From positions 1 through 44,149 of the IMG/VR virus record IMGVR_UViG_3300045970_001349: 44,149 bases of DNA; one strand, written 5' to 3'. The stretch is from a virus. A program made the position numbers and the translations under genes. Of this stretch, positions 1-44,149 are shown one piece after another (positions within the stretch are counted from its first letter, which is position 1; the number at the start of each line of letters is the position of its first letter). The notes beneath the pieces are model-generated. The model worked only from the letters and a program-made list of their open reading frames with translations. It was not told the DNA's origin and made no database searches.

Positions 1-564
1 TCACGACGCGCCTCCAGAAGCATCCGCGGCACCCTGGCGCGAATCCGCAGCCTGGATACTTTCGGCCGGCCCGCACGTCCCCGTGAGGCCCGCCAGCAGA
101 CTCGCGCCCGTCGTCAGCGCAGGCGGCACATCGACGCCGGCCGCTGCGATGGCCGCGAGCACGTCCTGCACGCTCGCCGCCAGGCACGCGGCGACCTCGA
201 GCCACGGCGCCCGATCGTCGAGCCGCTCGCCAGCATCGACGGCAGCCTGCGCAGCTCGCAGCGCACGGTCGGCCACGCGGATGGCGGCGATCGCGTCGTC
301 GAAGCCGTGCGCATCGAGGCAGGCGTCGAGGGCGGCGGCGCGCTCGGGCGAGGCGGCGGGCAGGTCGGCGACGTCCGCGCAGGTGACGGTGAGCGCGTCG
401 GCGATCGCGTGGTCGGCGACGTCGACGGCGACCGCTCCGACCTCGATGGTCGTGCGCGCGGAGTCCGCCCACCCGACGCAGGCGGGGAGCGCGATGGCGA
501 GGGCGGCGAGCAGCGAGAGCAGAGCGAGCGGCGTGGCGAGGTGTCGAGTGCGAGGCGTGGGCAT
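1..564 (-). CDS. Predicted lipoprotein at the lysis end of the virion operon
   Basis: The product is 187 aa. It starts with basic residues, then a hydrophobic stretch (about residues 11-28) ending in a lipobox-like LPAC with Cys29, so it is probably exported and lipidated. The rest is Ala/Asp-rich and helical, with no catalytic motif I can recognise. The ATG is preceded by a CGGAGA ribosome site. It is the last gene of the leftward run, after a coiled-coil membrane protein and a holin-like protein. An outer-membrane spanin-type role is therefore possible, although 187 aa is long for an Rz1-type protein. The stop codon is the first three bases of the window, so the gene is complete. The export signal is visible in the sequence; the lysis role is inferred only from position. 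Confidence 0.6.
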   Translation of the reverse strand: MPTPRTRHLATPLALLSLLAALAIALPACVGWADSARTTIEVGAVAVDVADHAIADALTVTCADVADLPAASPERAAALDACLDAHGFDDAIAAIRVADRALRAAQAAVDAGERLDDRAPWLEVAACLAASVQDVLAAIAAAGVDVPPALTTGASLLAGLTGTCGPAESIQAADSRQGAADASGGAS

Positions 565-658
565 GGGGCGAGTCTCCGGAGCGGGGGGTGAGGTGCGGGG
601 GCAGGGAAGCGAAGGGGGTGAAGGCGCGGCGCGGTCGGCGCTGGGGATGGGTGCGCGG

Positions 659-916
659 TCAGGCGCTCGCGCCCGGCCCGTTGGCGGGAGGCACGGTCCG
701 CTCGAGCGCGTCGGGCGTGCCGTCGCCGTTGCGGTCGAAGAACGCGCTCCGGAGCACGAGCGCGACGACGAGCCCGACGCCCGCGATCACGCTCCGCGCT
801 ACGCCGCGCCACTCCGCCGGAAGCGTCTCGACGATCGGGCCGATGCCCGCCAGGACGCCGCTGATCGTCGTCAGCGCGATTGCCCACCACGTGACCGAGA
901 AAGGCTTGCTGTTCAT
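659..916 (-). CDS. Small two-helix membrane protein, probable holin
   Basis: This 85-aa protein has two hydrophobic segments (about residues 9-27 and 39-59) separated by a short polar loop, and a soluble C-terminus. Size and topology fit a class II holin, which would form the inner-membrane lesion at lysis. The tail contains DRNGDGTPDALE, which has the D-x-N-x-D-G-x-x-D-x-x-E spacing of an EF-hand or thrombospondin type-3 calcium loop; that is unusual for a holin. The ATG overlaps the stop of the upstream coiled-coil gene (ATGA) and has a strong GGAGG site 7 nt away. The holin call rests on topology and neighbourhood, not on a named family. Confidence 0.6.
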   Translation of the reverse strand: MNSKPFSVTWWAIALTTISGVLAGIGPIVETLPAEWRGVARSVIAGVGLVVALVLRSAFFDRNGDGTPDALERTVPPANGPGASA

Positions 917-1359
917 TCCACACCTCCAGCGGGGCGACTCATCCGCCGCGCGTCATAGAGCTTCTGCTCGACGGTCCGCAGGTCCGTGCGGATCCGTTCG
1001 TGCTCGGCCTCGTTCACGCGCAGCGTCTCGCGCACCGTCGCACCCTCAGTGTGCAGGCCCTCGACGACGACGAGCACGCGCGCGACGTCCGAGCGCGTCT
1101 GCTGCTGCTGCGCGGACACCTCGCCGAGACGCCAGACTCCGCCGCCGAGCGTGCCGACGATCGCGAGCACGGAGACGGTGATGCCCACCGCGCGACCGAT
1201 CCGCGCCCACCCCTCGCGCTCGCGCTCGTCCGCGATGCGGATCAGCTGCGAGCGGACCGTGGGGATGCCCGTCTGCGTCGTGTCCATCGCGTCGTGCTCG
1301 TCATCGGCGTGACGGTGGCGGCGCTCGGGAGGGGGAGGGGGAGGGGCGGAGTCAATCAC
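913..1359 (-). CDS. Single-pass membrane protein with coiled coil (spanin- or XhlA-like)
   Basis: With the GTG start at 1359, which overlaps the upstream stop as GTGA like most genes here, the product is 148 aa. It has a Pro-rich, charged N-terminus, one transmembrane helix (about residues 56-75) and a long Arg/Glu-rich coiled coil to the end. This architecture suits an inner-membrane spanin subunit or an XhlA-type holin accessory protein. An in-frame ATG at 1287 would give 124 aa, but it has a weak ribosome site. Together with the holin-like gene and the terminal lipoprotein it makes a plausible lysis cassette. No sequence motif proves the role. Confidence 0.55.
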   Translation of the reverse strand: MIDSAPPPPPPERRHRHADDEHDAMDTTQTGIPTVRSQLIRIADEREREGWARIGRAVGITVSVLAIVGTLGGGVWRLGEVSAQQQQTRSDVARVLVVVEGLHTEGATVRETLRVNEAEHERIRTDLRTVEQKLYDARRMSRPAGGVE

Positions 1360-1733
1360 GGCGGTGCCTTCGCGCGCACGAAGCGATCCGCGACTGGCGC
1401 GGTCGCCTGCATCTGCGCGCGCCCCTGGGCGCCGCCCTTGCCAACGACGACGCCCTCGACGAGCGCCGCCTGCCGCGCGATGCGCACGACTCCGACCTTG
1501 CCCGCGAGCTCCACGGCGTCGGGGTGCAGCGTCGCCCCCGGCTCGCACATCTCGCCGTCATGCAGCTCGACGCACGCGTCGCAGTCGTGGTGCTTCGCCA
1601 GCTCCTCGAGCATGTCGACGTCCGGCGGGTTGCACGCGCGTACGTAGCCCGGCCACTGCGCGGGGTCGTCCTCGACGACTGCCACGTTGACGACCTTCCC
1701 ATCCTTGATCAGCGCGACGTTTCGGAGTGCCAT
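1356..1733 (-). CDS. Hypothetical protein linked to the tail fibres
   Basis: The product is 125 aa and begins MALRNVALIKDGKVVNVAVV. This is the pattern seen at the start of many small proteins encoded just after phage tail fibres (residues x-A-L-I-x-D-G-x-V-x-N-V). A middle segment has several Cys and His residues (CDACVELHDGEMC, about residues 51-63) that could bind metal. The ATG overlaps the adhesin stop as TGATG, so the two are probably translationally coupled. A role in fibre assembly or attachment is a positional guess. Confidence 0.55.
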   Translation of the reverse strand: MALRNVALIKDGKVVNVAVVEDDPAQWPGYVRACNPPDVDMLEELAKHHDCDACVELHDGEMCEPGATLHPDAVELAGKVGVVRIARQAALVEGVVVGKGGAQGRAQMQATAPVADRFVRAKAPP

Positions 1734-2761
1734 CAGCCTTGCTCCCATTCGATGATGACGAGACCCGCGCAACCGATGATTCCCACGGTCCCCGCACCGC
1801 CTGCGCCGCCGCCAGTGACGCCACCGCCGCCGCCACCGCCGCCGCCACCGCCGCCGCCACCGCGCCCGTTGACGGGAGTGGCGCCCGGCGTCGCGCCGAC
1901 TCCGCCCGCCGCGCCAGCGCCCGCAGTGCCAGCGCCGCCAGCGCCGCCAGCGCACCCAGCGCCCTCCGTCGAGCTTGTGATTGGCGTCCCGCCAGCCCAG
2001 GGCAGCGCGTCCCCCTCACCGCCCCATCCGCCGGGCGCACCGCCGCCGCCGCCGCCGCTTGTACCGCCTGCGGCGCCGAGCGCGCCGACGGTGGGGTTCG
2101 TGTGCCCAAAGATCGCCGCCGCTGTATTGACTGCGGTCGTAAAGGCCCAGCGCTCAAGCGCGCTGGGTACGTTCGTTGCGCCCGCAACGCCGTTGACGCC
2201 TCCCGCGCCGTTTCCGCCGTTTCCGCCCGCAACGCCAGCGCCCGCGTTGCGCGTGCCGATCGCATTCGTACTGCTACAGCCAGCGCCCATCGCGCCGCCA
2301 GTACCCAGCGTGGTAGCACCCGCCGCACCCGCCGCGTTCGCACCCGCCGCGCCTGCCTGGCCTGGCGAGCCACCACCCGCGCCCGTACTGCCGCAGAACC
2401 GGATATGCCTCAGGGTGCCGCCAGCGCCGAGGGACACCTGCGAAAACGCCCCTATTCCGCCGGCCGCTCCGGCCGGGCCGGCTAGACCGCCGACGCCGAC
2501 AATTACCGCGACGGTTTCGCCAGGCGTGACCGCGAGGCAGTGCGGGCCGTCGGTTGTCGCGCCACCGCCACCGCCGCCGCTGCCGCCGCCCTTGCCGCCG
2601 CCGCCGCCAGTCGGATCCAGCGCGCCAGCACCTCCGGCACCACCACCGCCACCACCGCCGGCCCCGGGGCGCCCGCGCACCCAAATCTCCGTCACGCCCG
2701 CGGGGATGGTGAAGTTGGCCGGAGTCGCCTGGAACGTGAGTCGTACGCGCTTGTTAGCCAT
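1733..2761 (-). CDS. Glycine-rich tail adhesin
   Basis: The 342-aa product opens with a short beta-rich region containing FTIPAGVTEIWVRGRPGAGG, the hallmark entry into phage glycine-rich tail domains. Long runs of Gly follow, mixed with Ala, Thr and Asn, and the protein ends with GLVIIEWEQG, the typical exit strand of the same family. Proteins of this kind sit at fibre tips and are thought to form polyglycine-helix sandwiches that contact host receptors. Several short hydrophobic islands (about residues 145-155 and 195-215) could be surface loops. The start is the ATG at 2761, overlapping the upstream fibre stop as TGATG. The antisense strand gives long Pro-rich reading frames that are only shadows. 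Confidence 0.8.
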   Translation of the reverse strand: MANKRVRLTFQATPANFTIPAGVTEIWVRGRPGAGGGGGGGAGGAGALDPTGGGGGKGGGSGGGGGGATTDGPHCLAVTPGETVAVIVGVGGLAGPAGAAGGIGAFSQVSLGAGGTLRHIRFCGSTGAGGGSPGQAGAAGANAAGAAGATTLGTGGAMGAGCSSTNAIGTRNAGAGVAGGNGGNGAGGVNGVAGATNVPSALERWAFTTAVNTAAAIFGHTNPTVGALGAAGGTSGGGGGGAPGGWGGEGDALPWAGGTPITSSTEGAGCAGGAGGAGTAGAGAAGGVGATPGATPVNGRGGGGGGGGGGGGGGVTGGGAGGAGTVGIIGCAGLVIIEWEQG

Positions 2762-4380
2762 CAGATCCACCAATCCGTTCCATCGGCCGTGATGTCGAGC
2801 GCGCCGAAGTTGGCGCCGAAAATGTACGAGGCCGCGACCCCTTCGATATTCTCCGAGCCCGTGCGCACGACGGTTAGAGCGTTCGTCGAGAGTGCCCCGC
2901 CGATGTCCTTTACGCGCCAGTGCAGACCGGCCGCACACGCAGGCAGAGTGCCAGTTGCGACGCCGCCCGCCGTCGAGATGAAGATCGTTGAGCCGCTCGG
3001 GTACGTCGCGAAGTTGAACGCGCCAGTCACGGGCGCAGCGACAGTGCCCGACGTGCGCCGATACGCGTGCAGCGCCTCAGCGCCCGCCGGCGTGACCGCG
3101 CGCGCCGCGTCCGTGCCGGTGATCGTCTCCGCCGACGTGGCCAGCTCGACGAACCCGGCGACGGTGTCGCTTGCAGCCGCGTGAAGCGTCGCGCCCGCCG
3201 CTTGGTTGCCGTGCGCGTGCACGTGGTCCGCACGCGCCGTCGTCGTGCCCACGCCGATTGCGGCCGTGCCCACCGCCGCGGGCGTCGTGCTCGACAGCGC
3301 AGGCGCCACCGTCGCGCCCGCGGCGACGCCGTCCAGCTTCGTCTTGTCGGCGGCGCTCATCGAGCCCGCCGCTGACGTCGTCGCCGCCGAGATCGCCAAC
3401 ACGCCCGCCGAGAGCGTGAGCGGCGCGGTCGCGCTCGTCGGCGGCTGCACGACGGGGGCACCCTCAGTGCCGAGCGCGGCGCCCACACTCGATGCGTACC
3501 GTGCCGCGGTCGCGCCCACGTAGTCGACCACCAGCGACCTGCTCCCAGCGCCGCTGCCGCGTGAGAGTCCGAGCGCGGGGTAGTAGACGCGCTCGGTCGG
3601 CGCCTGCGCCAGAGTCGCGAGCACGACCAGCGCGCCATCGTCCACGGCGCACTCGATCTGCGCGTCTGCCGGCGACGCCGTGAGGCGGAAGCGATAGCCG
3701 GTGCCGCCGCCGAGCGGGGGCAGCGTGACAGGCGTGTCGGTCACTGCACCTGCGTTGATGACGACGAGCGCATAGGTGCGCGCGCCGCCGCTCCACACTG
3801 CGATCAGCGCCACCGCGTCCTCTGGCGAGGCAGCCGACACGATCCCTCCGACCCACTCGCACTCGTCGTCTGAGGCGGCGCCCGCCGCGATGGACACGAC
3901 GTGCCGCCACTCCATCACGATCGGAGTGAGCGCGTCGAATGCGAGCCCGGTCATCCGGGTCAGCTTCTGCTCGGCGCCGCTCGTGCCGTTGACCTCCGCA
4001 ATGACCGCGCCCGATCCCGGGAACCCAAACGGCGCGACGTTGCCAACGTGCGAGAGAGATCCGCCCGTGGTCGACTTCAGAAGCCATCCGGGCAGCGCCG
4101 GATCAGTGAAGTCATCGAAGAAAGCGGACGTCGCGTCCGATGCAGAGAAGCCGCCGCCTGCCGCGTCCGCCCACGCCGCCGCGGTGGGCGAACCAGCCGT
4201 GAGCACCTGGCCGGCGGTGGGCGGCGTGGCGGAGAGGGCGACGGCTTGCAGGGCGATGGCGTCGCGCAGCTCGGAGACGAGCGACCGGCGCGTGCCGCCT
4301 GACGTGGAGTCGACCTCGACGGAGTCGGTGCCGACTGGCGGCGAGGCGAGCGGGAGATCCTTCGCGCGGATGGTGGTCAT
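2761..4380 (-). CDS. Tail fibre protein
   Basis: This 539-aa protein has recognisable fibre modules. The N-terminal part contains an assembly-like segment followed by a lectin-like beta region (about residues 85-290). The centre has AADKTKLDGVAAGATV and ARADHVHAHGNQ, both common in phage fibre shafts, followed by a segment resembling the ETITGTDAARAVTPAG repeats of Mu- and P2-type fibres. The HxH motif may bind metal in the shaft. The C-terminal domain is beta-rich and lies next to the glycine-rich adhesin, so this gene probably forms the shaft and the next gene the tip. It starts at the ATG overlapping the upstream stop (TGATG). Confidence 0.8.
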   Translation of the reverse strand: MTTIRAKDLPLASPPVGTDSVEVDSTSGGTRRSLVSELRDAIALQAVALSATPPTAGQVLTAGSPTAAAWADAAGGGFSASDATSAFFDDFTDPALPGWLLKSTTGGSLSHVGNVAPFGFPGSGAVIAEVNGTSGAEQKLTRMTGLAFDALTPIVMEWRHVVSIAAGAASDDECEWVGGIVSAASPEDAVALIAVWSGGARTYALVVINAGAVTDTPVTLPPLGGGTGYRFRLTASPADAQIECAVDDGALVVLATLAQAPTERVYYPALGLSRGSGAGSRSLVVDYVGATAARYASSVGAALGTEGAPVVQPPTSATAPLTLSAGVLAISAATTSAAGSMSAADKTKLDGVAAGATVAPALSSTTPAAVGTAAIGVGTTTARADHVHAHGNQAAGATLHAAASDTVAGFVELATSAETITGTDAARAVTPAGAEALHAYRRTSGTVAAPVTGAFNFATYPSGSTIFISTAGGVATGTLPACAAGLHWRVKDIGGALSTNALTVVRTGSENIEGVAASYIFGANFGALDITADGTDWWI

Positions 4381-5048
4381 CAGCCCGGCCCCTTCCGATT
4401 CACGGTCACGACGACGGCGTAAACATGATCGATGACCGTCGAGCCATCGACTCCCGACGTGACCGTCACCTCGTAGCCGCAGATGTCGCGGAACACCTCG
4501 CCCGAATAGGCCATCAGCGACGCGAGCGAGATGCTGTCCTTGGTCGACGTGTGATCTTCGCCGAGCGCGGAGAGCAACAGGAACGACGAGACGGGGTTGT
4601 TCGCGGGGATGTCGAGGTCAGGCGCCTTGCGATAGAGGCCGAACTTCATCCCGTTGCCGGCCGAGCGCGCACCGCCCGTGCCGTACCAAATCTCCACGTC
4701 CGTGATCACGTCGCCGTCGAGCAGGTACGGATTCAGCCCGAACGTGAGCACGCCGACGTCGGCCGCCGATTGCCACGAGTTGCTCGCGCCTTGCTCCCAC
4801 TTCGCGGCGCCAGCGCCGATGGGGCGCCCGCTGGCGAGCTCCACCATGATCTTCTTCTCGCGCGGGGTGTCGCCGTAGAGCCACTCTCCCGTGCCCGCCG
4901 TTCCGCCGACCTTGTCGACGAGAAAGCGCGTGCGATTCGCAAGCCCCTGCACCGCCGTGGCTATGTACGTCAGGTCCGCCGGGTCCGTGTCCGCTGGCAT
5001 GACGATCGGTGTCGTCCAGGCGTCTGCGTCTGTGATGTTCTGCGGCAT
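4380..5048 (-). CDS. Probable tail fibre attachment or fibre-proximal protein
   Basis: The product is 222 aa starting MPQNITDADAW, with GAGAGGGTGAG as ribosome site. Residues around 25-45 (AVQGLANRTRFLVDKVGG) resemble the N-terminal attachment segment of many phage fibres. The remainder looks beta-rich and lacks enzyme motifs. It lies between the baseplate genes and the main fibre and is coupled to the fibre by a TGATG overlap. A structural role joining baseplate and fibre is likely but not shown by a named domain. An in-frame ATG further upstream (5141) would overlap two upstream genes and is less likely. Confidence 0.6.
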   Translation of the reverse strand: MPQNITDADAWTTPIVMPADTDPADLTYIATAVQGLANRTRFLVDKVGGTAGTGEWLYGDTPREKKIMVELASGRPIGAGAAKWEQGASNSWQSAADVGVLTFGLNPYLLDGDVITDVEIWYGTGGARSAGNGMKFGLYRKAPDLDIPANNPVSSFLLLSALGEDHTSTKDSISLASLMAYSGEVFRDICGYEVTVTSGVDGSTVIDHVYAVVVTVNRKGPG

Positions 5049-5052
5049 CGAC

Positions 5053-5184
5053 TCACCCTCTCCACGGCGCGATGGCAGCGCCCCACGTAGCCACTGGCTC
5101 TCCCCACGTCCGCACCACATCGACGCGGAGGAAACACCCACCGAGGAGTGCGCAGAACCAGAGAGCGAAAAGACGTCGCGTCAT
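5053..5184 (-). CDS. Tiny predicted lipoprotein (43 aa)
   Basis: The frame encodes 43 aa: a short basic N-terminus, a hydrophobic segment and a clear lipobox (LLGGC, Cys17), then 26 residues rich in Trp, Val and Pro. The ATG overlaps the stop of the upstream baseplate gene by ATGA, which supports real translation despite the small size. In size and export signal it resembles Rz1-type outer-membrane spanins, but its position between baseplate and fibre genes is odd for that role. A virion-associated or exclusion lipoprotein is equally possible. No homologue is recognised. Confidence 0.5.
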   Translation of the reverse strand: MTRRLFALWFCALLGGCFLRVDVVRTWGEPVATWGAAIAPWRG

Positions 5185-5984
5185 TGCAGCACCGTCAGCA
5201 CGGTTGGAGGCTCGCTCCACGTCGAAGTGCCGCCCCATGCGCTCCACGTGGGCGCCGGGATCGGATACCCCCACAGGCGCCGATAGCCCCACAGCAGCAC
5301 GACCTGAATCTGGTCGACGTGCGCCGCGCTCCACTCGCGCGCGATGCACGTGAACATCTCGATCTCGTCGGCAGACAGCGCCGAGGCCGTGAGCTCTCCG
5401 TCCGTGACGAGAAAGGCGCCGGTATCCGTGACGCGGAAGGAGCCGTCATCGGTCACGAGGAAGGCGCCGCCGATCGGACTCGGGATCGTGTCCGCCGGCA
5501 GGTAGATGAAGAGCCAGAAGCGCGCCCACTTCCCCGTCGAGTCGCCGCCCCACGAGATCACGTCCCGCGTGATCACGGAGTCAGCGGTGAGCGCCGCGGC
5601 GTCGATCCATTGGCGGTTCCCCGCGTAGTCGACCACGTCCATGCGGACGTTCAGCCAGTCATTGAAGTACGCGTCGAGCTGGTGCAGCAGCGCGTACGCG
5701 GAGCCGCGTGTGCGGTGCGCGTCGAGCCACGGGAGGATGCGCGCGGCGTACGTCGAGGCCGACTCGCCCAAACCCTGGCGGATGCGTCGCTCGCGGCCGA
5801 TGCGTGCGAGCGCACCCTCGTCGGACGCGTTCGGGAGCCGCGCCTTGATCGCGGCGACGCTGCGCTCGACGAGCGTGTCGAGTGGAGCCGCGAGCCCGCG
5901 CATCACGGGCGCGCCGACGATGCGCTGCAGCCACGGGGGCACCGTGCGCACGAGCGCAGCCGAGAAGAGGAGCCGCTCGGTCAC
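5181..5984 (-). CDS. Tail protein I-like (P2 gpI / Mu gp48 position)
   Basis: The product is 267 aa from a GTG that overlaps the baseplate-J stop as GTGA; the only other upstream start would lie deep inside that gene. It directly follows a gp25-like and a J-like gene, the slot of P2 gpI and Mu gp48, which join baseplate to fibres. The N-terminal half is helical, with an Arg-rich segment around residues 60-75. A short beta repeat (FLVTDDGSFRVTDTGAFLVT, about residues 165-184) suggests a fibre-docking strand region. The call rests mainly on conserved gene order. Confidence 0.65.
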   Translation of the reverse strand: MTERLLFSAALVRTVPPWLQRIVGAPVMRGLAAPLDTLVERSVAAIKARLPNASDEGALARIGRERRIRQGLGESASTYAARILPWLDAHRTRGSAYALLHQLDAYFNDWLNVRMDVVDYAGNRQWIDAAALTADSVITRDVISWGGDSTGKWARFWLFIYLPADTIPSPIGGAFLVTDDGSFRVTDTGAFLVTDGELTASALSADEIEMFTCIAREWSAAHVDQIQVVLLWGYRRLWGYPIPAPTWSAWGGTSTWSEPPTVLTVLQ

Positions 5985-7165
5985 AGCACCCCCGAGGCGA
6001 CCTGGTGGATGCCGCTGCAGAGCACGGTGCCGAGCATCGGGCACTCGGTCACAGCGACAACGACGTCGGCCGCGGGCACCGTGACGACGACCCTGACGAT
6101 CTCGCCAGGCACAGCGCCGCCGATTACGACCTCGAGCGCGGAGACGTAGATCTTGCCCGCCGCCGGCGGCACGACGACTCCGCCGATCGGCTGCTCGGTG
6201 ACGAACGCGAGCAGCGCGGCGTCAACCGCATCCTGCACGAGTGGATCCGTGAGCCCGCTACCGTCGCGCAGCCAGAGCTCGTACGTCACCGGGACCGAGA
6301 GCGGAGTCGCGCTATGGACGCGCCCGGTGATGGCCAGTGGCACGCACTGCGTTTGGATGGCCTCGTCCACGCAGCCGAGGTCCGTCGAGAGGTCGCCGAC
6401 GGTGCCAGTGAGCCCGCCCGACGCCGTCGCAACGTAGACGTCGACTCCGCCAACGCCATCGGCGACAGCGAGCACGCGAGTGACGCCGATCGGCGTGATG
6501 CCGTCTGCCTTCTTCGCGCTCCGCGCCAGGTAGCCGTACGCGTCGCGCGGGCCGTTCGGTGACAGGCTGCCGAGCTTCTCTGCGCAGCGAAGGCGCAGCG
6601 CAGCGTCGGTCTCGGGGTCCATGCCGACGAGCGCGGCCGCGTTGCTGCAGGTCACGCCCGACAGCGTCGTCGTCATCGTGTCGATGTCGCCCGCGATCGC
6701 CGTGCTTGCCGCGCCGATCTCGAGCGCCTCGATGGCGACCGTCGTCGTGCCCATCGATCCGAGCGTGTACGCCGCTGTCGAGCGATAGGTCTTCTTCGCG
6801 ACGCTCGACGAGAATACGAGGTCGCCAGCGTCGCCCGAGAACGACCCGCCGGCGGAGTTCGTGAGCGTGATGAAGCCCGCGGCGAACGTGCCGACGTCGC
6901 GCTCGACACCGTAGACGAGGCGCGCGACCAGCGTGAGCCAGTCGCCCTCGGCGTACGCGAGAAAGCCGCTCTTCGCGATGAGCGACTGCAGGCGCGAGAA
7001 CGCGGCGAGCACGATCGCGAGTCCCGCGATGATCGTTCGTGCGGTGCTGCCAGGCAGCCACGCCGTGGTGGTCACTCCCTGCGCAGCGAGCGCAGCGTAG
7101 ATCGCGGCCTTGGCCTCTGCGACGGTGAGCGGCACGATGAGCGAGTCGAGCGTGGGCGCGGTCAT
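5981..7165 (-). CDS. Baseplate J-like protein (Mu gp47 / P2 gpJ)
   Basis: The 394-aa product has the features of the baseplate J family. These are an N-terminal helical segment, a middle part with GDAGDLVFSSSVAKKTYRS and a central EALEIGAASTAIAGDI strand region, then MDPETDAALRLRCAEKLGS before the C-terminal beta domain. J-type proteins form the peripheral wedge of contractile-tail baseplates together with gp25/W. It overlaps both neighbours by ATGA or GTGA. Length is as expected for the family. Confidence 0.85.
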   Translation of the reverse strand: MTAPTLDSLIVPLTVAEAKAAIYAALAAQGVTTTAWLPGSTARTIIAGLAIVLAAFSRLQSLIAKSGFLAYAEGDWLTLVARLVYGVERDVGTFAAGFITLTNSAGGSFSGDAGDLVFSSSVAKKTYRSTAAYTLGSMGTTTVAIEALEIGAASTAIAGDIDTMTTTLSGVTCSNAAALVGMDPETDAALRLRCAEKLGSLSPNGPRDAYGYLARSAKKADGITPIGVTRVLAVADGVGGVDVYVATASGGLTGTVGDLSTDLGCVDEAIQTQCVPLAITGRVHSATPLSVPVTYELWLRDGSGLTDPLVQDAVDAALLAFVTEQPIGGVVVPPAAGKIYVSALEVVIGGAVPGEIVRVVVTVPAADVVVAVTECPMLGTVLCSGIHQVASGVL

Positions 7166-7659
7166 GTGCGGGACATCTCCTCGAGCAGCAGAGCCGCGTC
7201 GGTGACGGCGACGACCAGGCGGAACCCGCCGAGGCGCGCGTCGACGGGCGTGATCACGAGCGAGACGCGCAGGCTCGAGCCCGTGCTCGAGGGCGTGACG
7301 GTGACGGCGGCGGACTCGATGCGGTCGTCCTTTTGGATCTCGCTACGGATGCGCCCGGCGAGCGAACGGATCTCGTCGGCCGTCGTGCCGCGGTTGAGCA
7401 TGCCGCGGAGGTCCATGCCGTAGTCGGCATCGTCCGGAAGAGCGCCGCGCGGGCAGTCGAGGCGTCGCACGATGGCCTCGGAGAGACCGACGACGGAGAA
7501 CGGGTCGACCTCGTCCATACGCGCGCTGAGATCCGACGTGCACGAGATGTCCGTGCCGTAGCCGAGCGGCGCGACGGGCACGTCGACGAGGCGCGTGAAC
7601 AGCGCGAGCTCGGCGGCGATGACGCTTCGGACGGCGTCGCTGTCGGTGACCGCGGTCAT
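7162..7659 (-). CDS. gp25/W-like baseplate wedge protein
   Basis: The product is 165 aa, in the size range of T4 gp25 and P2 gpW. It contains GYGTDISCTSDLSARMDEVD early, then an LSEAIVRRLDCPRGALPDDA segment and GMDLRGMLNRG. This matches the family pattern in which an N-terminal arm is followed by L-x-x-A-I-x-x-R-L and G-x-D-L. The C-terminal part makes beta strands. It is coupled by ATGA to both the hub/spike gene upstream and the J gene downstream, giving the standard wedge pair of a contractile tail. Confidence 0.85.
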   Translation of the reverse strand: MTAVTDSDAVRSVIAAELALFTRLVDVPVAPLGYGTDISCTSDLSARMDEVDPFSVVGLSEAIVRRLDCPRGALPDDADYGMDLRGMLNRGTTADEIRSLAGRIRSEIQKDDRIESAAVTVTPSSTGSSLRVSLVITPVDARLGGFRLVVAVTDAALLLEEMSRT

Positions 7660-8834
7660 CCGATCCTCACGATGTCGGAGCCGGCGGTGATCGTGCCGTC
7701 GAGAGTGATCGGCGTCGGATTGAGCACGCCACCGCTGGCTGCGATGAGTACCGACAGCGCCGGAATCGTGACGCGCACGGGATCGCCGTTGCGAGCCGCG
7801 CCCGCGGGGTCGGAGTCCGAGCCGAGAAACAGCCGCGAGGGCACGAAGCCTGGGCCGCCCTTGCCCACGTAGTGCGTGACGATGGGCTGCGTACGCTTGC
7901 CCTCGAGAAACTGCACGGCGACCTCGGTGCCAGGCGTGAGCTGCGCGTAGCAGCCCGGCAGGCCCGGCATCACCGAGATCGGCAGCACGTCGGGCAGCCC
8001 TGCAGCGCGGCTCATGGCCTGCAGCTCGACGCGCGTGTTGTCGCCCTCGCCGCCAGCCATCCGCACGACGCGGTAACGCCAGAGTCCGTGCAGCTTGCCG
8101 TCTGTCGCGCGGTCGACGAGCGAGCGGAAGATCCCGGCCATGCGGCTCGAGCGCGAATCTCCGCACCACACGCGCACGCGCACCTCTTCGGGCGTCACGT
8201 CGACGACGAGCTCGCGGACGGTCTGCAGCTCATCCAAGCGCTCCGAGAGCACGGTGCCGATGCCCACGGCGCCGAGGTCGTCCATCGCGAGCACGGCGAG
8301 GCGCGTGCGCGGGTTGTACTCGACGAGCTCGTACGCGCCCGCGGCCGCCGGCGACGCCGCGCGCGCGCCGACCTGAGTGACGCCGTCGTAGTCGACCCAC
8401 CACTCGGCACCACCGATGACGTCCTCGAGCACGCGCGAGGCGGGCCCCGCCTGGCGCACGTAGTCGACTCCGATCCGCTCGGAGACCGGCGCGAATCCGC
8501 CGAGCGTCTCACCCGCGAGCCGCGCCGCGTCCTCGGCGATGGTGCGCGCGCGAATGCCCGCGTCGTTGTGCCAGGCCTTCGCCACGAGCAACGTCGCCCA
8601 CCCGCCGCCGCCGGCGACGAGCCGCATGCGGCGCTGTAGGCCGAACGTGCCCCCAGCGCGCGGGTCGACCGTGCCGACGAGCTCGAGCGCACCGAGCGCG
8701 AGCGTGATCGGCCCGGCGGACAGCGTCGGCTCCTCGACGAAGTCGACGTCGGCCCACCACGGGCCCGTTGCCGGCACGTGCACGACGACGTGCGCCGCGG
8801 GGAAGCCTCCGAGCGTGGCGAAGGGCTGCGTCAT
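7656..8834 (-). CDS. Baseplate hub fused to tail spike (Mu gp44 + gp45-like)
   Basis: The 392-aa product combines two roles that are separate genes in Mu. The first ~250 residues resemble the gp44/gpD hub, with two beta barrels and an internal segment (WHNDAGIRARTIAEDAARLA). From about residue 285 there is an OB-fold spike segment, with PGLPGCYAQLTPGTEVAVQF and VGKGGPGF, followed by strand repeats that could form the needle. A single trimeric protein would then serve as hub and membrane-piercing spike. Length is short for the sum, so the needle must be small. The start is ATG, overlapping the upstream stop by ATGA. Confidence 0.7.
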   Translation of the reverse strand: MTQPFATLGGFPAAHVVVHVPATGPWWADVDFVEEPTLSAGPITLALGALELVGTVDPRAGGTFGLQRRMRLVAGGGGWATLLVAKAWHNDAGIRARTIAEDAARLAGETLGGFAPVSERIGVDYVRQAGPASRVLEDVIGGAEWWVDYDGVTQVGARAASPAAAGAYELVEYNPRTRLAVLAMDDLGAVGIGTVLSERLDELQTVRELVVDVTPEEVRVRVWCGDSRSSRMAGIFRSLVDRATDGKLHGLWRYRVVRMAGGEGDNTRVELQAMSRAAGLPDVLPISVMPGLPGCYAQLTPGTEVAVQFLEGKRTQPIVTHYVGKGGPGFVPSRLFLGSDSDPAGAARNGDPVRVTIPALSVLIAASGGVLNPTPITLDGTITAGSDIVRIG

Positions 8835-9343
8835 AGCGCGCTCAGCGCCTGCACCTGGGCGGCGAGTTGTTCGATGTGCTGATCGACGGGATCGACGGGC
8901 CGCGCCTGCGCGCCGTCAGGACGCGAGAGCGCCGGAGTGAGCTTGCGGTACTCGATGAGCGGGATCTCGATGGTCCACTCGCCGTCTCGCGTCTGGACGG
9001 GCTGCTTGACGTCCTCGACGCCGCACGCCGTGATGCCGAGGTCCTCGAGAATCGGGTGCCAGATCTCGAGTTGCTTCGGGCGCTCGCCGAGCGGCGGCTT
9101 CTTCACGATCTCGGAGAACGTTGCCCACTCGGCGAATTGCTCCGACGTGTAGAGACGCAGCTTCAGAATGAAGTGTGCGAGGCGCACTCCGCGGAAGATC
9201 GTCGTCGCGCCTGAGAGCCCGAAGCCCTTGCGCTCGTCCCACGTGCGAGGCGATCCCGCGCGCTCGAGCTCCGCGATGCCCGGCGAGCGACGCCCCGCGA
9301 GTAGCACGTAATCGATCGGCGCCTTGAACGGATCGAAGCTCAT
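8831..9343 (-). CDS. Tail/baseplate protein of unknown type
   Basis: This 170-aa protein lies between tape measure and hub, the slot where phages encode small tail-tube initiator or adaptor proteins. It has no LysM or enzyme motif. Visible features are an N-terminal PIDYVLLAGRRSPGIAEL, an amphipathic middle part, and a C-terminal strand pair (DGEWTIEIPLIEYRKL) followed by a short coiled tail (DPVDQHIEQLAAQVQALSAL). ATGA overlaps on both sides place it firmly in the tail operon. A role as adaptor between tube and hub is inferred from position. Confidence 0.6.
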   Translation of the reverse strand: MSFDPFKAPIDYVLLAGRRSPGIAELERAGSPRTWDERKGFGLSGATTIFRGVRLAHFILKLRLYTSEQFAEWATFSEIVKKPPLGERPKQLEIWHPILEDLGITACGVEDVKQPVQTRDGEWTIEIPLIEYRKLTPALSRPDGAQARPVDPVDQHIEQLAAQVQALSAL

Positions 9344-11175
9344 GCGGAAGCTCCCATCTCGATGGCGACGCCCTCGAAAAGCCGGACGATCTGATCGCGG
9401 ATGCTGGTCTGGTCGAGCGCGCGCGCGTCACTCGACGAGACGTGGATGTGCAGCTCGCCGACGGACACCGAATGCGATGCACCGGCGCCGGTGACGCCAC
9501 CAACGGCCGACGACGCCATGCCAGAGACGGCTCCCTCGACGGTGCCGCCGCCCGACCCGACGCCAGCCGCGAAGCCTCGGGGGATCTGCATGCCCAGCGC
9601 AGCGAACACCCTCGACGGCGAGTGGATCCCGAGCGCCTCTGTCAGCGTCGATGTCGCGGTGGTCGCGAGGCCGCGCACCGCCGAGACGATGCGCTGCGTC
9701 CCGCGCTGCAGACCTCCCACGAGACCATCGACGAGCGACGTGCCGAGCGCGCCCCAGTCGAGCGCGAGAGCCCAAGCGAGCACCTTGTCGATCTGCTCGC
9801 CGAGCCACATCACGGCGTAGCCCGCGAGCAGGAAGGGCGCCATGGCGAGCAGGCCCGCGACGACCACTGCGCCAAGGGCAAGCGCGAGAAGCCCGGCCGC
9901 CGCCGCCGTGACGACGAGCGCGCCGGCGAGCATCGCGACGACGAACATGCCGGCGTTGAGTGCGAGGCTCGTCTTGTCGATGCCCGAGAGCAGGTCGCCG
10001 CCGAACGTCCGCTTGAACCAGACCTTGAGCCTCAGCACGGCGAGAGTGAGCTCGAGCGCGGCGATGATCGCGCCCTGGAAGAAGCGCTTCATCAGCGGGC
10101 CGCCGGTCTGGAGCGAGTCGAGCAGCGGGTTGAACAGCGCCTCGAAGATCGTCTTGAGCGCGCGGCCGCTCGCGGTGTTCGCCGACAGCAGCTGCGTCAC
10201 CTCGTTGAGCGCGCCGAGGAAGCCCTCGATGCGCAGGCCGCCCGTCAGGAACTGCAGCGACTCCTCGAGCTTGCGACTCTGCACGTCGAGCGACAGCATC
10301 TGCCGCGCCGCGAGTCCGCCGAGTCGGCTCTTGACCTTGTCGGCGAGCGCGTCGACCGAGCGGCCTGTGCGGGCGAAGCTGATCGCCATGCCCTGCATGC
10401 GTGCGGCCATCGCGGGGCCCTGCACGCTCGCCGTCGTCGTCACTGCCTCGAGCGCTCGAGCGAGAGTGCCGCCGCGCAGCCCGGCGCGGTATAGCTGCTC
10501 GGCGTAGCCAGAGACGGCGCCACGCGCGAGCGCAGACGAGGCCGCCGTGCGGTCGATTGCCGCCGTCAGCTCAGTCACGCTCCCAGCCGCGATCCCGTGC
10601 CAGCGCCGGATCGTCATCAGCCCCTCGAGGCGCAGCTGCTCAGAGCGGCGCGCGTCCGACGACGCGACGCCGTAACGCAGCAACGCCGCCGCGCCGGCGA
10701 GCGCCGCAGCAGCAAGCGCGACCATCGCCGCGACGACCGCCATCGTGCCCATCGCGATCAGCCCGCCGCCGGAGAGCAGCCCCTCGAGCGACTCGAGCTT
10801 GCCCACCATCCCGCCGAGCGGCCCGGGCATCTTCTTGCTCGCTCCGAGCAGCCCCTCGAGAGCGCTCTTCGTCTCCGCAGCCGCTGGCGCGGTCTTGCCG
10901 AACGTGCCGCCGAGCTCAACGAACGAACTCTGCGCCGTCGCGATGGACGCCTTCTGTGCCGCGATCTGGTCACGCAAGGACTTGAACGCGGCGACGTTCG
11001 TCGATGTGCCTCCCTTGAGGCGCCGCATCGCGGACTGCATCTCAGAGAGGGCGCGAACATCCGCGTCGATCTTGCCCTTGAGACGCTCGAGCGCTCCGGC
11101 CGCAGACTCGGCCGGGCCGGACGTCTCGTCCTTGAGCTCGACTGAGAATGTGGAGGTGACAGCGCCGGTTCCCAC
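9340..11175 (-). CDS. Tail tape measure protein
   Basis: The product is 611 aa from a GTG start (MGTGAVTSTFSVEL). It has long helical stretches, several hydrophobic segments (about residues 140-165, 365-385 and 410-455) and a C-terminal region LTEALGIHSPSRVFAALGMQ with the HSPSRVF motif typical of tape measures. It follows the frameshifted chaperone pair, the standard order. 611 aa at about 1.5 angstrom per residue would suit a tail of around 90 nm; that is an estimate from a known rule. The start lies 1 nt after the upstream TAA stop. Confidence 0.9.
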   Translation of the reverse strand: MGTGAVTSTFSVELKDETSGPAESAAGALERLKGKIDADVRALSEMQSAMRRLKGGTSTNVAAFKSLRDQIAAQKASIATAQSSFVELGGTFGKTAPAAAETKSALEGLLGASKKMPGPLGGMVGKLESLEGLLSGGGLIAMGTMAVVAAMVALAAAALAGAAALLRYGVASSDARRSEQLRLEGLMTIRRWHGIAAGSVTELTAAIDRTAASSALARGAVSGYAEQLYRAGLRGGTLARALEAVTTTASVQGPAMAARMQGMAISFARTGRSVDALADKVKSRLGGLAARQMLSLDVQSRKLEESLQFLTGGLRIEGFLGALNEVTQLLSANTASGRALKTIFEALFNPLLDSLQTGGPLMKRFFQGAIIAALELTLAVLRLKVWFKRTFGGDLLSGIDKTSLALNAGMFVVAMLAGALVVTAAAAGLLALALGAVVVAGLLAMAPFLLAGYAVMWLGEQIDKVLAWALALDWGALGTSLVDGLVGGLQRGTQRIVSAVRGLATTATSTLTEALGIHSPSRVFAALGMQIPRGFAAGVGSGGGTVEGAVSGMASSAVGGVTGAGASHSVSVGELHIHVSSSDARALDQTSIRDQIVRLFEGVAIEMGASA

Positions 11176-11176
11176 G

Positions 11177-11796
11177 TTACTTCTCCTTCGCGAGCGCCTT
11201 CCGAATCAGCCCCAGATCGTGCATCGCCTGCGCGGTCGTGATCGCGCCGACGAGCGCGCGATTCTCTTCTGCTTCGGTCTCTGTCTCCCGACCCCACGCG
11301 GCGAGCAGGCAGGCGGCCCACACACCAAGATCCGTCTGAGCCAGCCGCCGCAGCTCCGCTATTTTCCCTGCCGCTCTTGCTGAGCCGCTCCCGCGAGTGT
11401 CGCGACCGCCTCTGCGAGCAGCGCCAGCGTACCGGGCTGCTCGTCGAGGATGCGGTCGAGCTCCGCGGCCGTCGGGTAGACGACGCACGGACGCACGAGC
11501 TTGATCACGTCCTCGCTCTTGCTCGATGCCTGGTCCTGAAAGCGCCGGTAGGCCGCCACGTGCGGTCGCCTCACGACGATCGCGCCGAGGCAGGTCACCA
11601 CAGTCGCGATCTTGCCCGCGCCGTGCTCGATCTCGGCCTTCTCGATGCCGGGCGCGTCGCGCAGCGCGTTCTCTTCGCGCACCGCCGCCGCCTCGAGCGC
11701 GGCGAGCTCCGTACGCTCGACACGTGCCGCGACGTTCGCCGCGTTCGCCGCCTTGGCCTTCGCGAGGCGCTCCTCGAGCTGCTCGCGCGTGCTCAC
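11177..11796 (-). CDS. Tail assembly chaperone GT-type fusion, made by -1 frameshift
   Basis: This is the extended product of the chaperone gene. Ribosomes that slip at the GGGAAAA heptamer (11368 to 11362) read IAELRRLAQTDLG in the -1 frame instead of stopping at TAG. They add 61 residues to the 145 of the short form, for 206 aa in total. The added part (with WAACLLAAWGRETETEAEEN) looks like genuine protein, with none of the Arg-rich noise seen in shadow frames here. In lambda, P2 and Mu the ratio of short to fused forms matters for tail assembly on the tape measure, and the same role is expected here. The slip itself is inferred. Confidence 0.75.
11359..11796 (-). CDS. Tail assembly chaperone, short G-type form
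   Basis: The unshifted product is 145 aa (MSTREQLEERLAKAK at the start, QQERQGK at the end) from a GTG that overlaps the tube stop as GTGA. The N-terminal 50 residues form a charged helix; the rest is mixed. It occupies the slot between the tail tube and the tape measure, where tailed phages encode chaperones that hold the tape measure before tube polymerisation. Its last two sense codons and the base before them make the slippery site, so termination here competes with -1 slippage into the fused form. Confidence 0.8.
   Translation of the reverse strand: MSTREQLEERLAKAKAANAANVAARVERTELAALEAAAVREENALRDAPGIEKAEIEHGAGKIATVVTCLGAIVVRRPHVAAYRRFQDQASSKSEDVIKLVRPCVVYPTAAELDRILDEQPGTLALLAEAVATLAGAAQQERQGK
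11362..11368 (-). promoter_or_regulatory. Programmed -1 frameshift site GGGAAAA
   Basis: Reading the minus strand in the chaperone frame, the codons are CAG GGA AAA TAG, so the heptamer G-GGA-AAA lies in exactly the X-XXY-YYZ phase needed for -1 slippage. The zero-frame stop follows at once. The -1 frame is open for 61 more codons with protein-like composition. Lambda uses the similar GGGAAAG in the same gene pair. GC-rich sequence follows the site and could form a stimulatory stem, but I could not fold it reliably. Confidence 0.8.
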
Positions 11797-12272
11797 GCGT
11801 CACCTTCGCGCGAGTCGTAGAGCGTCACGCCGTTGCGACGGATGAGCATGCAGTCGAACTCGACGTCTTCCTTGAGCGGGTCCGGGTTCTCCTCGGCCTT
11901 CTCGGAGTTCTTCGCCCACATGCATCGGTCGAGCTCGACCGTGATCGGCGTGAGGTCGCTCTCGACGAACTGCACGACGATCTGGAACTCGACAGTGCCG
12001 TAGCTGCGGCGGTCGGACGCCTGCGCAGCGAGCCACTCGCGCATCTGCTGCATCGTGTGCTTGAAGCCCGACACGACGACCGGCTCGACGGTGTACTTGC
12101 CCGCCGTGCGACCGAGTGGCTTGTGCGAGCGGCCCATGCCGTACGCCTTCACCCGCTCGAGCGCGTCGCCGTAGCTGATCGCCGTGAGGCCCGTCCACGT
12201 CTCGTTCCCCGCCTTGAGGATGACGGACGACCAGCTGTAGAGGTTGCCGTTGATTCGAGTCTGGTCGCTCAT
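11793..12272 (-). CDS. Tail tube protein
   Basis: The product is 159 aa, the expected size for an inner tube protein of a contractile phage. It begins MSDQTRINGNLYSWSSVILK, a pattern common in Mu-like tube proteins (x-I-N-G-x-x-Y-S-W-S-S-I). It lies directly after the sheath gene and before the chaperones. The middle part is strand-rich with long surface loops. The ATG has a GGAG site 8 nt upstream. As a highly expressed structural gene it has its own ribosome site rather than an overlap with the sheath stop. Confidence 0.85.
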   Translation of the reverse strand: MSDQTRINGNLYSWSSVILKAGNETWTGLTAISYGDALERVKAYGMGRSHKPLGRTAGKYTVEPVVVSGFKHTMQQMREWLAAQASDRRSYGTVEFQIVVQFVESDLTPITVELDRCMWAKNSEKAEENPDPLKEDVEFDCMLIRRNGVTLYDSREGDA

Positions 12273-12287
12273 GGACGTCTCCTACGC

Positions 12288-13763
12288 TCAGGCGGTTTGG
12301 ACCGACATCGCCGGGTTCTGGAACCCAACGTCGAGGTTGATCGCCTCGGGGTAGCCGAGCGGCGTGACGCGCGCTTGGCCCGTGAACGTCTTGGTGCTGA
12401 GGATGTTGTCGGTGCGCGAGAGCACGAACGCGACGGCGCTCGCCTTGGGCTTCGCGAGCAGCACCGAGCGCATCGCCGCGCGCGCGCCACTCTCGATCTC
12501 GAGCGCCTCGCTCTCGAGGAGGAATCCCGTCGTTGCGTTCACGCGCACGGGCTTGTTGAGGCGCCGCTGGAAGTATGCTCGCAGTGCGGCGTGCCCCAGG
12601 TTGATCACGCGACGGTGAGGCAGCAGTTCGAAGTCCGAGCCGGCCGCGGAGAAGAGGTTGGGTCGGTTGACGTAGACGCCCGCGATGCCCTCCCACGTGC
12701 GCGCGACAGTGAAGCCGGAGTCGTCGAGACCGGGATTGATCGACTCGTCGTGCTCGTCGTTGTTGCCGTTCGCATCACGGATGCTGCACGGAAGCGGGCC
12801 GAGGTCGATCGCTGCGACGTTGATCTCGTGCGATACGCTCGCCTCGCGTGCGGCGTAGACGTACGAGAACGGCACCTTGTACTCGCGCCCTGAGACGCTC
12901 GAGATCATCTTCACCGTGGCGGCGCAGATGTCTCCGTCCACCGTGGCGAGCGACGAGAAGATGGCGTCAAGCGCCGTCTTGTACTGCGCCTCCGTCTCGC
13001 CGGTGATGAGGATCGGCCGCACGTTGGCGATCCAAGGGTGATACTTCCCGGCCGCCTTCCACGCGGCGACCTTGACCTCGAGCGCAGCGAAGACCGTCGC
13101 ATCGAGGATGCACGTGAGATGCAGGATCTCCCAGGTGATGATCGAGTTGCCGAGCGCGAGCAGGGCCGAGGCGACCTCGGTCCCGTTCGGCTGCGGCGAC
13201 GTCGTGCGGAAGCTGCACGACGTGGTGGCGAGCATCGTCCCCGCCGCGAACGCGAGCTTGATGCCGGGCGCCGCGCTGCCCGTCGGCGACGCATCGGCGG
13301 GCACCGTGAAGACGACCGCAGTCCCGAGCGCGGTGACGGGCGACCAGTTGCGGCCTGCGTCGAGCGACCACTGGAAAGTGATCCCCGCGCTCCCGATCGT
13401 GCCCGCGGTCACGATGCGAAACGCGAACTCGTAGTCACCGATCGGCACCACCGCGACGTCGCGCGTGATGACCGACGTCCCGGGGTTGACGATCGCGATG
13501 GTCGACGCGGTGCCGACGGTCGTCTGCCCCGTCTTCACGAACACTACGGGCTTGCCATAGCGCTCGATGTAGTGGCACCCCGCCTCGACGAGCGGGCCGC
13601 TGCCGAACGCCGCGACCACGTCCTTCACGCGCGCGAAGGTGGCCGGAGTGTCCGCCGTGCCCGAGTTCGATACGCCGACGACGGCGTAGAGCGCGCCGGC
13701 CGAGGGGGGCAGGATGCCGAGGGCTCCGTCGAGCTCCACGATCGAGACTTGCGGCTGAGACAT
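12288..13763 (-). CDS. Tail sheath protein (DUF2586-like)
   Basis: The 491-aa product starts MSQPQVSIVELDGALGILPP and has an N-terminal alpha/beta core, a large beta-rich insertion (about residues 100-185) and a conserved C-terminal domain. That domain contains LLPHRRVINLGHAALRAYF and VRVNATTGFLLESEAL, which match the arm and C-terminal domain of DUF2586-type sheaths. It would polymerise around the tube and contract on infection. A near-perfect AAGGAG lies 7 nt before the ATG, as expected for an abundant virion protein. Together with the tube and gp25 genes it shows a contractile tail. Confidence 0.85.
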   Translation of the reverse strand: MSQPQVSIVELDGALGILPPSAGALYAVVGVSNSGTADTPATFARVKDVVAAFGSGPLVEAGCHYIERYGKPVVFVKTGQTTVGTASTIAIVNPGTSVITRDVAVVPIGDYEFAFRIVTAGTIGSAGITFQWSLDAGRNWSPVTALGTAVVFTVPADASPTGSAAPGIKLAFAAGTMLATTSCSFRTTSPQPNGTEVASALLALGNSIITWEILHLTCILDATVFAALEVKVAAWKAAGKYHPWIANVRPILITGETEAQYKTALDAIFSSLATVDGDICAATVKMISSVSGREYKVPFSYVYAAREASVSHEINVAAIDLGPLPCSIRDANGNNDEHDESINPGLDDSGFTVARTWEGIAGVYVNRPNLFSAAGSDFELLPHRRVINLGHAALRAYFQRRLNKPVRVNATTGFLLESEALEIESGARAAMRSVLLAKPKASAVAFVLSRTDNILSTKTFTGQARVTPLGYPEAINLDVGFQNPAMSVQTA

Positions 13764-13773
13764 GGTCGCTCCT

Positions 13774-14631
13774 TCAGGTCGTCATGCGAGAGAACACGAG
13801 CGCCGTCGTGCCGAGCACGATCGGAGCCGGAGTGGTAAGCGCGAACTCGGCGCCGCCGTTGACGTCGCCGGCGGCCACGTAGACGAGCAGGCCCGCCGGC
13901 ACTTCGCCCGACGTGTCCGCGTCGACCGCACGCGCCCACGCGCCTGTCGCGACGACGTAGATCCCGTTCGTCGCGCCCGCGGCCTGGTCCTTCACGAGCA
14001 CGCGGTCGCCAGCGAGCAGCGCCACGGTGTCGACGGTCCGCTCGCCAGAGAGCGTGATCGGTGCCGTCGACGCCGCCACCACTGGAGCGGCGATTCGCGT
14101 CGTTTCGGTCTCGCTGAGCTCAGACGTTGCGATCTGCGCGCCCGACTCCGCCGGCGCGAGCGTGTACGGCGCGTCGGGAATCATCGCGTCGATCGCACAC
14201 ACGACACGCAGCGATGCACCGTACCGGCGCTCGAGCTTCGCGTCCGACCAGCGCACCGACTCGATGCTCACTGTTCCGTGCGCCGCGAAGTAGACCGCGC
14301 GCCACCACGCGTCAAAGAGCTCGCGCGCTGCCTGGTACTGCGTGCGCTCGTTCTCGGCGGCTGTCGCGTCCTGCGCCTCGATGTACACGGTGAAGAGTTC
14401 GCGCAGCGTCGCGAGCGGCCGAGCACCTGCGCCGACGCCGCCAGGGCTACGCGCGCCCGTGATCCGTCCGAGATCTCCGTCGTCGCCGGGCACCCACGCG
14501 ATGCGGTGCGCAGTCGCGCCGCGCTGCGCTGGCGTGCGCCAGCCGAACACGTTCTCGCAGATCGTGCTCTCGGCAGCGAAGCGCGCGACGACGGCATCGT
14601 AGAGACGTGGCAGTGCGAGGACGATCGCCAC
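13774..14631 (-). CDS. Tail terminator/neck-type protein with C-terminal fibre-like domain
   Basis: This 285-aa protein, from a GTG start, appears to have two parts. Residues 1 to about 150 occupy the neck or tail-terminator slot just before the sheath and have the mixed alpha/beta look and length of that class. After a linker (about 155-185), residues about 188-285 carry a module usually found in tail fibres and appendages, with ITLSGERTVDTVALLAGDRV, KDQAAGATNGIYVV and a LVFSRM end. Fusion of this module to a neck-region protein suggests a decorated collar. The start is 2 nt after the upstream TAG. The domain boundary is approximate. Confidence 0.6.
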   Translation of the reverse strand: MAIVLALPRLYDAVVARFAAESTICENVFGWRTPAQRGATAHRIAWVPGDDGDLGRITGARSPGGVGAGARPLATLRELFTVYIEAQDATAAENERTQYQAARELFDAWWRAVYFAAHGTVSIESVRWSDAKLERRYGASLRVVCAIDAMIPDAPYTLAPAESGAQIATSELSETETTRIAAPVVAASTAPITLSGERTVDTVALLAGDRVLVKDQAAGATNGIYVVATGAWARAVDADTSGEVPAGLLVYVAAGDVNGGAEFALTTPAPIVLGTTALVFSRMTT

Positions 14632-14633
14632 GA

Positions 14634-15029
14634 CTACTGCCCTCCCATCGCGCGAGTGAACTCGGCCGTTGCGACCTTGTCGATCGCGCGAGAGATCGGC
14701 TCGGTGAGCGCACCTGACGGGATGATCTGGCGACGCTTGCCGCCCTTCACCGCACCCACGTCGTGTCGCGCGTACACGCCATCGAGGCGCACGACGACGA
14801 CGCTACCCACCGCGCGCACGCTGAGATCCTTCTCGACGTGCTGCAGTGGTACGTGGCCGTCCTCGGTCTTCTCCCACGCCTTGCCGTCGGGACCGACTCC
14901 GCGCTTTGTCTGCGCGACGATCTCGCCTTCGATTGCGCGCGCAACAGCCGGCGCGATGCGCGTCACCAGTCCAGGCAGATCGCGCAGCCTGGCGATCTGC
15001 CGGCGCATGACGATGCTGCCGTCAGGCAT
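14634..15029 (-). CDS. Virion morphogenesis / neck protein (gpS or HK97 gp10-like)
   Basis: The product is 131 aa. It contains AIEGEIVAQTKRGVGPDGKA followed by W, then a segment ending VYARHDVGA and a RRQIIPSGALTEPISRAI tail. This order (F/T-x-x-G-x-x-P-D-G-x-x-W, then H-x-x-G-A, then R-Q-I-x-P) is the signature of the phage virion morphogenesis family that completes the tail-head joint. The ATG overlaps the gp36 stop by 8 nt and has a GAGGGG site. A longer frame upstream is Arg-rich and antisense-like, so I kept the short start. Confidence 0.75.
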   Translation of the reverse strand: MPDGSIVMRRQIARLRDLPGLVTRIAPAVARAIEGEIVAQTKRGVGPDGKAWEKTEDGHVPLQHVEKDLSVRAVGSVVVVRLDGVYARHDVGAVKGGKRRQIIPSGALTEPISRAIDKVATAEFTRAMGGQ

Positions 15030-15513
15030 CGGAGGTCCCCTCGCCGCGACTGTCTTCGTCGCGCCCGACACGCGCTTGACGATCCGTGAAGACGTACGGC
15101 GACGCCTCGCTCGAGCCCATCGGCGCGCCCTTGCTGATCCCGCTCGCCGTCGTGTCCTGGCGAAGCGGCAGGTCGAAGAGCCCCGTCTCACTGTCGGCGG
15201 CCTCCTTGATCTCGGCGACCGCCGTGTCCGCGTCGGCCTTGATCAGCAGCCACTGCTCGTCGTTCGGGTTGACGCCGCGCTTGAGGTACGCGCGCACCGT
15301 GACGAGGGCCGCCAGCCAGCCGACGACCGCATCGGGATACGGCGCAGCGAACGGCACCGCGTAGCGCTTCCGAAGGCGCGAGTCGATCCACGCGCTGCGA
15401 CTCGCGAGCTGCGCCGACAGGAACGCCGAGTACCGCAGCTCGAGCGCGTCGATGTCCTCGTCGGGCATCAGCGACAGCGGCGTGAACTCGAGGACGGTCA
15501 GGTAGGCAGGCAC
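15022..15513 (-). CDS. Head-tail connector, Mu gp36-like (DUF1320)
   Basis: The 163-aa product has the DUF1320 layout: an early EDIDALELRYSAFLSAQLAS helix, WIDSRLRKRYAVPF, then a helical middle part (GWLAALVTVRAYLKRGVNPN) and an acidic ADADTAVAEIKEAADSETG segment. The family sits at the capsid vertex and receives the neck. The GTG start is preceded by GTGAGAG and lies 18 nt downstream of a structured RNA element. The C-terminal 40 residues are charged and probably disordered. Confidence 0.75.
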   Translation of the reverse strand: MPAYLTVLEFTPLSLMPDEDIDALELRYSAFLSAQLASRSAWIDSRLRKRYAVPFAAPYPDAVVGWLAALVTVRAYLKRGVNPNDEQWLLIKADADTAVAEIKEAADSETGLFDLPLRQDTTASGISKGAPMGSSEASPYVFTDRQARVGRDEDSRGEGTSDA

Positions 15514-15531
15514 GGCGCTCTCACGTCCTAA

Positions 15532-15571
15532 GCCCGCTCCGCTCGCCCTCGAAAGGGCGAACTCGGCGGGC
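15532..15571 (-). ncRNA. Structured RNA element, copy A (upstream of gp36-like gene)
   Basis: On the minus-strand transcript this folds as GCCCGC / GCGGGC outer stem, a 3x3 internal loop (CGA opposite GGA), then an 8-bp inner stem (GTTCGCCC with GGGCGAGC, one G-U) closed by a TTTCGA loop. Copies B and C keep the outer stem, the CGA side of the loop and the following TTAGG, but have a different, shorter inner stem that still pairs. That is covariation-like support for an RNA structure. It sits in a 120-nt gap just before the gp36 start. The lack of a U-run argues against an ordinary terminator. Confidence 0.6.
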
Positions 15572-15633
15572 CGGACGCTGCAGAGCCAGAGCGCGCGGGC
15601 GCTGTAGGTGGGTGCGCCGAGAGGCGCGTCAGG

Positions 15634-16665
15634 TCAGGCGACCTGGGCGATCGCGACCGGGATGTGCACGAAGCCCACGCCCGCGGTGTAGACGCTGGCG
15701 ATGCGATCGAAGCGGATGATCTTGCCGGCGATGAGGACGAACGCCTGGACCTCGGCCGGGGTGTCGATGAGCGGCCCGATCGTGCCGGGCTTGACGCCCG
15801 CCGTGCCGATGACCGCCGTGAGCTGACCCGCTGCGCCGCCGAGAAGGTCGCCCTTCGTGGTGGCGATGCTGTCCGACGAGACGCCGATCGCACTCGCCGC
15901 GCCGCCGGTGAAACCGGTCGTGATCTCCCAGAAGGGCATCCCCACGAGGCGCAGAGCCATCTGCTCGGGAACCGTGAGCAGCGCCGCAGCGTCGGCGAGC
16001 GTGTAGTCGATCGGCAGCTTGAGCACGATGCTCTTGCCGACGCGCACCCAGCGGCCCGTGCCCGCATCGGGCGCGACCACGAGCTGGTTGGCACCGTCGA
16101 CCGTCTGCGTGCTCGCCGCGACGAAGATCCACTCGGACCGATCGGCACGCACGACCACGACTGCGCCGTCGACGCGCGACGCGGCGGCCACTGCCTTGAG
16201 CGCGGCGATGGTTGCGACGCTGCCCTCGATGCCGCTCGCGCCCGTGGGCCCCGTGACGGCCGCGCCGCCCTGGACGAGCACGAGGTCGCTGGCGGCGTCG
16301 TAGTCGAGGACGCGCCCCGCCTTGCTGCGCGAGGTGTCGAGCATCGACACGGTCTGCGAGTCCTTCGCGTAGCACTCGCTCCCGATGTCGGTGATCGCGA
16401 CATCGTTCGGGGCGGTGTCGTTCTTCAGCCACTCGGCCTGCACCTCGTTCGGCACGCTCACGCGCACCTTGAGAGTGCCGTCGCCGACGAGCGTCTCGGC
16501 GAAGAAGCCGACGAAGATCTGCGTCGCCGACGAGCCCATCGGGCGCACGTCGCCGGTCGCGGTATCGAGGCCCGCGGCCTTGCCCTGCTCGGCGGTGTCG
16601 CCGCTGTGCAGCAGCCACGAGTACTCGCCACTGATCGCCTTCGTGTTCCTGCGTCGAGTCGCCAT
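15634..16665 (-). CDS. Head decoration protein candidate (capsid cement)
   Basis: The product is 343 aa, encoded directly after the major capsid gene in transcription order. Residues about 15-75 (LLHSGDTAEQGKAAGLDTAT, SSATQIFVGFFAE, LKVRVSVPNEVQAEW) resemble the small cement proteins of other capsids. A long extra part follows with APDAGTGRWVRVGKS, a beta segment often used in phage surface proteins. Such proteins bind the expanded capsid lattice. An excellent AAGGAG lies 6 nt before the ATG, fitting high expression, and the structured RNA element B lies about 46 nt upstream. The longer-than-usual length suggests an outer domain. Confidence 0.65.
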   Translation of the reverse strand: MATRRRNTKAISGEYSWLLHSGDTAEQGKAAGLDTATGDVRPMGSSATQIFVGFFAETLVGDGTLKVRVSVPNEVQAEWLKNDTAPNDVAITDIGSECYAKDSQTVSMLDTSRSKAGRVLDYDAASDLVLVQGGAAVTGPTGASGIEGSVATIAALKAVAAASRVDGAVVVVRADRSEWIFVAASTQTVDGANQLVVAPDAGTGRWVRVGKSIVLKLPIDYTLADAAALLTVPEQMALRLVGMPFWEITTGFTGGAASAIGVSSDSIATTKGDLLGGAAGQLTAVIGTAGVKPGTIGPLIDTPAEVQAFVLIAGKIIRFDRIASVYTAGVGFVHIPVAIAQVA

Positions 16666-16711
16666 GAGATCTCCTTCGGGCCGCCGGCCGCGGGTGCTGT
16701 CACGCCCCTAA

Positions 16712-16741
16712 GCCCGCTCTGCTCTCTCGAGCTCGGCGGGC
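16712..16741 (-). ncRNA. Structured RNA element, copy B (between capsid and decoration genes)
   Basis: The minus-strand RNA folds as a GCCCGC/GCGGGC outer stem, a 3x3 internal loop (CGA with AGA), a GCTC/GAGC inner stem and a GAGA tetraloop of the GNRA type. A 40-nt block here (16706-16745) is identical to copy C at 17851-17890. It lies in the gap after the gpT-like stop and 46 nt before the decoration gene. TTAGGGGCGT follows the stem instead of a U-run. Structured elements downstream of gpT genes have been described in Mu-like phages; whether this is the same class needs a covariance search. Confidence 0.65.
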
Positions 16742-16784
16742 CGGGACTGCACGGACGCTTTCGCGGCGTCCTCGCGAGCAGCCG

Positions 16785-17816
16785 CTAGGCCGCCTTCACC
16801 TTCACGAGGAGGAACGGGTGGCCGTAGCCGGCGACGTTGCGGCCGCTGCTGTGCCACTCGAGCAAGTCCGCGCGGTCGAGGATCGCATCGACGCCCTGCC
16901 CGCCGCCGCGTCCGGTGTAGTACCGGATGCTGAAAGGCTCGCGGTCGACGTACACGAGCGCGCCGAGCTGCGAGCTCGCGAGCTGCTCGAGCACGATGTA
17001 GTAGCTCGTGTCGTACTCGGCCTCGACGAGTTCGATGGCCTCGGTGACCTTGCCGTAGCCCATCCGGCTCGTGTAGCCGGTGAAGTCGCCCGAGCCGCCG
17101 CCGCCGCCCGCGGAGGCGATGGCGAGGAACTTCGCGTCGAGCAGCTGGCTGACGCGCGGCGACATCGCCGGGCCGCAGAGGATGCCCGCGGGGCGCAGCA
17201 TGCGCGGGTCTTTGCCGTTCGGCATCTTGATGCCGCGGATCTGCTTGTAGGCAGACGCGAGGTTGATCGCCGCCTGGTCGAGCGTGACGCCCGAGTCGAT
17301 GCGGTAGCCCGCGCCGACGAGCTTGTTGCTGTACGTGCCGTCGTCGGCGTTCAGGCCGTTGTTGAAGTGCGTGCCGTAGAAGAACGGCAGGCCGTCGTAG
17401 GTCGTCCCGGACTCGCCGTTCTTGAGCAGCTCGGCGACCTGGCGCTGCGGCCAGTAGCCGTGCTGCGCGCCCATCTGCGCGACCCACTCGGTCGCCAGCT
17501 GCACGCCGTTGCCGTCGAGGTCCTCGAACTGCTGGCGCTTGAGGCGCAGGCCCTTGCCTGCCGTCTCAGCGGTGAAGGACGTGTCGAGCATCACGGGATC
17601 CTCGAAGTCGATGTTCCCGCCCTGGCCCTGCTTCACCAGGTACGCGGTGTTCACGATCCACGCGAGCAGCTCTCGCTTGCTCTGCGAGGGGCGCACGCGC
17701 GTGATGAGGTCCCACCACGTCTCCTGCGCCGACGTGAGCCGCAGGTACTCGGCCTCGACGATGCGCTGCATGCGCGACTCGAAGTCCATCAGCCACGAAA
17801 CGGTCACTGCGGGCAT
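16785..17816 (-). CDS. Major capsid protein, Mu gpT-like
   Basis: The 343-aa product has the gpT pattern. It contains an N-terminal FESRMQRIVEAEYLR helix, a middle QQFEDLDGNGVQLA, then the conserved YDGLPFFYGTHFN, which corresponds to the D-G-x-x-F-F-x-x-x-H motif of Mu-type capsids. The C-terminal half has a Gly-rich loop (about residues 237-245) and ends with HPFLLVKVKAA. It assembles the HK97-fold icosahedral shell after scaffold removal by the protease encoded upstream. The ribosome site is GGAG, 8 nt from the ATG. Structured RNA elements lie on both sides of the gene. Confidence 0.9.
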   Translation of the reverse strand: MPAVTVSWLMDFESRMQRIVEAEYLRLTSAQETWWDLITRVRPSQSKRELLAWIVNTAYLVKQGQGGNIDFEDPVMLDTSFTAETAGKGLRLKRQQFEDLDGNGVQLATEWVAQMGAQHGYWPQRQVAELLKNGESGTTYDGLPFFYGTHFNNGLNADDGTYSNKLVGAGYRIDSGVTLDQAAINLASAYKQIRGIKMPNGKDPRMLRPAGILCGPAMSPRVSQLLDAKFLAIASAGGGGGSGDFTGYTSRMGYGKVTEAIELVEAEYDTSYYIVLEQLASSQLGALVYVDREPFSIRYYTGRGGGQGVDAILDRADLLEWHSSGRNVAGYGHPFLLVKVKAA

Positions 17817-17856
17817 GAGCTCTTCTCCATGATGAGGTCCGGGTTCAACGCCCTAA

Positions 17857-17886
17857 GCCCGCTCTGCTCTCTCGAGCTCGGCGGGC
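17857..17886 (-). ncRNA. Structured RNA element, copy C (upstream of capsid gene)
   Basis: This copy is identical in sequence and predicted fold to copy B and lies between the protease/scaffold stop and the gpT-like start, 40 nt before the ATG. It is followed by TTAGGGCGT, the same trailer as the other copies. Its position in the 5' leader of the most abundant virion gene suggests control of mRNA processing, stability or translation. The function is unknown; the three-copy structure is seen directly. Confidence 0.65.
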
Positions 17887-17925
17887 CGGGGACGTCTGCG
17901 CGCATCAGGGCGCGCTCGTGCTCGC

Positions 17926-18594
17926 TCAGCGCTGCGTCGGCAGCTGCCCCTCGCGCCGCTTGATCTCGGCGCGTGCCTCCGCGCGCGTCATCACGCCGAG
18001 GATCTGCTTCGTGCCCTCGGTGCGGATGCCTGCGCGGCCGCTCGCGAGCCCCATCTGCACGTCGAGCGCGTGCGCCTCGTCGGGCGGCAGGTTGCTCGGG
18101 GTCTCCGTGCTGACCTGCCCCTCACCGCGCGTGCCCTGCACGGACGCGGCGGCCGCCGGCTTGCGCACGGTGCCACGCGGCATCGTCTTGACGACGTCGC
18201 GCACGGTCTCGATCGACGTGGTCGCCTTGGTGAGCGTCGCGACGAGTTCGGCGGGCAGGTCGGGGCGCGACGCGAGCAGCTGCGCGCGCTCGGTCGCGAT
18301 CGAGGAGTCGGCCTGCGCCTTGGCCTGCGCGGCCTGGCTCGCCTCGAGCTTCGCGAGGCGCGCGGTGACGGCCTTCGCGTCCTCCTCGTCCTTCGGGACG
18401 GGCGGCGCGGCGGCGTCTTCCTTCTTCGGCGGCGCCGGGGGAGCCTCATCGCCGTCCGGCTCGTCCGCCGGCGGCGCGTCGTCCTCGGCGAGCTCGGCCT
18501 TCAGCATGCGCTTGGCCTTCGCGGACTCCTTCGGATCGTCGCTCTCTGCTGCCTTGCGGAGTGCCGCGATGGCCTCGTCGTATGCCTTGGACAT
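17926..18594 (-). CDS. Nested scaffold protein from an internal start
   Basis: An internal ATG (MSKAYDEAIAALRKAAES), in frame with the protease, has a strong GGAAGGA ribosome site 9 nt upstream. It would give a separate 222-aa protein. The segment is highly charged and helical, with an acidic/proline linker (about residues 35-65) and a coiled region (LAKLEASQAAQAKAQADS), as expected of a scaffold. Mu gpZ and lambda Nu3 are made in the same way inside a protease gene. The site is seen in the sequence; use of it is inferred. Confidence 0.7.
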   Translation of the reverse strand: MSKAYDEAIAALRKAAESDDPKESAKAKRMLKAELAEDDAPPADEPDGDEAPPAPPKKEDAAAPPVPKDEEDAKAVTARLAKLEASQAAQAKAQADSSIATERAQLLASRPDLPAELVATLTKATTSIETVRDVVKTMPRGTVRKPAAAASVQGTRGEGQVSTETPSNLPPDEAHALDVQMGLASGRAGIRTEGTKQILGVMTRAEARAEIKRREGQLPTQR

Positions 18595-19407
18595 GGTCGT
18601 CGATCCTTCCGCCGCGATCGCGGCTTGCGGCGGCGCTGCAGGCCCCGCGACAGTGGTGAGAGCGCCGATGTTCGCGAGCAGCTCGTCGAGCGTCTGCGTC
18701 GAGTCCGTGAGGCGCATCGACTGCGCGTCCGCGCCGATGAAGATCCCCGCCTCGAGCGCCTGGACTGCGCCCGCATCGATACCGCGCGACGTCGCGACGA
18801 ACTCGAAGAAGCGCGCCGCGAGCTTGTCGACGATCGACTGCATCGACGTGAGCGCGGAGCCGCTGGCCTGCACGGCCTGCTGCCCATCAGTCTTGTGCGC
18901 GCCGCTCGCGAGCATGCGTACCGCGAGGCCCTGCTGGGCGTTGCGCGCCGTCGCGTCGATGACCTCGGCGATGACGCCGATGGATCCGACCGACGACGTC
19001 GGCGACGCTGCGATGTGCGACCCCGCGCACGCGAGCGCGTAGGCGGCAGAGCACGCCATCCCGTCCACGTGGCTCAGCAGCGGCACGCCTGCTCGAGCGC
19101 AGATCGACCGGATGCTCGCGGCAGCCTCGAAGCACCCCGCGACCACACCGCCGGGGCTGGCGATCGAGAGCACGACCGCGCGCGGGCGTGACGACGCCAT
19201 CACGGCGCCTTCGACGCGCGCGACGATCGACTCGTAGCTCTCGCAGAACGGGTCGGCGAACTGGGAGATCGGCCCGCGAACCGAGAGCACCGTGACGCCG
19301 TCGCGATCGACGGTGACAGGCTGGTACGGCATCAGCAGGAACATGCCGAACGCGCGCGGCTCGAGCGCGAGCGGGCCTGCGGGCGAGAACGTGCGAGGAG
19401 CGTTCAC
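17926..19407 (-). CDS. Capsid maturation protease with C-terminal scaffold (Mu gpI/gpZ-like)
   Basis: The 493-aa product has an S49 (SppA/SohB-type) peptidase domain, about residues 40-235. The likely nucleophile is Ser120 in DGMACSAAYALACAG and the general base Lys172 in LASGAHKTDG, which agrees with the Ser-Lys dyad of that family. SIASPGGVVAG (81-91) supplies the strand and glycine loop near the active site. From residue 272 onward it is a charged helical scaffold. The enzyme would cleave scaffold and itself during capsid maturation. The start is a GTG overlapping the portal stop (GTGA). Confidence 0.85.
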   Translation of the reverse strand: MNAPRTFSPAGPLALEPRAFGMFLLMPYQPVTVDRDGVTVLSVRGPISQFADPFCESYESIVARVEGAVMASSRPRAVVLSIASPGGVVAGCFEAAASIRSICARAGVPLLSHVDGMACSAAYALACAGSHIAASPTSSVGSIGVIAEVIDATARNAQQGLAVRMLASGAHKTDGQQAVQASGSALTSMQSIVDKLAARFFEFVATSRGIDAGAVQALEAGIFIGADAQSMRLTDSTQTLDELLANIGALTTVAGPAAPPQAAIAAEGSTTMSKAYDEAIAALRKAAESDDPKESAKAKRMLKAELAEDDAPPADEPDGDEAPPAPPKKEDAAAPPVPKDEEDAKAVTARLAKLEASQAAQAKAQADSSIATERAQLLASRPDLPAELVATLTKATTSIETVRDVVKTMPRGTVRKPAAAASVQGTRGEGQVSTETPSNLPPDEAHALDVQMGLASGRAGIRTEGTKQILGVMTRAEARAEIKRREGQLPTQR

Positions 19408-20759
19408 GCGGCCTCCCGCACGAGAGAGAGGTTCGGCTTCGCCTGGTCGCCGGCGTTCTCGTTCGCGGCCGGCATCACCGTCGGCGCTGCCGTGACCGGT
19501 ACGCCGAAGCGCGTGCACACCGCGCCGACGTCGACGCCGAGATCGGTGCCCGCGAGCGCCGCGCGCAGCTGCAGGATCGCGTTCGCCGTGCTGACGAGCG
19601 CCGTCGCCGCGAGGTTCTGATCCTTCGCTGGCGTAACGTCGTATTCGACGACGGCGGCCTCGTCGAGGCCCGCCTCGCCCCAGCGCGCGACGATGAACTG
19701 CGGCAGGACCTGCGTGTTGACCGTGTACGCGACGCCGTCGGCCGTGGCCTTGATCAGGTCGGCGCGGATCGTCTTGTGGATGTCGCTGTTCTGGAAGCCC
19801 GCGCCGCCGTCGGTCGTGACCGTCTGCCCCGCGATCGAGATCTGGAACTCGTTGTTCTGATCCGAGATCGTCTTGACGAAGCAGTCGTAGCCGCGGCCGT
19901 TGCTCTCGAGCAGGCGCACGTCGTAGCCGGGCGGCACACCGAAGACGGTGTTCTTGCCCCATGCCATGACCTTGCGGAACCAGCTCTGCTTGTGCTCTTC
20001 CGGCGCGCCCTGCGGCGACACCGCGACGCGCGCAGGATGCGCGAGGCCGCTCTCGTAGTTGTCCTTGTGCAGGTTCGCGTGCGTCTTGCGAATCCACGCG
20101 AGTCCGAGCGCGCGCCAGAGTCCGTTGTGCCACGGCGACTGCACGCCGCCCGGGATGTGGAGCACCCAGCGCCCGTCGCCGGGCGTGATCGGCAGCAGCC
20201 CGGCCACCGACCGGAAGTACCAGCGGTTCTCGACCCACCGGTACACGAGAAACTCGGGGTCGAGCCGGACGAAGCGCGGGAAGTCGCGGCCGTCGACCTG
20301 GACGAGCTCACCGACGCCGATCCCCAGCTCGATGCCGTCGCGGGCGAGCAGCGCGAGCTCGGCCGGCGGCAGCATCTCGTCGAACACGCTGCGCGGCTGC
20401 GCACCGCCGACGTCGAGCGCCTCGATCTGCTCGCGCGCGCCGCGGAACTTCTTCGGGAGTCGCACGAGGCCGTCGGTGCGCGTGCTCATCACGCCCGAGA
20501 GCACTCCATCGCTGTGCGAGGCGCGCATCAGCTGCGCAGCGGGCCCGATCCAGCCCGCGTCGGCTGCCGCGAGCGCGCTCTCGACGTCGCGCGGATACCA
20601 CCGCGTCTGCGAGTTTGGCGGGACCTGGATCTGCCCGCCGAAAGCCGCGCGCAGCCGGTCGACCTCGGGGTCGCCGAGCGACGGCTGGTCGCCCTCGGGC
20701 CGCCCGGCGATGCCGGCGATGCCGAGGAGCGTTGCAGCGACGCGTGCGAACCAGTTCAC
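19404..20759 (-). CDS. Portal protein, Mu gp29-like (DUF935)
   Basis: The 451-aa product has the DUF935 layout: a variable N-terminus, DGVLSGVMSTRTDGLVRLP, the LLPPAELALLARDGIELGIG region, a wing (FPRFVRLDPEFLVYRWVENR), then KTHANLHKDNYESGLAHPAR and a C-terminal stem/crown part (DQNNEFQISIAGQT). It forms the dodecameric DNA channel at one vertex and docks the terminase. The start is GTG. The last ~30 residues are Ala/Pro/Asn-rich, as in other portals. It lies one small gene downstream of terL. Confidence 0.85.
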   Translation of the reverse strand: MNWFARVAATLLGIAGIAGRPEGDQPSLGDPEVDRLRAAFGGQIQVPPNSQTRWYPRDVESALAAADAGWIGPAAQLMRASHSDGVLSGVMSTRTDGLVRLPKKFRGAREQIEALDVGGAQPRSVFDEMLPPAELALLARDGIELGIGVGELVQVDGRDFPRFVRLDPEFLVYRWVENRWYFRSVAGLLPITPGDGRWVLHIPGGVQSPWHNGLWRALGLAWIRKTHANLHKDNYESGLAHPARVAVSPQGAPEEHKQSWFRKVMAWGKNTVFGVPPGYDVRLLESNGRGYDCFVKTISDQNNEFQISIAGQTVTTDGGAGFQNSDIHKTIRADLIKATADGVAYTVNTQVLPQFIVARWGEAGLDEAAVVEYDVTPAKDQNLAATALVSTANAILQLRAALAGTDLGVDVGAVCTRFGVPVTAAPTVMPAANENAGDQAKPNLSLVREAA

Positions 20760-20799
20760 GGGTGGATCGGTGCCACGAGGCGCCGAGCGACGAGATCAA

Positions 20800-21027
20800 T
20801 TACGGCCGACGCCGAAACGTCCACCGGGTTGACGGTCTACGGATCTCCCACGCGTCCAACGGGATCCCGTAGTTGACGGCCAGGTGCTTTTTCGCGCGCG
20901 CCGAGGGCGTGTAGACGCCCGAGACCCACCTCGACACCGCCGCCGGTGTCACCTGACAGCGCGCCGCGACGTAGCGCCCCCGGGTGCGCTGCAGCACGCG
21001 GATCAGGAGCGCGCGACCCGGCGTCAT
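20800..21027 (-). CDS. Small HTH protein related to the small-terminase DNA-binding domain
   Basis: The 75-aa protein has an HTH (about residues 18-36, GRYVAARCQVTPAAVSRW) and then YGIPLDAWE. Residues 20-61 align without gaps to residues 66-107 of the small-terminase candidate encoded on the other side of terL, with 13 of 42 identical, including V-A, W, G, P, L-A, Y-G-I and A-W. It overlaps terL by ATGA. It may bind the same DNA as the small terminase, for example at pac/cos, or regulate the late operon. The C-terminal 12 residues are basic. The relationship is my own alignment by eye. Confidence 0.65.
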   Translation of the reverse strand: MTPGRALLIRVLQRTRGRYVAARCQVTPAAVSRWVSGVYTPSARAKKHLAVNYGIPLDAWEIRRPSTRWTFRRRP

Positions 21028-22670
21028 CCGTACGGGTCGACTCCCCCGCCGCCGTACGGGTCGATGTCCGAGGCATTCGGCCCGACGGCGAGATCGTCAT
21101 CATCGTCGTCCTCTTCCTCGGGCGACTGCTGCCTCAGCGAGAGCGGCTCCCACGCTGACAGCGCGAGCGCGTCGTAGCGGTCGGGTGAGCGGCCGAGCAT
21201 CTTCTTGATGTCGATCTTCGCCGTCACCTTCAGCTTCCCGTTGGCCTGCTGCTTCCACTCGTGCGAGTGAAGCTCCTTCTCGAGCATCGCGTCCTCGACG
21301 ATGGCCCCGCCCGAACGCATCCAGTTCTCGAGGTTCGCGGTGAGCGCGTCGCGCTGGCGGTCGTAGATGTCCGGTTGTCGCAGCGCTCGGTCGCTCGCGC
21401 GGATCGCGACGAGCTCGAACGCGTGCGCGTGCCGCTCGAGGTACGCGCGGCACACACCGTAGACCTCGGCGCCGACCGACCCCTCGCGGTCGAGCACGAC
21501 GACGGGTGTCTCGCGCGGCAGCTTCAGCCGACCGATCATCGAGAGCAGGTGCACGAGGTGGGCGTCGGCCGTCAGGCCGCGCAGGCCGAGCAGCTCGAGC
21601 AGCTTCAGCCCGCGACGAGGCGCGAACACCGACTCGTCTCCCGAGCCCGAGGGGCCCGCCGGGTCGAGCCCGATGTAGAGCCTCCCCTCCGACGACGTTC
21701 CATCCCACCGCGCCATCGACTCAGCGATGGTGTGCACCGAGAAGATCTTCCCGTCCTCCTTCAGCGCGTACTTGCCCTCGATGTGCACGAGGTAGAGCGC
21801 GCTCTCGACGCCCCACATCCGCCCCATCTCCTCGATCCAGTCCTTCGTCGCGAGGCCCGGCACGACCTCGCGCCCCTCGACGACGTTCGGAGACTCGGCC
21901 GAGCTCGTCGTGATCGTGCAGTAGAAGCTCTTCTTGTTGCCCTCGTGCGCCTCGTAGAACTCACCCGCCGCGCGTGTCGGGTTGCCGGTGAGCAGCATGC
22001 GCACCATGCCCGTGCCCGTCGCCGACCAGCCCGCGCGGTTGCCCTCGATGCCCTCGACGATCTCGTCGGAGATGCCGCTCGCCTCATCGATGAGGAACAA
22101 CAGATTCGTGCCGGCGGTGCCGATGATCGCTTCGATCTTGTCGGCCGTGTAGCCCTTGATCTCGCGGAACGTCGCCTCGCCGTCGTCGCTCACGCTCGTG
22201 AGCCCCGTCGTCGCGCGCTCGCCGAGGTTGCCGTCGATGCGGGCCGAGTGCGGGCACGGCCGCGGGATCCGCTCGTCGCCCGGATCTTCGAGCTTGCACC
22301 GCACGCACTTGCCCGCGCGCATCTTCATCATGCGCGTCTCGCGCCAGAGGATGCCCTCGACCTGGCGCGCGACCGGCGCCGTCATCACGACTCGCGCGTC
22401 CTCGAAGCTCGAGTAGAACCACAGCCCGAGCCCGCCTGCCGTGTTGGACTTGCTGACGCGGCGCCCGGCCTTCCAGGCGACACGCGGGTTGTCGCGCACC
22501 GCCTCGAGCACGTGCCGCTGCACCGACCACGGCTCGACGCCGAGGATGTTCTGGAAGTAGCCCACCGGGTCCGCGCGGTACTTCGGCGACGGCCAGCGGA
22601 ACGTGTTCAGCTCGAAGAGCTTCGCCTCAGCCTGCGCGACGAACCCGGAGATGAACGGGGACGCGCTCAT
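21024..22670 (-). CDS. terL: Terminase large subunit
   Basis: The 548-aa product has both terminase domains. The ATPase has a variant Walker A (AGRRVSKSN, residues 68-76) and Walker B LLFLIDEA (190-197). The RNase-H-like nuclease has Asp336 in GLDPAGPSG, Asp394 in VVLDREG and Asp497/Asp500 in SPDRYDALAL. Residues 122-141 contain C-x2-C and C-x-H and look like a small zinc-binding insertion in the ATPase. Near the C-terminus is a run of acidic residues (518-526). It packages phage DNA into proheads through the portal. The ATG overlaps the upstream stop by ATGA. Confidence 0.9.
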   Translation of the reverse strand: MSASPFISGFVAQAEAKLFELNTFRWPSPKYRADPVGYFQNILGVEPWSVQRHVLEAVRDNPRVAWKAGRRVSKSNTAGGLGLWFYSSFEDARVVMTAPVARQVEGILWRETRMMKMRAGKCVRCKLEDPGDERIPRPCPHSARIDGNLGERATTGLTSVSDDGEATFREIKGYTADKIEAIIGTAGTNLLFLIDEASGISDEIVEGIEGNRAGWSATGTGMVRMLLTGNPTRAAGEFYEAHEGNKKSFYCTITTSSAESPNVVEGREVVPGLATKDWIEEMGRMWGVESALYLVHIEGKYALKEDGKIFSVHTIAESMARWDGTSSEGRLYIGLDPAGPSGSGDESVFAPRRGLKLLELLGLRGLTADAHLVHLLSMIGRLKLPRETPVVVLDREGSVGAEVYGVCRAYLERHAHAFELVAIRASDRALRQPDIYDRQRDALTANLENWMRSGGAIVEDAMLEKELHSHEWKQQANGKLKVTAKIDIKKMLGRSPDRYDALALSAWEPLSLRQQSPEEEDDDDDDLAVGPNASDIDPYGGGGVDPYG

Positions 22671-23368
22671 GCGACCCGCTTGACCGCGGCCACGACGTCG
22701 GCGAGCGCCTTGGGGTGTGCGTGCAGCGCGTCGAGCACCGCCTTCCACCACCGCTGCCACTCCGGATGGTCGCGGTTGATCTCGCGCTCGGCGATGGCGC
22801 GCTCTCTCAGCAGCCGGGCCTCGGTGCCGATGAGCCTCGCGTACTCGCTCGCGAGCAGCGTCTTGCTCTGCCGGCGCCCGCGGGCGTCCGAGATCATCTC
22901 GTCGAAGCGCGCGAGCACGTCGTTGACTGCCTCAGGCGTCGCCTCGTGCGGTACGGTCTCGGACGGGAGGCCCTTCGAGCGCGACACGCCGAGCATCGGG
23001 GCGGCGCCGTAGTCGCTGGGCGCCGACGTCTCGGCCGCAGCCGTCTGGCCCCACGCCTCGACGCCGATCCCGTAGACCTCGGCGAGCTTCGACCGGAACA
23101 CTGACGCCGGGAGCTTCTTGCCCGTGCGCCAGTACCCAGCGAGCGCCTTGCTGCAGCCGATCGCGCGCGCGACCGTCGAGAGCGAACCGGGCACCGCGAG
23201 TAGGAGCCGCTGCCCCTCGGTCCGCGGCGCCGCGGCGTCCACCGCGTCCACCGGACGCGCCCGCACCGTCGACCGGGTGGCCGTTTCGGGTGGATTCTTC
23301 GAAGCCGCGTCCACTACGGCTCGCTTCGGGCTGTTTTTGTGGGGTTTCTTGAGCACTTGACCGTCCAC
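22667..23368 (-). CDS. Candidate terminase small subunit (HTH protein)
   Basis: The 233-aa product lies directly before terL with an ATGA overlap. A basic N-terminal region (1-45) is followed by an HTH (about 62-90, SLSTVARAIGCSKALAGYW), then a Pro/Ser linker and a helical C-terminal half with an Arg/Glu-rich coil (about 165-200). DNA-binding domain plus helical oligomerisation region is the usual small-subunit plan. The GTG at 23368 has a poor ribosome site. A GTG four codons later (23356) has AAAGGTGG 8 nt upstream and may be the real start. Confidence 0.65.
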   Translation of the reverse strand: MDGQVLKKPHKNSPKRAVVDAASKNPPETATRSTVRARPVDAVDAAAPRTEGQRLLLAVPGSLSTVARAIGCSKALAGYWRTGKKLPASVFRSKLAEVYGIGVEAWGQTAAAETSAPSDYGAAPMLGVSRSKGLPSETVPHEATPEAVNDVLARFDEMISDARGRRQSKTLLASEYARLIGTEARLLRERAIAEREINRDHPEWQRWWKAVLDALHAHPKALADVVAAVKRVA

Positions 23369-23450
23369 CTTTGTTTTTGGGGGCCGATGACCTCAGCGTG
23401 AAACGAGTGACCTGCGGCGTTCCGCTCCTAAAACCTGTTGGACCAGGGGG

Positions 23451-24059
23451 TCACGAGAAGGCCCCGCGCCGCTCCGACGTCTTCGCCTGGCGGGCGAGGA
23501 GCCGCGCAGTGGTCACCCGGTGCCGGTAGATTGGGTCCGCCCACGCAGCCCGCATGGCGCAGGGACGACAGAGCCCGCGATCAGAGCCTGGACCCCGATG
23601 CGACTTCGCCGATCTGGCCCGTGGTCGTGAGCACTCGATACACGTCGGCGACACCGTGACCTCCTTCACGTGCATGAGCGCGCGCGCCTTCCCGCTGCAC
23701 GAACGACAGCGTTCATTGCGATCGCCACGCGGGATCCGTGCCCCGCAGTCACCGCAGAGCCCTTGCAGCCCCACCCTTCCTCGATCGGGCAGCACGTCGA
23801 GGCTGGGCATCGCGAAGATCGCCTGACGCAAAGGGCTCAGGCGGAACCACTCTCCACGTGCCGTGTAGTGCCCGAAGCGGCGATGCCTCTGGCGGCGAAA
23901 GCGCCGATGAAGATCTTGCTCGTCGCAGCGACTGCCCTCGATCGCATAGATCAGTCGGTACTCAACCGGACAGAACGCCATGTCCCGATCGAGAGGATGG
24001 TGCCGAGAAAACCCGATCTTCACGAGGTCGAGTCCGACCGCTTCGATGAAGTAGATCAC
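23451..24059 (-). CDS. T5orf172/MUG113-type GIY-YIG-like protein with zinc ribbons
   Basis: The 202-aa product starts VIYFIEAVGLDLVKIGFSR, then has CPVEYRLIYAIEG, DEQDLHRRFRRQRHRRF and GEWFRLSP. This is the motif order of the T5orf172/MUG113 branch of GIY-YIG nuclease-like domains (Y-F-I, K-I-G-x-S, E-x-x-L-H-x-x-F, G-E-W-F). The C-terminal half has two Cys clusters (CGDCG with CRSC; CIEC with CRPC) that look like zinc ribbons. GTG start, GTGA overlap with the H1-like gene. Related proteins act in phage DNA metabolism or as DNA-binding regulators; no activity can be assigned here. Confidence 0.7.
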   Translation of the reverse strand: MIYFIEAVGLDLVKIGFSRHHPLDRDMAFCPVEYRLIYAIEGSRCDEQDLHRRFRRQRHRRFGHYTARGEWFRLSPLRQAIFAMPSLDVLPDRGRVGLQGLCGDCGARIPRGDRNERCRSCSGKARALMHVKEVTVSPTCIECSRPRARSAKSHRGPGSDRGLCRPCAMRAAWADPIYRHRVTTARLLARQAKTSERRGAFS

Positions 24060-24517
24060 GCCGCGCTCGACCCCTTCTCCTCGAGGCGCTTGAGCTTCAC
24101 CTTCTCGCGCCCGGTCACCAGGTCGACGCGCAGCTTCAGCTTCTCGTCGACGTACGACTTGAGCGCCTTCTTCGTCATCATCGCGATGAGCCGCTCGGCC
24201 GCCTGCTCGCGCTCGGTGTGCGCCTCGGACAGCGTCTCGCTCGCCTCGGCGAGGTCCTCTGCGCACGCACGGATCTCGGGGTCCTGCACGCGCTCGGTGC
24301 CAGGCACCTCGAGCTGCTTCGCGCGCGGCTTCTTCCCCGCCTTGCCCTTCGCCTGGGCCTCGGCCTGCACGGCCTTGTCGAGCGCGCCCTCGATGCCCTC
24401 GATGGTGCGCACGTCGAAGGTCGCCTTCGTCGCCTTCGCGGGCGCCTTCACTGCCTTCGTCGTCGCCTTCGCGGGCGCCTTCACTGCCTTCGTCGTCTTG
24501 GTCTTGCTCGTCGCCAT
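24056..24517 (-). CDS. Protein with histone-H1-like N-terminal tail
   Basis: The 153-aa product begins MATSKTKTTKAVKAPAKAT and repeats the TKAVKAPAKAT unit twice, giving a Lys/Ala/Pro tail like bacterial H1-type DNA-binding proteins. The rest is helical and charged, with a Glu-rich middle (DLAEASETLSEAHTEREQAA) and a basic end. It has an excellent GGAGG site 7 nt from the ATG. It may condense or bridge DNA, perhaps during packaging, since it sits upstream of the terminase genes. I recognise no family for the C-terminal part. The repeat is seen directly; the function is inferred. Confidence 0.65.
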   Translation of the reverse strand: MATSKTKTTKAVKAPAKATTKAVKAPAKATKATFDVRTIEGIEGALDKAVQAEAQAKGKAGKKPRAKQLEVPGTERVQDPEIRACAEDLAEASETLSEAHTEREQAAERLIAMMTKKALKSYVDEKLKLRVDLVTGREKVKLKRLEEKGSSAA

Positions 24518-24540
24518 GGTTGCCTCCGTTGCAGTCGTTG

Positions 24541-25089
24541 TCAGATCGCAGCCCACGCCGGACCGTTCGCCGTCGCTGCCGCCGTCGCCTTCACCGCTCG
24601 CGCGTGCACCTCGACGCCCACGAGCTCGGCACCGAGCCTCGCGAGGACGGCGCCGAGCGTGAGCGTCGTGCGCTGCTGCACGTGCTCGAGCGGGACCTTG
24701 CCCGCGAGCATCGTCGTCGGGCGCCCACGCCCCACGCGCACCTCCTCGTAGCGCTCGATGTAGGGCACGAGCCCCGCCGCGCCGCCCATCACTGCGCGCG
24801 CGTCGACGAGGACCCTCGCCGCCCTCGGGTCGATCTTGCGCTGGCACCACCGCACGACGTCGGCAAGCAGCACCCGCCCGCGCTCGACCCCGAGGGCGAC
24901 CGCCTCGTACTCGTCGGGCGCCCACACGGCTGCGCCGGCTGCGCGCGCGGCGTCCGCTGCGCGGCCTGACGTGGTCCAGACGATGCGCCGAGCGAAGCCA
25001 GCGTCGGGAGCGAGGCGCAGCTCGAGCGACGTCGCGAGCGGCATCGCGCGCAGCAGCACGAGGGGGCAGTCGAGGACGTCTCGCATCAC
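24541..25089 (-). CDS. Hypothetical protein
   Basis: The product is 182 aa from a GTG (GTGA overlap with the frame upstream); an ATG one codon later is an equal alternative. It is Ala/Val/Arg-rich with alternating strands and helices (LATSLELRLAPDAG, FARRIVWTTSGRAADAARAA, GVERGRVLLADVVRWCQRK). I see no catalytic motif and do not recognise the family. It sits between the repeat cluster below the primase/helicase and the H1-like gene, so a role in DNA replication or packaging is possible but unsupported. Confidence 0.6.
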   Translation of the reverse strand: MMRDVLDCPLVLLRAMPLATSLELRLAPDAGFARRIVWTTSGRAADAARAAGAAVWAPDEYEAVALGVERGRVLLADVVRWCQRKIDPRAARVLVDARAVMGGAAGLVPYIERYEEVRVGRGRPTTMLAGKVPLEHVQQRTTLTLGAVLARLGAELVGVEVHARAVKATAAATANGPAWAAI

Positions 25090-25439
25090 GAGATGCCCCC
25101 GAGGAAGGTGGTCCGGTCGTCCGAGGACCGGACCACCTTCCGGACCACCTTACGGACCACCTTTAACCCATTGATATGATTAGGTGTCTCTACCTCTACA
25201 TGGAAGGTGGTCCGGCTGGTCCGGTCAAAACGACCCCCTACACGCGCACGCGCACGCGCACTCGCGCACGTGTGTGCGCACGCAGGCGTGAGACCCTCTA
25301 GATCGCCGGACCAGCCGGACCACCATATAACTTCGCCCCTTGCGACCAGGAGATCATTGACGGAAAAGGTGGTCCGGACCTGCCGGACCACGGCGGGACA
25401 CCTTTGGCCTTGACCGGACCAGCTTCGGAGGGCCGTCAC
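25086..25439 (-). CDS. Possible small protein across the iteron-like region
   Basis: This 117-aa frame overlaps its neighbours by GTGA at the start and at the stop, as real genes here do. However, it runs through the 12-bp repeat cluster and a CG/CA tract. It therefore encodes low-complexity segments (KVVRKVVRKVVR, ACAHTCASARARARVG) and a Trp-rich patch. It may be a true protein that also carries DNA sites, or a chance frame kept open by the repeats. The stop-start overlaps are the main support. No domain is visible. Confidence 0.4.
   Translation of the reverse strand: MTALRSWSGQGQRCPAVVRQVRTTFSVNDLLVARGEVIWWSGWSGDLEGLTPACAHTCASARARARVGGRFDRTSRTTFHVEVETPNHINGLKVVRKVVRKVVRSSDDRTTFLGGIS
25105..25422. 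repeat. Iteron-like cluster of AAGGTGGTCCGG repeats, candidate origin
   Basis: Five exact 12-mers AAGGTGGTCCGG occur in this block: plus at 25105, 25204 and 25366; inverted at 25128 and 25140. There is also an 11-bp copy at 25153 and shorter copies at 25216, 25306, 25315, 25383 and 25413. The first pair forms a perfect 13-bp inverted repeat with a 9-nt loop. An AT-rich island (25162-25200) and an alternating purine-pyrimidine tract (25240-25284) that could adopt Z-DNA lie between them. The cluster is directly downstream of the primase/helicase gene. Iterons plus an AT-rich unwinding segment fit a replication origin. Confidence 0.6.
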
Positions 25440-28015
25440 TGGGCTGCCCTCCTGTCGTCGTCGTCGTCAAACCCCGCGTCACCAAAGGGCAAAGAGGTCT
25501 GGTCTTCGCCTCGTGACACGATGAAGACCCACGCTCTCCGGCCGTCAGGGAGGCTCTTCTTGGTGTGCAGCGAGTGGGTCGGGTCGCCGTTCGACGATGA
25601 AAGCAGGAGGTCGTGAGTCCGCCACTCACGAGCGCATCCGGCGAGGGTCAGGTTGTGCTTGTTGAACTCGGTCGCGAGCGGCCCAGGCAGCAGCCAGTAC
25701 TCGTCGCGCCCCTCGGGCACGTAGCCCATGATGGTGCGCGCGGGCCGGCTGCCCTTGAAGTTCCAGTGAGGTGTCCCTGTGCCTGACAGCTCGGGGACGA
25801 TGGTGGGGAAGGCTTCGGTCTGAGACGCCACGAGCTCCCGCAAGACTTCCAGCCCTCGTTTCCACTCCGGCACGACCTCGACACGGTCAGCGAAGGCGGG
25901 GATCGAGAGCATCGTGTTGCCGCCCGGCTTCCCGATCCCGAAGCGCTCGAAGGCGAGCTGCTCGGCGAGCGCGAGCACGGCGATCAGCTCCATGCCGCGC
26001 GCCTCCACCGTGGTGGAACTCATCCCCTGCAGGGTGCTGCGGAGCTTCTCGAGGCGCTGCACGAGGTCTCGGGTGTTCACCCCGCACAGCATCGAGACCC
26101 ACTCGCGTCCGAGATGCCCGTGGTGCGCGAGGGCGCCGCTCTTGAGCGCATCGACGTCGATGGCGCCGAGCTCGCCGAGGTCGTCCATGCGCAGCTGGAT
26201 GAGCCGCGCGTGCGCGCCGGTACGCGCCGACTCGTCGACGAGCGGCATCTCGCCGGTGGACACGAGCCCGACCTTCCAGGCCGCCTCCCGTCGCAGGCCG
26301 CCCTCACGGGTGGCTCGAGCCTTCTCGTGGCCGTTGACGAGCCCGTAGACGGCGTCCTGGCGTTCTACGGGGTCACGGAGCTCGCCAGCCTCGTCGAGGC
26401 AGAGCGGCAGGTGATTCGCCGCGAGGGCGCGCTGGGCGAGGGCGTTGGGCGTGCTGCGCCACGTGAGCAGCATCGAGTCGGCCCGGGTCGAGTCGGGCAT
26501 GCCGTAGACGGCTGCGGCCACCTGGGCCGCAGTAGTCTTGCCGCGCGAGCTCGGCCCGACGATGTGCACGGCGGGCGCGGGCACGTCGAGGAGGGCCGCG
26601 AGGGGCGCCGCGAAGGCCGCCATGACGACCGTCGCCGCGGCGATGTGCGCCTCGAAGATGCGCTTCGTGAGCGCGAGCTGCAGGTCGCGCGAGCCCGCGA
26701 CGCGCACGGCGCCCGCGATGTGCGGGTGTGCCGAGCGGTCGATCTCGAGGTCGGCGACGTCGATGCCCGGCGCCGCGATCGCGTCCCCGCCGAGGACGAA
26801 CACGCGGCGGCCCGTGAGCGCCTGCCACCCGCCGGCGGTGAGCAGGGTCGCGCGGGGGATGGCCGGTCGGTTGACGGCCTCGTAGGCGGTGAGCCACCCG
26901 ACGATGGCCTTGCTCACGTTGGACGAGACGGGCGCGCCTGAGGGGGCGAGGCGCTTGACGAGCTCGCGCGCGTCGCAGATGGCGAGGCGCTCGACGATCT
27001 CGGTGCGCCAGACGCCGTCGACGCGGAAGCGCACGCGCACGCGCACCTGGCCCGAGGTCGCGTCGGTGAGGATGCGGTCGATGAAGATGGGGGCGTGCGC
27101 CACGCGGCCGTCGCCCGTGCGCTCGAGCGAGCCGTCGCGCGAGAGCCGGTAGTCGGGCGGCAGGCGCGCGTCGCCGACGGGGGCGTTCTCGAAGCCAGGC
27201 TGGTCGACGATGCGCTCGAGCTTCTCGAGCTCGACGGGGGCGTCCGCCTGACGCACGGGGCCGGCGCGTCGAGACTCGGCTGCGAGCTGCTCGAGCGCCT
27301 GTCGTCCGTGGTCGCGCAGGTAGTCGTCGACGCCGACCTTCTCGTGCGTGCCGTCGGCCTTCGCGGGTCCGGGCGGGAGGCGCACGACGAACGCGCGGCC
27401 GCCGGCGTCGGCGATGGCGGTGGCGAGCGCGTTCTCGGCGCGCCGCACGCCCTTCATGTTCGTCTCGCGGTCCGAGTCGTAGACGATGAAGACTTCGCCG
27501 GCGTTGCGACACGCGCGCTCGATCTCGGGGAAGAGGCGCTTGGCCTTGCGGACCTCGCGACGCGGGCCCCAGCAGTCGACGCCGCACGTGCCGATGGCGA
27601 CGAGTCCGGCCGAGTCGAGCGAGAGCGTCTTCTTCTCGCCCTCGGTGATCCACACGGGGCGGGTGCGGTCGTCGAGCAGCTCGGGGGCCTCGAGGACCGA
27701 CGGCGGGATGTACGGCGCGAGCACGCCCGTCGTGCGCACGTACTTCGTCGACTTCTCGCCGTCGTGGCGGTCGGTGCTCACCCAGGGCGCCGCGGGCTTG
27801 ACGGCGTAGAGCACGGCGTCCGCGCAGCCGGGGCGCCGGTAGGGGAACACGAGCGCGGGGAGCTGCCCCTCGGCGAAGGGGCGCTTCTGCTGCGCGAGCA
27901 TCTTCCGGAGCTCGGGCACGTGCGAGACGGAGTGCACGCCGGCGCGCGCGAGCACGCTCTCGCTGATGGCCGAGCCGCGCACGAGCTCGTCGAGGTGCTT
28001 CGGATCGAGCGTCAC
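25436..28015 (-). CDS. Toprim (DUF3854-like) + DUF927 primase/helicase
   Basis: The 859-aa product joins a Toprim-like N-terminal region to a P-loop ATPase. Toprim landmarks are Glu125 in VWITEGEKK and the acidic pair in VYDSDRE (about 179-183). The DUF927-type helicase has Walker A GPSSRGKTT (487-495) and Walker B LPLCLDEAGEL (Asp541, Glu542). Such proteins drive phage or plasmid replication and can prime and unwind at the origin. The C-terminus ends in an acidic patch. I prefer the GTG at 28015, which overlaps the methyltransferase stop, over the GTG six codons earlier. The repeat cluster just downstream is the likely origin. Confidence 0.8.
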   Translation of the reverse strand: MTLDPKHLDELVRGSAISESVLARAGVHSVSHVPELRKMLAQQKRPFAEGQLPALVFPYRRPGCADAVLYAVKPAAPWVSTDRHDGEKSTKYVRTTGVLAPYIPPSVLEAPELLDDRTRPVWITEGEKKTLSLDSAGLVAIGTCGVDCWGPRREVRKAKRLFPEIERACRNAGEVFIVYDSDRETNMKGVRRAENALATAIADAGGRAFVVRLPPGPAKADGTHEKVGVDDYLRDHGRQALEQLAAESRRAGPVRQADAPVELEKLERIVDQPGFENAPVGDARLPPDYRLSRDGSLERTGDGRVAHAPIFIDRILTDATSGQVRVRVRFRVDGVWRTEIVERLAICDARELVKRLAPSGAPVSSNVSKAIVGWLTAYEAVNRPAIPRATLLTAGGWQALTGRRVFVLGGDAIAAPGIDVADLEIDRSAHPHIAGAVRVAGSRDLQLALTKRIFEAHIAAATVVMAAFAAPLAALLDVPAPAVHIVGPSSRGKTTAAQVAAAVYGMPDSTRADSMLLTWRSTPNALAQRALAANHLPLCLDEAGELRDPVERQDAVYGLVNGHEKARATREGGLRREAAWKVGLVSTGEMPLVDESARTGAHARLIQLRMDDLGELGAIDVDALKSGALAHHGHLGREWVSMLCGVNTRDLVQRLEKLRSTLQGMSSTTVEARGMELIAVLALAEQLAFERFGIGKPGGNTMLSIPAFADRVEVVPEWKRGLEVLRELVASQTEAFPTIVPELSGTGTPHWNFKGSRPARTIMGYVPEGRDEYWLLPGPLATEFNKHNLTLAGCAREWRTHDLLLSSSNGDPTHSLHTKKSLPDGRRAWVFIVSRGEDQTSLPFGDAGFDDDDDRRAAQ

Positions 28016-28668
28016 GCTGGCCTCCGGATCCACCCGAACGAGGGGCGGCTTCCTGGGCGTGGTGCGCGCGCGAGCACGTCGACGATGCAGAAGTCGCTCT
28101 CGGCGCCGTTGCTGACGAGGCCGACACGCCGCGCCTCGCGCCCGAAGTCGGGGCGCTGCGGCAGCACGAGCACCTGGCGCACGTCGAAGCGCGACCAGAG
28201 GCGCTCGTGCCGTGTGCTGCCCGCGAGCGCGTTGAGGCGGAGGATCGCGACCGCGCGCGGCACGAGCGTGAGGGCGCGGTCGATGTGCGCCGCGTCCGCC
28301 CCGTCTTCGTAGGGCGGATTCATCGTGGCGACGTCCCAGGTGCCGATCCGCAGATCGAGGAAGTCGCCGGTAACCACGGACCCCCTGGGGTTACCAGCGA
28401 AGCGACGGCGCGCGCGCGCTGCGACCTTCCTGTCGAGCTCGACGCCGAGGACGCTTGAGGCGCCCGCGTCAACACACGCACGGACAAGCTCGCCGTCGCC
28501 GCACGAGGGCTCGAGCACGTGCTTGCCACGGACATCGGCGACCTCCGCGACGATGTCGGCGAGCCAGGGCTCGGTGAGCCACTGGCTGAGCTCCATGACC
28601 CTGCGCTGCGCGGGTGTGAGCCGCGCGCGCTTCTCGTCGCGTGTGAGCCTGCGGGCGAGGTGCGTCAT
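28012..28668 (-). CDS. DNA N6-adenine methyltransferase
   Basis: The product is 218 aa. Motif I is VLEPSCGDGEL (residues 51-61), the acidic residue after strand 2 is GVELDRK, GDFLDLR supplies the next acidic position, and the catalytic motif IV is NPPY (117-120). This is the gamma-class amino-methyltransferase order, and NPPY points to adenine. No target-recognition domain of usual size is present, so specificity is unclear. It probably protects phage DNA against host restriction or marks it. ATG start, ATGA overlap. No matching endonuclease lies nearby, so it is an orphan enzyme. Confidence 0.8.
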   Translation of the reverse strand: MTHLARRLTRDEKRARLTPAQRRVMELSQWLTEPWLADIVAEVADVRGKHVLEPSCGDGELVRACVDAGASSVLGVELDRKVAARARRRFAGNPRGSVVTGDFLDLRIGTWDVATMNPPYEDGADAAHIDRALTLVPRAVAILRLNALAGSTRHERLWSRFDVRQVLVLPQRPDFGREARRVGLVSNGAESDFCIVDVLARAPRPGSRPSFGWIRRPA

Positions 28669-29261
28669 CGTGCAGCCTCGGGCGATGCGCGGAAGAAGCG
28701 GTCCTCGCCTGGACAGTCGATCTCGACGGCCTGCGGATGCTCGGTCTTGTAGACGGCGATGCGGGCCGCGCTGCTCGCCCAGTCGGTCGGCGTGCCCTCG
28801 CAGGGGTTGCGAGGGTGGCGTACGAGCTCGAGGGCGACGTCGACCTCGGTGAGCCAGAGCGGCAGATACCGCGTGCGCCATGGGAGCTGGCGCGGCCATC
28901 CGACAGGCGCTGCCGTCGACTCGCCGAGCCCGAGCAGCCAGAGGCGCGTGGGCGGACGGTGCGCGTCGAAGAGCTTGGTGTACTTGCGCGCATGCGTATC
29001 CCACTCGAGGCCAGGCACAGCGCCAGCGCTGGCCCTGAGAGCGGTGTGATAGGCCGCGCACGCGTCGGGGTTGGCCCAGCCGCCCTCCGACACGCACACG
29101 CGCGCGAGCACGAGTGACTGCTGGCGTTCGAGCAGGGCTGCGCGGAGAACGGTCCTGCGGTCCTGCGCCTCAGCCGGCCGCGTGCTGCAGTCGACGCAGC
29201 TGCCGATCCCGATGCTCGCAGCGATCCCGGCGAGGATGATGGCGTCGAGCGTGCGTGTCAC
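28665..29261 (-). CDS. Secreted or membrane-anchored protein, possible cell-wall hydrolase
   Basis: The 198-aa product starts with a hydrophobic segment (residues 4-22, LDAIILAGIAASIGIGSC) that could be a signal anchor, then a soluble domain. LVLARVCVSEGGW resembles the A-R-x-x-x-x-E-x-x motif at the start of some cell-wall hydrolases, and the Trp/Pro/Cys-rich centre fits an envelope protein. If so, this would be a signal-anchor-release endolysin, placed far from the holin-like gene. The match is weak and I do not see a complete active site. GTG start overlapping the upstream stop (GTGA). Confidence 0.45.
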   Translation of the reverse strand: MTRTLDAIILAGIAASIGIGSCVDCSTRPAEAQDRRTVLRAALLERQQSLVLARVCVSEGGWANPDACAAYHTALRASAGAVPGLEWDTHARKYTKLFDAHRPPTRLWLLGLGESTAAPVGWPRQLPWRTRYLPLWLTEVDVALELVRHPRNPCEGTPTDWASSAARIAVYKTEHPQAVEIDCPGEDRFFRASPEAAR

Positions 29262-29818
29262 CGTGAGCCTCCGCCGACGATGCCGATGGGACGCGGGCGG
29301 CTCGCGCGCTCGGCGCGGATCGCCTCGACCTGCGAGCGCGCGCGCTCACGCATCGCGGCGAGCGTCTCGATGGCCTCGGTCGTCTCGCGCTCGAGCGTGA
29401 GGAGCTGCTCGATCGACGGGTGCCCGTCGGCGCGGATGCACGCGGCGGCCGCCGCCACTGCCTCGCCCGACTCCTGAGCCGCCGCGGCGAGCATGTGCAC
29501 GTCGTCGAGGACGCGTGTGCCGGCGGGCAGCTGGGCGAGCGTGTATCCCTGCATGACCGCGAGCGCGCGCAGCACGTCGACGGCGACCTCGTGCGGGAAC
29601 TCCTCGAGCTCGTGCGCGGCGGGCCGATCGAGGCTGTCGGGGTCGAGCCACCGCGCGACCTTCGAGGGGGCGACACCGCAGAGCGCGGCGAGCTCGGCCT
29701 GCGACACGTCGTGCCGGTCGAGCGACGAGCGGAGCATGCGCGCGTGCCGCGTCTGCCGGTCGGCCCGTCTCTGCAAGGTGCTACTGCTGCGCGTCCGTCC
29801 CGTGTTGTCGTCGTGCAT
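29258..29818 (-). CDS. HTH transcriptional regulator
   Basis: The product is 186 aa from the ATG at 29818. An AGGAG lies 8 nt upstream and overlaps an alternative GTG three codons earlier. An XRE-type HTH lies at about residues 38-58 (VSQAELAALCGVAPSKVARW). The C-terminal half is Ala/Glu-rich and coiled, suggesting oligomerisation. It is the second gene of the leftward operon, after the Cro-sized HTH protein and a strong hairpin. It may act as a delayed-early activator or replication regulator of the CII/O type. That role is inferred from position. Confidence 0.65.
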   Translation of the reverse strand: MHDDNTGRTRSSSTLQRRADRQTRHARMLRSSLDRHDVSQAELAALCGVAPSKVARWLDPDSLDRPAAHELEEFPHEVAVDVLRALAVMQGYTLAQLPAGTRVLDDVHMLAAAAQESGEAVAAAAACIRADGHPSIEQLLTLERETTEAIETLAAMRERARSQVEAIRAERASRPRPIGIVGGGSR

Positions 29819-29889
29819 GGTCGTCACTCCTGCGGCGAGCGCTCGCTCGCCAAACTCGATGGGTGGGCAAGGGGACAGCGGCGGCGATG

Positions 29890-29928
29890 GACGAGCGCGC
29901 GGGGCGACAGGGCCCCGCAGCGCTCGTC
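29890..29928 (-). terminator. Strong hairpin after the Cro-sized gene, candidate attenuator
   Basis: The sequence folds into a 9-bp stem (GACGAGCGC with GCGCTCGTC) stacked on a 7-bp stem (GCGGGGC with GCCCCGC), with a one-base bulge and a small loop. It begins 4 nt after the stop of the 77-aa HTH gene and ends well before the next start. There is no U-run, so it is either a non-canonical terminator or an attenuator that would limit read-through into the rest of the leftward operon. The pairing is read directly; the termination role is inferred. Confidence 0.5.
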
Positions 29929-29931
29929 GGA

Positions 29932-30165
29932 TCAGCCCGTCTTGGACGCTGCGGTCTCGATCACGTCAGCGGGAGCCGGTTCGCAGAGCTCGGCGATCGT
30001 GACCTCGCCGCCCGTTGCGTCCGACAGTCGCTTCGCAACGTCGTACTTCGCGATCGGTCGGCCGTTCAGGTGGTCGTAGATGGTGCTCGCCGAGACGCAT
30101 GCTTCGCGCTGCAGGCGCATGGCTTCGCCGCGCGGTTTCGCTTCCAGGTAGTCGCTGAGCTTCAT
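29932..30165 (-). CDS. Cro-sized HTH repressor
   Basis: The 77-aa product begins MKLSDYLEAKPRGEAMRLQR and has an HTH (about residues 22-42, ACVSASTIYDHLNGRPIAKY). It is the first gene leftward from the operator region, facing away from the repressor gene, as Cro-type or CII-type proteins do. The promoter -10 box ends only 9 bases before the ATG, so the mRNA should start at or within a few bases of the start codon. This agrees with the absence of a ribosome site. It may bind the same CCTATAGG operators as the repressor. Confidence 0.75.
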   Translation of the reverse strand: MKLSDYLEAKPRGEAMRLQREACVSASTIYDHLNGRPIAKYDVAKRLSDATGGEVTIAELCEPAPADVIETAASKTG

Positions 30166-30173
30166 GGCGGAAT

Positions 30174-30201
30174 CTTATAGGCGACAACCTATAGGCGTCA
30201 A
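30174..30201 (-). promoter_or_regulatory. Leftward early promoter with repressor operators
   Basis: On the minus strand a -35 box TTGACG (30201-30196) and a -10 box TATAAG (30179-30174) are separated by 16 nt. The spacer and flanks hold two copies of the operator (CCTATAGG core; plus-strand sites at about 30175-30185 and 30187-30199). A weaker copy lies at about 30240. The rightward promoter at 32563 has almost the same sequence. Transcription should start near 30167, only about two bases from the 77-aa HTH gene start. Confidence 0.75.
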
Positions 30202-30225
30202 GCGATACAACGGAGAGGGGGCCTC

Positions 30226-30756
30226 ATGTCTAGGTCACAGCCTATATTGCGCGACCATCAAGGACCGGCTCACTCTTCGTCCGTGCATCCCAAGCTGCGC
30301 GGGTCAACGGTGGGCGCTCGTATCCGAGAGGCGTACCAGAACGCTGGGTTGAATCGGAACCAGTTCGTGAAGCGCTCGGGTCTCGACTACTCAAGCGTCA
30401 ACGACTGGGAGAAGGGCGACGTCGCGCCGCGCATCGACAGCTTGGAACGAGTCGCGACGGCGACGGGATACACCGTCGGGGAACTGCTCGGCGAGCCCGA
30501 GGCGAAGGTCGAACGAGAGTCGACCACTGCCGTCACCGACTTCCTCGAGCAGATGGGCGCGCGCGTGACTCCAGAGCACGCGGCCGTGCTCCGCTCTATC
30601 AACTTCGGCGGGATGGAACCGACGGTCTCCAACATCGCAGGGATCTGGGGCGAGCTCCGCGCCGCGGATGGAGGACGTGCGGTTCCTGCACACGTCATCG
30701 AACCGCCACCACTGCCCGAAGGCGCCCGACGGCTGCCCAAGAAGGTGAAGAAGTAG
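30226..30756 (+). CDS. XRE-family phage repressor (ImmR-like)
   Basis: The 176-aa product has an XRE HTH at about residues 29-89 (with GLNRNQFVKRSGLDYSSVND and GYTVGELLG). A C-terminal region of about 85 residues contains an acidic/hydrophobic stretch and a basic end. There is no LexA-type Ser-Lys peptidase signature, so it should not self-cleave. Instead an ImmA-like metallopeptidase is encoded next door, as in ICEBs1-type immunity. A GGAGAGGGGG site precedes the ATG at 30226. It would hold down both flanking early promoters, which share operators, and it lies between them. Confidence 0.8.
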   Translation: MSRSQPILRDHQGPAHSSSVHPKLRGSTVGARIREAYQNAGLNRNQFVKRSGLDYSSVNDWEKGDVAPRIDSLERVATATGYTVGELLGEPEAKVERESTTAVTDFLEQMGARVTPEHAAVLRSINFGGMEPTVSNIAGIWGELRAADGGRAVPAHVIEPPPLPEGARRLPKKVKK

Positions 30757-30793
30757 CGTCAGTCGCAGCGCTCGCTGGTCGTCTGGTCACACC

Positions 30794-31429
30794 ATGCACG
30801 ACCTTGAGGGGGTTGCCGGCGACCTGTTGTCTGCGACGGGGCTCGATGACGTCCCGGGGGACGCGTTCGTGCTCGCCGCCTCCTGCGGCATCACAGTCCG
30901 CGCCGGACATCGCTCCGGAGCTCGGCGTGATGGCGATGTCGTGTACGTCGACGCGAAGGCGCGACGACAGCGCCAGCACGGTCTGCTCGCCCATGAGATC
31001 GGCCACTGGGCGCTCGAGCGCGCCGGCGAGGATCCTCATGACGAGGCCGCGGCGCGCTTTCTGTCGGGTGCGTTGCTCGTTCCGCGGCGGTGTCTCGACC
31101 GCGACCTCCGCACGACATGGCGGCTCGACGCGCTGATGGCACGTCATCCGAACGCGAGCGGGGAGATGCTCGCGCGGCGCATCGTTGAGCTCCGCGATGC
31201 GGTCGTCACCATCCTCGACCACGGGACCGTGCGCGCCCGGTTCTGCTCGCCGGCCGTGCACGCGCCCGCGCGGATGACGAGGGTCGAGCGCGAGCTCGCC
31301 GCCCAGGCGCTCGAGCACGGGCACATCGTCGAGGCCGGTGCCCTCGTGCACGCCACGCCGATCTTCGAGGGGACGTGGCGGCGCGTGATCGTCGTCGCCG
31401 AGGCCGAGCAGCTCGCGATGCGGTGGTGA
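30794..31429 (+). CDS. ImmA/IrrE-type metallopeptidase (anti-repressor)
   Basis: The 211-aa product has the zinc-protease motif HEIGHW at residues 67-72 and a following Glu in DPHDEAAARF (about 80-89), the usual ImmA/IrrE set of ligands, then the FLSGALLVPR helix. ImmA-type enzymes cut the partner repressor after DNA damage or a signal and so induce the element. It lies 37 nt after the repressor gene and is probably co-transcribed. The C-terminal ~80 residues (DHGTVRARF onward) are beta-rich and may hold the regulatory part. Confidence 0.85.
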   Translation: MHDLEGVAGDLLSATGLDDVPGDAFVLAASCGITVRAGHRSGARRDGDVVYVDAKARRQRQHGLLAHEIGHWALERAGEDPHDEAAARFLSGALLVPRRCLDRDLRTTWRLDALMARHPNASGEMLARRIVELRDAVVTILDHGTVRARFCSPAVHAPARMTRVERELAAQALEHGHIVEAGALVHATPIFEGTWRRVIVVAEAEQLAMRW

Positions 31430-31448
31430 CTCTCGAGGCAGGCGCTAC

Positions 31449-32507
31449 CTACTGCTCGTCGACGAGCTCGCCGTACGTCGCGGGAATGCCTGCCGCGAGC
31501 GCGAGCAGGATCTGACCTGTCGCATGGGCGTCGGCCTGGGCGCGGTGTGCCTGCGCATGTGCGATGCCCATGCGCGCAGCGACCTGTCCGAGCTTGTGTC
31601 CGTCCTCGTGAAACGCGAGCTGTCGCACCCAGAGGAGCGGGTCGATCCAGACCACGTCAGGACGTAGAGCGGGCACGTCCTCCGCGCTCGGCGGTCTTCC
31701 TGCGCGCTCGAACTCCGCATGCAGGAAGCCGCGGTCGAACGAGGCGTTGTATGCGACAGGGATCCTGTCGTGTAGAAGGCCGGCGATCTCCGGCACGAGG
31801 TCGCAGAAGCTCGGCGCGTTCTTCACGTCTGCGTCGGTGATCCCGTGGATCGCGGTCGAGCCTTTCGGGATCTTGCGGCCCGGATGGACGAGCCGTTGCC
31901 AGCTCCCTGTGGCGATGCCGTTCTCGAAGAGCACGATCGCGATCTCGATGATGCGGTGTTCGTTCGCTCCGAGCCCGGTCGTCTCGAGATCGATGACGCA
32001 GAACGAATCCGCCCACCGACGATCGCGTGCGAACGAAGACGCAGCCCTCGTCCTCACGTTTGTCCTCTCCCTCACCCTTACCGTCACCTTCGGCGGCGTC
32101 ATCGCCAGCAGCATCGCCTCAGATTCTGCTAGCTGCCGCTGTGCCTCGACGATCGACGCCCCGAGGTCGCGTAGCTGCTGCGCGTGCGCGCTTCGCCGGC
32201 GCATCTCGTCCTCGTACGCCTTCCGACGGCCCCGCTCACGCCAGAGGAAGAAGGCGACGAAGGGGGCGCCGAGCATGAAGAACGCGCACGACATGGCGCC
32301 GCAGCTCGGGAACATGCTCTCGTCTGCGACGGCTGCCGCCGATGGCTTCGAACGCAGGATCGGTGCTGCGACGGTTGTCCCCGCATCTACCTGAACGACT
32401 CCCGCGTCGCGCCGATGGCGCCGCGATCGTCGCTGCGCTTCGGCGGGGGATATCACTGCAAGCGCGACCAAACACCCGACGAGGAAGCCCGCAGCAATCG
32501 CTTTCAC
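31449..32507 (-). CDS. Membrane-anchored DEDDh 3'-5' exonuclease
   Basis: The 352-aa product starts with a Sec signal peptide (residues 1-25, ending AEA), then a ~45-residue extracytoplasmic segment. Next come a transmembrane helix (about 72-89, CAFFMLGAPFVAFFLW), a basic stop (RERGRRK) and a coiled linker. The C-terminal half is a DnaQ-type exonuclease with ExoI VIDLETTGL (Asp173, Glu175), ExoII YNASFDRGF (Asp258) and ExoIII H-x4-D (His321, Asp326). It would place nuclease activity at the inner face of the membrane. Its GTG start and leftward direction, opposite to its neighbours, mark it as a separate cargo gene beside the immunity genes. Confidence 0.75.
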   Translation of the reverse strand: MKAIAAGFLVGCLVALAVISPAEAQRRSRRHRRDAGVVQVDAGTTVAAPILRSKPSAAAVADESMFPSCGAMSCAFFMLGAPFVAFFLWRERGRRKAYEDEMRRRSAHAQQLRDLGASIVEAQRQLAESEAMLLAMTPPKVTVRVRERTNVRTRAASSFARDRRWADSFCVIDLETTGLGANEHRIIEIAIVLFENGIATGSWQRLVHPGRKIPKGSTAIHGITDADVKNAPSFCDLVPEIAGLLHDRIPVAYNASFDRGFLHAEFERAGRPPSAEDVPALRPDVVWIDPLLWVRQLAFHEDGHKLGQVAARMGIAHAQAHRAQADAHATGQILLALAAGIPATYGELVDEQ

Positions 32508-32550
32508 ACGGCGAGATTCGACGCCGAACGGACGAATTGCAACCTTGGGC

Positions 32551-32591
32551 GTCGCCTATAGCTTGACGCCTATAGGTGACTGCCTATAATC
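32551..32591 (+). promoter_or_regulatory. Rightward early promoter with repressor operators
   Basis: A near-consensus sigma-70 promoter is present: TTGACG at 32563-32568, a 16-nt spacer and TATAAT at 32585-32590. Operator copies with CCTATA(GG) cores lie at 32551-32562, 32565-32580 (GACGCCTATAGGTGAC, nearly palindromic) and 32581-32591, so they cover the -35, spacer and -10. The spacer is nearly the same as in the leftward promoter at 30174-30201. It drives the plus-strand early operon beginning at 32632, with a leader of about 35 nt. Confidence 0.85.
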
Positions 32592-32631
32592 TGCCCTCGC
32601 TGACCCAGTCGTCAGCAGAGAGGCGGGACGG

Positions 32632-33148
32632 ATGGCTCAAGGGGCGTGGCATCAGGGAGTAGCGCACGGCGGCAAGCGCTCGACGTTCGAGGCGCACGCG
32701 GCGGACCTCGGGCGGCTCGTCAAGCGGCGCGAACTCGAGTGGCAGGAGGCGATGTCGCCGGCCGCGGTCGAGCACGCGGCGAAGCGGCTCGAGCGCGCGA
32801 GGGCGCGGCACAAGACGGCGCTCGACGATGTGCGGCGGCACGCGGACCCGGCGGACAGCTCGCCGCACCTCGAGCCGTCGCTCACGCTCGCGGAGGCATC
32901 GGCGCTCGCGGCGACCTTCACCGCTCAGTGCCGCATGGCAGCCGGCAACACGGGGAACCGAGCGACCGCGCGAGTGCTCACGGACGAGTGCGGCAGCGCG
33001 CACTGCGCTGCTCGTGTTCGAGGGCGCGACCACGCCGCATCGCTTGACGCTCGCGTGCACGTGCCTCGAGCGCGCCCTCGCCCACTGGAACGGCTACACG
33101 GTCGCCCCGACTGCGGACGCCGGCGCGGTTTCCTCGGAGGTCGCATGA
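32632..33148 (+). CDS. First gene of the rightward operon, apparently frameshifted
   Basis: The N-terminal part (MAQGAWHQGVAHGGKRSTFE onward) is protein-like for about 125 codons and includes an Arg/Ala-rich helix (AAVEHAAKRLERARARHK). Near 33003-33010 good coding character stops in this frame. It resumes in the +1 frame (ALLVFEGATTPHRL, TCLERALAHWNGY), which ends at the TGA overlapping the next ATG (ATGA). One base therefore seems to be gained or lost, or ribosomes shift there. The full product would be about 171 aa. Without a shift, the first frame would run into the next gene with an Arg-rich bridge. A separate short gene from the GTG at 33014 is the alternative. No family recognised. Confidence 0.5.
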
Positions 33149-33351
33149 TCTCGCGCGCTCTCTGCGGCCTCTGCGGCGCCGACTGGACCGACGACGGGCC
33201 GACCTGCGAGTGCGGCGCCGCCACGAGGCTCGAGGTGACGCCGTCGCAGCGGTCGCAGCTCGAGCGCTTCGCGGCGTACGTCGCGCTCGGCATCCACCCG
33301 CGCGAGGCCGGCCGCCTCGTGTCGGGCCGCTCGAAGATCGGGGTGGCGTGA
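33145..33351 (+). CDS. Small zinc-ribbon protein
   Basis: The 68-aa product starts MISRALCGLCGADW and then has CECGAAT, giving two C-x2-C/C-x-C pairs typical of a small zinc ribbon. The C-terminal half is helical (SQLERFAAYVALGIHPREAG). It overlaps the gene before (ATGA) and the nuclease gene after it (TGATG), so it is probably made together with the nuclease. It may help DNA binding in that complex. No known family. Confidence 0.6.
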   Translation: MISRALCGLCGADWTDDGPTCECGAATRLEVTPSQRSQLERFAAYVALGIHPREAGRLVSGRSKIGVA

Positions 33352-34439
33352 TGGCGGCCGTGCGCTGGGATCCGAGGAAGTTCGGCACTGCTGCCGACCC
33401 CGTAAGACAGAGTGCCCTGAACTCCATTGCCTCGCAGAACGGCTGCCCAAAGCGCTACTTCTACGAGCGCGAGGCTGACGCGGCGGGCACGACTCCGCCG
33501 CGGCGCGCGAGCTGGAAGCCGGTGCTCGGCACGGCGGTGCACGCGGTCATCGAGCGCGGCCTCAACAAGACCTGGGCGCTGCTCGAGTCGCTCTACGGGC
33601 CCGAGGCTCGGCCCGCCGAGCGCCCCGCGGACGCGAAGCTCGACTGGGCGCCCGATGGGCTGCGCCGGCGCATCGAGGAGGTGCTGCGCGAGGAGCTCGA
33701 GCGCGAGTGCGTGGTGCTCGCCGGTGTCGACGAGACGGGCGCGCCGCGGCCGGCGCTGCCGATCGAGTGGTACGACGACAAGCCCGACACCGAGATCGCC
33801 GCAGGCGTCGCGATGGCGCTCGGCGCGCTGCGCACGACGGTCGAGCGTGCCGAGTCGGTCGTCGGCACCGAGGTGCCGTTCCGGGCCGAGCTCGAGGGCT
33901 ACGAGCTCGAGGGCACCATCGATCTGCTCTACCGGCGGCGCGGGGACGGCGCGCTGTGCCTGGCCGACTGGAAGACGGGCGAGCGGAAGCTGCCGCAGAT
34001 CCTCCTCGACTACGGCTACCAGCCGGCGACGTACTCGTACGCGGTCGAGCACGGGCGCCTCTGGGCGGGCACCGACTCTGAGGCCGTCGTCGGCGAGCAC
34101 CCGGCCGAGCTGCACATCGTGCACCTGCGCGACTTCGTGCCCTACGTGAAGAAGCCGCGGGCCGCGGGCAAGGGCGTGGGCGACCTGCGCGGGCCGGGCT
34201 GGTACGCCTCGCAGCGTCGCAGCGAGGACCGCGCGCGCCTGGGCGCGTCGCTGCGCGCGGTGGTGGGCACCGTGCGGATGAACCGGCGCCTCGAGGCGCT
34301 CGGCGAGCAGTGCGCGCGGTGCCCGTTCAAGAGCGCCTGTTTGGGCGACGGGTACGCGCCAGTCGGAGACGAGGCGCGCGACCTCGCCGCGCTCGTGCGC
34401 GACCTCGACCTCGGCGACGCGTCCGACCTCAGCGACTGA
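33351..34439 (+). CDS. Cas4/AddB-like PD-(D/E)XK nuclease with Fe-S cysteines
   Basis: The 362-aa product has GTAVHAVIERG (60-70), Asp191 in LEGTIDLLYR, Asp206 and Lys208 in ADWKTG, and Gln224/Tyr in YGYQPATYSYA. These are the core motifs of RecB-family nucleases. Cys32 (QNGCPKRYF) and C-x2-C-x5-C near the C-terminus (Cys321, 324, 330 in CARCPFKSAC) give the four-cysteine pattern that holds an Fe-S cluster in Cas4 and AddB. It probably resects DNA ends for recombination. No cas1/cas2 genes or CRISPR array are present, so this is a phage recombination nuclease. TGATG start overlap. Confidence 0.85.
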   Translation: MAAVRWDPRKFGTAADPVRQSALNSIASQNGCPKRYFYEREADAAGTTPPRRASWKPVLGTAVHAVIERGLNKTWALLESLYGPEARPAERPADAKLDWAPDGLRRRIEEVLREELERECVVLAGVDETGAPRPALPIEWYDDKPDTEIAAGVAMALGALRTTVERAESVVGTEVPFRAELEGYELEGTIDLLYRRRGDGALCLADWKTGERKLPQILLDYGYQPATYSYAVEHGRLWAGTDSEAVVGEHPAELHIVHLRDFVPYVKKPRAAGKGVGDLRGPGWYASQRRSEDRARLGASLRAVVGTVRMNRRLEALGEQCARCPFKSACLGDGYAPVGDEARDLAALVRDLDLGDASDLSD

Positions 34440-34486
34440 CATCAATCACTGGGCGCGAGTGCGTCCCTCAAAGATGGAGATCTCTC

Positions 34487-35428
34487 ATGGCACCGAAGGC
34501 AACGGCGGCAAAGCAGCAGCAGGATCAACAGGCACTCTTGGGCGCGGGCAGCGCAGGACTCGCGACGATCGAGACGGGCGCGCTCGCGCCGGCGAACGAC
34601 GAGTTCGACGTGTCGACGTTCGACGGCGACGACGGCCTGTCCGAGGTCGACGAGTCCGACATCAAGGTCCCGCTCAAGGTCTGGAACATGAAGGGGATCG
34701 ACCCTGCGACGCAACGGCAGATCCTCGCCGACACGTTCTACGACACGGTCACCGAGGAGATCTCGGACGAGCTCGTGCTCGTGTTCCTCGACCTGCACAA
34801 GAGCAACGAGTGGCGCGAGTACATCGAGGCCGAGAAGCGCACGGTCATCCACTGCAAGTCCGCTGACCGCGTGACGGGCACGATGTCGGACGGCTCGCAG
34901 CGCTCGTGCTCGAACTGCGAAGATGCGAAGTGGCGCACCGACTCCGACGGCAAGCGCAGCCGGCGGTGTCAGGACGTGCACACGGTGGCGGCGCTCGAGG
35001 TCGAGACCGAGCGGTTGTGCGTGCTGCGCTTCAAGTCGACGTCGCTGTCGCCGTGGCGGCAGCACCTCAACAAGCACCACCTCGGGCGCATGAAGGACCC
35101 GCGCACGGGCAAGGTGAAGAACATCCAGCTGATCGCGAACCGCGTGAAGCTCACGCTCAAGATGGCGCCGGGCGGCGTCTACGCGGTGCCCATGTTCGAG
35201 CGCCTGGGGCTGTGCTCCGTGGAGCTCGGCAAGACGGCGGTGTCGTTCGCCGAGTTCTACAAGAACGTCGCGCGCGCCCACCTCGAGAAGCAGCTCGAGA
35301 AGGCCGTCGAACCGGGCGACGCCGGAGAGGGTGGCGACACGTCGTTCAACCCGGCCGACTTCGTCGACGCGCCCGGCGAGTCGGTGCCCGCCGGCGGCGG
35401 CGCGTCGAGCGGCTTCTCGCACGAGTAG
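34487..35428 (+). CDS. Candidate ssDNA-binding protein with zinc site
   Basis: The product is 313 aa, starting MAPKATAAKQQQDQQALLGA, with GGAG 8 nt upstream. It has an acidic first third, then a region with CSNCEDAKW and RRCQDVHTV that could bind zinc (about residues 143-167). A basic/aromatic segment follows (FKSTSLSPWRQHLNKHHLGR), and the protein ends in an acidic, Gly-rich, flexible tail. An OB-like core and acidic tail fit phage ssDNA-binding proteins, and neighbours on both sides act in recombination. I do not recognise a named family, so the role is inferred. Confidence 0.55.
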   Translation: MAPKATAAKQQQDQQALLGAGSAGLATIETGALAPANDEFDVSTFDGDDGLSEVDESDIKVPLKVWNMKGIDPATQRQILADTFYDTVTEEISDELVLVFLDLHKSNEWREYIEAEKRTVIHCKSADRVTGTMSDGSQRSCSNCEDAKWRTDSDGKRSRRCQDVHTVAALEVETERLCVLRFKSTSLSPWRQHLNKHHLGRMKDPRTGKVKNIQLIANRVKLTLKMAPGGVYAVPMFERLGLCSVELGKTAVSFAEFYKNVARAHLEKQLEKAVEPGDAGEGGDTSFNPADFVDAPGESVPAGGGASSGFSHE

Positions 35429-35434
35429 CCCGCC

Positions 35435-36382
35435 ATGAACGCCCCCACCACAGCGAAGCGTCGGCACGCCGACGCCGATCTCGCGACTCTGCGCGGCGAG
35501 GTCGTGTCGATGCGTGTCGTCGGCACGGACTTCTTCGCGATCGCTCGCGTGCGCTCGACGGCCGCCGGCGACGGCGAGGTCACCGCGACGGGCAAGCTGC
35601 TGGGCGTGAAGCTCGGCGACACCGTCGACCTCCGCGGAGCGTGGACGACACACGCGAAGTTCGGGCGGCAGTTCAAGGCCGTCGAGTGCACGGTGGTGCT
35701 CGCGCAGGACACCGCCGGCGTCATCCGTTGGATCGCCGAGCGCCTGCCTGACGTCGGCCGAGGGCGCGCGACGCTGCTCGTCGAGCGCTTCGGCGTGCCG
35801 GGGATCTGGGACGTCATCGAGCGCACGCCCGAGCTGCTCGTCGAGGTGCCCGGCATCACGCCCGCGCGCGCGCAGGCCATCGCGACGGCGTACGCGTCGC
35901 TGCGCGGCGAGCGCGACCGCATGGTGAGGTTGAAGGGTTGGGGCCTCGCCGACGGGCAGATCGCGCGCGTGCTCGAGACGTGGGGCGAGGCGGCCGAGGA
36001 CGTGCTGCGCGACAACCCGTTCCTCTTGTCCGAGCAGGTCACGGGGTTCGGGTTCAAGCGCGCCGACGAGGTTGCGCGGCGCATGGGTCTGCCGGGCGAC
36101 GCGCCGAGCCGGGTGCGTGCGGCGCTCGTGCACGTGCTCGCCGAGGCACGCGGCGAGGGGCATGTGTACCTGCGCGCGGGCGTGCTCGTCGGCGTCACGG
36201 GCACCGTGCTCGGCGGCGTGGACGCGCGGTTGATCTGGCGCGAGCTCGACATGCTCGAGCGCGAGTCGAGCAAGGTCGTCAGGAGAGGGCACGACGAGCC
36301 GCGCGGGCCGCGCGTTTATGTAGTGGCGCTCGACCAGGCAGAGGAGCGCGTCGCCGCGTTCGTCAGGAAGGCGGCGGCATGA
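35435..36382 (+). CDS. RecD2 N-terminal region as a separate protein
   Basis: The 315-aa product matches the N-terminal part of RecD2. An OB-like segment (about 18-95, with GKLLGVKLGDTVDLRGAW and WTTHAKFGRQFKAVEC) is followed by helix-hairpin-helix repeats (IWDVIERTPELLVEVPGIT, then LRDNPFLLSEQVTGFGFKRA with DEVARRMGL). It has no ATPase motifs. The next gene, overlapping by ATGA, encodes the helicase domain, and together they would equal one RecD2 (753 aa). The split could be a real two-subunit helicase. The sequence shows no remnant stop or damage that would suggest a broken gene. Confidence 0.75.
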   Translation: MNAPTTAKRRHADADLATLRGEVVSMRVVGTDFFAIARVRSTAAGDGEVTATGKLLGVKLGDTVDLRGAWTTHAKFGRQFKAVECTVVLAQDTAGVIRWIAERLPDVGRGRATLLVERFGVPGIWDVIERTPELLVEVPGITPARAQAIATAYASLRGERDRMVRLKGWGLADGQIARVLETWGEAAEDVLRDNPFLLSEQVTGFGFKRADEVARRMGLPGDAPSRVRAALVHVLAEARGEGHVYLRAGVLVGVTGTVLGGVDARLIWRELDMLERESSKVVRRGHDEPRGPRVYVVALDQAEERVAAFVRKAAA

Positions 36383-37695
36383 CCATCGCCCTCGACGCCT
36401 CTCAGATCGCCGCCGTCGAACTCGTATGCGCGGCGCGCCTCGGCGTGGTCACCGGCGGCCCGGGCACGGGAAAGACGACGTCGCTGCGCACCGCCCTCGA
36501 CCGCCTCGACGCGCTGCCCGATCCCGACGGCTGGCCGTGCGTCGCGTGCAACGGCACCGGCCGCGAGCCCGCGGTGGGCAGCTACTCGCCGACGTGCATG
36601 ACGTGCGACGGCCGCCGCGCCACCGCCGTCGAGCGGTACATGCTCGCGGCGCCGACGGGCAAGGCCGCGCAGCGCATGCAGGCGGCGACGGGCCGCGACG
36701 CGCGCACGGTGCATCGGCTGCTCGAGTACAAGGCGGGCGGCGTCTTCGCGCGCAGGCCCGGCAACCCGATCGCCGCGGCGCTCGTCGTCGTCGACGAGGC
36801 GAGCATGCTCGACATCGAGCTCGCGGCCGCGCTCGTCGACGCCATCGACCCCCTGCGCACGAGGCTCGTGCTCGTCGGCGACGTGAACCAGTTGCCGCCC
36901 GTGGGCCCGGGGCGTCCGTTCGCTGACCTCATCGAGAGCCAGCGCGTGCAGGTCGCGCGCCTGACGACGCTGCACCGTGCGGCGGCCGAGACATGGGTCT
37001 GCAGCCAGGCGCCCACCGTGCTCGCCGGCAAGCTGCCCGACCTGCGCCGGCGCGTCGACTTCCGCTTCGTGCCGTGCACGTCGTCGCTCGACGTCGCCAA
37101 CGCAGTACTGCGCGAGGTCACGTCGCACGCGGCTGCGGCGGGCGGCGAGATGCAGGTGCTCACGCCGCAGCACAAGGGCGGCGCCGGCGTCGAGCAAATC
37201 AACCGAGCGCTGCAGGCGGCACTCAACCCGCGCAGCCTCACGAGCGCGCCGTCGTGGGGAACTCGCGAAGAGCGCATCTTCGTCGGCGACCGCGTGCTGC
37301 AGACGCGCAACGACTACGAGCTCGGCGTGATGAACGGCGAGACGGGTGTCGTCATCGACCTCAGCGACACCGATTTACTGGTCGACTTCGGCGAGGAGGG
37401 CATGCCGCGCGAGTGCAAGTACTCGCGCCTGCAGGCCGCCGCGCTTCACCTCGCGTACGCGATCACCACGCACAAGTCACAGGGCAGCGAGTGGCCGTGG
37501 GTCTGCGTCGTCGTGCACTCGACGCACACGATGATGCTCACGCGCGCGCTGGTCTACACCGCGATCACGCGCGCTCGGCAGGGCGTGGTCATCGTCGGCG
37601 ACGAACTCGGCCTGAAGCGCGCTGTCGCGAACGTGCACGACACGTCGAGGAACTCGTCGCTGCAGCGGCGGCTCGAGGCGGGAGGCGGGGCGTGA
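36379..37695 (+). CDS. RecD2-like helicase domain with zinc insertion
   Basis: The 438-aa product has Walker A VTGGPGTGKTTS (24-35), motif Ia APTGKAAQRM (91-100), Walker B VVVDEASML (about 134-142), motif III LVLVGDVNQLPPVGPG, and a C-terminal end with AITTHKSQGSEW and YTAITRARQGVVIVG. These are superfamily 1B helicase motifs. Between Walker A and motif Ia a zinc-binding insertion (Cys54, 57, 73, 76; CVACNGTG and CMTCDGRR) resembles DnaJ zinc fingers. It would unwind DNA 5'-3' using the separate N-terminal subunit. ATG overlaps the upstream stop by ATGA. Confidence 0.85.
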   Translation: MTIALDASQIAAVELVCAARLGVVTGGPGTGKTTSLRTALDRLDALPDPDGWPCVACNGTGREPAVGSYSPTCMTCDGRRATAVERYMLAAPTGKAAQRMQAATGRDARTVHRLLEYKAGGVFARRPGNPIAAALVVVDEASMLDIELAAALVDAIDPLRTRLVLVGDVNQLPPVGPGRPFADLIESQRVQVARLTTLHRAAAETWVCSQAPTVLAGKLPDLRRRVDFRFVPCTSSLDVANAVLREVTSHAAAAGGEMQVLTPQHKGGAGVEQINRALQAALNPRSLTSAPSWGTREERIFVGDRVLQTRNDYELGVMNGETGVVIDLSDTDLLVDFGEEGMPRECKYSRLQAAALHLAYAITTHKSQGSEWPWVCVVVHSTHTMMLTRALVYTAITRARQGVVIVGDELGLKRAVANVHDTSRNSSLQRRLEAGGGA

Positions 37696-37940
37696 CTCAC
37701 GGCGAAGAACTCTTGCTCACCGAACTGCGCATCATCGGCGACAACCTCGGCGCGGTCCGCGACGTCCTCGCCCTGATCTCGCGACAGGCCGAGGCGCCAG
37801 ACACTCGCACCAGCGACGCTATCCTGCGCCTGCTCCAAGTCGATCCGCATCAGTTCAGCACGCGCCCGTGCCAGACGTGCAGGGCAGTGTCGGCGCTCGC
37901 GGGGAAGCCGTTTGGCTGCGAGCTGCCGAGGAAGCCATGA
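37692..37940 (+). CDS. Small hypothetical protein with Cys cluster
   Basis: The 82-aa product starts from a GTG overlapping the helicase stop (GTGA) and ends overlapping the next start (ATGA). The N-terminal part is an amphipathic helix (LLLTELRIIGDNLGAVRDVL) and the C-terminal part has CQTCRAVSALAGKPFGCEL, possibly zinc-binding. No family recognised. The tight overlaps suggest co-production with the helicase. Confidence 0.55.
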   Translation: MTHGEELLLTELRIIGDNLGAVRDVLALISRQAEAPDTRTSDAILRLLQVDPHQFSTRPCQTCRAVSALAGKPFGCELPRKP

Positions 37941-38737
37941 CCCCGCCTGCGCGCCAGCGCGGGGTGCTGCCGCCGAGCTGCCCGCGGCACTTCGGGTCGC
38001 CTCCGGGCACGTGCCCGATGTGCGCGCTCGAGCGTGCCCCGTTGGCCGCTCGCTCCCCGCGCGCCGAGGCGTTCCCGCTCGTGCAGATCGCGAAGCAGAT
38101 CGCGGCGACGACGGGGACGCGGCGCGAGCACATCGAGGCAGCGGCCGAGCGCGCGCGAGCGATGCGCGCCGCCGAGACGACGACCGAGACCGACATCAGC
38201 ACAGCGCCCGAGGCGGCGCAGGAAGAGGCGACGATGGGACAGGGCAGAATCGCAGCGTTGGTCACGTACCGCGGGATCTCGAAGAGCGCCCGCGAGTGGG
38301 GCGAGCAGCTCGCGCTCACGTCGAAGACGGTGCGCAACCGTGTCGAGGCGGGGATCCCTCTCGACGCCCCGACGCACCCCGGCAAGTCCTCGCTCGTGGG
38401 GACCTGGGACTACGCGCACGACCGCGCGGTCAAGTCCACGGCGAAGGTGGCAGCGTCGGCAGAAGCGCCTGCGCCTGCGCCCGCCGCGACGTCAGCCTCG
38501 GGCATCACCGGCGTCGTCTCCCACGCGCGGCGCGGTCGCTGGCTCGAGATCGAGCTCGCCGACGGGCGCCTCGTCGCCTTCGACCCGATCGATGTGGTCG
38601 GCTGCCAGACGCTCGAGTCCGTGGACGGTGTGGACGGCGCGTCGCTCACCGTCTACCTGCGCGGCCGCGAGAGCGAGTTCCTCACGCCGGTCGATGCGCG
38701 CGCGCTGTGGGCGCTCATCACGGCGGCCGCGCGGTGA
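37937..38737 (+). CDS. Protein with HNH-associated HTH-type module
   Basis: The 266-aa product has an N-terminal Cys-rich part (PPSCPRHFGSPPGTCPMC, residues 14-31, probably zinc-binding) and then a helical segment. About residues 103-137 (LVTYRGISKSAREWGEQLAL, ending VEAGIPLDA) match the HTH-like module (x-Y-x-G-x-x-x-S-x-x-x-W) usually attached to phage HNH enzymes and regulators. After a Pro/Ala linker a small beta domain follows (about 190-266). No HNH catalytic motif is visible, so it may be a DNA-binding regulator. ATGA start, GTGA end. Confidence 0.55.
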   Translation: MTPPARQRGVLPPSCPRHFGSPPGTCPMCALERAPLAARSPRAEAFPLVQIAKQIAATTGTRREHIEAAAERARAMRAAETTTETDISTAPEAAQEEATMGQGRIAALVTYRGISKSAREWGEQLALTSKTVRNRVEAGIPLDAPTHPGKSSLVGTWDYAHDRAVKSTAKVAASAEAPAPAPAATSASGITGVVSHARRGRWLEIELADGRLVAFDPIDVVGCQTLESVDGVDGASLTVYLRGRESEFLTPVDARALWALITAAAR

Positions 38738-39309
38738 GCCGAGCGCGCCCACGCCCGCGCATCCTCGGGCTCGACCCGGGCTTCGCTTCGTTCGGCTGGG
38801 CGGTCGTCGAGATCGGCCGGCGGCGCGAGCTCGACGTGCCTGTCGCGCTCGGCGTCATCGAGACCGAGAAGAGCGCGAAGGGCGCGGGCGCGCGCGTCGT
38901 CGACGACCACGTGCGCCGCATGCGCACGATCAGCCAGGTGCTCGCGTACGTGCAGCGGATGCACGGGCCGTTCGTCGTCGCCGGCGCCGAGTCGTTCTCG
39001 CCGCCGCGCTCGTCGTCGGTCGCCGCGAAGGTGGCCTTCGCGTGGGGCGTGCTCGTGCATCACCTCGACGTCGCGGGCACGCCGCTGCTGCAGGTCTCGC
39101 CCCAGGAGGTGAAGCTCGCGCTCACTGGGGAGCGCTCGGCCAGCAAGGTCGAGATCATCGAGCGCGCTCTCGCGCTCTACGGCGCACCGGCTGCGCGCCT
39201 GCTCGAGGCGCTGCGACCAAAGGACCTGCACGAGCACGCGGCCGACGCGATGGCCGTGACGATCGCGTGCGCGGACGCGGAGCTCGTGCGGCTCGCACGG
39301 CAGATGTGA
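38734..39309 (+). CDS. ruvC: RuvC-like Holliday junction resolvase
   Basis: The 191-aa product has RuvC-type RNase-H motifs: Asp14 in LGLDPGFASFGW, Glu86 in VAGAESFSPP, LQVSPQEVKLALTG (119-132), and H-x-x-D in HEHAADAMAV (His168, Asp171). Size is near that of E. coli RuvC (173 aa). It would cut Holliday junctions during phage recombination or debranch DNA before packaging. GTG start overlapping the upstream stop (GTGA). The catalytic set appears complete. Confidence 0.85.
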   Translation: MSRARPRPRILGLDPGFASFGWAVVEIGRRRELDVPVALGVIETEKSAKGAGARVVDDHVRRMRTISQVLAYVQRMHGPFVVAGAESFSPPRSSSVAAKVAFAWGVLVHHLDVAGTPLLQVSPQEVKLALTGERSASKVEIIERALALYGAPAARLLEALRPKDLHEHAADAMAVTIACADAELVRLARQM

Positions 39310-39325
39310 CGACGAAGGAGACCCC

Positions 39326-40990
39326 ATGGCGACGACATTCCCGACGAAGCAGCTGCACGAGAGTCCGACGAACCCGCGCAAGATCCGCGACGCCACGGCC
39401 GACGCCGAGCTGCTCGCGAGCGTGAAGGAGCACGGCATCCTGTCGTCGTTGCTCATCCGGCCACGGCCGAAGAAGCAGGGAGGCGGGTGGGAGGTGGTGC
39501 TCGGCGCTCGCCGGCTCGAGGCGGCGCGCGCGGCCAAGCTCGTCGAGGTGCCCGCCGAGCTCCGCGAGGACCTCGACGACGAGAAGGTGCGCGAGTTGCA
39601 GATCATCGAGAACGGGCAGCGCGCCGACGTGCACCCGCTCGACGAGGCGGTGAGCTACCAGGTGCTCGTCGACGAGTACCGTCGCGACGCGGACTGGATC
39701 GCCGCGCGCGTGCACAAGTCGACCGCGCACGTGCGTCGTCGGCTGCAGCTCGTGCTGCTCGGGGACGCGGGGCGCAAGGAGTGGCTCGCCGGCCGCATCA
39801 GCGAGGACGCGGCCTACGTGCTCTCGCGCGTACCGAGCAAGCTGCAGGGCAAGGCGGTCGAGCGTGCCATCGAGGGCAACACGCCCGAGTCGTGGGAGGC
39901 GGCGGACGGCGCGAAGTTCGACGTGGTCTCGGGCGCCGACATGCGCGACGTCGTGCGCCGCGAGATGACCCTGCCGATCGTCGATGCGCCGTTCGACGCG
40001 GCGGACGCGACGCTCGTCAAGAAGGCGGGGAGCTGCACCGCGTGCCCGAAGCGCACCGGCGCGCAGCCCGTGCTCTTCGAGGACCTCAGCAGCAAGGAAG
40101 ACCTCTGCACCGACACGCACTGCTACCGCGCCAAGTGCGACGCGCGGTGGGCGCGGATCCTCATCGAGGCGAAGGCGAGCAAGGCGAAGGTGCTATCGCC
40201 CGCCGAGACGAAGAAGCTCTACCCGCACGACACCTCCCACCGCGTCGCGTACGGCAGCGAGTGGATCGACCTCGACGACACCGGCGCGGATGGCCGCAAG
40301 GCGCGCGAGGTGTTCGCTGGCGATCTGCCGCCGGTCGCGTACGCGCAGCGCCATGACGGTGTGCCCGTCACGCTCGTCTCCCGCGGCGACTACGAGCGCG
40401 CGGCGAAGTCGTACGCAGCCAAGGCGACGAAGGCCTCGGCGAGCGGCGCGGGCAAGGCCTCGACGAAGGGCGCCTCGAGCGCGAGCGCCGAGAAGGCGAA
40501 GGAGCAAGCGAAGAAGGACCGCGAGGCCGAGAAGCGCAAGGAGGCGGTGCGCCTCTTCGCTGCTCGCCGCGTCATGGCGGCGTTCGTTGCAGGCGCTGAG
40601 CGTGACGAGGTCGGCGTCGAGGCCCAGGTGCGCGCGCTCGTCGCCGTCGAGATGACGATCCGCCACGACGACGCCTTCAAGGAGATCGTCGCCCGCCGCG
40701 GCCTCTCGCTCCTCGACGTCGCCACCGAGAAGTCGATCGACGCGTTCGAGGCGCTCACCCGCTTCGCTGCGGAAGCGAAGGGGCCCGGCCTCTGGGGCCT
40801 GCTGCTCGAGCTGTGGCTCGGCCGGCCGGGCATCGACGCGGAGTCGCCCGAGTACGCCGCGCTCGCCCGAGCGTTCGGCGTGAACGTGAAGGCGATCGCC
40901 AGCACGGCGGCGTCCGAGCTCGAGCGCATCGCCGACGAGAAGATGGTCAAGGTGCCGGGCAAGGCATCGAAGAGGGTGGTGCCGCAGTGA
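39326..40990 (+). CDS. ParB/Srx-domain protein
   Basis: The 554-aa product has a ParB N-terminal domain: PTNPRKIRDATADAELLASV, GILSSLLIRP and GARRLEAARAAKL (box II with GARR in place of GERR), then QIIENGQRADVHPLDEA. A KorB/ParB-type HTH region follows. About residues 236-275 have CTACPKRTG and LCTDTHCYRAKC, a zinc site. A Lys/Ala/Ser-rich linker (about 365-405) leads to a helical C-terminal part. No ParA gene is near, so the role may be DNA binding, CTP-switch clamping or nuclease activity in replication rather than partition. Confidence 0.7.
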   Translation: MATTFPTKQLHESPTNPRKIRDATADAELLASVKEHGILSSLLIRPRPKKQGGGWEVVLGARRLEAARAAKLVEVPAELREDLDDEKVRELQIIENGQRADVHPLDEAVSYQVLVDEYRRDADWIAARVHKSTAHVRRRLQLVLLGDAGRKEWLAGRISEDAAYVLSRVPSKLQGKAVERAIEGNTPESWEAADGAKFDVVSGADMRDVVRREMTLPIVDAPFDAADATLVKKAGSCTACPKRTGAQPVLFEDLSSKEDLCTDTHCYRAKCDARWARILIEAKASKAKVLSPAETKKLYPHDTSHRVAYGSEWIDLDDTGADGRKAREVFAGDLPPVAYAQRHDGVPVTLVSRGDYERAAKSYAAKATKASASGAGKASTKGASSASAEKAKEQAKKDREAEKRKEAVRLFAARRVMAAFVAGAERDEVGVEAQVRALVAVEMTIRHDDAFKEIVARRGLSLLDVATEKSIDAFEALTRFAAEAKGPGLWGLLLELWLGRPGIDAESPEYAALARAFGVNVKAIASTAASELERIADEKMVKVPGKASKRVVPQ

Positions 40991-41514
40991 GCGCCCCCTT
41001 CAAGGTGTACGTGGCGGCCGCGTCGAAGGAGATCTCGCGCGCGGAGACCTTCATCCAGCGGCTTCGCGACTGCGGCGTCGAGATCACCTTCGATTGGTGC
41101 GCTCATATGCGCGCTGTCGAGGGGCGCGAGATCGACCAGACGCTCGCCGTGATGTCCGCGGGCGCCGATCTCGACGGAGTGCGGCAGGCGGACCTCGTCG
41201 TGCTGCTCGAGCCCGGCTGGCAGGTGGGCACCGAGCACGGAGTGCCGACCCAGCTCCGCGTGCTGACGACGGGGGCGTGGGGCGAGGCCGCCGTTGCGAT
41301 CGCGCTCAACACGCCGCTCGTCGTCTCGCGCCCCGTGGAGCCCCCCAACAGGAAGAGCCCGAAGGTCTTCGACCACTGCATCTTCCTCGCGCTCGCCGAC
41401 CTGGTCTGCGAGGGCGACGACGCAGCGCTGCGCGCGGTGCTCCACCTGGCGCTGCGCGGCGAGTTGCCAGGCGTGACCCGTCGCGATGCGACGCCGGCCG
41501 CTGACGCGATCTGA
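40987..41514 (+). CDS. Nucleoside 2-deoxyribosyltransferase-like protein
   Basis: The 175-aa product starts with a beta-alpha unit (KVYVAAASKEISRAETFIQR) and a loop ending TFDW, then DLDGVRQADLVVLLEPG and WQVGTEHGVPTQL. This order (V-Y-x-A-A-x, then A-D-L-V-V-x-L, then G-T-E-x-G) is that of the nucleoside 2-deoxyribosyltransferase fold, which is related to some NAD-metabolising folds. It may act on nucleotides or nucleotide-like signals. The usual catalytic Glu seems to lie in GTEHG, but the surrounding residues differ. GTG start, GTGA overlap with the ParB-like gene. Confidence 0.6.
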   Translation: MSAPFKVYVAAASKEISRAETFIQRLRDCGVEITFDWCAHMRAVEGREIDQTLAVMSAGADLDGVRQADLVVLLEPGWQVGTEHGVPTQLRVLTTGAWGEAAVAIALNTPLVVSRPVEPPNRKSPKVFDHCIFLALADLVCEGDDAALRAVLHLALRGELPGVTRRDATPAADAI

Positions 41515-41600
41515 CCCGTTCGCGTGGCCCGCTCGACCCTCCCCCCTTTCGAGCGAGCGCGCAGACCGCCATCCCAGGCAAGGCGTGACCCTGGGCGCGG

Positions 41601-41626
41601 GCACCGGCGCGAGACGTCTCCGGTGC
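41601..41626 (+). promoter_or_regulatory. Hairpin before a strongly initiated small gene
   Basis: A 7-bp stem (GCACCGG with CCGGTGC) around a 12-nt loop is followed by ACTTCTTTC and then the AAGGAG of the next gene. It could be a weak terminator or a 5' stem that protects the following message. It lies in a 134-nt gap with no gene (41515-41648), the largest in this operon. Confidence 0.45.
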
Positions 41627-41648
41627 ACTTCTTTCAAGGAGCCAAGCG

Positions 41649-41822
41649 ATGGACAAGGCCTACCTCGGCGACGGCGTGTACGTGGCGAACGACGAGTACG
41701 GAGACGTCGTGCTCACGACGGAGAACGGCATCGAGGCGACGAACACGATCGTGCTCGAGCCGGAGGTGTGCTTGCAGCTGATCCACTGGATCAAGCGCAA
41801 CGCCGAGCGTGCACAGCCGTGA
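41649..41822 (+). CDS. Small conserved-looking phage protein (57 aa)
   Basis: The product starts MDKAYLGDGVYVANDEYGDV and continues LTTENGIEATNTIVLEPEV. The pattern L-G-D-G-V-Y, then x-L-x-T-E-N-G, then I-x-L-x-P-x-V is one I know from many small phage proteins of unknown function. The best ribosome site of the plus operon (AAGGAG, 8 nt from ATG) suggests high expression. It follows a hairpin and probably a new transcript segment. Function unknown. Confidence 0.65.
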   Translation: MDKAYLGDGVYVANDEYGDVVLTTENGIEATNTIVLEPEVCLQLIHWIKRNAERAQP

Positions 41823-42079
41823 CCTGCACTCCCCTGCCTGGCGGCCTCGGCTGGACCTGCACGCGCGGCGGCAAGGCGTCGGCCGCGCCCTGCGACGTCT
41901 GCGGCAAGCACCCGCACACGAAGCTCTGCGACTTCGCGCTCGCGGGCAGCAAGACGGGCACGACGTGCAGCCGCAAGCTCTGCGACGGATGCGCCGTGCC
42001 CGTGCACACGCGCTTCGACGGTGACGCCGATCTCTGCCCGGCGCACGCGGCGCGCGTGAAGGGCGTGGCGAAGCCGTGA
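41819..42079 (+). CDS. Cysteine-rich zinc protein
   Basis: The 86-aa product has CDVCGKHPHTKLCDFAL, then GTTCSRKLCDGCAVP and DADLCPAHA, at least eight Cys plus His ligands, consistent with two zinc sites. This layout is common in small phage proteins of unknown role. GTG start overlapping the previous stop (GTGA), GTGA to the next gene. Probably binds nucleic acid or protein, unproven. Confidence 0.6.
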   Translation: MTCTPLPGGLGWTCTRGGKASAAPCDVCGKHPHTKLCDFALAGSKTGTTCSRKLCDGCAVPVHTRFDGDADLCPAHAARVKGVAKP

Positions 42080-42249
42080 CCCGCCCCGGCCCACGCCCGC
42101 GCAAGACCTCGCCCGCCGTCGACTCGTTCGACGACGTGCCTGCGTCCACGCGCGCGTGGGTCGACGCCATGATCGCCGTCGCGCTCGAGCGCCTCTTGCG
42201 TGAGCGGGCCGAGCGCGCCCACCCTACCGGCCAGGAGCGCCTCCGATGA
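42076..42249 (+). CDS. Short basic/helical protein (57 aa)
   Basis: This frame, from a GTG overlapping the previous stop (GTGA) to a TGA overlapping the next ATG (ATGA), gives 57 aa. It has a basic start (MTRPGPRPRKTSPAVDSFDD) and a helical end (AMIAVALERLLRERAERAHP). The overlaps on both sides make it a likely gene despite its size. No family recognised. Confidence 0.55.
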   Translation: MTRPGPRPRKTSPAVDSFDDVPASTRAWVDAMIAVALERLLRERAERAHPTGQERLR

Positions 42250-42479
42250 AGACCGAACCCGGACCGCACGACATGACGAAGGTGAAGCTCGAGACGACCT
42301 CGTTCGAGGGGCACTGGGGTGAGCTGCGCCCTAAGATGGTCGCTGTGTTCAGCCAGACGTCGTGCTCCGATCTGTCTGACGCTCACCGAGAGTGGCGCCA
42401 CACGATCATGACCGATGTGTTCCTCGACGGCGGCATCGAGTGCGGGTACTGCGGCGCGATCGTCCGGCCTGCACGATGA
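42246..42479 (+). CDS. Small hypothetical protein before the recombinase
   Basis: The 77-aa product starts MKTEPGPHDMTKVKLETTSF and ends with GIECGYCGAIVRPAR, a C-x2-C pair. It overlaps the upstream gene and the recombinase start by ATGA, so it is likely made with the recombinase. It could be a directionality factor by position (small, next to the integrase), but no motif supports this. Confidence 0.55.
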   Translation: MKTEPGPHDMTKVKLETTSFEGHWGELRPKMVAVFSQTSCSDLSDAHREWRHTIMTDVFLDGGIECGYCGAIVRPAR

Positions 42480-44149
42480 CCGCCTCTCTCGCAGGCCTGC
42501 GCGTGGCCGTCTACGCGCGCTTCTCGTCCGACCGCCAGCGCGAGACGAGCATCGAGGACCAGGTGGCGCGCGCTCGGCGGTGGGCCGAGGACCGCGAGGG
42601 CACCGTCGACGACGAGCGCGTCTTCGCCGACTTCGCGGTGTCGGGCGCGTCGATGGCTCGCCCGGGGGTGAGGCTGCTCGAGCAGACGCTCGCGGCGCGC
42701 CCGAGGCTCGTCGACGTGCTCCTCGTCGAGGGCCTGTCCCGCATCTCGCGCGACTCGGCCGACCTGCAGCCGTTCCTGCGCCGCGTGCAGCACACCGGCG
42801 TGCGCATCGTCGCCGTGGACGGCAGCTACGACTCGGCCGCCGGCGAGACGACGGCGCAGACGATGTCCCACGTGGGCGGGCTCGTCTCGACGCTCTACCG
42901 CGTGGGCCTGCGCGACATGACCATCCGCGGCATGGAGGCCCGGGCGCGCGCGGGCAAGAGCACGGGCGCAGTGCCGATCGGCTACCGCAACGTGCCCGAG
43001 CCCGACGGTCGCAAGCGCATCGAGATCGACGAGCCCCGCGCCGAGATCGTGCGGCGCATCTTCGCCCTGTACGCCGAGGGGCACTCCCAGGCGACGATCG
43101 CGGCGACGCTCACGCGCGACGGAGTGCCCCCGCCTCGAGCTCGCCGCGGGCCGGCGTGGATCCACACCGCCGTCCGCGCGATCCTCCGGAACGAGCGATA
43201 CCGCGGGCGGTGGGCGTGGGGCGCGCGCGAGTGGCGCATCGACCCCGTCGACGGCCGCCGCCGCCCTCGCCGGCGCGACCTCGGCCCGCGGCACGTCGAG
43301 GAGCGCCCCGACCTGGTCATCGTCGACGCCGCCCTCTGGGCCGCCGTGCAGACGCGCGCGGACGCCGCCGCGGGGCTGTGGCGCAACGCGGGCCCGAAGC
43401 CTGGGGCGCCCATCGCCCGGCGCGCCACGCACCTGTTGTCCGGGCTGCTCGTGTGCGAGTGCGGCTCTACCATCGAAGTCTGGGGCAAGGGGACGCACGA
43501 CGCCTACCTGCGCTGCGCAGGCGCCCGCCGCGGCTCGTGTGCGCAACGCCGCTCGTTCCGCCAGTCGATGGCCGTCGCCGCGCTGCTCGCGGCCGTGCGC
43601 GCCTCGACGATGACGCCGCGGACGGTCGCGTACATGCGGGCCGCGGCCGAGCGCGCGATCGCCACCGCCTCGGCAGCCGCGACGGCCGACGTCGACCGCC
43701 TGCGCGCGCGCGAGCTGCAGGTCGTCGCCGCGAGCCGCCGCCTGGCTGGGGCCATCGCCGACGGGGCTGGGTACGAGACCGTCCGCGCCGAGCTCGACGC
43801 CCGCGAGCACGAGCTCCGCGAGGTCCGCGCCGCGATGGAGCGTGCCCGGTCGACGTCTACGGCGCTCGACCTCCCGACCGTCGACGAGCTCGTCGAGGGC
43901 GGGCAGGACTGGGGCCGGAACGTCGCCGAGAACCCCAGCCGCGCCCGCGAGGGCCTGCGCAGCGCGCTCGAGGGCGGCACCCTGCACGTCCGATGGACCG
44001 ACGCCGGTGCGCGCCTGACGGGCCAGTGGAGCCCGTTCGCGCTGCTCCTGGCCGTCCCCACGCACGAACGGCCGACCCAAGAGAGGGCCGGCCGTTCGAG
44101 AACTGTGGTTGCGGGGGCCGGATTTGAACCGACGACCTTCGGGTTATGA
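42476..44149 (+). CDS. Large serine recombinase (integrase) running into the tRNA
   Basis: The 557-aa product has the resolvase catalytic domain with AVYARFSSDRQRETS (nucleophile probably Ser17) and VEGLSRISRDSADL. The recombinase domain follows (GAVPIGYRNVPEPD, FALYAEGHSQATIAATLTRD, ILRNERYRGRW), then a zinc ribbon (CECGSTIEVW to CAGARRGSC, about 325-352) and a coiled coil (about 395-465). It would catalyse integration and excision. The last ~28 residues are encoded by a hairpin and the tRNA 3' end (GAGFEPTTFGL is a known tRNA-derived peptide), so the stop lies in host-type sequence. The ATG overlaps the previous stop by ATGA. Confidence 0.85.
   Translation: MTASLAGLRVAVYARFSSDRQRETSIEDQVARARRWAEDREGTVDDERVFADFAVSGASMARPGVRLLEQTLAARPRLVDVLLVEGLSRISRDSADLQPFLRRVQHTGVRIVAVDGSYDSAAGETTAQTMSHVGGLVSTLYRVGLRDMTIRGMEARARAGKSTGAVPIGYRNVPEPDGRKRIEIDEPRAEIVRRIFALYAEGHSQATIAATLTRDGVPPPRARRGPAWIHTAVRAILRNERYRGRWAWGAREWRIDPVDGRRRPRRRDLGPRHVEERPDLVIVDAALWAAVQTRADAAAGLWRNAGPKPGAPIARRATHLLSGLLVCECGSTIEVWGKGTHDAYLRCAGARRGSCAQRRSFRQSMAVAALLAAVRASTMTPRTVAYMRAAAERAIATASAAATADVDRLRARELQVVAASRRLAGAIADGAGYETVRAELDAREHELREVRAAMERARSTSTALDLPTVDELVEGGQDWGRNVAENPSRAREGLRSALEGGTLHVRWTDAGARLTGQWSPFALLLAVPTHERPTQERAGRSRTVVAGAGFEPTTFGL
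44065..44098 (-). terminator. Long hairpin just downstream of the tRNA 3' end
   Basis: Two 14-nt arms (44065-44078 and 44085-44098) pair with one mismatch around a 6-nt loop. Seen from the tRNA (minus strand) it starts 7 nt after the CCA, the usual place for a tRNA terminator, though no U-run follows. It is also inside the last codons of the recombinase. It may be host sequence beside the attachment site. Confidence 0.55.
44106..44149 (-). tRNA. tRNA-Met (CAT), 3' part only
   Basis: On the minus strand the sequence ends in CCA (44108-44106) and has a 7-nt acceptor strand, a T-arm with loop TTCAAAT and stem GTCGG/CCGGC (one G-U), and a variable loop AGGTC. The anticodon arm breaks off at the window end; the anticodon reads CAT. 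The 5' half lies beyond position 44149. A tRNA-Ile2 with the same anticodon is possible. It is the probable right attachment boundary of the prophage. Confidence 0.8.

Follow-up and report, generated by a model that had tools for sequence, protein, structure and literature searches.

Among the systems described to date, SNIPE is a membrane-bound nuclease that cuts phage DNA during injection and thus provides a precedent for defense by a tethered nuclease (PMC13190303), and SieA is an inner-membrane exclusion protein encoded by a prophage (PMC10883804). The exonuclease gene considered here (31449-32507, minus strand) is found in a linear, possibly incomplete IMG/VR virus record with a length of 44,149 bases and a GC content of 70.7%, the whole of which we refer to as the window. 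Like SNIPE (PD-lambda-1), its product is predicted, as judged by its sequence and structural model, to possess an N-terminal transmembrane (TM) anchor that would hold the nuclease at the inner membrane, facing the cytoplasm, and SNIPE homologues themselves vary in the kind of TM segment (PMC13190303). Unlike SNIPE, which combines DUF4041 with a GIY-YIG endonuclease, the window protein has a helical stalk bearing a DEDDh exonuclease, with RNase_T as its only Pfam match and neither DUF4041 nor GIY-YIG detected by Pfam; in addition, its gene is phage-borne and lies beside phage immunity genes. The latter position, with a membrane protein encoded within the lysogeny region or close to it, is shared with P22 SieA, HK97 gp15, Sie2009 and Ltp, but these are small membrane proteins or lipoproteins devoid of a nuclease, and exclusion is a putative role for the window protein. 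Within the open-access literature, we found no earlier description of a tethered DEDDh exonuclease beside immunity genes or of TM-DnaQ proteins encoded by the lysogeny modules of phages.

The initial annotation had recognized a complete DnaQ-type exonuclease at this locus, and our analysis bears this out. The open reading frame, with a GTG start, encodes a 352-residue protein with predicted 3'-5' exonuclease activity, in which PF00929 (RNase_T) matches residues 171-333 (31509-31997, minus strand) with an E value of 2.2e-28. All five catalytic residues of the three Exo motifs (D, E, D, H, D) that typify DEDDh enzymes were found where they had been placed, at D173, E175, D258, H321 and D326, and they are invariant across an alignment of nine sequences. 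The exonuclease domain of the AlphaFold model has a pLDDT of about 97-98, and a Foldseek search with this model returned DinG, PolC and epsilon exonucleases as the best solved matches (E down to 2.8e-14), as expected of the RNase_T/DnaQ fold; a PDB search with the protein itself yielded PolC, DinG and epsilon exonucleases as well. The protein also matches phrog_192 (3.5e-49), a phage DnaQ family annotated as DNA polymerase exonuclease subunit, with which it shares a homologous exonuclease domain including all five catalytic residues; the usual members of that family are soluble, in contrast to the TM anchor and stalk of the window protein. A further DnaQ domain match (1.9e-44) was to the PADLOC candidate defense protein PDC-S48, an assignment we rejected because the match is partial, being limited to positions 4-167 of the 411-position profile, with the remainder of that family profile absent from the window protein.

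Upstream of the catalytic domain, there are two hydrophobic segments, residues 1-19 (Kyte-Doolittle 2.34) and residues 70-88 (Kyte-Doolittle 1.90; 32244-32300, minus strand). The second is the TM helix with positive-inside residues that the initial annotation had claimed, with a negative N-flank and a positive C-flank; based on the positive-inside rule, this charge bias predicts an N-out/C-in orientation, with the exonuclease facing the cytoplasm and held at the inner membrane, again as originally proposed. In the AlphaFold model, this TM segment continues without interruption into a charged helical stalk (residues 89-136; 32100-32243, minus strand), the two being spanned by a single helix from residue 74 to 136 with a pLDDT mostly of 84-96. 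We are less certain about the Sec signal peptide (residues 1-24, with an AEA/Q junction; 32436-32507, minus strand). The hydrophobic segment on which that claim was based does exist, rendering a signal peptide plausible, and chance is an unlikely origin given that, of the 271 window ORFs with 60 or more residues, only 2 begin with a stretch this hydrophobic, the other being a lipoprotein-like ORF at 1-564 (minus strand). However, the start codon is uncertain, with no clear Shine-Dalgarno sequence upstream of the GTG, and GC3 over residues 1-65 is 0.65-0.68 vs. 0.80 for the whole gene and about 0.9 typically, indicative of a weak coding signal there; moreover, the arginine-rich RRSRRHRR immediately following the first segment would be unusual in an exported segment or loop. 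Coding is clearly backed from about residue 65 onward, with a GC3 of 0.93 over the TM segment (residues 65-95). An alternative start at Met65 would lose the signal-like segment and yet retain the TM helix; the anchor does not depend on the signal peptide. The N-terminal 165 residues as a whole showed just a chance-level match to a spanin (E = 0.08).

As to genomic context, the gene is situated, as the initial annotation had described, between the immunity genes and an early promoter. On one side are an ImmR/CI-like helix-turn-helix repressor gene, immR (30226-30756, plus strand), and immA, encoding an ImmA-like metallopeptidase of the Peptidase_M78 family (30794-31429, plus strand), with which the exonuclease gene is convergent; on the other is a plus-strand promoter, TTGACG-16-TATAAT, at 32563-32590. 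Operator-like repeats, TAGGYGACNNCCTATA, occupy the divergent region between immR and cro (30172-30246), together with a minus-strand promoter-like site (30201-30172), and the same repeats lie over the early promoter (32545-32590), at a distance of about 40-83 bp upstream from the start of the exonuclease gene. Counting exact or one-mismatch copies of TAGGNNNNNNCCTA, we found 6 in the window vs. 1.5 expected, with 5 of the 6 located in one or the other of these two regions. These common repeats suggest that the two early promoters, leftward and rightward, are under the control of a single repressor. Since the operator overlaps the first codons of immR at the annotated ATG (30226), the true start of immR is probably the in-frame GTG at 30310. 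The promoter that the initial annotation had ascribed to the exonuclease gene itself was not borne out, as we saw no sigma-70-like promoter on its strand, but with its start about 40 bp from the operators over the early promoter, the repressor could either activate or silence it. On a larger scale, immR and immA, followed by the exonuclease gene on the opposite strand, are placed between a minus-strand block containing the structural genes, terminase and primase and a plus-strand early operon encoding a PD-(D/E)XK exonuclease (33255-34439), a RecD-like helicase, a RuvC-like resolvase and ParB. The ParB-like gene (39326-40990) carries ParB_N and HTH_ParB domains; no integrase was recognized among the window proteins searched, and so the virus may be a phage-plasmid or else the contig may be incomplete.

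A sister phage (G013) provides a clue to the nature of this slot. Its PD-(D/E)XK exonuclease, our reference gene for this comparison, is 58% identical to that of the window and its RecD 50%, and it also carries CII-like and repressor genes, yet no DnaQ match was found in the 22-kb fragment available. The interval separating its repressor gene from the early operon contains instead, on the minus strand, a 151-residue ORF with a lipoprotein-like start (L173:2078-2533), with the lipoprotein and repressor calls in this fragment having been made by eye. The presence of a different gene in the same slot and on the same strand suggests that the slot carries exchangeable genes, and the window exonuclease accordingly looks like swappable prophage cargo, as the original reading of its position had anticipated. 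We also note that the small, cysteine-rich, lipoprotein-like product of the sister-phage ORF may be an exclusion protein in its own right.

Based on these features, our best single guess, tentative as it is and short of an even chance, is that the gene is SNIPE-like prophage cargo, with the tethered exonuclease attacking DNA that enters the cell. In this model, an accessory gene of a temperate phage would encode an inner-membrane-anchored DEDDh 3'-5' exonuclease, with its TM helix, helical stalk and cytoplasmic catalytic domain in succession, that would degrade linear or single-stranded DNA during membrane entry, above all that of other phages. Host DNA, being closed and circular, offers no 3' end, and the tether would keep the enzyme at a distance from the nucleoid; for both reasons, we propose, such DNA would be spared. 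Sequence and model together establish the fold, the active-site residues, the tether, the location beside immR/immA and the shared operators, and sequence comparisons support the view that the layout recurs in other phages, within their lysogeny modules (see below), and that a cargo-like swap took place in the sister phage; we infer from these that the gene may be expressed in the lysogen, that DNA may be the substrate and that phages may be excluded by the exonuclease. In direction, the gene opposes the lysogeny module that it adjoins, although its position beside that module is the one occupied by superinfection exclusion genes. Several considerations count against exclusion: 1) CI-DnaQ genes elsewhere are co-directional, whereas this one is convergent with immA and showed no promoter of its own; 2) the operators upstream of the exonuclease gene could equally silence it in a lysogen; 3) DnaQ-type exonucleases mostly require free 3' ends or single-stranded DNA, and injected phage DNA circularizes soon; and 4) a recombination operon adjoins the gene, offering another role.

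This other role, which we deem somewhat unlikely, is that of a recombination or replication accessory, trimming ends for the PD-(D/E)XK exonuclease, RecD-like helicase and RuvC-like resolvase or serving as a proofreader, with the membrane as a platform for replication or recombination. Besides the early operon next door, the phrog_192 annotation and the phylogeny of the catalytic domain speak for it. The window domain falls in a group with six viral DnaQ proteins, all soluble (support 97/83), and the genes near related soluble DnaQ genes include those for a DNA polymerase, a ribonucleotide reductase and RecE/RecT. With its nearest kin being soluble exonucleases of replication and recombination modules, we can only surmise a defense role. 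A topology uniting all TM forms, the window protein included, in one clade was rejected (p-AU 1.7e-38), implying that the anchor was gained separately in the window protein, and that the lysogeny-module clade is not direct kin of its catalytic domain. A structural relative (G016) likewise has a soluble DnaQ, located elsewhere. On the other hand, the exonuclease gene is on the strand opposite to the early operon, no phage DNA polymerase was recognized among the window genes searched, the sister phage has no DnaQ match in spite of its conserved early operon, and a proofreader is not expected to have a membrane anchor.

To return to exclusion of incoming DNA, we looked for the same architecture in other phages. 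Direct scans, including a single-protein scan of viral contigs, disclosed no full-length homologue, and a genome scan with the exonuclease protein yielded three DnaQ proteins, all soluble. A profile scan provided 80 viral DnaQ loci, which further scans expanded to 100 distinct contigs; an N-terminal TM segment was present in 11 of these 100, a proportion that is no population estimate because contigs entered the sample on the basis of their similarity to the window protein or to its TM relatives, and 9 of the 11 were near a CI repressor and/or integrase. Among those whose flanks we retrieved and annotated (L106-L114), a CI-like repressor was near every TM-DnaQ gene and an integrase was near most of them as well, with the order CI, TM-DnaQ, integrase in L106 and L107 (the latter deduced from its match to L106). 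Several of the 11 come close to the window protein in layout, L031 and L039 most of all, both with a TM segment, RRRR, a charged stalk and a C-terminal exonuclease. A co-oriented CI gene no more than about 3 kb away accompanied 8 of 11 TM vs. 16 of 89 soluble DnaQ loci (Fisher p 4e-4, leave-one-out profiles), but most TM-DnaQ proteins share one part of the tree with soluble DnaQ-BRCT proteins and independent pairs gave no signal (3 usable pairs), so this association is not independent of ancestry and we have rejected it as independent evidence. The initial annotation had reasoned that its reading would fail if the homologues were host DNA-repair genes lacking a membrane segment; the nearest kin are indeed soluble, but the phage-borne TM relatives above do exist. 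A simple host-repair gene is not supported since the gene sits on a phage contig, although other fusions of DnaQ to membrane segments do exist on host plasmids. These are proteins of Paracoccus and Cupriavidus plasmids (L099, L100, L102 and L103; in Paracoccus beside response regulators), which resemble the window protein in having a DEDDh exonuclease C-terminal to membrane segments and differ in having two TM segments, a long, sensor-like middle with PAS/kinase-like features and a host signaling context.

A broader view, possible but doubtful at this stage, is that the fusion of a membrane anchor to DnaQ-type exonucleases has happened repeatedly in phages, with the resulting genes placed within the lysogeny module or next to it. 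This would have given rise to an undescribed class of superinfection-exclusion enzymes that destroy DNA where it enters the cell, a TREX1-like exonuclease counterpart of SNIPE. If true, this would represent a second, independent way in which location, as opposed to sequence, directs a nuclease to incoming DNA and would assign a function to a recurrent, unexplained lysogeny-module gene that is annotated today as a polymerase subunit; the relatives in unrelated phages (L031, L033, L034) open the idea to direct test. With respect to these relatives, a scan seeded with L031/L039 was dominated by low-complexity stalk patterns, and a link to thaL, a transmembrane HIRAN protein from the pneumococcal lysogeny module, was dropped since no HIRAN domain was found in L033. 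Other membrane layouts of viral DnaQ exonucleases include a C-terminal TM segment (L095) and a DUF4236, TM and DnaQ combination (L148).

Soluble DnaQ exonucleases occupy a similar position in cultured phages of Streptococcus, Staphylococcus and Campylobacter. In the annotated phages IPP62, phiSa2wa and Javan549 and the satellite Javan175, the gene lies between repressor and integrase, and in CJIE4-1 it lies beside the CI repressor. These genes resemble that of the window in adjoining a CI/ImmA repressor, but all the proteins checked lack a TM segment, mostly have a BRCT-like C-terminal part and belong to another branch of the family, and their genes are co-directional with the repressor. The CJIE4 exonuclease of Campylobacter was found by proteomics in lysogens, and its module, which carries a KAP NTPase, alternates with a module bearing a non-specific endonuclease (DNase) tied to inhibition of natural transformation (PMC3995785). 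This alternation fits with yet another function, namely that a prophage protects itself by degrading single-stranded DNA from transformation or conjugation, thereby avoiding deletion by recombination or induction by RecA filaments. Single-stranded DNA is a usual substrate of DnaQ-fold exonucleases. Campylobacter prophage DNases do block transformation (PMC3995785), and C1-type pneumococcal prophages are induced by imported single-stranded DNA (PMC12637031), but we consider self-protection unlikely.

TREX1 is a membrane-anchored DEDDh exonuclease, and a comparable clean-up or anti-defense function, in which the membrane-bound enzyme removes nucleic acids or oligonucleotides that trigger host defense, can be envisaged. 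TREX1 clears cytosolic DNA that would activate cGAS-STING (PMC12206365), and DEDD diDNases occur in prophages and near defense systems (PMC11706625); however, no sensor or defense partner was identified here and the relation to TREX1 in sequence stops at the superfamily, making this function improbable. Least probable of all is that the tether is an artefact, with translation beginning downstream of the TM segment to yield a soluble exonuclease: the weakly coding residues 1-65, the GTG devoid of a clear Shine-Dalgarno sequence and the soluble nearest kin would agree with it, but the GC3 across the TM segment, the helix running on into the stalk, the rarity of such a signal-like start among window ORFs and the same layout in unrelated phages all speak against it. 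Elsewhere in the window, long ORFs of 565-570 residues without Pfam or PHROGs family matches are found on both strands at 42383-44127, and a protein of unknown family with a hydrophobic start (28665-29261, minus strand) adjoins a DNA methyltransferase-like gene (28012-28668) that matches the PADLOC mad2 and orphan methyltransferase models.
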